DNA of 32,722 bases from positions 1 to 32,722 of the IMG/VR virus record IMGVR_UViG_3300047550_000959. The stretch is one strand, 5' to 3'. The DNA is from a virus. The position numbers and the translations under genes were made by a program. Below the pieces are notes generated by a model. The model had not been told where the DNA came from. It searched no databases and was given only the letters and a program-made list of their open reading frames with translations. Of this stretch, positions 1 to 32,722 are shown piece by piece (positions within the stretch are counted from its first letter, which is position 1; each line of letters opens with the position of its first letter).

Positions 1-26
1 TAACCACGAGTTGTTTTAAGGAGTGA

Positions 27-224
27 ATGATGATAACCATTACTGAGTTGGAGTTGGTGTTGTTCTTTGGTTTTGTTGTGATGACGCTGATGTATTTCAG
101 AGCAAAGTCGGAGTTGCATATGCACAAGCGCATAACAGCAGAGGTATTCATGCGTATCGCCAAGGGCAATATGAAAGTCACCGAGACCGAGGAAGGTTTC
201 GAGTTGGAGGTCACACCGAAATGA
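27..224 (+). CDS. Small single-span membrane protein, unknown function
   Basis: A 65-residue protein of no family I recognise. Residues 7-23 form a hydrophobic stretch (LELVLFFGFVVMTLMYF) long enough for one membrane helix. After it comes a charged tail rich in Lys and Glu. An AAGGAG ribosome-binding site lies just upstream, and two ATG codons stand in tandem; the first is used here. The stop overlaps the next start by ATGA, so the gene is probably translated with its downstream neighbours. It is likely an inner-membrane accessory protein of the phage early region; that role is inferred from the hydrophobic segment and position only. Confidence 0.7.
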   Translation: MMITITELELVLFFGFVVMTLMYFRAKSELHMHKRITAEVFMRIAKGNMKVTETEEGFELEVTPK

Positions 225-307
225 AGGAAGCGGTGTACCTAACTGGGATCTATGTGGTGGCAATAGCCATCGTTGTGTTAGATGTCTTTTACTGGAGAGT
301 GGGATGA
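221..307 (+). CDS. 28-residue membrane microprotein
   Basis: A very short reading frame that begins in the ATGA shared with the stop of the upstream gene and ends in an ATGA shared with the next start at 304. This double coupling is the main reason to believe it is translated. Apart from a few charged residues at the ends the protein is one hydrophobic helix (YLTGIYVVAIAIVVLDVFYW). Function is unknown. It follows another single-span membrane protein, so the two may act together, but nothing in the sequence proves that. Confidence 0.6.
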   Translation: MKEAVYLTGIYVVAIAIVVLDVFYWRVG

Positions 308-567
308 AATCAAGACAGCAAATGATCTACGAGGAGATGTGCTATCAGTTGGGGAAGGTCGTAACTGCGCCTGAACATGAATACATTGATGACAATGGCG
401 TTGATGATTCAGAGGTGGTTAACGAGACCAATGTGAGATTGGTCTTGGGTTCGTTGACTTCAACACTTGTTAAGTGTGCGCTGGTGTATGGCGTGTCGCT
501 TGAGAGTGTATTAGTCAATGTTGGTATTGGGTACAAAGACTACGAGAGGGAGATGAAAGATGAGTAA
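304..567 (+). CDS. Hypothetical phage protein, 87 residues
   Basis: No family recognised. The product is acidic in its first half (a run of Asp and Glu near residues 25-37), followed by a more hydrophobic part near residues 50-80 that looks helical. The start overlaps the stop of the preceding microprotein by ATGA, and the 3' end overlaps the start of the metallopeptidase/VWA gene by 8 bp, so it sits in the middle of a coupled set. The placement suggests co-expression with the VWA protein. Any functional link is inference. Confidence 0.65.
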   Translation: MKSRQQMIYEEMCYQLGKVVTAPEHEYIDDNGVDDSEVVNETNVRLVLGSLTSTLVKCALVYGVSLESVLVNVGIGYKDYEREMKDE

Positions 568-1843
568 ACAAGAAACGCGCGTGAAGAAGGCGCACATTGC
601 GCTGATGAAACATCCTGAGACGGCACTGTACTCAGGCGTGATGCTGATGGGCAAGACCGAGGTCGTGGAGGAAGGATGTCCTACGGCATACACCGATGGC
701 GTGAACAAAGTCTATGGTCGCAAGTTCTTAGAGACCGTGGACTCCGAACCCAAGGTGCGTGGCTTGGTGTTGCATGAGAACCTTCATGTGGCATTGAAGC
801 AGTTGCCAAGAGGTAAGGATATGTTTGAGGAGAACCGCAAGCTCGCAAACATTGCCGCTGACATGGTAGTCAACAACATCATCGAGAACATCAAAGGCAC
901 GATCAATGGCTCGACAGAGCGAATCGTTGCGTTGCCTGATGGTGCGGTGTATGACCCCATGTTTGAAAACTGGTCAATGCGTGAGGTGTACAACTATCTC
1001 AAGCAACACTGCAAAGGTGGCAAGGGTGGCAAAGGCGATAAGGGTGGACAGAAAAGTAACGACCCAGCCAATGCTAGGTCACAAAGTAACGACGATGACG
1101 ATGGGGACATCATCGAGATCAATGGCAAGCAGTATGACATTTCTAATGCAGACGAGCATGACCTTGACTCCCTGAAAGATCTAACGCATGGTGAGGTCAA
1201 AGAGATCAACGATGCAATCGACAAAGCGTTGCGTGAGGGTGGGATGTTGGCTGGTCGCATGGGTGCGAAGATACCGAGATCAATCTCTGACTTGCTTGAA
1301 CCCAAGGTCGATTGGCGTGATGCGCTGAGAGACTTTGTGTCGAGCGCCATCAAAGGCAAGGATGAATTCACATGGCGTAAGCTGAACAAGCGACAGCTCG
1401 TCAATGATCTTTATTTGCCAAGCATGGAGAACGAGACGATCGGGGAGTTGGTCGTTGCCATTGACACATCAGGGTCGATCGGTGGTCAGCAAATCACCGA
1501 GTTTGCGACAGAACTGGTCTCAATCTGCGATCTGTGTTCGCCTGACCGTGTGCGTGTTTTGTGGTGGGATACCGATGTGCATGGTGAGCAAATCTTTGAG
1601 AATGACTACAAAGGCATGGCTCAGATGCTCAAGCCTGTGGGCGGTGGTGGCACTATGGTGTCGTGTGTCAACGAGTACATCAACAAAGAGAAGATCAATG
1701 CGGAGTGCGTGATCGTGTTCACTGACGGGTATGTTGAGAGCGACATCACATGGACTATTCATAGCCCAACCCTGTGGATGGTGACTCAGAACAAATCGTT
1801 CGAACCGCCTGTGGGCGTGAAGGTGAAGTTCGGTGACGACTAA
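560..1843 (+). CDS. Putative metallopeptidase / VWA-like domain protein (DUF2201 type)
   Basis: A 427-residue two-domain protein. The N-terminal domain carries a zincin-like HENLH motif (H72, E73, H76). A Gly/Lys-rich linker follows (about 152-165), then an Asp-rich stretch. The C-terminal domain is a von Willebrand A-like fold with a MIDAS signature: D302-x-S304-x-S306, a Thr in a Gly-rich loop (T365) and D389 in FTDG. This arrangement is known in the DUF2201 family, whose members often work with a MoxR-type AAA+ ATPase; no such ATPase is in the window, but it could lie just upstream of position 1. The start is supported by GGGAG upstream. A palindrome flanked by direct repeats sits in the linker at 1053-1093. 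Substrate and role in infection are unknown; a chaperone or peptidase-like job on host or phage complexes is inferred. Confidence 0.85.
   Translation: MSKQETRVKKAHIALMKHPETALYSGVMLMGKTEVVEEGCPTAYTDGVNKVYGRKFLETVDSEPKVRGLVLHENLHVALKQLPRGKDMFEENRKLANIAADMVVNNIIENIKGTINGSTERIVALPDGAVYDPMFENWSMREVYNYLKQHCKGGKGGKGDKGGQKSNDPANARSQSNDDDDGDIIEINGKQYDISNADEHDLDSLKDLTHGEVKEINDAIDKALREGGMLAGRMGAKIPRSISDLLEPKVDWRDALRDFVSSAIKGKDEFTWRKLNKRQLVNDLYLPSMENETIGELVVAIDTSGSIGGQQITEFATELVSICDLCSPDRVRVLWWDTDVHGEQIFENDYKGMAQMLKPVGGGGTMVSCVNEYINKEKINAECVIVFTDGYVESDITWTIHSPTLWMVTQNKSFEPPVGVKVKFGDD
1053..1093. repeat. Palindromic element copy A with 11-bp flanking direct repeats
   Basis: The dyad is GACCCAGC-CAAT-GCTAGGTC (1061-1080), with one mismatched position in the stem. 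The 11-mer AAAGTAACGAC occurs at 1053-1063 and again at 1083-1093, exactly 30 bp apart, so the unit equals ten codons and keeps the reading frame. It lies in the Ser/Asn/Asp-rich linker of the VWA protein. Related copies are at 3277-3306 and 5835-5872. Confidence 0.7.
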
Positions 1844-1910
1844 GTTGTGGGGTATTGGGCTTGATCTCAGAATCATGACAACCGAATACGCATACAGAAG
1901 GAGGGGGGTG

Positions 1911-2114
1911 ATGCCAAGTGATCGACATCGAATGTCAATGGAGATAGCGCATGAACTCAAAGCACAGATGGGTGATGGCGCTTACCTCTACTGTCTTGAA
2001 AGATTGTCAAACAACACAGATCAACCAAGGTTGTGGCGTGATGTGTTGTATTGGCTTGATGAGGGAAAAACAAATGGAACAGACGGATTGGTATCAGATA
2101 ACCCTCGATGTTGA
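1911..2114 (+). CDS. Small helical hypothetical protein, paralogue of the next gene
   Basis: 67 residues from an ATG preceded by a very strong AGGAGGGGGG ribosome-binding site; a GTG at 1833 would extend it over the end of the VWA gene but lacks such a site. The pattern A-H-E-L-x4-G-D-x-A-x3-C-L-E-R, then W-R-D-V-L-x2-L-D-E, recurs in the downstream gene (A-R-Q-V-x4-G-E-S-A-x3-A-L-E-Q, then W-R-M-V-L-x2-I-D-E). The two therefore look like diverged tandem duplicates. Function is unknown; the protein appears to be two or three short helices. Confidence 0.65.
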   Translation: MPSDRHRMSMEIAHELKAQMGDGAYLYCLERLSNNTDQPRLWRDVLYWLDEGKTNGTDGLVSDNPRC

Positions 2115-2295
2115 TGTGAACCGACGAAATATGAACCTAGTAGTAGCTAGGCAGGTAATCAGAGCGCATGGGGAGAGCGCACATATGTTTGCGTTGGAAC
2201 AAATGCTGAAAGAGGGCAACTTTGAACAACAAAGAGATTGGCGTATGGTGTTAGACATCATTGATGAAATCAACAAAGGAGAAAGCAAATGCTAG
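2074..2295 (+). CDS. Small helical hypothetical protein, paralogue of the previous gene
   Basis: 73 residues from ATG 2074, which has GAGGGA upstream. An upstream ATG at 1951 would place 41 poorly structured residues over the preceding gene in another frame, so the shorter form is preferred. It overlaps the end of its paralogue by 41 bp. Residues 25-66 contain the shared pattern: an alpha-helical A-R-Q-V-I segment, G-E-S-A, then R-D-W-R-M-V-L-D-I-I-D-E-I. No named family is claimed. Its stop overlaps the start of the following 328-residue gene, indicating coupled translation. Confidence 0.65.
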   Translation: MEQTDWYQITLDVDVNRRNMNLVVARQVIRAHGESAHMFALEQMLKEGNFEQQRDWRMVLDIIDEINKGESKC

Positions 2296-3275
2296 GACTC
2301 AGTTACGAGCGTCTTGAGAAGATCATGAAAACGCAAAAGCCTTACCGTGGCTCAATCAATCGGTATCCCATCGGTGATCGTAGACATAATCTAAAGAACT
2401 TTTATGTCAGAGACGAGAACGGCAAGACCGTGTTCGACATCACTTGCAGTACACGCTATGAAGCCTTTGAAATCACAAAGGAAGAATACGAACTGATGAA
2501 GGAGGACAAGCGATGCGGGTACAGGGTGAATGAGTACACAGATGCCGACGGTAAGACTTCATACAGTAAGCACGACTTTCCTCCCTACTTTTTGGGTACG
2601 GTGTATCCCGAAGAATATTTTCAATTCACTGCGGAGAATCGTGCCTATGATCCGTATGGGCAAGGTGAGCGAGCGTTCTTTAGCAATTGCACTGCTGGGT
2701 TTTTCAGTAGAGAAACTCGCAGAGGTGGCATGGTGTGGAAACACGGCAGAAACATTGTGCCGATTTTTCATAACCTGAGAGTCAGCACCAAAAATGCTTT
2801 GCTACAACCGCTTGATGATTATGTCGTGGTGGGCAAGAAAGTTAACCGCAAGATCGGCAAAGACATTCTTGCAGGGTACGAATCGTTCCACAAAACGGCA
2901 GAAGTCATGTGCAAGTCCCTTGATTCCTCCATGTTCCTTGCAACGGCTACGGAAGTTTTAGAGGAACACAAAGATAAAAGGTATTTTGATGTGGCTGAAG
3001 AAATCAAGGACAAAGCACCACTTGATGCAATGATTCTTTATGCGGTAGCACTCGATGTGGGTGACATCAGATGGAGAGTCCAGCATCCGAGCTGGCACTC
3101 AGGCGTAGACCCTATCAATATCTATGAGAACCTTGCAAGAGCTTTGAACACAAGTATCTACAAGGCGCATCCCGAGGTGTTTATTCCTGTGCGTTACGGC
3201 AAGGATGAGGCGTATCCACCAAGCATTTGGGGCTACGACATTGAGGTCAATGGTCAGATCGTTCGTCAGTATTAA
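2289..3275 (+). CDS. Hypothetical phage protein, 328 residues
   Basis: Soluble, mixed-charge protein with no signal peptide or membrane segment and no catalytic motif I can name. Aromatic residues are frequent (F/Y/W-rich stretches around residues 95-150), and there are several basic patches, such as K-K-V-N-R-K-I-G-K-D at about 183-192. GGAG lies 9 bases upstream of the ATG, which overlaps the stop of the previous gene. It ends just before an intergenic palindrome (copy B). It belongs to the same co-oriented block as the VWA protein. Function cannot be assigned. Confidence 0.75.
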   Translation: MLGLSYERLEKIMKTQKPYRGSINRYPIGDRRHNLKNFYVRDENGKTVFDITCSTRYEAFEITKEEYELMKEDKRCGYRVNEYTDADGKTSYSKHDFPPYFLGTVYPEEYFQFTAENRAYDPYGQGERAFFSNCTAGFFSRETRRGGMVWKHGRNIVPIFHNLRVSTKNALLQPLDDYVVVGKKVNRKIGKDILAGYESFHKTAEVMCKSLDSSMFLATATEVLEEHKDKRYFDVAEEIKDKAPLDAMILYAVALDVGDIRWRVQHPSWHSGVDPINIYENLARALNTSIYKAHPEVFIPVRYGKDEAYPPSIWGYDIEVNGQIVRQY

Positions 3276-3276
3276 T

Positions 3277-3306
3277 CAACGACCTAGCGAGAGCTAGGTC
3301 ACTAAC
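3277..3306. repeat. Palindromic element copy B, perfect 8-bp dyad
   Basis: GACCTAGC-GAGA-GCTAGGTC (3281-3300) is a perfect 8-bp stem with a GNRA-type GAGA loop. CAAC precedes it and TAAC follows at 3303-3306. It sits in the 43-bp gap between two genes. No U-run follows it, so it is not a standard intrinsic terminator. The stem matches the copies at 1061 and 5843. Confidence 0.75.
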
Positions 3307-3318
3307 TAAGGGGAAATC

Positions 3319-4236
3319 ATGAGCAGATACATTCTTGAAGGATTTGAGAGCGATGAGCTTGAGCAAACAATCAGACAACACGAAACATTCCCGCTTGTGC
3401 GAGAGCTGTGTTTCAAATTCAATCTGAGAGTCTTATGCGAAGCAGAGCTTGGCGGTCATCAGTCTGCAATACAGATGTGCTTGCCCAATGGCATGGCAGT
3501 TGGCAAAGTCTATACAAGGAAGAACACTGAGGCCAAGCTTGAGTATTGCTACCGCACACCGTACTACAAGAAAGACCGTGGCAGTAGTGAGGAAGACAAG
3601 GAGACTTTGCGTAGTGTGAAAGTCTCAACACTTGTGTCTACGATAAAGCGTGTCAAGGCAATCCCAAGCGTCGAGAAAATGCTTGATAAGAAGATGAGCA
3701 AACTTGGCGATGCCAAAGACCTCATGGAGAAAGCGCTGGGTAGTACATACAAGTCAACAAGCGAACTTCAAGCTGATGAGATTCATGCGTTGCTATGTGC
3801 GTTTCTAGGGGAAACTCCCAATGGCAATCACCTCACAGTGGATACAATTAAATGTAAAAAGGTACTTGACAAATACAATGAAGCTGATAGAGTACGAGTC
3901 AAGAAGTTAGAAGAAGTTGGTCGGTTCTTTCTCAATCCTTTCTACATGATCGGTGCGGATAATTTTGGTCACTTCATAGTCGGCAAAGTCAAACTCACAG
4001 GGGAGAAACAATATGACATCATTGAGCCATTCAAGCGTTACAAAGACATCACCGAGCGTGAAGATCTTGTCCCTGTGATGACCATGACCAAGCTTGCGTA
4101 TGACGGTAAGGGACACCGTTTACAGAATGGCTACATCCCTGTGACTGATATGTACGACGAGAACCTTGATGCAGTGTTCTTTTATCACACACAAGCCACA
4201 CACTATGACTACATTTGGATGGCAACACCATGCTGA
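3319..4236 (+). CDS. Hypothetical phage protein, 305 residues
   Basis: Soluble protein of unknown family, started from an ATG with AGGGG 6 bases upstream. The middle (residues about 95-205) is Lys-rich and likely helical, with K-V-S-T-L-V-S-T-I-K-R-V-K near 101-113. The C-terminal third is richer in beta-type and aromatic residues. Together with the upstream 328-residue protein it forms a pair of mid-size unknowns between the VWA gene and the nuclease cluster. The stop overlaps the ATG of the next gene (ATGCTGA). No enzymatic motif is visible. Confidence 0.75.
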   Translation: MSRYILEGFESDELEQTIRQHETFPLVRELCFKFNLRVLCEAELGGHQSAIQMCLPNGMAVGKVYTRKNTEAKLEYCYRTPYYKKDRGSSEEDKETLRSVKVSTLVSTIKRVKAIPSVEKMLDKKMSKLGDAKDLMEKALGSTYKSTSELQADEIHALLCAFLGETPNGNHLTVDTIKCKKVLDKYNEADRVRVKKLEEVGRFFLNPFYMIGADNFGHFIVGKVKLTGEKQYDIIEPFKRYKDITEREDLVPVMTMTKLAYDGKGHRLQNGYIPVTDMYDENLDAVFFYHTQATHYDYIWMATPC

Positions 4237-4571
4237 GTGAAGATCTTGCCCCAGTCGTACACAAAACAAACTGGGACTTGATGAGAGTCCCAATGCGTAG
4301 GATTGAAGATCATTTCATTCTCTATGTCGCTGATGGGTATCACCGTAGGTACGACAAGGATACATTGCCTGACGAGATTAAAACCAAGTTGGCAATGATT
4401 CTTGCGAGTGCGCACACGGTGTTGCCCGACCACAAACTTCAGAAATTAGATTTGTACAGCAACACACAGTCGCTTGAGCTTGACGACATTGGATGGAGGG
4501 CGTCCGAGTCGTACTACTGTTTGGTGCTGACACGCCCGACACTGATGAAGATGAGAGGAGAAGATTCATGA
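4230..4571 (+). CDS. Hypothetical phage protein, 113 residues
   Basis: Starts at the ATG inside ATGCTGA, overlapping the preceding stop; a TTG at 4215 would add five residues but has no better ribosome-binding site. The product is soluble, with no recognised domain. The segment around residues 83-98 (L-D-D-I-G-W-R-A-S-E-S-Y-Y-C-L-V) mixes aromatic and hydrophobic residues and may be a folded core strand. It ends in an ATGA shared with the next gene, so translation is probably coupled. Function unknown. Confidence 0.65.
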   Translation: MLSEDLAPVVHKTNWDLMRVPMRRIEDHFILYVADGYHRRYDKDTLPDEIKTKLAMILASAHTVLPDHKLQKLDLYSNTQSLELDDIGWRASESYYCLVLTRPTLMKMRGEDS

Positions 4572-4852
4572 ACGAAGAAGAAATCAAATTCTTGCGAGAG
4601 GTTGCACACCGAGCCAAAGACCCAGCCATGTTGAGAAGTATTATTTTCTCAGCTATCAATGGGGTTGAGCGTGATGCAGAAGAAGTGCGTAAACATGCCG
4701 TGGACATGGAGGTCGTGGCAAGCATGGCGTTGAACACACGACTGTTCAAGACCAATGCGAAATTCATAGCCGACAAGCTAGAGAGCTGGAAGCATATGAA
4801 CGGTTTGCGTTGGGACGATCAGATCAAAGCGTTGCGGGAGAAATCCAAATGA
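4568..4852 (+). CDS. Hypothetical helical protein, 94 residues
   Basis: Begins in the ATGA overlap with the preceding stop, with GAGGAG upstream (4555-4560). The protein is charged and almost certainly all-helical, with many Glu, Lys and Arg residues at heptad-like spacing, so an oligomer or partner-binding protein is possible. The stop again overlaps the next start. No family is recognised. A longer form starting at 4493 would run over the previous gene in another frame and is less likely. Confidence 0.65.
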   Translation: MNEEEIKFLREVAHRAKDPAMLRSIIFSAINGVERDAEEVRKHAVDMEVVASMALNTRLFKTNAKFIADKLESWKHMNGLRWDDQIKALREKSK

Positions 4853-5034
4853 CCGCAAAAGACTTGCATGACCTGAGTAAATTCTTGATGGACTTGCACT
4901 TCATCCAAGCCAATGCAATCGTAGGGGCTGAGTTGCAGGGCAACAAGCAAGCTATCAAGTACATGAAGCGCATTGCTGAACTGCGTGAGTTGATTAAGTT
5001 GGAAGCAGGAATCAAGGAGAAGAGTAATGGCTAG
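4849..5034 (+). CDS. Small phage protein, duplicate of the gene at 9391
   Basis: 61 residues from the ATG in an ATGA overlap. It is nearly the same protein as the one at 9391-9570: both begin M-T-A-K-D-L, then F-L-x-D-L-H-F-x-Q-A-N-A-x-V-G, then E-L-Q-G-N-K-Q-A-I-K-Y-M-K-R-I-A-E-L-R-E-L. The DNA is also strongly conserved, including synonymous sites in the middle. This indicates a fairly recent duplication or gene conversion. The protein looks like two helices joined by a short turn. No function is known; conservation of the central block points to a binding surface. Confidence 0.75.
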   Translation: MTAKDLHDLSKFLMDLHFIQANAIVGAELQGNKQAIKYMKRIAELRELIKLEAGIKEKSNG

Positions 5035-5320
5035 AACTCCCGAAGCCAAGGTCAAAGCCCACATCAAAAAGATTCTTCAACTACATGGTGTTTACTACGC
5101 CATGCCGATGGGGACAGGGTATGGCAATGCAGGCGTACCTGACTTCTTGTGTTGTCTCAATGGAAAGTTTCTTGCAGTAGAAGCGAAGGCAAACGGAGGG
5201 ATACCCACAGCACTGCAACACAAACACTTGGACGACATTCAGAACGCAGGTGGGGCGGCATGGGTCGTGAACGAAAAAAACCTTATTGCGTTTGAAATAT
5301 TCATCAAGGCGAACAAATGA
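5027..5320 (+). CDS. VRR-NUC domain nuclease
   Basis: A 97-residue stand-alone VRR-NUC protein, the minimal PD-(D/E)XK nuclease fold found in phages and related to Holliday-junction resolvase-like enzymes. Visible motifs: an N-terminal E6 in a helix, G-V-P-D39-F, then A-V-E52-A-K54 and Q64 in the following helix. Full length for the phage form. Expected to cut branched or flap DNA with Mg2+, most likely in replication or recombination intermediates; exact substrate is not shown by sequence. AAGGAG lies upstream, and the start overlaps the preceding gene by 8 bp. Confidence 0.88.
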   Translation: MARTPEAKVKAHIKKILQLHGVYYAMPMGTGYGNAGVPDFLCCLNGKFLAVEAKANGGIPTALQHKHLDDIQNAGGAAWVVNEKNLIAFEIFIKANK

Positions 5321-5427
5321 AAGTATTTTGGTGGACAGTCCTCGCACTGAATATGTTGGCGGTCGTGTGTACTGGTCTGGTCGTACTGGGCTGGTGGATA
5401 GCGTCAGCATTACCAAGGAGTTTTTAA
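5317..5427 (+). CDS. 36-residue single-span membrane microprotein
   Basis: Begins in the ATGA shared with the nuclease stop. Apart from a short basic start and a short polar end (P-R-S-F), the protein is one hydrophobic helix with three Trp residues near the membrane borders. The next gene's AAGGAG ribosome-binding site lies inside its last codons. Function is unknown. Lysis-related or membrane-anchoring roles are possible, but no holin features beyond one helix are present. Confidence 0.55.
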   Translation: MKVFWWTVLALNMLAVVCTGLVVLGWWIASALPRSF

Positions 5428-5631
5428 ATGGATGAACAAGACCGAAGTAATTTGCGTGACCTACACGCAGGGTTTGCGATGGTGGGATTGTTGATGAAGG
5501 GACATCACCCCGATCAGATACCCACACTTGCATACAAACTTGCAGATGAAATGCAAGAAACAAGAGACCAGCATGTCGCTGGGATTGTGTCAGTGAAACG
5601 ACGAACCAAAAAGGAGAAGTCAGATGAGTAA
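5428..5631 (+). CDS. Hypothetical phage protein, 67 residues
   Basis: Starts at an ATG directly after the TAA of the membrane microprotein, with AAGGAG 7 bases upstream. The first half is helical (D-L-H-A-G-F-A-M-V-G-L-L-M-K near residues 11-24), and the C-terminus is strongly basic (K-R-R-T-K-K-E-K), suggesting nucleic-acid contact or simple solubility. It overlaps the next start by 8 bp. No family recognised. Confidence 0.65.
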   Translation: MDEQDRSNLRDLHAGFAMVGLLMKGHHPDQIPTLAYKLADEMQETRDQHVAGIVSVKRRTKKEKSDE

Positions 5632-6115
5632 AAGCAAAGTGATCAACAAAGCCGCACGAGTAAGAAACCTCTTGCGCAAAGACCCAAACGCCAAAGCTGG
5701 CGCAGTGGTAGAGATGTTTGACTGCACCATGCAACAAGCCCATGTGATGTTAAACACACAGAGGAAGATACTCCATATCTACAAGAGAAAAGATGGGACA
5801 TTTGTAGCGCCACCACATCGGGCGGCTCCCCCCGAAAATAACGACCTAGCCCCAGCTGGGTCGTTAAATAACATTGTAGAAACGCATTTCCCGATCGAGA
5901 TGGCAGAACCAAAGCCTGACCCAGTGAATCACCCTGAGCACTACAAGACAGGCGGTATCGAGACCATTGACTTTATCGAGGCGAAGAAGCTCAACTACAA
6001 CCTTGGTAATGTGGTGAAGTACATCACACGAGCAGACCACAAGGGCAATCGACTGCAAGACTTGCAGAAGGCTCAGTGGTACATCAACAGAGAAATCGCT
6101 AACGCACAGGCCTGA
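5624..6115 (+). CDS. DUF3310 family protein with an N-terminal helical domain
   Basis: 163 residues. The C-terminal half (about 100-160) is a clear DUF3310 domain: V-N-H-P-E-H-Y, then G-G-I-E-T-I-D-F-I, G-N-V-V-K-Y-I-T-R-A and a closing Q-K-A-Q-W-Y-I-N-R-E-I helix. The family is widespread in phages, sometimes labelled nucleotide kinase-like, but its reaction is not established. Residues 1-50 are basic and may form a small helix-turn-helix-like domain. The linker contains palindrome copy C (residues about 72-81), in frame. It is the last gene before a strong terminator, so it closes the first transcription unit. Confidence 0.85.
   Translation: MSKSKVINKAARVRNLLRKDPNAKAGAVVEMFDCTMQQAHVMLNTQRKILHIYKRKDGTFVAPPHRAAPPENNDLAPAGSLNNIVETHFPIEMAEPKPDPVNHPEHYKTGGIETIDFIEAKKLNYNLGNVVKYITRADHKGNRLQDLQKAQWYINREIANAQA
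5835..5872. repeat. Palindromic element copy C with flanking direct repeats
   Basis: The stem TAACGACCTAGC (5839-5850) pairs with GCTGGGTCGTTA (5855-5866) over 12 positions with one G-U type wobble and a CCCA loop. AAATAAC occurs at 5836-5842 and 5866-5872, again exactly 30 bp apart as in copy A. It lies in the proline-rich linker of the DUF3310 protein and keeps the frame. Confidence 0.75.
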
Positions 6116-6120
6116 TTCGT

Positions 6121-6146
6121 AGGCATGGTTCGCCATGCCTTTTTTT
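6121..6146 (+). terminator. Intrinsic terminator with UUCG loop
   Basis: A perfect 8-bp stem AGGCATGG/CCATGCCT closed by a TTCG loop and followed by an uninterrupted T tract. It begins 5 bases after the DUF3310 stop. This is a textbook Rho-independent terminator and ends the first plus-strand gene block. Confidence 0.93.
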
Positions 6147-6192
6147 GCGCCTGTTGAAGATGTTATTTGAAACCAGTTATTTAAGGAGAGCG

Positions 6193-6645
6193 ATGATGCT
6201 GACAGGATTAGAAATTTTGCTTGCACGAATGAAAACCAACCCCGAGGAGTTCCTCAAAGACAACCATGTGCCATACGAGGGCGAATCGTTTGGCGGGAAA
6301 TGGATGGACTTGATTGCTTACGCATGGCGTATTGCGAACGAGGAAGAACGACAGGCGCTGGAAGATGCTCGTAGAGAGTTCTATCGGGACGACTTTAACG
6401 AGCGAGTGATGAAGCGACTTGCAGGCGAGGAAGTGAAAGAAGAAGTAAGTCCGTATATCGTCAAATCAACAGCGCAGGCGAGTCAGCATTGGACTGACCC
6501 GAGGATGGCAATGCAAAATGCAGTGCTTCAAGGTGGTACTGGATTTGGTCAAGCGCAGGCCAAACAAGAAGGTGCGCCAGTTGGTGGCATGGGTAATGGC
6601 TTTTGGGGCGGCATCGTCTCATCAGGTAAGGGGAAGCTGTGGTAA
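6193..6645 (+). CDS. Hypothetical phage protein, 150 residues
   Basis: First gene after the terminator. ATG 6193 has a strong AAGGAG 5 bases upstream, so the longer frame from 6145 inside the terminator tail is rejected. The N-terminal 80 residues are helical and charged (W-M-D-L-I-A-Y-A-W-R-I near 37-47). The C-terminal 50 are Gly/Gln-rich and probably disordered. No family recognised. The stop overlaps the next start as TAATG. Confidence 0.7.
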   Translation: MMLTGLEILLARMKTNPEEFLKDNHVPYEGESFGGKWMDLIAYAWRIANEEERQALEDARREFYRDDFNERVMKRLAGEEVKEEVSPYIVKSTAQASQHWTDPRMAMQNAVLQGGTGFGQAQAKQEGAPVGGMGNGFWGGIVSSGKGKLW

Positions 6646-6803
6646 TGATTGAAGCGATCAGAACTTTTTGGGGCAAGTTGCGCGGGCGTGGTCAGGTGAT
6701 CGTCGAGCAAGGAACGCTTTGGCGATGCACCAAATGCCATTTAATTTTCACAACAAAATCAGCAGGGGAAGACCATGCAAAAGACTGCCGTGAACGCCTT
6801 TGA
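6645..6803 (+). CDS. 52-residue zinc-finger microprotein
   Basis: Starts in the TAATG overlap with the preceding gene and runs 29 bp into the next one. The first half is basic (W-G-K-L-R-G-R-G). The second half has C28-x2-C31, then H44-x3-C48, a C2HC-type zinc-binding spacing. It may bind DNA, RNA or a host protein; the target is unknown. The coupling to neighbours and the intact metal-ligand set support a real gene. Confidence 0.6.
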   Translation: MIEAIRTFWGKLRGRGQVIVEQGTLWRCTKCHLIFTTKSAGEDHAKDCRERL

Positions 6804-7014
6804 TTGGAGGGCATATACGGATGAGGAACGCGCGAAAAAGGGTGACCCTTTTGCAGACATCAAACGCAATGCCATCATCAGCGCAAATGTCACTGAGGGT
6901 GTACACAAGCTACGCAAGAAAAAGCCTAGCCACGGAACAATACTTGGCATCAGCGACAAAGCAGTGAGCTTGAAACCACCGGAGACGATGAAAAATGCCA
7001 AGACCAAAAAGTGA
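6775..7014 (+). CDS. Small basic hypothetical protein, 79 residues
   Basis: ATG preceded by AGGGGAAG. The product is Lys-rich, especially near residues 46-50 (L-R-K-K-K) and at the end (N-A-K-T-K-K), and has no recognised domain. It overlaps the zinc-finger gene at its 5' end and the ribbon-helix-helix-like gene by 20 bp at its 3' end. Basic charge and a location just before the polymerase suggest nucleic-acid binding, which is an inference only. Confidence 0.6.
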   Translation: MQKTAVNAFDWRAYTDEERAKKGDPFADIKRNAIISANVTEGVHKLRKKKPSHGTILGISDKAVSLKPPETMKNAKTKK

Positions 7015-7189
7015 ATTAACAGACAGCAAACGAATCATTGGAACAAGATTGACGGAAGAACAATTCAAAGAATGGCGAAAACTAGGGGGCGGAGTATGGT
7101 TAAGAAAATATCTGATGGAACACCGAGAAAAAAGATTGGCGTCAGAGAACTCATCGAACAAAACAAGTGGAATCCGTTCGAGCGAGTAG
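6995..7189 (+). CDS. Ribbon-helix-helix-like DNA-binding protein
   Basis: 64 residues. Residues 13-42 follow the pattern of small RHH/Arc-type proteins: a strand R-I-I-G-T-R-L, then helix T-E-E-Q-F-K-E-W-R-K-L, then G-G-G-V-W-L-R-K-Y-L. Such proteins bind operator DNA as dimers, so an autoregulatory role is possible. The C-terminal third overlaps the next gene in another frame by 94 bp and looks less constrained. The family call rests on pattern only. Confidence 0.55.
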   Translation: MPRPKSELTDSKRIIGTRLTEEQFKEWRKLGGGVWLRKYLMEHREKRLASENSSNKTSGIRSSE

Positions 7190-7272
7190 ACCCAAAGATC
7201 TTGGAAGCACTCCACAGACGAAGCGCAAGCAAGCGTGTCGCGCGACCTGATTACGAGGAGGCTCCGTTTTGA
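7096..7272 (+). CDS. Small protein directly upstream of DNA polymerase
   Basis: 58 residues from ATG 7096, preceded by GGGCGGAG; a start at 7072 would add eight residues. It overlaps the RHH-like gene by 94 bp in a different frame, and its TGA stop overlaps the TTG start of the polymerase. The C-terminal half (N-P-F-E-R-V-D-P-K-I-L-E-A-L near 30-43) looks like a folded helix. Function unknown. Its codons contain the polymerase ribosome-binding site, so it may couple polymerase translation. Confidence 0.5.
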   Translation: MVKKISDGTPRKKIGVRELIEQNKWNPFERVDPKILEALHRRSASKRVARPDYEEAPF

Positions 7273-9146
7273 GTTTCATTACGCTTGATTTTGAATCCTA
7301 CTACGCCAAGGGCTTGGGTTTCAGAACCCAAACGACCGAGGAGTATGTGCGTGACCGTCGCTTTGAGGTAATCGGTGTGGGCGTGAAGATTGACGATGAA
7401 CCGACCACATGGTTCTCAGGAACGCACGCAGAGATAAAAGAACATCTGAAGAAGATCAACTGGAGTGAAGCGGCCCTGCTTGCGCACAACACGCTCTTTG
7501 ACGCATGTATTCTTAGCTGGCACTTTGACTGCCGCCCTGCGTACTTGTTTGACACCCTGTGCATGGCTCGGGCGATACATGGCGTGGACGCTGGCGGCTC
7601 GCTCAAGGCGTTGGCTTTGCGCTATGGGATTGGTGAGAAAGGCGATGAGGTGATACACGCCGAGGGCAAGCGTAGGCTTGACTTCAGTGAAGAAGAACTC
7701 CAGCGATACGGTGAGTATTGCAAGAACGACGTTGATCTCACTTTGAAGCTCTTCAATATTCTCGTGAGCGCGTTTCCGCAGAACGAATTAGATTTGATCG
7801 ACATGACATTGAAGATGTTCGTCGAACCAGTCTTTCATGTGGACGATGCGTTGCTACAAGACCGCCTCATCGAACTCAAAGAAGAAAAGATGGCGCTACT
7901 TCAAACCTTGATGGAACGACTCAAGTGCAAGGATGAGGAGGCGGTACGCAAGAAATTGGCAAGCGGCAAACAGTTTGCTGCTTTGTTGACCCAGCATGGC
8001 ATTGAAGTACCGATGAAGGAAAGTAAGGGCAAGAACTCGAAAGGAAAGATGACTTATGCGTTGGCTAAAAATGATGAAGGCTTTTTGGCGTTGGCTGAGC
8101 ACGATGATGAATTCATTCAACAACTCTGCGCAGTGCGGCTCGGCACAATGTCCACCCTCGAAGAATCCCGCATTCAACGCTTCATCGACACGGGCAAACG
8201 CAATCGGGGCAGACTCCCCATTCCTCTCAAATATTATGGCGCTCACACAGGCAGATGGGCTGGCTCTGATAAGGTCAATTTCCAGAATCTGCCGAGTAGA
8301 GATAAGAAAAAGAAGACCCTCAAAAACGCAGTTATCCCGCCTGACGACTACGTTGTCATCAACTGCGACTCGTCCCAGATTGAAGCTCGCATCCTCGTTT
8401 GGTTGGCGGGACAAGAAGATGTCACCCAACAGTTCGCCAACGGAGAAGACGTCTACTCAGCGTTTGCTTCCAAGATATATGAACGTCCGATCTCAAAGGC
8501 AGATCCTGTGGAACGGTTCGTTGGCAAGACCTGTATTCTGGGTCTAGGCTATGGGACTGGCGCGTTAAAACTTCAGCACACGCTCAAGACAAGTCCCCCC
8601 GGGGCAATCGTTTCAGAGGATGAGGCCAAGAGTTATGTTGATACATACCGCACTGCCAACGACAAGGTGATCGCGCTTTGGCGAGAAGGTGACAAGGTGA
8701 TTGAGGCCTTGGCTGACTGGCCTGACGGCAAGAAACCGTATTACTACGGCAAAAACAAATGCCTGATCGTGTCAAAAGAAGGCATCACACTACCCAACGG
8801 CCTGATGATTCGCTACCCCGAGCTTCACCTCAACACTGAAGAAACTAAAAGCCAATACGTGTACAAGTCACGCAAGGGCCCCGTGTCGTTGTGGGGCGGC
8901 TCGCTGGTTGAAAACGTGGTTCAAGCGTTGGCAAGAATTGTCGTTGGCGAGCAGATGCTCAAAATACAGGAGCGCTACCGTGTTGCCCTGACCGTGCACG
9001 ATGCGGCAGTGGTTGTCGTACCCGAGGCCGAGAAGGACGAGGCGATGGCGTATGTGGTCGAGTGCATGTCCGTGCCACCCGAATGGGCTAGGGGATTACC
9101 CGTGGCGTGTGAGGCGAAGTGGGGATACAGCTATGGCGAGTGTTAA
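7269..9146 (+). CDS. Family A DNA polymerase with 3'-5' exonuclease domain
   Basis: 625-residue replicative polymerase. Proofreading domain: Exo I D7/E9, Exo II N74-x3-D78, Exo III Y150-x3-D154. Polymerase domain: motif A with D367 in N-C-D-S-S-Q-I-E, motif B R416-x3-K420-x3-L424-x3-Y428-G, motif C V-H-D578. No 5'-3' exonuclease domain, as usual in phages. The residue matching E. coli Pol I Phe762 is leucine. The start is TTG: it overlaps the upstream stop as TTGA, an in-frame stop at 7248-7250 blocks longer forms, and GAGGAGG lies 7-8 bases upstream. It copies the phage genome together with the primase-helicase at 15356. Confidence 0.95.
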   Translation: MSFITLDFESYYAKGLGFRTQTTEEYVRDRRFEVIGVGVKIDDEPTTWFSGTHAEIKEHLKKINWSEAALLAHNTLFDACILSWHFDCRPAYLFDTLCMARAIHGVDAGGSLKALALRYGIGEKGDEVIHAEGKRRLDFSEEELQRYGEYCKNDVDLTLKLFNILVSAFPQNELDLIDMTLKMFVEPVFHVDDALLQDRLIELKEEKMALLQTLMERLKCKDEEAVRKKLASGKQFAALLTQHGIEVPMKESKGKNSKGKMTYALAKNDEGFLALAEHDDEFIQQLCAVRLGTMSTLEESRIQRFIDTGKRNRGRLPIPLKYYGAHTGRWAGSDKVNFQNLPSRDKKKKTLKNAVIPPDDYVVINCDSSQIEARILVWLAGQEDVTQQFANGEDVYSAFASKIYERPISKADPVERFVGKTCILGLGYGTGALKLQHTLKTSPPGAIVSEDEAKSYVDTYRTANDKVIALWREGDKVIEALADWPDGKKPYYYGKNKCLIVSKEGITLPNGLMIRYPELHLNTEETKSQYVYKSRKGPVSLWGGSLVENVVQALARIVVGEQMLKIQERYRVALTVHDAAVVVVPEAEKDEAMAYVVECMSVPPEWARGLPVACEAKWGYSYGEC

Positions 9147-9172
9147 AATATGTCAAGTACGAGGAGGCTTAT

Positions 9173-9394
9173 ATGACTGAACCGACCACACCTGACGAGG
9201 ACGAAGCGTTCAACGAGCTTGAGCGCATCAGCAGAATCAGGCAAGAAATTATCAGAAGGCAGATGGAGCCACCACAAACACAGATACGCAACCTAATCAT
9301 CGAAGAAGTGGCACAGCACATTGAAAAGCTGACAGGCTTTGGTCAAGACACCATCAGTTCGTTTGCAATTTATATCAGGGGGATGAAGAAATGA
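9173..9394 (+). CDS. Small acidic helical protein, 73 residues
   Basis: ATG 9173 with GAGGAGG upstream; the frame could begin inside the polymerase end but lacks a site there. The protein is charged and helical, Glu/Arg-rich in residues 10-32. The second half (I-E-E-V-A-Q-H-I-E-K-L-T-G-F-G near 43-57) is moderately hydrophobic. First member of a chain of ATGA-linked small genes. Function unknown. Confidence 0.65.
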   Translation: MTEPTTPDEDEAFNELERISRIRQEIIRRQMEPPQTQIRNLIIEEVAQHIEKLTGFGQDTISSFAIYIRGMKK

Positions 9395-9570
9395 CAGCAA
9401 AGGATTTACGAGACATCAGCAAGTTTTTGGCTGACTTGCACTTTCTTCAGGCCAATGCGCTCGTAGGGGTTGAGTTGCAAGGAAACAAGCAAGCAATCAA
9501 GTACATGAAGCGAATTGCTGAACTGCGGGAGTTGACTTTATTGGAAGCTGGAATTGAGGAGAGGAAATGA
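9391..9570 (+). CDS. Duplicate of the small gene at 4849
   Basis: 59 residues, starting in an ATGA overlap. It matches the protein at 4849-5034 through most of its length, with the central block E-L-Q-G-N-K-Q-A-I-K-Y-M-K-R-I-A-E-L-R-E-L identical apart from the residues around it. The last ten residues differ more. Two copies of a gene this small in one phage, 4.5 kb apart and in different neighbourhoods, suggest a small movable cassette or gene conversion. Function unknown. Confidence 0.7.
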   Translation: MTAKDLRDISKFLADLHFLQANALVGVELQGNKQAIKYMKRIAELRELTLLEAGIEERK

Positions 9571-9710
9571 AAAGAAAACCACCGCCAAGCAAAGCGCTTT
9601 GCCTTGCGATGTCGAAGTTTTGGTGGGAAGAAAAACAGCCACAACGCAGTTGGGATTGGCTGTTCTGCTGGGGCTTTTACGAGATGTATGTGGAAGGATG
9701 GTTTGAATGA
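9567..9710 (+). CDS. 47-residue Trp-rich protein
   Basis: Joined to both neighbours by ATGA overlaps. It has six Trp residues, with a W-W-E-E-K-Q-P-Q motif near residue 19 and a C-terminal aromatic stretch (W-D-W-L-F-C-W-G-F-Y). Too polar overall for a clear membrane helix, though the C-terminal part could associate with membrane. No family recognised. Confidence 0.5.
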   Translation: MKRKPPPSKALCLAMSKFWWEEKQPQRSWDWLFCWGFYEMYVEGWFE

Positions 9711-9928
9711 GCTTTAGAGAATCAACAATCAAATACGTCAAAGAGTTGATGAGAGCAAAGACCATCCATGAAGTCATTGCTAAGGAGTTGCACGAAGCAC
9801 ACCTGCGTAAGCTGGAAGCTGAGACAGCGGCTGAGTATGCGTTTGCGGCTATTCAATACAACGAGAAGCGCATAGCTCGGTTGACTGCAAGGCTGACTGA
9901 ACACACAGAGGAAGGGGATTATGTATGA
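9707..9928 (+). CDS. Coiled-coil hypothetical protein, 73 residues
   Basis: Starts in ATGA. Almost entirely helical by composition: alternating Ala/Leu and Glu/Lys/Arg positions from residue 8 to 65 with heptad-like spacing, so a coiled-coil dimer is likely. No catalytic or metal-binding residues. Ends in ATGA with the next gene. Function unknown. Confidence 0.6.
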   Translation: MSFRESTIKYVKELMRAKTIHEVIAKELHEAHLRKLEAETAAEYAFAAIQYNEKRIARLTARLTEHTEEGDYV

Positions 9929-10059
9929 GCATTGAAGAAGGCTATTACTGCGTGATATGCGGTAGATTTTTGCCAGCGAATGAGTATGGTGTCATCGTGC
10001 ATGATGACATTGAACACCCACAAGAAATGGATTTTGCAGACGAGGAGAAATCGCAATGA
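9925..10059 (+). CDS. 44-residue zinc-finger-like microprotein
   Basis: ATGA overlaps at both ends support translation. C9-x2-C12 near the N-terminus and two His residues (about 27 and 32) give a C2H2-like set of metal ligands. The rest is acidic (E-M-D-F-A-D-E-E-K). It may bind a protein rather than DNA because of its negative charge. Role unknown. Confidence 0.55.
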   Translation: MSIEEGYYCVICGRFLPANEYGVIVHDDIEHPQEMDFADEEKSQ

Positions 10060-10295
10060 AACTCTCGACCGCAGATTTTGAGGCGTGGCTGGCAAACCCG
10101 CTGACCAAGGCGCTCAAGCAATCACACCAAACCGAAGTGGATGCAATCGTCAAAGATTCTGACCGAGCGTTTGACTTGCTACGACGAGCAGAGACAGAAA
10201 TGCGCTACGCAGGGTGGACAAAGTATGAATCCGACAACTTCGCAAGAAATGGTGTGTATGAAGACATTAAACATTTTTTGGAGAAACCACAATGA
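10056..10295 (+). CDS. Hypothetical protein, 79 residues
   Basis: Begins in an ATGA overlap with GAGGAG upstream and ends in another. The product is helical and mildly charged: residues 6-22 (D-F-E-A-W-L-A-N-P-L-T-K-A-L-K-Q) and 38-55 look like amphipathic helices, and the end has Y-E-D-I-K-H-F-L-E. No known family. It belongs to the same small-gene chain. Confidence 0.65.
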   Translation: MKLSTADFEAWLANPLTKALKQSHQTEVDAIVKDSDRAFDLLRRAETEMRYAGWTKYESDNFARNGVYEDIKHFLEKPQ

Positions 10296-10561
10296 ACATC
10301 AAATCTCAATCAATGTGGTTCGTCATGGAAACCATGATGGACACAGCAAAAGCATGGACAAGGGACAAGATGGCGGGGCATGACACAAGCATGAACATTG
10401 ACCCAAGTGCGCCAATGATTGTTCAAGTTGGTGACTATGGATATGAAGTCCAATCTTGCGGCGGCGATGGCGACATCGAAGGCTTTGTCATCATGTGCAA
10501 AGAAGAACCTGTGTGCAAGTGGGAAGGATTGAAGTGCATCAAGCTGGAGAAGAACACATGA
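10292..10561 (+). CDS. Hypothetical protein with four C-terminal cysteines, 89 residues
   Basis: ATGA overlaps at both ends. The N-terminal part is helical. The C-terminal half contains C57, C70, C76 and C82 with intervening beta-type residues (G-F-V-I-M-C, V-C-K-W, L-K-C-I-K-L), so metal binding or disulphides are possible. The cytoplasm is reducing, so metal is more likely. Function unknown. Confidence 0.6.
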   Translation: MNIKSQSMWFVMETMMDTAKAWTRDKMAGHDTSMNIDPSAPMIVQVGDYGYEVQSCGGDGDIEGFVIMCKEEPVCKWEGLKCIKLEKNT

Positions 10562-10647
10562 AAATTACAGGATTTTGTCCTTGCTGTATGCGACCTTATC
10601 CAGACTGCAAATGTGCAAGTTGGAATAAATACAAGGAGAACACATGA
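10558..10647 (+). CDS. 29-residue zinc-ribbon-like microprotein
   Basis: Starts and ends in ATGA overlaps with its neighbours. Five cysteines in 29 residues: C-P-C-C near residue 7 and C-K-C near 18, the spacing of a zinc knuckle or ribbon. Preceded by GGAG at 10547. Being this short, it rests on coupling and cysteine pattern; conservation in relatives would settle it. Confidence 0.5.
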   Translation: MKITGFCPCCMRPYPDCKCASWNKYKENT

Positions 10648-10832
10648 TTGACTCAAAGAAATTGCAGTATTACACGATGGCGCATCGTATGCGTGGGTAT
10701 GCCGAAGGCATCATAGATAAAGACAGACACGCATCGTTGATTCACATGCTTGAAAAGTCTGCGTCTTTATTGGAAGAAGCGTGGGATGAGTACCAGCTTA
10801 CTTTGCCACCAGACCAACGAGTGGGGAGTTGA
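10644..10832 (+). CDS. Hypothetical protein, 62 residues
   Basis: ATG in an ATGA overlap with AAGGAG upstream. Helical: R-M-R-G-Y-A-E-G-I-I-D-K-D near residues 15-27 and L-L-E-E-A-W-D-E-Y near 42-50. No recognised family or motif. Last of the eight-junction ATGA chain; one base separates it from the next start. Confidence 0.65.
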   Translation: MIDSKKLQYYTMAHRMRGYAEGIIDKDRHASLIHMLEKSASLLEEAWDEYQLTLPPDQRVGS

Positions 10833-10833
10833 A

Positions 10834-11034
10834 ATGATTGACCGACTCATTCTCAGCGCGGTGCTGGGTACAGTGGGATTCAATGGTTTATTCCCTGACC
10901 CGCCACCACCGCCCACACCATTGACGCTAAAACAAAAAGCCAAGGAGCGTTCTATGAGCGCCATGTGCGACCGGAAGAAGCAAAGTCCACAAGCAAAAGA
11001 ATTGTGCAAGCAATGGAAAGAAAAGCATGTCTGA
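10834..11034 (+). CDS. Small protein with hydrophobic N-terminus and proline run, 66 residues
   Basis: ATG 10834 preceded by GGGGAG. Residues 4-20 are hydrophobic (L-I-L-S-A-V-L-G-T-V-G-F) and may act as a membrane anchor or signal. Then come seven prolines (P-D-P-P-P-P-P) and a basic C-terminal part with two Cys (C-D-R-K-K and L-C-K-Q-W). It could be an exported or membrane-tethered small protein. Overlaps the following nuclease gene by 8 bp. Function unknown. Confidence 0.55.
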   Translation: MIDRLILSAVLGTVGFNGLFPDPPPPPTPLTLKQKAKERSMSAMCDRKKQSPQAKELCKQWKEKHV

Positions 11035-11686
11035 TTACACATGGTCGTTCTCATCGTTCAAGCAGTACGTCAACTGCCCAAAGCAGTATCACGAAGTCAA
11101 GGTGTTAAAAAACTTCTTTGTGAAGCCCACACCGCAGATGACCTACGGCAACGAGGTACACAAGGCACTTGAGAACTACACCAAGGATGGTACACCGCTT
11201 GCCAAGAACTACGAACGGTTCAAACCGCTGGTGGATACCTTGCTGGAGATTGAAGGTGAGAAACACCCAGAGCTGAAGATGGCTCTTGACCGTGATGGCA
11301 ACGCCTGTGACTACAACAAGGGATACTGGGTGCGGGGCATTGTTGACTTGCTCATCATGAAAGACGACCTTGCACACATCCTTGACTACAAGACTGGCAG
11401 TAGCAAGTATCCTGATACAAAACAGTTAAAGCTGATGGCACTCATGACCTTCGCCAAGTTCCCCAAGATCATGCGTATCAAGGCAGGGTTGCTGTTTGTG
11501 ATGCACGATGGGTTTACCACCGAGGAATACACCCGCGATCAGATTCCTACGCTGTGGGATGCGTTCAAGGCTGATCTTGCACGGATGGACGCTTCATACG
11601 AAAATGATGTCTGGAACCCAAACCCAACGCCCCTGTGCGGCTGGTGTCCTGTGACAACCTGTGACTTCTTCAAAGAAAGGCGCTGA
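11027..11686 (+). CDS. RecB/Cas4-like PD-(D/E)XK nuclease with Fe-S-type cysteines
   Basis: 219 residues. The nuclease core shows H45 in G-N-E-V-H-K-A-L-E, D107 in R-G-I-V-D-L-L and D120-Y-K122 in I-L-D-Y-K-T-G. One N-terminal cysteine (C17 in N-C-P-K-Q-Y) and three C-terminal ones (C204, C207, C212 in C-G-W-C-P-V-T-T-C) match the four ligands of the 4Fe-4S cluster of AddB/Cas4-type exonucleases. Expected to degrade or resect DNA ends, perhaps for recombination-dependent replication or host DNA breakdown. No Cas genes are near, so it is not called Cas4. It sits next to an HNH-like gene and the SNF2 helicase. Confidence 0.88.
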   Translation: MSDYTWSFSSFKQYVNCPKQYHEVKVLKNFFVKPTPQMTYGNEVHKALENYTKDGTPLAKNYERFKPLVDTLLEIEGEKHPELKMALDRDGNACDYNKGYWVRGIVDLLIMKDDLAHILDYKTGSSKYPDTKQLKLMALMTFAKFPKIMRIKAGLLFVMHDGFTTEEYTRDQIPTLWDAFKADLARMDASYENDVWNPNPTPLCGWCPVTTCDFFKERR

Positions 11687-11688
11687 CC

Positions 11689-11943
11689 ATGCCCTATGTA
11701 ACCAAACCCCGACCCTACAAAAAAGAATATCAACAAGAGAAAGCCCGTGGAGAACATGACAACAGAATGGAAAGACAGCGCGCCAGACGCAAGCTTGACG
11801 CAAAAGGTGTTGACCGCAAAGGAAAGGATGTTGCTCACGTCAAGGCTTTATCTAAAGGTGGAAGCAATGCCGACGGAGTCCGACTTGAATCGCCCCACAA
11901 AAACCGATCGTTCCCGAGGAAGTCCAGTGGAGCAATGAAGTAA
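11689..11943 (+). CDS. HNH-like (His-Me finger) small protein
   Basis: 84 residues, strongly basic N-terminal half. Residues 46-77 carry the pattern D-V-A-H-V-K-A-L-S-K-G-G-S-N, then K-N-R-S-F-P-R, which is the shape of short HNH/His-Me finger nucleases found in T7-like and other phages. The first His and both Asn are present; a clear third catalytic His is not obvious, so activity is uncertain. It follows the Fe-S nuclease by 2 bp and may act with it on DNA. Confidence 0.65.
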   Translation: MPYVTKPRPYKKEYQQEKARGEHDNRMERQRARRKLDAKGVDRKGKDVAHVKALSKGGSNADGVRLESPHKNRSFPRKSSGAMK

Positions 11944-12119
11944 TAGTCATCGCAGTAAGGCATGAGTGTGCGGTGGCGGGGGTTTTTGGTTTTACGATTT
12001 TGGCCCCCTCTTAACCATGTCAGTCAGGCGGTGTTTTCGAGTTCCCCTCTCCTTTCGCACGACGGGCTTGACCGACTGACCCCCGTAAGGGGTCAAAGTT
12101 TCATTCAGTAAAGGACAGT
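11944..12119 (+). promoter_or_regulatory. 176-bp gene-free, structure-rich leader of the helicase gene
   Basis: The longest non-coding stretch in the window. It holds GGGGG at 11978-11982 and CCCCC at 12004-12008 with T-rich sequence between; a distant inverted pair GTCAGTC (12019-12025) and GACTGAC (12074-12080); and a local hairpin TGACCCC-CGTAA-GGGGTCA at 12077-12095, 24 bases before the helicase ATG. GACTGAC and the local hairpin share 12077-12080, so they could be alternative folds. No convincing sigma-70 promoter was found. A regulatory leader is inferred. Confidence 0.45.
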
Positions 12120-13676
12120 ATGCAAATCATTGACAACACGGCGGTACACATGGTGATACCGTCAGACCAACTGCGTTACTTGGTCGGGCACATTGAGAAG
12201 TGCGAGGTACTAAGGGACGACGGCAAGTTTGCCGAAGTGATGGTGTATTGGGGCATCAAGGAGATGCAACGTGTGCTTCGGGTTTATGGAGAAGCTCCTT
12301 CACCGATGGCAAACGAATACGACTGGCCCGGGATGTATACGCCATTCGTCCACCAGAAAACTACTGCCTCATACCTTGCGTTGCGAGACCGATGCTTCTG
12401 TTTCAATGAAGCTGGCACAGGCAAAACATCCTCTGTGATTTGGGCGGCTGATTACTTGATGAAGCAAAAGCTGGTCAAGCGGGTGCTGGTCATTTGCCCG
12501 TTGTCAATCATGTACTCGGCATGGCAGGCTGACATCTTCAAAACAGCGATGCACCGCACCGTGGGCGTGGCGTACGGCGACACGAACAAACGCAAGAAAG
12601 TCATCAACGGAGAGTACGAATTCGTCATCATCAACTTCGATGGAGTGGGGACGGTCGCTGATGAGATAAGTAAAGTAGGGTTTGACCTAATTGTGATTGA
12701 CGAAGCGAACGCATATAAAACGGTAACGACAAAACGCTGGAAGACCTTGGCAAAACTCATAACCCCTTCGACCCGCCTATGGATGATGACAGGCACACCC
12801 GCCTCGCAGTCGCCACTGGATGCGTTTGGGCTGGCGAAGCTGGTCAACCCTGCGGGTGTACCCAAGTACATGTCCTCGTGGAGAGACAAGGTCATGCACC
12901 AAGCGTCGCGGTTCAAGTGGATTCCCAAGGCGAGCGCACAACAAGATGTGTTCAAGGCACTGCAACCCGCCATTCGGTTTAAGAAGTCGGAATGTACCGA
13001 CCTGCCCGAGGTGATGTATCAGACAAGAGAAGTCCCTCTGACACCGCAGGTCACAAAATACTACAACTGGTTGAAGAACCAACTGCTCATCGAAGCAGTA
13101 GGAGAAACAGTCAGTGCAGTTAATGCGGCAGCGAAGCTCAGCAAGTTGTTGCAGATATCAGGGGGCGCGGTCTACACGGACACCAAGGAGATCATCGAGT
13201 TCGATGTATCGCCAAGGCTCAACGCGCTGATGGAAGTTTTGGATGAGACCGACAACAAGGTCATCGTGTTCGTCCCATTCAGCCACACCATCCAATTGGT
13301 GGCTCGTCATTTAACAGCACAGGGGGTAGCAAATGAAATCATAGAAGGAAGCGTCAGTGCAAAACTGCGGTCGGACATCATCAACAGATTCCAAACCGCA
13401 ACAGACCCGCGAGTGCTGGTCATTCAGCCACAAGCCGCATCCCACGGGGTAACGCTGACTGCCGCTGACACAGTGGTGTTTTGGTCGCCTGTCATGAGCG
13501 TCGAGACGTACATACAGTGTATTGCCCGCATAGACCGTGTGGGGCAGGTAAACAGTATGACCGTGGTGCATTTGCAAGGCTCCGATGTGGAGCGCAGGGT
13601 GTATCAGATGCTTCAAGGCAAGGTGGATTCACACGAAAAATTGGTCGATCTTTACAAACAGGAGTTGGGGATATGA
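12120..13676 (+). CDS. SNF2-type superfamily 2 helicase/translocase
   Basis: 518 residues. Motif I A-G-T-G-K-T (98-103), motif II D-E-A-N (194-197) in place of the common D-E-A-H, motif III T-G-T-P (224-227), and a C-terminal RecA-like domain ending in the SNF2-type motif VI R-I-D-R-V-G-Q (470-476). This is a double-stranded DNA translocase or fork-remodelling helicase, as in phage replication modules. AAAGGA lies upstream of the ATG. Its stop is overlapped by the next start. It likely assists replication forks or recombination together with the Fe-S nuclease. Confidence 0.93.
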   Translation: MQIIDNTAVHMVIPSDQLRYLVGHIEKCEVLRDDGKFAEVMVYWGIKEMQRVLRVYGEAPSPMANEYDWPGMYTPFVHQKTTASYLALRDRCFCFNEAGTGKTSSVIWAADYLMKQKLVKRVLVICPLSIMYSAWQADIFKTAMHRTVGVAYGDTNKRKKVINGEYEFVIINFDGVGTVADEISKVGFDLIVIDEANAYKTVTTKRWKTLAKLITPSTRLWMMTGTPASQSPLDAFGLAKLVNPAGVPKYMSSWRDKVMHQASRFKWIPKASAQQDVFKALQPAIRFKKSECTDLPEVMYQTREVPLTPQVTKYYNWLKNQLLIEAVGETVSAVNAAAKLSKLLQISGGAVYTDTKEIIEFDVSPRLNALMEVLDETDNKVIVFVPFSHTIQLVARHLTAQGVANEIIEGSVSAKLRSDIINRFQTATDPRVLVIQPQAASHGVTLTAADTVVFWSPVMSVETYIQCIARIDRVGQVNSMTVVHLQGSDVERRVYQMLQGKVDSHEKLVDLYKQELGI

Positions 13677-14092
13677 GCGCAATCGAAGAAATTGAAGACA
13701 CAAAATTAGATGAATTGGTCAAGGTATACTTGACAATTCGTTCAGCCCGTGAGAAGATGAAGGCTGAATGGGAAAGCCAAGACAGGGCGCTGGAGGATGA
13801 GATGAAAGTCCTTGAGCAGAACTTCATGGTGACCTGCAATGAGAGCAATGCCAAGAGCATCCGCACAAACAACGGCACAGTGATTCGCAAATTGAACGAA
13901 CGCTACACCGTGGCTGACGGCGAAAGCTTCAGAAAGTTTGTGTTGGAGAACGAGGCGGTTGACCTGTTTGAAGCACGTATTCATCAGGGCAACTTCAAAG
14001 AATTCATTAAGGAACGTCAGGCCGATGGCTTGCCGCCCGGGGTGAATGTGATGAGGGAGTTCACGATTGTCGTGCGCAAACCCTCAAATTAA
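13673..14092 (+). CDS. Conserved-type replication-region protein, 139 residues
   Basis: Begins in an ATGA overlap with the helicase stop; a start at 13481 would run inside the helicase and is rejected. Residues 8-55 are a long charged helix, probably coiled coil. The C-terminal half has F-R-K-F-V-L-E-N, then L-P-P-G-V-N and a V-V-R-K-P end, a pattern I associate with unnamed phage proteins beside SNF2 helicases. A helicase partner or nucleic-acid-binding role is inferred from coupling. Confidence 0.7.
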   Translation: MSAIEEIEDTKLDELVKVYLTIRSAREKMKAEWESQDRALEDEMKVLEQNFMVTCNESNAKSIRTNNGTVIRKLNERYTVADGESFRKFVLENEAVDLFEARIHQGNFKEFIKERQADGLPPGVNVMREFTIVVRKPSN

Positions 14093-14121
14093 TCAGTCAG
14101 TTCAGTAACAAGGAAATTCAA

Positions 14122-14958
14122 ATGAGTACAGATCTCGCAACAATGTTCAGTGGTGCAATCGTTCCCGTCGAGGGCTTGGATGAAGACACACTTGCCGTAG
14201 CAGGCGGTGCGCGTTCTAACAAACGCATCTCAATCAAAGGCGGTGTATTCCGCAAGTACGCTGGTGGCAAGGAAATCGGTGCAATCGAAGACCGCCATAT
14301 GAACATCATCTTCGTGAAGATGGCACACAAAGCATCTCGTATGTATTACGAGGGCGTCTACCAAGAAGGCCAAAAAATCAGCCCTAACTGCTGGTCAACC
14401 GACTCGGAGACTCCCGACGCTGATGTCAAAGAACCTTTGGCAAGCAAATGCGCAGACTGCGACAAGGCAGTTAAAGGCTCTGGTCAAGGCGGTACAGGCA
14501 CTGCTTGTCGTCTGTCTTGGCGCACTGCTGTGGTGTTGCCCAACGACCCCGCAGGAGACGTGATGCAGTTGGTTCTGCCCGCTACATCCGCCTTTGGCAA
14601 GGAAGACAACGGTCGATTCCCATTCCGTCCATACATTCAGCACCTTGCATCACACAATGTGAGCGCTGGCCGGGTGATCACTAAGATGGCCTTCGATACA
14701 AAATCTCCTACGCCAAAGGTTCTGTTCAGCCCCGCCGGCAAGGTGGAGGATGCAGATTTGCCAATCATTGCACGTCAGGCAAAAAGTCCTGCCGCAGAAG
14801 CCGCCATCAAGATGAATGTTTACCAAGCAGACACTGCTGGTGAAACTGAAGTCGCACAACCCGAAGAAGCGCCTGATCCCATCAAGGTGGCTTCTACAAA
14901 ACCCGCTGCTGATGAGAAAGACATCAAAGACGTGGTTAAAAAGTGGTCTAAGAAATAA
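14122..14958 (+). CDS. Four-cysteine phage protein, possible ssDNA-binding protein
   Basis: 278 residues with AAGGA 9 bases upstream. C90, C110-x2-C113 and C129 form a zinc-ribbon-like set within a Gly-rich loop (G-S-G-Q-G-G-T-G-T). The C-terminal 50 residues are Ala/Glu/Pro-rich and disordered-looking, ending in a basic K-K-W-S-K-K. Its place between helicase and primase genes, the metal site and the flexible tail fit a ssDNA-binding protein, but I cannot see an OB-fold signature directly, so this is an inference. It could also be another replication accessory factor. Confidence 0.7.
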   Translation: MSTDLATMFSGAIVPVEGLDEDTLAVAGGARSNKRISIKGGVFRKYAGGKEIGAIEDRHMNIIFVKMAHKASRMYYEGVYQEGQKISPNCWSTDSETPDADVKEPLASKCADCDKAVKGSGQGGTGTACRLSWRTAVVLPNDPAGDVMQLVLPATSAFGKEDNGRFPFRPYIQHLASHNVSAGRVITKMAFDTKSPTPKVLFSPAGKVEDADLPIIARQAKSPAAEAAIKMNVYQADTAGETEVAQPEEAPDPIKVASTKPAADEKDIKDVVKKWSKK

Positions 14959-14967
14959 GGAGTAAGG

Positions 14968-15288
14968 ATGCCACGGACATACAGTAAACAGTTCATCGAG
15001 CAGTTAGAGAAGTCGAATCCAAACAGGGCAGGGATTGCCCTAGCTCATGCCTGTGTGCAAGGAAATCTGCCCGCAAAGTATGTAGCATATGCGTTGGAGG
15101 TAACTCGGATGACGGTTTTCAGTTGGTTCCGTGGCGCTCACGTCCGCCACAAAAATCTATTGAAGATTGAAGCGATTACCGATTTGATTGAAAGTGATAT
15201 CGCAAAGGGTATCCTTCCAGCAAAGAACAACGCAGAGGCAAAAGCCTATCTTGAAGACATGGTCGGGAGGTCATTCGACAAGAAATAA
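14968..15288 (+). CDS. Helix-turn-helix-type putative regulator
   Basis: 106 residues from an ATG with a strong AAGGAGTAAGG site. Residues 35-57 resemble a helix-turn-helix (L-P-A-K-Y-V-A-Y-A-L-E-V-T, then M-T-V-F-S-W-F-R-G), the second helix fitting a recognition helix. The C-terminal part is charged. Last gene before the terminator at 15316-15340, so it closes the SNF2 block and could control phage transcription. The operator is unknown. Confidence 0.65.
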   Translation: MPRTYSKQFIEQLEKSNPNRAGIALAHACVQGNLPAKYVAYALEVTRMTVFSWFRGAHVRHKNLLKIEAITDLIESDIAKGILPAKNNAEAKAYLEDMVGRSFDKK

Positions 15289-15315
15289 ACGGAGGCAACT
15301 CCGACATCATCAACC

Positions 15316-15340
15316 AGAGCGAGCATAGCCTCGCTCTTTT
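15316..15340 (+). terminator. Intrinsic terminator just upstream of the primase-helicase
   Basis: Stem AGAGCGAG (15316-15323) pairs perfectly with CTCGCTCT (15330-15337), with a six-base loop and a short T run (TTTT including the last stem base). It ends 15 bases before the primase-helicase ATG. The U tract is shorter than at 6121, so partial read-through is likely. Confidence 0.8.
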
Positions 15341-15355
15341 CAACTCTGGCAAGAC

Positions 15356-18202
15356 ATGTTAAAACAATTCTACGAGAAAGCATTGCCAAGTCAGGGTGTC
15401 TATTGTGTCAGTGGTTTGCATCAGAGGAGAATGGCAAATCGGTTCGCAGAGACACTCGACGGCGTATTTGAAGAAATTGAGAAATTCAAAAAGAAGGATG
15501 CAGATGTATTTGTAGCACTGGGGACATTTGAAGGGTACAGCCGCAAGGCAGAAGATTGTTTATTCGTCAGATCATTCTTCATTGATCTGGACGTAGGTGA
15601 AGGCAAAGAGTACGCAGATAAAGCAGATGCCCACACAGCGCTGTTCAAACTGCAAGGGGCGGCAGGGTTACCAGACCCAGTGGTGATTGATTCGGGCGGC
15701 GGCATACATGCTTATTGGATCATGGACACAGACATCCCCAAGGATGAATGGAAGCCAGCCGCAGAAGTATTTAAGGCGCTGTGCCTCCAGCACATTGCCA
15801 TCGACCCCGTAGTCACAGCAGATGCCGCACGAATCATGCGGTGTCCTGAGACATTCAATTACAAGACGGGTATCCCACGCCCAACATCAGTCATCACCGA
15901 TGAGATTCACGTATACAGCTGGGCAGAATTCAAAGCGTTTTTGTTGGGCGAAGAAGGTGAGGTTGTAGCAGTAACCGAGCCTAAATCACCCGAACTGGAC
16001 GATATTCTTGCTAGCGTGCCTAAAGGCTTGGATGAAGATACCAAGGCCATGCTCAAGCTGGACAACTTCCCGCGCACGTTTGCAACTCTCGCTCAGAAAA
16101 GTGTTGACGACGAAGGCGGGTGCGCACAGATCAAATTCATGTGTGAAAACGCAGCGACTTTAGAAGAGCCGATGTGGTTTGCAGGCCTTTCAATAGCAAA
16201 ATTTTGTGACGACGGCGCTACTGCCATCCATGAATTATCTGAAGATCACCCCGAATACAACCATGCAAAAACCGAAGAAAAAGCAAGTCGCTTTCCTGCT
16301 CCACGCACCTGCGCTTGGTTCATCGACAACTACCCCGAGCGATGCGATGGATGTCAACACCGAGGCAAGATTGTCAGCCCCATTTCCCTTGCCCGAGAGT
16401 TCACACCCGCCAAAGCAAATACGGAGAAACCAATATGGGAAGTACCGAATACCGAAAAGGTTCCTGATTTCCCAGACTTTTTGATGCCCTACGTGCGGGG
16501 ACAGTACGGCGGTATCTACTTTGTCCCAGCACCAAAGGTTGACAAGAAAGGCGTCAAACACCAAGACGACCCCATTCTCATCCTTGCAAACAACCTCTAC
16601 CCCATACAGCGCATGGTCAGCCCACACGATGGTGAATGCTTGCAGATGCGACTTGAACTGCCCAAGGATGGCTATCGTGAATTCCTTCTTCCAATGAAGC
16701 ACGTCTATGCCAAGGAAGCTTTTAAAACCATCATGTCCAGCAATGGCGTGTTCTTTAACTCAGTGCATGACCAACATCTTATGAATTACATCGTCAAATG
16801 GGGGCAGTATTTACAGACCACAGAAGCCGCACTTCAGATGCGTATGCAGATGGGCTGGACGCAAGACCGTAGCACACCAGAATGGGACAAAAAAGGCTTT
16901 GTGATTGGCAAACAAGAGTACACCCAATCAGGAGAAATTATCAAAGCTCCGTCCTCTACCTTTGTCAAGGGGTTGTCCAGACACCTTACCAAGCACGGCA
17001 CGATCGAGCGTTGGCGTGAGTCAATAGATTTTTTGAACAACCCAGAGTTTGAAACCCATGCGTTCACTTCCATGTCTGGGTTTGGCTCTCCGCTGATGGC
17101 ATATACAAATACTGCTGGTGTGGTCATGAGTTTGACGGGCAAGTCTGGCAACGGCAAGACAGGTGCAATGTACGGAGGCTTGAGCGTGTTTGGTCACCCC
17201 AAGGACTTGAGCGTTGTGGAGTCAACCGACAATGGTTTGATCGGGCGCTACCTTGGTCTGCACAGCATCATGTTTGGATTGGATGAGGTAGGCGACAAAA
17301 AAGCCGATGAGCTTGGCAAGTTCATTCATGGTGTGTCCCACGGCAAGGCCAAGATCAGAATGCAGGGGTCGGTCAATGCTGAACGAGAGTACGAGATGTC
17401 AGCGTCATTGATCGCGGTACTCACTTCAAACCACGGCCTGTACAACATCTTGGAAGCAAAGAAGCTGAGTCCTGACGGCGAGGCTGCTCGTTTGATTGAG
17501 TTTGCTGTTAAGAAACCCGCGCTGCTTGAGCGTGACGGCACGATTGGGCCAAGAGTATTTGATGCGTTCCGGTTCAACTACGGACATGCTGGGCCGCTTT
17601 TTATCCAGCACATCATGAGGGAAGGTGACCAGTATGTGTTTGACCATCTTGCACACTGGAACGAACGGTTCTTGAAAGACTTCGGCAACTACGCTGAATA
17701 CCGCTTTTACCAAAACCTTGCGGTGGCAAACTTTGCGGGGGCGTCAATCGCCAATGAGCTTAAATTGACAGGGTATGAGATACCTCGCATCTACGACAGC
17801 ATCGTGGCTCAAATGATCGACATCAGAGAGAAGGTGGTCAGGGTCAACTTTACGGACTACCAAGCGTTGCTTGGCGACTTCATCAACAAGAACATGGCAA
17901 ACATACTTGTGCTCAAGGACGGCAAGACGACCATGGAGCCCCGGGGCCAGATCGTTGCGCGGATTGTCAGTGATGAGAATCTTTTGCAAGTATCCAAGTC
18001 TGAGTTCAAGAAATTCTTGTCAGAGCGTCAGATCGGGGCGCGGGAGTTTGAGGCGGACATGCGTGAACGCAAGGTGCTGTTTGATGACAAGAAGGGACGA
18101 CTGACTACAGGTTGGAAGAGCGCCATCAGCACCGACCCTGCGTACTTGTATTGGTTCAGAACCCAACTGCCAAGCGACTTGATTGATGATTCAGATTCCT
18201 GA
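15356..18202 (+). CDS. Primase-helicase fusion (AEP-like primase + RecA/SF3-like ATPase)
   Basis: 948 residues. The N-terminal archaeo-eukaryotic primase-like domain has D77-x-D79 in F-I-D-L-D and S-G-G-G-I-H118-A-Y-W, the AEP metal and nucleotide motifs. A cysteine cluster (C319, C330, C333 in C-D-G-C-x-H) precedes S-P-I at 341-343. The C-terminal ATPase has Walker A G595-K-S-G-N-G-K-T602, Walker B D643-E644 and N692 in T-S-N-H, as in DUF927/SF3-like helicases. It should open the duplex and lay primers for the family A polymerase. The ATG has no clear ribosome-binding site; a terminator lies 15 bases upstream. Confidence 0.9.
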   Translation: MLKQFYEKALPSQGVYCVSGLHQRRMANRFAETLDGVFEEIEKFKKKDADVFVALGTFEGYSRKAEDCLFVRSFFIDLDVGEGKEYADKADAHTALFKLQGAAGLPDPVVIDSGGGIHAYWIMDTDIPKDEWKPAAEVFKALCLQHIAIDPVVTADAARIMRCPETFNYKTGIPRPTSVITDEIHVYSWAEFKAFLLGEEGEVVAVTEPKSPELDDILASVPKGLDEDTKAMLKLDNFPRTFATLAQKSVDDEGGCAQIKFMCENAATLEEPMWFAGLSIAKFCDDGATAIHELSEDHPEYNHAKTEEKASRFPAPRTCAWFIDNYPERCDGCQHRGKIVSPISLAREFTPAKANTEKPIWEVPNTEKVPDFPDFLMPYVRGQYGGIYFVPAPKVDKKGVKHQDDPILILANNLYPIQRMVSPHDGECLQMRLELPKDGYREFLLPMKHVYAKEAFKTIMSSNGVFFNSVHDQHLMNYIVKWGQYLQTTEAALQMRMQMGWTQDRSTPEWDKKGFVIGKQEYTQSGEIIKAPSSTFVKGLSRHLTKHGTIERWRESIDFLNNPEFETHAFTSMSGFGSPLMAYTNTAGVVMSLTGKSGNGKTGAMYGGLSVFGHPKDLSVVESTDNGLIGRYLGLHSIMFGLDEVGDKKADELGKFIHGVSHGKAKIRMQGSVNAEREYEMSASLIAVLTSNHGLYNILEAKKLSPDGEAARLIEFAVKKPALLERDGTIGPRVFDAFRFNYGHAGPLFIQHIMREGDQYVFDHLAHWNERFLKDFGNYAEYRFYQNLAVANFAGASIANELKLTGYEIPRIYDSIVAQMIDIREKVVRVNFTDYQALLGDFINKNMANILVLKDGKTTMEPRGQIVARIVSDENLLQVSKSEFKKFLSERQIGAREFEADMRERKVLFDDKKGRLTTGWKSAISTDPAYLYWFRTQLPSDLIDDSDS

Positions 18203-18386
18203 ACCGGAGTGGATATTTCCGTTTGACGGCATGGAGGTGGGGGATAGCTTTTTTATCCCTACCCTCCGCTTCGCTGAGATGATCTACGCCATCGACTGCG
18301 GGTCGAAACGTGCTGGCATCAAAGTGAAATCCTACATCGCCACCAAGGACAACCACATCGGGGTGCGCACATGGCGCATCCGTTAA
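18186..18386 (+). CDS. Small conserved-type phage protein, 66 residues
   Basis: ATG 18186 overlaps the end of the primase gene by 17 bp; a TTG one codon earlier is also possible. The pattern V-G-D-S-F-F-I-P (18-25), S-K-R-A-G-I-K-V (40-47) and a final V-R-T-W-R-I matches small unnamed proteins common in phage replication regions. Probably a compact beta-rich fold. Its TAA stop shares the palindrome TTAA with the stop of the minus-strand 2237-residue gene. Confidence 0.75.
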   Translation: MIQIPEPEWIFPFDGMEVGDSFFIPTLRFAEMIYAIDCGSKRAGIKVKSYIATKDNHIGVRTWRIR

Positions 18387-21300
18387 GGCTCGACGCCATA
18401 CACCTTGAGTCGCTCAATAATCTCATGCTTGAGCATGTTCTGTTGCAGGATGTTTAACCGCAGCAGTTCTTGCTTGTCGATGGGTGGTATCTCCATCGCG
18501 CGTATTTCATTCGCCCGCTTGCGAATCTTGTCAAGCCGTGCGACTTGCTGGTTGTAAATGCTGATTGCATTCTCAACGCCGGGGTGTTCGGCTCTAAACT
18601 CAATTGCTGTTGCCCTGTTGGTCTTGTTCAACGTCTTGAGACGGGTGTCCAAGTCTTTGATCTTCTCTTGTATAGAGCTGAACTCTCTTGCATCGACGTT
18701 TGACTTTGACCCAAAGAAAGATCCAAGAAGCGCCAGATCAGTCTTTGGATTAAAAGCTTTCTCACCCTTGGACAGATCAACCCAGTTGTAAGACATCTCA
18801 CCGATGCGGGCAATGCCGTCGATGTAGCTATTTGTCAGGAAGTACGCAGTGTTGGGGGATACATCCCATGCACCTTGGGTCTTGTTGTACAGCCATGCGG
18901 TGAAGTCTTTGTAGACCTCTGGGATTCTGTCTCCGCCTGTGAACGCATCACCAAACCTACGCATTGTGGCGCTGTTGATTGCCTGCCCAATACCGTTCAT
19001 GTTCATGATGTATTCGGAGATGGGGCGCAAAACTGAAGGCACGACCGAGTCAAATGCCCACTTCAACGGCTGCTCAGAGACTGGAATTTTTGATATCGGT
19101 ATAGGTAGGAACGAGTCTGTCAGGATGGAGCCAGCGATGTTACCCAAGCCATCTTTGATAGAAGTCTGCCCGTGATACATGCCGCCAATCTGTGCGCCAA
19201 TCGCTGGGAACGCGCCCAAACCAAATCCCCAAGGAATCTGAATGATGATGTCCCTGCCCAACCCCAAGCTGTCCGGCATATGAAACCGCGCATTGCGAGT
19301 CCACTGTTGCATGTTGTCAGTACGCACGCTGTTGCGCTTCCACTCATCGTCAGGAGCCATCATCATTGCCATCCAGTAGGTGGCATACCCAGCGCCCATC
19401 AACGTGGCAATCATGATCTGAGAGTTGGTTCTCAGCTGTTTGAAGTTCTTTATGTATTCTTCTGCGGCGGCTGGGTCGTTCTGCACAGCGGCTGGCATGT
19501 GGCGTTTTGCAACGTCCAACGTGGTGAAGGCAGGTGCGGCGGTCTCAATTGCTCGTGTGGCACTGATGGCTGACGGACGGATGAACATGTACAACGCGCC
19601 AAGCTCACGTCCGTATGTACCGACCTTCTCAAAGTTGGTCAGGTTCTTTGTTTCAGCGGCAGCTTGTGTGCAAGCAGCTTGATACGCACTTTTCTCGTCC
19701 ATGTTCTTTTCGAGATTCTTTTTGTAGTAATACTCTCTGAACATGCCATACGCAGCCGTGCGGCTGGTCAATTCAAACATGCTGCTCCAAGTGTCCAGCA
19801 GGTTGTCGATGCTTTCCTTGGTGTCAGCAATCCAACTGTTCTTCTCCAGCTTCTTCAACTTTTCTGTGTTGTTCTTTATGGAAAAGCTCTCGATGTATGC
19901 GGTCTTGCCACCGTACTTGATCAGCTCCAACATGTCACGAACAAACGGATCTTTCTTGGCGCTGTTAGCCATGCGCTGTTGGCTTTGCTCATCGCCCTTC
20001 TCATTGAGAAGTGCAATCTCCCATGCCTTGCCAAGACCGTTTTGAAGCACACGAGTAGCCACCAAGCCCACATATTTAGGCGCAGCCAACGGCCCCATCA
20101 TGCCACCACCCATGTTCCAAGCGTTGGTGAACATGTCAGTCACGAAGTTCTTTGGCGCAAAGTTGATGTTGTATCGTGTGTGCTGCGCACCCACCCAGCC
20201 TGTGATGGCGTTTGCCAGATCAACAAGTGGCTTTTCATGTTTAAACGCGTAGCGTATCGCCTCCAATATATGTTCTTCGCCGACCTGCAAAACGTCGATT
20301 GAACCATCGTCGTTGTAGTGGAATATGTTTGCCCCACCTTTGAACTGAGACATGTCGGTTTTTTCACGCTCAGCGAACGGGATATGCGCACGCACATCGC
20401 CCAAAATCACGCCCGTGCCATTAGGGTTCTTTTCACTCTTTGGCAGGGCATTCTTGATAGATTGTGTCAAGTTACGACGCCCAGCGCGGTCTGCACTGCG
20501 GTACGCATCTGACATGACTTGAAGTAACGGGTTCGTAGATACAGCAAAACGTCCGTGTGTTTTGTTCTCGACCTCTTGCAGCGACACGCCGTGGCTGATT
20601 GCCTCTGGGTCTACAAAATAATCTTTCTCTGTTGGCCTGCTTGCGTTGTCTTTATTGTTCTTGAATGGCAGGTAATACTGGTAGTCAAACATGCCGGTGA
20701 TGTTTGAGACAGGGAATGACCAGTAATGACCGATCTGATTCAGTTCTTTTGTGGCATCCGTTAAATTCTTCAATGACGCAAATATTTTGTTTACCGCTTC
20801 TTGCTGTTTCTCGGGCATTGCGGCAAATTGTTCTTGGCGAAGCTTGACCTCGTCCATGTTGATACCTAGCGCAGTGTAGGTATCGCTGTTCATGTCAGTC
20901 AGTAATTTAGCTTGCTCAGCATTTTTGGGCTTACCAATTTTTGGATTTGGCGAATAGCCATAGGCGTCGTTGTGGTTCTCGGCAAGGTTTGTCAGTTCTG
21001 CCCACAGTTTTTTCTTCTGTGCATCAGTCAGTTCTACTTGGTCGATCAACCCGGGCGTGCCTGTCGCACGGTCACCCAGAATTTGAGTACGACGTTCAGC
21101 AGCACTGATCATCTTGCCGCCGACATTAAAAGTTTTATCGGTTTTCAAGGGAACCATCTGCACAAACAACGCTTTGCGGCGCTCTGGCTCATGGAACATT
21201 TCAGCCAACATGTGGATGGTTGCGCTGGCCTCTTTGAATGACTCACCAGTCAATTTCATCCAGTCCGCAAAAGCAGCTTTGAAGTCAGTGAGCGGCTGGT

Positions 21301-24300
21301 CTAAGTAGTGCGTCAGGAATTGCAGTTTTTCACCAGTCGACAGCGCCAGTTGTTCAGCGACGTTGTTAAACGAATCGTCCAAGTCCCTGATAATTTTTCC
21401 GCCAAGATCATTCCTACGCTCACGAGAAACAATCTCATAGGTTGTGTCTACAAATGCAGTGGCTTTATTTCTCCACCCTTGTACGGTGAATAGATCTTTG
21501 ACTGCTTTGGCTAACTTGGACGGTGGGTATTCAGCGTCGCTGAGTTCATATGCCTTGCGAAGCTCAGGGTCAGCCAAGCCACCCTCACGGGTCTTCTTAC
21601 CTTCTGGTATTTTCTTGGGTTCTTTTTTCTTCGCCGACAGGTCAGATAAATAAATCGGCTCAGTAGGCACAGACAAGATGTCTTCAAATGCCGCGCTTAA
21701 CTCCATCATAAAGTTGTTGGATATCATCTGGCCCGGCTTGTACCCAACGATGCCTGCAATGGCCTTTTTGAACTCTGTCCACATCGACTTCTTGCCGGGC
21801 ATACGGTCAAGGATCTTGTCTTTACGCAAACCAAAAGCTACGTCTTGGGCGTACTCAACGCCCTCACCATGCAAATCTACTTGGAAAATTTTGTCAGTCA
21901 TGGCATAAGCCAAAAACTCATACGGATTTTCGTACGCGTTTGGATGCCTACTTTCCAAAGTACCTTTTGTGCTTTTCATGATTGCCAAAATTTGCTCAAC
22001 CGCTTTGATCTGATATTCAGTCAATAGTTTCTTTTGGCCTGTCAAAAAAAGATTCATTACTCGCACGGTGCCAGCGTGTACTACCTCGTGCAAGATTGTT
22101 GTATATGTCATGCCTTCAGGCGTTACATAAATAGTATCTTTGTCTGCTTTATATATAGCCAGATCATTGTTGGGTAAGCTATCTACGTACTCAATCTTTG
22201 TTTTTAGCCCAAGGTTCGCTACCAACTTAGCAACTTGTCGATAAATTTTTTGATGTGATACATTCGCATCTTTTAGTTTTTCAGCAATACCTTCCAACAA
22301 ACCATTGAGGTTATTGTCTTTAATTAACTGTATGAGATTATTAGATAACCGTTCTGACGCTGTCGGCATTGTGCCGGATGTCCTGCTTTGTTTGTCCCGC
22401 AGTTTTTGGTAATACTCTTGCAGTTTTATAGATTTCTGACGAACTTCGTCTTGTATTTTTTGGATATTTTTATTCTGGGCTTCTTTAGCCTCAGAAGACA
22501 TACCTTTATTTTCGTTGTTAATCTGCTGTGCAACCTCAGCAAAACCAACATCTTGTTGTAAACCAGAATTGTTTGCTACTGTCCGCAGATATGCAGCTTT
22601 TGCGGCGCTGGATAAATCTCTCCAAGCAGGGAATTTGAACCCGTACACTTTTCCTGTAGCGTCGCGGTTGTCCTCGTAGCCTTTGATAAGACGTTGTTCT
22701 CGGCGGTCGAGAGTACCCTCACCTTCGCGGCTTTCAATACCTTGTTGACGCCGGAAGTCCAAAAGCGCTTTGGCAGCAGCATTGTGTTCTTCGACGGTGT
22801 TGTTGCGAATGTTGTCGAGGTAAACTTCTTTTTCAGCAGGTGTGATTTCTTTATCCCAGTTAGGGAGTTTATTTTTAGTTCCGCCGTACGTCTGTAATTC
22901 TTTCTCAGCCGTAGCAATTTCAGCAGCCAAATCTTCTGCGCGTCGCGTTACTTCATTTGCCTGCTCACCTAGCTTGGCAATAGCTTTTTCATCACCTTTT
23001 AATTTGGCGGCTTCGAGTTGGTCATCAATACGCTCAGACGCAAGTTCAGCTTCTTTACTATCTTTGTACAGTTGCTTCAGTTTTTCAGACAAACCAGTAC
23101 GGGCTTGATTGTGTTCATCAGCTGCTCTGTTTATTTCTTCTCGTGTAGCGTTGTATTCTTCAACAACAGCGTCACTAACTTTTATATTGGGTAACGACTC
23201 ACCACGGGATTCTTCGAGCAGGCGCAGACGTTCTTGTTCAGCTTGTTTTTCATATTTATCCGCTAACCGCATAGCATCTTCGACACTTGCGCCTCTTGGA
23301 GCTGCGGGTGTTGTATCTTGTGCGGTTGCAACAGCGCCCCTACCTTGGTCAATTAACTTTTGTACGCCAACGCGTTTGGCAGGTAAGCCGTCTGACGAAG
23401 GTTTAAATAGTTCTACCCCGTGCTTTTCTTCAAGTCGGTTGAGGAAGTTAAGTTTGTTGGTGATGAGTTTGTTAGCCGCTCCGTCCTCGATCAGGTTTAA
23501 AACCTCATCACGGCGTCTGCTGATTTCATCTTGTGTCTCTTGGCTCAGTGAACCGAGTTCGACGCGTGCGCCACCCACAGTTCCGCCGCCACTTGGAGGG
23601 ACAGTTGTTCCAGCTCCTCCCAAATCTCCGGTGGTATCGACTGGAGCTGCGGGGGCATTGGCTGTAGTATCGGCTGTTGCATCCACGCTAGGGCCTGCTC
23701 CACCTGCTGTAGTGTCAGTTTCACTTGGCGCTCCTTTTTTACGGCGCTTCTTTGTTTCTGTAGGTGCAGGAGGTACGGGCGGTACTTCTTCCTGTTTGAC
23801 CCGTGTATCTGCATCTATCAACGCAAGCTGTTCTGCATCCGCTTGCGGCGCTTTTGTTTTTCTTTCTTCGTCGTATGTTGTGAACAGATTCTTTAAATCT
23901 TGCCCGCCAACAGCTTTATCAGCAATCTCTTGCTTGGCTTTGTAAGCCTCACGCCCGCCACCCACTGCACCCATGCCAAGACCAGCCAGACCTTCCAATG
24001 TGGCTTGGCTGACAACGCCCTGCATGGTGGGCACATCAAACCCTTGGCGTTGCAGCGCAATGTTCTGCGCCATTTGTTCTTGTCCGCCTTGTGGAAACTC
24101 AGTCGCAAATTCCTTCGCTGCTGTGATTGCACCTTGTTTGACAACACCTCGTTCAGCAGCTTTCTTGGTTTCTTCTTCCGTCGCTGCTTTAACCGCAGCT
24201 TTGGCAGCTTCTCTACCCGTCGCCTGCGTGGCAACCGTTGCGGCGGCCTCTTCTGCGGAGACTCGCCCAACAATATCTTTAGCCAACTGCCGTGCAAGTA

Positions 24301-25096
24301 CAGGCTCCACGCCTGTTCTGGCTCCAACCGCGCCAATTCCTGCACCAATCAAAATTTGGTCTAAGTTTTTGCCGCCGTATTCTTGTGCTTTGACTGCCAC
24401 AGCTTCAATCTGCTCAGGCGTCATCTTGGTTTTTTCAGTCAAGACTTGTTTGGTGGCGTCGTAGATTGCACTTTTAACAGTACCCGCACCCATGACTGCG
24501 CCTGTACCTAACCCAACCCCCGTAGCTACTATCGGAGCGCCGCCAGTCAATGTGGTCAGCAGGCCAGCAGCAATTGCAGGTGCAGACGTACCCAAGGCAT
24601 TTGCCATCACATCAACAGGTGCAACAGACATGGCTTTAACACCAGCCACAATCTGGTCGAGGACACCTTTGTCCTCGGCTTCCTTCATGATGCGCGCAAT
24701 CTCGCGGCTATCCTTTTTGGACTGCGCACTGTACAAGGCCGCTATGTCGTCCTCAACTCCGCGAAGAGTTTTAGACACTGACGAGTCTGCGCCAAAAGCA
24801 TCCGCTACCATGCGCACGCCTGTGACAAGACCTGCTCCTACTTTGAGAGGCACGTCAGCGACTTGGCGCAACATGCTCTGATCTTCTGGTCTTGGTTCAG
24901 GTGTCTTTACAGGCGCTGCTGGCGCTGCTGGCGCTACCACTGGTTTGACATTTAAGGGCATCCACTGATTTTTTATCAGCCCAAACTTTTCCCCTGTGTC
25001 GGGGTTACTAGCAGTCTTGGAAAAAGGAACCCACTCGTTGTCAACCAACGCAAAGCGTTCCCCTGTATCAGGATTGGTAGCAGTTTGAAGTGCCAT
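18383..25096 (-). CDS. Giant ejection-type virion protein with zincin motif (large polyvalent protein)
   Basis: 2237 residues, last gene of the minus-strand virion block, where podoviruses carry their largest internal (ejected) protein. In order: two 23-residue N-terminal repeats (N8 and N31, each N-P-D-T-G-E-x-F); a Gly/Ala-rich hydrophobic region (about 160-260); Pro/Thr-rich linkers (about 430-510); coiled coils (about 570-800); a zincin motif H1003-E-V-V-H1007; an LPD38-like segment near 1643 (N-F-A-P-K-N-F-V-T-D); a hydrophobic segment near 1900. No lysozyme or transglycosylase motif is obvious. Probably packaged and delivered with the DNA, perhaps protecting it or cutting host proteins (inference). 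ATG lies 2 bases after the previous stop, with no clear ribosome-binding site. Confidence 0.85.
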   Translation of the reverse strand: MALQTATNPDTGERFALVDNEWVPFSKTASNPDTGEKFGLIKNQWMPLNVKPVVAPAAPAAPVKTPEPRPEDQSMLRQVADVPLKVGAGLVTGVRMVADAFGADSSVSKTLRGVEDDIAALYSAQSKKDSREIARIMKEAEDKGVLDQIVAGVKAMSVAPVDVMANALGTSAPAIAAGLLTTLTGGAPIVATGVGLGTGAVMGAGTVKSAIYDATKQVLTEKTKMTPEQIEAVAVKAQEYGGKNLDQILIGAGIGAVGARTGVEPVLARQLAKDIVGRVSAEEAAATVATQATGREAAKAAVKAATEEETKKAAERGVVKQGAITAAKEFATEFPQGGQEQMAQNIALQRQGFDVPTMQGVVSQATLEGLAGLGMGAVGGGREAYKAKQEIADKAVGGQDLKNLFTTYDEERKTKAPQADAEQLALIDADTRVKQEEVPPVPPAPTETKKRRKKGAPSETDTTAGGAGPSVDATADTTANAPAAPVDTTGDLGGAGTTVPPSGGGTVGGARVELGSLSQETQDEISRRRDEVLNLIEDGAANKLITNKLNFLNRLEEKHGVELFKPSSDGLPAKRVGVQKLIDQGRGAVATAQDTTPAAPRGASVEDAMRLADKYEKQAEQERLRLLEESRGESLPNIKVSDAVVEEYNATREEINRAADEHNQARTGLSEKLKQLYKDSKEAELASERIDDQLEAAKLKGDEKAIAKLGEQANEVTRRAEDLAAEIATAEKELQTYGGTKNKLPNWDKEITPAEKEVYLDNIRNNTVEEHNAAAKALLDFRRQQGIESREGEGTLDRREQRLIKGYEDNRDATGKVYGFKFPAWRDLSSAAKAAYLRTVANNSGLQQDVGFAEVAQQINNENKGMSSEAKEAQNKNIQKIQDEVRQKSIKLQEYYQKLRDKQSRTSGTMPTASERLSNNLIQLIKDNNLNGLLEGIAEKLKDANVSHQKIYRQVAKLVANLGLKTKIEYVDSLPNNDLAIYKADKDTIYVTPEGMTYTTILHEVVHAGTVRVMNLFLTGQKKLLTEYQIKAVEQILAIMKSTKGTLESRHPNAYENPYEFLAYAMTDKIFQVDLHGEGVEYAQDVAFGLRKDKILDRMPGKKSMWTEFKKAIAGIVGYKPGQMISNNFMMELSAAFEDILSVPTEPIYLSDLSAKKKEPKKIPEGKKTREGGLADPELRKAYELSDAEYPPSKLAKAVKDLFTVQGWRNKATAFVDTTYEIVSRERRNDLGGKIIRDLDDSFNNVAEQLALSTGEKLQFLTHYLDQPLTDFKAAFADWMKLTGESFKEASATIHMLAEMFHEPERRKALFVQMVPLKTDKTFNVGGKMISAAERRTQILGDRATGTPGLIDQVELTDAQKKKLWAELTNLAENHNDAYGYSPNPKIGKPKNAEQAKLLTDMNSDTYTALGINMDEVKLRQEQFAAMPEKQQEAVNKIFASLKNLTDATKELNQIGHYWSFPVSNITGMFDYQYYLPFKNNKDNASRPTEKDYFVDPEAISHGVSLQEVENKTHGRFAVSTNPLLQVMSDAYRSADRAGRRNLTQSIKNALPKSEKNPNGTGVILGDVRAHIPFAEREKTDMSQFKGGANIFHYNDDGSIDVLQVGEEHILEAIRYAFKHEKPLVDLANAITGWVGAQHTRYNINFAPKNFVTDMFTNAWNMGGGMMGPLAAPKYVGLVATRVLQNGLGKAWEIALLNEKGDEQSQQRMANSAKKDPFVRDMLELIKYGGKTAYIESFSIKNNTEKLKKLEKNSWIADTKESIDNLLDTWSSMFELTSRTAAYGMFREYYYKKNLEKNMDEKSAYQAACTQAAAETKNLTNFEKVGTYGRELGALYMFIRPSAISATRAIETAAPAFTTLDVAKRHMPAAVQNDPAAAEEYIKNFKQLRTNSQIMIATLMGAGYATYWMAMMMAPDDEWKRNSVRTDNMQQWTRNARFHMPDSLGLGRDIIIQIPWGFGLGAFPAIGAQIGGMYHGQTSIKDGLGNIAGSILTDSFLPIPISKIPVSEQPLKWAFDSVVPSVLRPISEYIMNMNGIGQAINSATMRRFGDAFTGGDRIPEVYKDFTAWLYNKTQGAWDVSPNTAYFLTNSYIDGIARIGEMSYNWVDLSKGEKAFNPKTDLALLGSFFGSKSNVDAREFSSIQEKIKDLDTRLKTLNKTNRATAIEFRAEHPGVENAISIYNQQVARLDKIRKRANEIRAMEIPPIDKQELLRLNILQQNMLKHEIIERLKVYGVEP

Positions 25097-25098
25097 GT

Positions 25099-27723
25099 TT
25101 AATCCAATTTAGCGCCGGGTGGTAAAGGAGGCATACCCTTGTGAGCATTATCACCTTTTACTCTTGGTTTGTTTCCGGGCGCGGGCTGTGCCGCAGGTGG
25201 AGTCATGCCAATCGCTTGTTTTACGTAATCTAGTGTGGTATTAGCCGTTTCTCTCATTTTTTGATGGCCACTACGTATATTTTCAAGTTCAGCTTTAGCG
25301 GCTGCAACTCTTGATTTCACTACATCGCTATCTCCAGTCAAACTTGCATCTGCCACCAGAGCTTGATATTTAGGGTCAGCTAATTGATTGGCAATCTTTG
25401 CCTCCACGTTGGCTTGCAGTTGAGTGGCAGCGTTCAATTTAGCTAGTTGATTGGCGTCATTCTGTGCTTGACGTGACCCAGCCATAGCAGCTGCACGGAT
25501 TTTTTCCGCTTCCAACGTAGTTTTATTGGCGGAATCTTGCAGGTCTTTGCGCATGTTTTCAATACGAATGTCTCTTGCTTCCTCACGTTGGCCTCGACGA
25601 ATATCGGCTGCTTCTGCGCGCTTGTCTGCACGTTCGCCTTGGGCTTCTTTTTCTTGAAGTTCAAGAAGTTTCAAAGTAGTTTGTTGGGTTCTTTCTGCCC
25701 ATTTATTTTTAACCGCAGTGGCAGCCTCGTAATCGCCTTTTTGTTCAAGACGTGTTGCCTCGTCAAGTCCAGCAATAGACTTGTCAATCTCCATGCGGAT
25801 TTTCTTGACTTCCTTCTCATCAGAGATAAGCGTAGGAATTGTTTCTTTGACTGAAGCCAAACCAGCTGCCAATGTTGGGCCGGGCGTTGAACCCCAACGT
25901 CCAAAGAATTCAGCCAGACGCAGGTATCGTGTACGCTTGGCTTCATCTTCTGCGTTGGCGCGTTCCGCCATCAGTTTTGCACGGTAGTCTTGATTTGGCG
26001 GTTCAATACCAGCAGCTTTTTTGGCAGCTTGTATTTCAGCTATGCGATCTTCTATAGGCACTGCCGCTTCTTTTGCAACATCAGCTTGATATGCCTTCAT
26101 CGCAGGAGTGAGGTCTTTTGCGCTTTGAATTGCATCAGCTACAGTCTGTGGCGCAGGGGGCGGTGTCTGTGCTTGCGCAATACCCTGTTCACGGATAGGC
26201 GGCGCAGGGGGAGCAGGCTCTGTTGGGTTATCAGATACCACACCGCTTGGACGAGGTGCTGCCATCAGGATGCCTTGCGCACGACGAGACTCCTCATCAT
26301 CCGCAGGGGCAATGACAGCATTTTTGCTTCCCTTGGCAAACGCCACAATACCGCCACCAGCCATGCCGGGGCCTTTCTCCATTTGACGCTCACGCAAGAT
26401 GCGCTGAGCCATGCGTCTGATAGAAGGACTTGTTGACTCTCTCAACTGACGTTGCAGGGCTGCATCGTCCATATTCTCAAGGTCGCTTGCAACCTCGCCG
26501 CCCACGTCGTAAGACATGATGCCTGATTTTTTAAACTCTTTTGGTAGGCCGCCGCTTGCGCCTTTTGGAGGGTTAAATGCGTTGTACAACGACGCACCCG
26601 CGCCCGCCGCGCCGATAGCTTGAGTAAGCGCGTTTGGTGCAGCCGCATACTGCTGTGTAGTCTGAGCCTGCATTGGCAAGCCACGCAACATATTGGACAT
26701 CGTGCCCAGCTGCATGAGTGGGTACTGCTGCGCATTGGCATAGTCTTGCATGGCTTGATTGATTTTTTGCTGCTCCAACGCTTGCTGCTGTGCGCCAATA
26801 GTATTTTGCAAGTTGTAGATGCCTTGCTGCGACGCAAGCTGTTGCGCGCCTAGCCCTGCCAGTTGGCCCGCGCCTTGCATTGCTTGGCCGTAACCAGCCT
26901 GCTGCGCCCCAATACCTGCGCCGACACCAGCCATGCCAGCTTGAAGCCCTTGCAGTCCTAGCCCTGCGCCATACTGTTGCGCCTGTTGCGCTTGTTGGAA
27001 CGCTGACTGAAGCCCGGTGGCTTGGATGTCGCCTTTTTGAAGTGCCAGATTACGTGCAGCCTCCGCATCGGTGATTGCTTGTCGTGACCCACCAAACGCC
27101 CCAGCCCGTACAGCTTGTGCGTTACGTTGAGTGCCTGCAATATCTGCTTGCCGCTGAGCTTCACGCTGCTGAACATCCACGACGTTTTGCATGTAGGGAG
27201 ACATATACGCCTGCATGGCAGCTGGGTTTGTTGCTTGTTGCGCATAGCGATTGCCTGCACCGGCAGCTTCGTACCCTAAACCTGCTAGGCCAACACCTTG
27301 CCCAGCTGTACCCAGCTGCCCCATGATTCCTTGACCAGTAAGCCCGATTGCTTGACCGTACTGTTCTGGTGTTTGCATGTTTGCAATGCCTGTTTGGGCT
27401 TGCTGCTGTAATGGCTGAAACCCTGCAACGGCTTTACCGGGGTCGTAGGACAGTTGATTACCTTGCTCGTCGTATGTACCCCCGTACGCTCGATATGGTT
27501 GGAAGCCAGTTATATTGAAGCCGCCATCTTCAGTGGGAGTGCCTTGGAACAACTGCTTTTGCGTAGCGCCAAGCATGGTCTCGACATACGGTTTTGCATA
27601 CTCAGGGATGTTTGTTTGATATGACGTGGTTTGCGTAGGTTGCCCACCGCCACCGCCACCGCCTAAATACATAACAAAATCTTGACCTGTCAACCAATCA
27701 AACAAACTTTTGACGATGCTCAT
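25099..27723 (-). CDS. Gln/Ala-rich internal virion (ejection-type) protein, 874 residues
   Basis: N-terminus has a seven-glycine run (G21-G27). Residues about 150-350 are rich in Gln, Ala and Gly with a repeated amphipathic look and contain G-A-F-G-G-S-R-Q-A, a pattern common in podovirus internal or tail-associated proteins. A G-G-G-I-V-A-F motif occurs near 460, and the C-terminal third is a long charged coiled coil. The start overlaps the GNAT-like gene stop (ATGA) with GAGGA upstream. Its place just before the giant protein suggests both form the inner core or the DNA-delivery channel. This is a positional inference. Confidence 0.8.
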   Translation of the reverse strand: MSIVKSLFDWLTGQDFVMYLGGGGGGGQPTQTTSYQTNIPEYAKPYVETMLGATQKQLFQGTPTEDGGFNITGFQPYRAYGGTYDEQGNQLSYDPGKAVAGFQPLQQQAQTGIANMQTPEQYGQAIGLTGQGIMGQLGTAGQGVGLAGLGYEAAGAGNRYAQQATNPAAMQAYMSPYMQNVVDVQQREAQRQADIAGTQRNAQAVRAGAFGGSRQAITDAEAARNLALQKGDIQATGLQSAFQQAQQAQQYGAGLGLQGLQAGMAGVGAGIGAQQAGYGQAMQGAGQLAGLGAQQLASQQGIYNLQNTIGAQQQALEQQKINQAMQDYANAQQYPLMQLGTMSNMLRGLPMQAQTTQQYAAAPNALTQAIGAAGAGASLYNAFNPPKGASGGLPKEFKKSGIMSYDVGGEVASDLENMDDAALQRQLRESTSPSIRRMAQRILRERQMEKGPGMAGGGIVAFAKGSKNAVIAPADDEESRRAQGILMAAPRPSGVVSDNPTEPAPPAPPIREQGIAQAQTPPPAPQTVADAIQSAKDLTPAMKAYQADVAKEAAVPIEDRIAEIQAAKKAAGIEPPNQDYRAKLMAERANAEDEAKRTRYLRLAEFFGRWGSTPGPTLAAGLASVKETIPTLISDEKEVKKIRMEIDKSIAGLDEATRLEQKGDYEAATAVKNKWAERTQQTTLKLLELQEKEAQGERADKRAEAADIRRGQREEARDIRIENMRKDLQDSANKTTLEAEKIRAAAMAGSRQAQNDANQLAKLNAATQLQANVEAKIANQLADPKYQALVADASLTGDSDVVKSRVAAAKAELENIRSGHQKMRETANTTLDYVKQAIGMTPPAAQPAPGNKPRVKGDNAHKGMPPLPPGAKLD

Positions 27724-28127
27724 AATTTAATCCTCATCACTTGGTGGGTGTTTTCCATACCCATCTTTTCGTACATCTGTACCAACGTGCCTCTTGCCCA
27801 GCACTGAGCTTTTGTTGCACCAAAGCTGCGCATCCATTCTTTTGCAGCTTCGAATACATGGTCTCTGACAATCCCTTTACCACCCATCAAATTGACATGC
27901 GCCACGCGCTCGCGGGGGTAGTCCATGAACTCAACAGTAACGGCTCCCGTTATGCCTGCATCAGGTTCTTCCCAAACCAAAAGAAATACCCGCCCTGTGC
28001 GCACTGAGTATTCAACTTGCTCAATCGTAATCATCTCTGGTTCAAGATCAATCGCCTTCTGGAGTAAAGGCGCAGCGATAGGCCACACACGCGGCAATTC
28101 ACTGGGATGAACTTGATAGAGTGGCAT
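27720..28127 (-). CDS. GNAT-like protein in the virion block, 135 residues
   Basis: Pattern of a small Gcn5-type acetyltransferase fold: N-terminal helix, V-F-L-L-V-W-E strand, G-A-V-T-V-E-F strand, then V-N-L-M-G-G-K-G-I-V (an acetyl-CoA-loop-like stretch) and a C-terminal M-Y-E-K-M-G-M-E segment typical of GNAT ends. Similar proteins sit beside internal virion genes in many podoviruses. Whether it still transfers acetyl groups or is only structural is open. Start overlaps the previous stop as TAATG. Confidence 0.7.
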   Translation of the reverse strand: MPLYQVHPSELPRVWPIAAPLLQKAIDLEPEMITIEQVEYSVRTGRVFLLVWEEPDAGITGAVTVEFMDYPRERVAHVNLMGGKGIVRDHVFEAAKEWMRSFGATKAQCWARGTLVQMYEKMGMENTHQVMRIKL

Positions 28128-29794
28128 TACTTGGGCATGTATTTGTTAGGGTTGATCTGTTTGCCTTGCTTTGGGTTCCCTGTACGTGCCTTACGTACGT
28201 TGGTCATCATCTGATGAAGTTTCTTTGCGCCCGCATCGGTTGAGCCGTTTCCAAGATGTGACACCACATCAGCAGGGACAACAAACTCACCGTCAGCCAG
28301 TCGAGCAGGTTGCTTGCCAGCAATCGTAGCGGGGATGTTATCCGACATGCCGTCGCCCGGGCCTTTGAGCAAGCGAGGATTACCACCCGCTGCATAGCCG
28401 CCCAAACTCATGATGCCGCCGCCTGCCGCTTCAGTTACAGGCCCACTGTCTTGGGCTTTCATGCCGGGTGGCGCAAGATTGATCTGCCCCATGGGAGTAG
28501 GACGCTTCATACCGGGCAGCTGCATGTTTGCGCGCTTGTTGACTTTAGCCATGCGGATCTGTGCCGCAGTCAGTGGGTCAAGATAGCGAGTGTCTGGGTC
28601 AAGGTCGTAGTAGATGCCCACATCACTTTTATTAGACGGCGTTTCAGGTTTCCGAGTCATACGCTCGTAATAGTCCATCGCCAACTCATCAGTAGTCTTA
28701 CCACCCCTAGCAAAACTCATTTCCCCCGTCATAGGGTTTACACCTGTATCAGAAGCGCCAGAAACCACGTTTCTAGATATGGGCTGTTGGTATGGCGTTG
28801 CGTACGCGCCTTTGCTGATGTCAGCCATGGGGTAACCTGTGTTTGCGCCCACGGCGTTTGCGTTTGACATGGCTTCAACTGGGCCACCGCCTACATATGC
28901 TTGCATGATACCGCCCTCAGCGTAGACTTTGGGGGTGTACTGATAATCTTCGGGGCGAGCAATTCTGCCTTTGAAGTCAGGCGACATTTTGTACTTGGTC
29001 AGAATGCCGTTGTATTCTTCTTTTTGTGGCGTACTTTGATTACTACCAAGCAACTTCATCGCCGAGTAACCCAAGGAAGCCGCCGAAAGCGGGTTCTGTT
29101 TGGCAAAGTCCAGAGCCTTTTGGAAACCAGCTTGTAACCCAGACGGCTGCTCAAGCGGCATAAAACGGTTGTCGTATCCTTCTAATCCGTACGCTCCCTC
29201 AGTATTACCAAACAGAGCTTGGCGTTCTGCGGATGATCCTAACGGATGTGTAACAGGGCTGCCCGCAAAAGCATCTATGCCTCGGTTAGCTGAACCATAT
29301 AAAGTAGGTTGGGGCGCGCTTTGGGGGACGAAAGGTTCTACTTGAGCAGGGGCGGCAGCTGGAGAAGCAGAGGCCACATGAGTTGTTGGGACATTTCCAA
29401 GTCCTTGCCCAGACAGCTGATTTGAAACAATATCGCTCATTCCTGAGTTGGCAGCCTGCACAGCGTCTAACTGTTGTTGTGCAATCAAGGCTTCATTGAT
29501 ACCTGCTGTACCAGCTCCACCACCTCCAGAAATAATTCCTTGCGTAACAGCTTCGCCTAAGGATGGAGCCGCAGCACTGATACCTTCCAGTCCTGCCATA
29601 CCAAGGCCTTCTAAGCCTAGCGCCCCTGCACCCAAAGCCCCCGTACCTAGGGCATCAAACGCCGCAGCGGTTCCAAATTCTGCACCCATCGCCGCTTCAG
29701 GGATAAACGAAGTTGCGAACATTTCCGGCGCGGCTACGGCAAACGATTCTGCTATTGCCGCTTCTGCTGCTGTTGCTGCTGCTGCTTCAGGCAT
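28127..29794 (-). CDS. Ala/Gly-rich virion protein with conserved C-terminal peptide, 555 residues
   Basis: ATG 29794 chosen because GAGG lies upstream and it follows the previous stop; a GTG four codons earlier is weaker. The first 110 residues are Ala/Glu/Gly-rich. Motifs E-G-G-I-M and G-G-G-I-M-S-L occur in the second half. The C-terminal 90 residues have a very regular block: G-P-G-D-G-M-S-D-N-I-P-A, then L-A-D-G-E-F-V-V-P-A-D-V-V-S-H-L-G-N-G, recurrent in phage virion proteins. Likely an internal or tail-associated structural protein; the block may be an assembly or cleavage signal (inference). Confidence 0.78.
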   Translation of the reverse strand: MPEAAAATAAEAAIAESFAVAAPEMFATSFIPEAAMGAEFGTAAAFDALGTGALGAGALGLEGLGMAGLEGISAAAPSLGEAVTQGIISGGGGAGTAGINEALIAQQQLDAVQAANSGMSDIVSNQLSGQGLGNVPTTHVASASPAAAPAQVEPFVPQSAPQPTLYGSANRGIDAFAGSPVTHPLGSSAERQALFGNTEGAYGLEGYDNRFMPLEQPSGLQAGFQKALDFAKQNPLSAASLGYSAMKLLGSNQSTPQKEEYNGILTKYKMSPDFKGRIARPEDYQYTPKVYAEGGIMQAYVGGGPVEAMSNANAVGANTGYPMADISKGAYATPYQQPISRNVVSGASDTGVNPMTGEMSFARGGKTTDELAMDYYERMTRKPETPSNKSDVGIYYDLDPDTRYLDPLTAAQIRMAKVNKRANMQLPGMKRPTPMGQINLAPPGMKAQDSGPVTEAAGGGIMSLGGYAAGGNPRLLKGPGDGMSDNIPATIAGKQPARLADGEFVVPADVVSHLGNGSTDAGAKKLHQMMTNVRKARTGNPKQGKQINPNKYMPK

Positions 29795-29795
29795 A

Positions 29796-30104
29796 TTACA
29801 CCTCACATTTCATTAAAACAAAGCCTTGTCTGCGGTCAAATTCTTTAAACCCAAACATGGCGATAAGCTTCTGTGCTTTTACATCATTTTCAAAGGGTGT
29901 AGCATACACTTCCGTGTACCTTTTGTCCTTAAAATCTGAAAGCATCTTCTGGAAAATTTTTTGGTATCGCTTGAACTTGGATGGCGTCCACGCTCCGGGG
30001 TTAAAGTTCAAATGCAACGAGATCTTTTTACCCTCAAATAGGTAATCACACAGGACTTCTATGTCCGTGTCTTCATATATCTTTTCTCTTACCTGCGCCG
30101 TCAT
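29796..30104 (-). CDS. Short GNAT-like protein, 102 residues
   Basis: Starts in an ATGA overlap with the preceding stop. The C-terminal part (K-A-Q-K-L-I-A-M-F-G-F-K-E-F-D-R-R near 78-94) has the end-helix and strand pattern of GNAT proteins. It is shorter than usual and lacks an obvious acetyl-CoA loop, so it may be a reduced, structural version. A second GNAT-like gene lies two genes downstream, at 27720-28127. Confidence 0.55.
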   Translation of the reverse strand: MTAQVREKIYEDTDIEVLCDYLFEGKKISLHLNFNPGAWTPSKFKRYQKIFQKMLSDFKDKRYTEVYATPFENDVKAQKLIAMFGFKEFDRRQGFVLMKCEV

Positions 30105-30742
30105 GTCAGTGACGCCGAAACAAATGTCACGGTCAGGGTTGCTGCCGGAACAGCAGGCACGGGCGCTGCTGCGGCAAAGGTTGATATTTGCACAGCCGTG
30201 TTGTCAACGCTGTACATCAATTCAAAATATTGGTCTGTAGACATGTCCAACACAAAATTACCAGAAACAACGGTCTCGGTGGCGGAACTTTGGACAGTTA
30301 CTTTTCTGGCCGAGTTAGGCACATTCACCCCATCCACCCTCGCCCATATATACGCATTTGCCGCTGCTCCTGACGTCAGGTCAAGCTGCAAAGAAAAAGC
30401 AAAGTTATAAACGCCTGCTATATTGGTAATCACTCTTGAAGTGGGGGATCCAATAGTTACTTCGGTACTTAAAACAGTGTTATTAAAAGTCACGCCATAC
30501 GCAGTATTTATGGCAGCGGGTATTTGCGCTGTAGTGGCATTAAAAACACCGAATGGAAACTGTATAAATGACCCCCCAGTACGGGACGTAAAAAGCTCCA
30601 AAAAATTTTGCGACTGGTTGAAGTACAGTCGTAAGGCGTTTGAATATTGTTCTTGGTACTGGGCGTTGTATTCAACCGGCGCGGCAAGAAGCCTCGGCTG
30701 TTGCGGGGGTACAAGTCGTAACGTCTTTGGTGCTGTTGCCAT
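30101..30742 (-). CDS. Probable jelly-roll virion surface protein, 213 residues
   Basis: Starts in a TAATG overlap. The first 50 residues are polar (Gln/Tyr/Leu-rich) and may anchor the protein in the particle. Residues 75-210 are beta-rich with N-I-A-G-V-Y-N-F-A-F-S-L-Q-L and Y-F-E-L-M-Y-S-V-D, the look of C1q/TNF-type jelly-rolls seen in phage spikes and decoration proteins. It may be a head fibre or a receptor-binding accessory protein; the fold call is a composition-based inference. Confidence 0.65.
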   Translation of the reverse strand: MATAPKTLRLVPPQQPRLLAAPVEYNAQYQEQYSNALRLYFNQSQNFLELFTSRTGGSFIQFPFGVFNATTAQIPAAINTAYGVTFNNTVLSTEVTIGSPTSRVITNIAGVYNFAFSLQLDLTSGAAANAYIWARVDGVNVPNSARKVTVQSSATETVVSGNFVLDMSTDQYFELMYSVDNTAVQISTFAAAAPVPAVPAATLTVTFVSASLT

Positions 30743-32722
30743 TAACGTCTACCATCTGGACGAACATCAATCCTAGGCGCGCCAAGCTGCCAAGATACGC
30801 CAAGGCTGTCAGAAATTATTTTGAACGCCATCTGACGACCACGCACGCGAACAAACACCTGCTCCGTAAACTGTTGAACAATGTAATACCGTGTATTCAA
30901 GTAGTTTTGAGCACTTGTTACCGCAGGAGCATTTGCTGTTCCGTAGTTTGTACCGGGGAACTGCCTTGGTCTAACTTCAAAATTTACAGACGGCGCGTTG
31001 ACGGTTGAACTGTCAAACGTGACATCAGGGATGATGCGAGTGACTAGCCCAAAGTTATGCCCGTCACCAATGTCAAAATCAGAAGACTGAACATAAGCAA
31101 CAATAGGGGTAGCTGGGTTAGTTGTTCCATCATCATTACCATTTTCTTGATAAATTAACTTTCCGTTATACCCAGCAGACATTGGTGTTGGACGCAATGG
31201 GCTATCCAACCAATATGTGCGTGGCATTGTTCCGTAATACCAAGTACGTTCAAGGTGATTAAAAATGACATACTTGTCTACTGTGTTTGAGTTAGCAGAA
31301 CAGTAAAACCACCAAACCTCGTTGTACCCCTCATTCGTGCTAGCAAAAAACTGAAACGCTTGACTCAGGTTGATGTCGTCATATACATACTGACGTAAAG
31401 AACATGGCAAAGTTTCCACCCGTCCAGAGTACATATAGAATTTATCCGCGCCCATCCAATAAGTCACGTTGTTTACTGTTGCAACTGCATTAGGACTAGC
31501 AAGAGAAATGTTGTCGCCCATTAATTGGAAACCCCAAACATAAGGCGGCCCAACATACTGCATAGAATAAATAGCTGAGTCAGTAAAAACAAGAATTTCT
31601 TGTCGTGTCTGAATGGCACTAATAATCTGCGACCCGTGGCTTAGTTGATAACTACCAGCTTGATTTGTTGCTAGTGATTGCCATGTTGCTACATCTTCTT
31701 GATCCGACCACGCAATCAGCATAGGGTTTTGCACTAAGTTTTGTGGTGCTGGTAAATTTGGATCATTTGCACCAAACGCAATTACAAATCGCGAAGAATC
31801 TGACACCATCACATAGTTGGCAACAGATGGGCAGTAGTTATCTACAACCAAGGAGCCTGCCTTGGTATTGACTGTTACGCCGGGGCCGAGCCGTTGACCT
31901 CTTGCAAAAACATTAGGCGAAGCCGAGTTCGCCCAATAATAAAGCCCTCCGCCACGCGGATTAAAAACTAAATCTTCGCCGTAGTTTGCTTGACTCCACA
32001 AGCGTAACTGCACACCAATTCCGCCCGCTCCGGGATTGTTAAATGCGGTAAAAGTGGTTGACTGAACAACAGCCGCCCCATTAGGATGGGTAGCCGCAGC
32101 GCCTGAACCAGCGCCACTAAAACCACGAGTGCATCCAGTAAATGTGGTGGGTGTTTTGGATGGGTAGTAAATTGTTTCTGAGCCAATCAATAAATACCCG
32201 GACGACGTAAAAGCAGAAGTATCGTTGACAGTTACGGTTGTGTTGGCAGCCGATAAAGTGCCGCCCGTTATGGCTGTTGTTGCTGTACCTGTAACAATAC
32301 CGCCCCAAGTACCTGTACCCCATCCTGAGAAAGTTGAAAGGGTTTCATTACCTGTTGTAATTTGATATGCCCCAATCACAGAAGGGCCACCGTTACCAAT
32401 GTCACTTGCGTTTGCTGCTACAGAAGTTGTTATGGTGTATCTGTTTGAGCTTATGTAGGAAGTAATCTGAAACTCAGCATTCAAAATTGATGCTGTAATA
32501 TTTCCGCCAAGACTCACCGCCCCGCTAAAGGTTACAAAGTCGCCCGCCTGCGCCCCATGCCCTGTATCAGACACAGTGATGACATTCGATCCGGAATCAG
32601 CATCAAATGTTATTTGCCCTGCGGTAGTTGTTGACCTGATAGGCGTAACGTCATATATGTTTCCGTTAACGCCGTTTTGAATATAGTATTTGAGGTTTGT
32701 ACCAATACCCAACAAGTTGTAG
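30742..32722 (-). CDS. Nozzle-like/stabilisation-type tail protein (5' end outside window)
   Basis: At least 659 residues; the frame is open to the right edge, so the true start lies beyond it. An internal TTG at 32715 is not convincing as a start. The product is beta-rich throughout: Thr/Ser/Gly-rich N-terminal part, then E-D-L-V-F-N-P-R-G-G-G-L-Y-Y-W, A-W-S-D-Q-E-D, T-R-Q-E-I-L-V-F-T-D-S-A and E-V-W-W-F-Y. These regular strands suggest a beta-propeller, as in P22 gp10 or T7 gp12 type nozzle proteins that close the DNA exit. It is followed by the jelly-roll protein gene. Family assignment is by resemblance. Confidence 0.75.
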   Translation of the reverse strand, partial: YNLLGIGTNLKYYIQNGVNGNIYDVTPIRSTTTAGQITFDADSGSNVITVSDTGHGAQAGDFVTFSGAVSLGGNITASILNAEFQITSYISSNRYTITTSVAANASDIGNGGPSVIGAYQITTGNETLSTFSGWGTGTWGGIVTGTATTAITGGTLSAANTTVTVNDTSAFTSSGYLLIGSETIYYPSKTPTTFTGCTRGFSGAGSGAAATHPNGAAVVQSTTFTAFNNPGAGGIGVQLRLWSQANYGEDLVFNPRGGGLYYWANSASPNVFARGQRLGPGVTVNTKAGSLVVDNYCPSVANYVMVSDSSRFVIAFGANDPNLPAPQNLVQNPMLIAWSDQEDVATWQSLATNQAGSYQLSHGSQIISAIQTRQEILVFTDSAIYSMQYVGPPYVWGFQLMGDNISLASPNAVATVNNVTYWMGADKFYMYSGRVETLPCSLRQYVYDDINLSQAFQFFASTNEGYNEVWWFYCSANSNTVDKYVIFNHLERTWYYGTMPRTYWLDSPLRPTPMSAGYNGKLIYQENGNDDGTTNPATPIVAYVQSSDFDIGDGHNFGLVTRIIPDVTFDSSTVNAPSVNFEVRPRQFPGTNYGTANAPAVTSAQNYLNTRYYIVQQFTEQVFVRVRGRQMAFKIISDSLGVSWQLGAPRIDVRPDGRR

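Follow-up and report, generated by a model that had tools for sequence, protein, structure and literature searches.

The window analysed here is the whole of the 32,722-base IMG/VR virus record IMGVR_UViG_3300047550_000959, which is probably a fragment of a genome. Two gene arms converge near 18.3 kb, the left arm on the plus strand (replication) and the right arm on the minus strand (virion), and the last gene of the virion operon encodes a protein of 2237 amino acids. The features of this gene and of its upstream neighbour are as follows (residue numbers refer to the 2237-aa protein):

18383..25096, minus strand: predicted polyvalent, ejection-type protein of 2237 aa, ORF open from ATG to stop
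18707..20299, minus strand: conserved C-terminal module, residues 1600-2130, with LPD38 inside (alignment A3; model pLDDT 80.0)
18776..19318, minus strand: LPD38 (PF18857), residues 1927-2107 (68.6 bits against a curated Pfam gathering cut-off of 27)
21629..22279, minus strand: zincin-like metallopeptidase domain, residues 940-1156 (alignment A4; AlphaFold2 pLDDT 87.4, pTM 0.86)
21917..21919, minus strand: Glu1060, candidate third zinc ligand (invariant, 36/36 in A4)
22076..22090, minus strand: HEVVH, residues 1003-1007, the sole HExxH of the protein
24950..25018, minus strand: N-terminal repeat 2, residues 27-49 (KTASNPDTGEKFGLIKNQWMPLN), from self-comparison
25019..25087, minus strand: N-terminal repeat 1, residues 4-26 (QTATNPDTGERFALVDNEWVPFS), from self-comparison
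25099..27723, minus strand: upstream ejection-like protein of 874 aa (phrog_4287 'DNA ejection protein', E 5.4e-11)
25102..25131, minus strand: C-terminal tail PPLPPGAKLD of the 874-aa protein, proposed partner of the repeats (from class matching)

Further upstream, the virion operon encodes a 657-aa protein matching the virion structural family phrog_3287 (E 1.5e-53) and then small proteins. Among the 62 relatives with an intact 5' end, a homologue of the 874-aa protein was present in 60 (a count which, with the low-complexity filter off, may be slightly inflated), and the convergent 948-aa gene (DUF927) was matched in 61. The 2237-aa gene therefore stands where podophage ejection proteins are encoded, as the last gene(s) of the tail and ejection module, with the order kept in relatives; like polyvalent proteins, it is also encoded with late virion genes. 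A small protein inside the virion operon (27720-28127, minus strand) is weakly acetyltransferase-like (phrog_1249, E 0.0017) and was matched in 32 of the 62 loci. On the replication side, positions 560-1843 (plus strand) encode a second metallopeptidase-like protein with a DUF2201_N putative metallopeptidase domain and a VWA-like domain. No tRNA and no Rfam family were found in the window.

An earlier note on this DNA had described a 2237-residue protein with HEVVH near residue 1003, an LPD38-like segment, two 23-residue N-terminal repeats and hydrophobic segments, and all but the last were recovered as listed above. With regard to strongly hydrophobic segments, no 19-residue window reaches a Kyte-Doolittle mean of 1.6, although the N-terminal region 80-200 is Gly/Ala-rich. 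The zincin domain and LPD38 give the protein the several unrelated domains, at least one of them enzymatic, that mark polyvalent proteins, one enzymatic domain being recognised. Over the whole protein no family match to an N4-type RNA polymerase domain was found in Pfam or PHROGs, similarity to phrog_2206 being confined to the zincin part, and no helicase or methyltransferase domains of the DarB-like kind were matched in Pfam. Searched as a whole against the PDB (phmmer), the protein gave a single chance-level match (E 0.88). A tblastn search of annotated phages at E 1e-5 listed no match and one at E<=10 listed 17 records, including a C-terminal match in Pasteurella phage Pmp11 (E 3e-7); the two runs retained different matches, Pmp11 being listed only in the latter. 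Judging from these sequence searches, the protein belongs to a large group which is hardly represented among annotated phages. In Pmp11 itself (L004, 760-7731), a 2324-aa ORF carrying ART-PolyVal, MuF_C, HELAH and LPD38 is annotated merely as misc_feature.

The C-terminal module is about 530 residues long, and at E<=0.001 its model has 41 viral counterparts, a good number of them named large polyvalent proteins. LPD38 has been listed as a phage-only domain (Iyer et al., PMC5512222). Comparison of the LPD38 model with solved structures (VIA) gave nothing at Z>=5, and the LPD38 profile gave chance-level matches only against PDB sequences. A search of bacterial genomes for the C-terminal part of the family returned 64 pattern stretches, none of them a relative.

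Structure prediction for the central part of the protein, which the earlier note had proposed as a check on a zincin fold and a third zinc ligand, bore out both expectations at the level of a model. In the AlphaFold2 model and the alignment H1003, E1004 and H1007 share one helix, and the candidate ligand E1060 lies on a later conserved helix. The model runs H2-22, E28-31, E41-44, E49-52, H59-79 (H64 E65 H68) and H119-128 (E121), that is, the HExxH helix, the later Glu helix and the three-stranded sheet with flanking helices that define a zincin. VIA comparison placed it closest to a lethal-factor-type zincin (Z 6.8) and PPEP-3 (6.3), the lethal-factor and PPEP zincins spanning Z 6.8-6.0, and also matched residues 2149-2368 of the N4 virion RNA polymerase (vRNAP; Z 5.5, 133 residues, rmsd 4.3). 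All these Z values are below 8 and are alone insufficient for a zincin claim; the matched chain and its location are in agreement with the sequence profile. That profile, built from the window and 35 viral contigs that are 19-61% identical to it (36 sequences in all, none of them from the weakly matching annotated phages), matched PDB chain 9sfn_G 'Internal virion protein' at E 2.4e-13, N4 vRNAP chains at about 2e-4 and the PhiM1 gp48 ejection protein (8vb2) at E 9.5e-4, and the zincin domain alone matched phrog_2206 'virion RNA polymerase' at E 7.7e-9. Foldseek comparison of the model with the PDB gave no match at E<=0.001. Among annotated phages, 16 records match weakly (tblastn, E 0.09-7), each overlapping residue 1003, and include phiKMV-group internal core proteins, a DarB-like giant, crAss-like proteins and others; five aligned sequences have in common HExxHA, then N-x-x-E-[FL]-x-A, and a T-x-x-x-F-Q motif.

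HExxH was found in 81/81 of a first set of relatives, a figure which is biased because these had been found through the motif itself, and the search was therefore repeated with the C-terminal half only. This gave 80 loci, eight of which end before the zincin domain, leaving 72 informative; 19 of the 80 contigs were shared with the first set and 61 were new, including all eight cut-off loci. In 72/72 informative relatives a single HExxH precedes the C-terminal match by 544-787 residues and is followed downstream by EF-x-[AGS]; near-duplicates were kept in this set, and its C-terminal profile was built from the first, motif-found set. For the new informative loci alone, conservation of HExxH was 53/53, and by composition about 0.019 HExxH would be expected per protein. 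On the evidence of this conservation and of the model, HEVVH is a real zincin motif, and the fold is predicted to match zincins and the C1 domain of the N4 vRNAP.

On account of this fold match, the 2237-aa protein is assigned, by its sequence and model, to the phage-type polyvalent proteins, a kind which was defined by Iyer et al. (2017; PMC5512222), who found the zincin in N4 vRNAP. In common with these, it is very long, multidomain and encoded near late genes, and has a metallopeptidase (MPTase) domain and LPD38; it differs in having just one recognisable enzymatic domain and in its N-terminal tag paired to the upstream tail, which was not found in the consulted text of PMC5512222. N4 vRNAP (gp50), whose C1 domain at about 2124-2375 carries HExxH (PMC12633501; PDB 9pnr, 9pnt), is likewise a giant ejected protein with a similar zincin domain; it has an RNA polymerase domain, whereas the window protein is without one. 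The same HExxH zincin and ejection-module position are found in phiKF77 gp41 (NC_012418; phiKMV group; PDB 9sfn_G) and PhiM1 gp48 (8vb2), although these proteins are shorter (1263-1337 aa) and the phiKF77 protein is without LPD38 by Pfam. A term search of the main text of the PhiM1 ejectosome paper (PMC11440229) found protease, peptidase, metallo and HExxH absent; 8vb2 and 9sfn_G are solved ejection-type proteins bearing an HExxH zincin domain. DarB-like giants carry a zincin (Serratia phage Parlo) or LPD38 (Burkholderia phage JC1 gp69) at the end of the virion module, but they bear helicase and methyltransferase-type domains, which the window protein lacks. JC1 gp69 has been detected in virions by mass spectrometry (PMC9144972). 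Among plasmids, the phiKF77 zincin domain was matched solely by a hypothetical protein of an Acinetobacter plasmid which is possibly a phage-plasmid (NZ_CP110465.1, 41212-41526; E 5e-4).

The 2237-aa protein most likely forms part of the virion and leaves it together with the genome. Delivery into the host, as the earlier note had suggested, is plausible by analogy, being supported by the position of the gene as last in the ejection module and by relatives (N4 vRNAP, JC1 gp69 and, by its name, 9sfn_G).

The two 23-residue repeats at the N-terminus are identical at 13/23 positions and give a self-match score of 88, compared with at most 29 in 30 shuffles. The N-termini of relatives likewise carry short units of differing types (tags), frequently repeated. 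A self-match score of at least 40 was found in 33 of 73 N-terminal 80-residue windows (dereplicated proteins), compared with 71/1981 other windows and 8/2190 shuffles. Tag and zincin-region similarity are nearly independent (correlation 0.14 over 2628 pairs): L123 and L136 are 94% alike in the zincin region and 15% in the tag, and L011 and L091 are 97% alike in the tag and 41% in the zincin region. Around the start codon, L007 and L111 share a DNA island of 90% identity from -22 to +139, with adjoining similarity not detected; the island shared by L009 and L010 (-35 to +157) is 86.5% identical. The islands are bounded near the upstream tail and the tag. As judged from these islands, the N-terminus of the relatives is a swapped cassette of about 160-190 bp.

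Against Pfam the tag peptides gave nothing above cut-off, and against PHROGs one clear match was found, of the L144 tag to the start of phrog_10691 (E 3.6e-9), the rest being at 0.02 or weaker. In annotated phages the L107-type tag had no match and the L140-type tag two weak matches. No tags were found on other ORFs within the flanks examined, 12 off-target matches being truncated or broken copies of the tagged gene.

The tag type was found to match the C-terminal tail class of the preceding ejection protein. In the window NPDTG..W occurs twice, with the tail PPLPPGAKLD; the same type of pairing is seen in L007, L008, L009, L010, L020, L071 and L111, and about ten further pairings exist in the family. 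By class matching, the partner tail was present in 49/55 family proteins, compared with a mean of 5.8 and a maximum of 15 in 10,000 shuffles, the tail patterns having been written post hoc, after the tails were seen. A tag class could be given to 55/71 family proteins and not to 16/71, and 6/55 were mismatched, for example L095; L066 (upstream ORF not recovered) and one more protein had been dropped from the 73 for this count and for the partial test. Elsewhere in the analysis, two microvirus matches (36% of the query, E 5) were dropped.

A first simple class test was set aside in favour of a partial one, as nearly every segment showed excess similarity in it; it is uninformative because related phages share tags. 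In the partial matrix test, which controls for four other regions, the tag correlated with the last 30 residues of the upstream protein at 0.489, with preceding upstream segments at 0.215-0.250 and with the upstream N-terminus at -0.056, against permutation maxima of 0.08-0.14; some correlation, of about 0.22, extends over the whole C-terminal part of the upstream protein, and the tag's own neighbour in the same protein (residues 46-90) gave 0.173. Tail and tag classes are thus matched beyond relatedness. A docking chain along the operon was considered and rejected, the next junction upstream having no tail-specific excess (0.452 vs. 0.429). A ribosome-binding constraint on the tail is unlikely, since the same residues are encoded by varied codons.

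Tag and tail classes and the prediction were recorded before annotated phages were inspected. In these, the gene before the same tag carried the predicted tail in the first 7/7 cases, and ten more records were added later. The IRxxPQY tag was found with a [N]DPLG[LI]R tail in 8/8 records checked (out of 21 listed, many of the remaining ones being near-duplicates), the PDGKTY tag with an aromatic-x(1-2)-hydrophobic tail in 8/8 distinct records (W in five and Y/F in three, the Y/F form being looser than the predicted class), and the NPxTG..W tag with a PP-G tail in 1/1 (Pan3). With the ends removed, the bodies of 14 upstream and 11 tagged proteins showed no relation to those of the window (BLAST, E 1e-3), a few of these annotated phages being related among themselves. 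The background among 2064 ORFs, true cases included, was 46 W.V-type and 17 DPLGLR-type tails. In Ruegeria phage 45A6 (L176) a DPLGLR tail stands directly before the tag gene in a different frame than the annotated upstream gene, and the sequence indicates that this upstream gene has a shifted frame. In P22 (L184, 10069-13313; genes 20 and 16), gp16 has a PDGT-type tag at its start and GIKFTVE forms the end of gp20, a pair which by eye resembles that of L062.

The joint reading to which we give somewhat better than even weight is that of a virion-packed, ejected polyvalent protein with a zincin, an LPD38 module and N-terminal tags docking on the upstream tail. The two tag units would have as their binding partner the proline-rich C-terminus of the preceding ejection protein, the repeats possibly forming small Trp-containing hairpins which grip it, and the 2237-aa giant would thereby be attached to the 874-aa protein inside the head or on the way out. 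Judging from their sequences, other pair classes seem to set a mini-domain against a short motif, the roles sometimes being reversed. An interchangeable docking pair of this sort may keep adjacent ejection proteins together or in order, at either of these stages. The repeats had been put down in the earlier note as a packaging signal; a matched pair with the tail of the upstream protein explains them better, and we infer that repeats and tail are cognate docking peptides rather than a generic signal.

As to the peptidase, its most likely role would be to process ejection proteins during assembly or entry, whether the giant itself or its neighbours; it could cut the docked neighbour or itself, with a host target coming second. 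Self-processing, processing after entry and host targets have all been offered as alternatives for the MPTase (Iyer et al., PMC5512222). Pro-Pro sites as self-cleavage sites for a PPEP-like peptidase were considered (451 observed vs. 348 expected) and judged to reflect composition, the sites lying mostly in linkers 300-800 residues before HExxH. That the zincin is mainly an effector which cuts a host protein of defence or envelope after entry is a tentative and rather improbable alternative. Zincins do serve as effectors in conflict systems (PMC5512222), and other polyvalent proteins carry effector-type domains, such as the ADP-ribosyltransferase in Pmp11. However, 72/72 informative relatives have the domain, always at the same gene position, and unrelated phages have it in their ejection proteins; such constancy is more in keeping with a core role in delivery than with a variable effector. 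The earlier note's suggestion of a defence or surface protein as substrate found no result here that points that way.

Linkage without function and a common third receptor are the main rivals to docking. Tail and tag genes are separated by a stop-to-ATG gap of -4 to 15 nt, and joint inheritance could mimic pairing because the two ends adjoin on the DNA. Recombination might then simply move one junction segment whose ends have no common function, as the junction-spanning islands would allow, yet we consider this unlikely, given that the pairs are matched at the protein level despite varied codons, that they persist on unrelated flanking proteins, where unselected linkage should decay, and that the tag follows the tail more closely than it does the residues next to it in its own protein. 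It is unlikely, too, that tag and tail match since both fit a single receptor, a third virion part (portal, scaffold or tail) recognising them as packaging or exit signals. The tags do resemble address tags, lying at the N-terminus or a few residues inside it on last-in-module ejection-type genes of unrelated phages; against this, the gene preceding the upstream one shows no such tail effect and other ORFs in the flanks carry no tags, though the flanks stop short of some head genes. The weakest alternative, a catalytically dead domain kept for encapsidation, appears quite improbable, since sequences of 19-61% identity all keep HExxH and the third-ligand Glu, as do 72/72 relatives, and dead enzymes usually lose these, even though N4 vRNAP is packaged unprocessed while its MPTase region is needed for encapsidation (PMC5512222).

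The preferred reading, cognate docking, has parallels in working principle. In modular polyketide synthases, the C-terminus of one protein and the N-terminus of the next form matched docking classes at gene junctions; the proteins and the process are different, and the likeness is one of working principle only. The capsid targeting sequence of T4 is an N-terminal peptide on internal proteins packed in the head, whereas the peptides of this family are many-classed, often duplicated and matched to a neighbour's tail. A literature search found no paper on paired tags, most subscription papers being outside its reach. The unexpected finding here is the matching of N-terminal tags to the upstream tail, polyvalent proteins with zincin and LPD38 being already described in the published text consulted.

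More generally, short-tailed phages may join neighbouring ejection proteins through about a dozen matched, exchangeable terminal docking pairs, in each of which the C-terminal tail of one protein would meet an N-terminal tag, in many cases a tandem duplicate, of the protein that follows, a proposal for and against which we see the case as evenly balanced. Since junction cassettes carry the pairs from phage to phage and the proteins that bear them are otherwise unrelated, the pairs would serve as a plug-and-socket code. Such a code would bear on the selection, ordering and threading of giant ejection proteins in short-tailed phages; for N4, it has been asked how a 3500-residue enzyme gets through a narrow tail (PMC12633501). 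P22 gp20 and gp16 would provide a tractable model for the pairing. The zincin is tied to ejection proteins of several unrelated phage groups, and peptidase activity may therefore be a common part of ejection, a general component rather than a special weapon. If the matched tag and tail code is true, ordering would be testable with peptides, ejected proteins that work together would have a sequence handle, and different ejected enzymes, including the zincin giant, would be able to fit different ejection machines.
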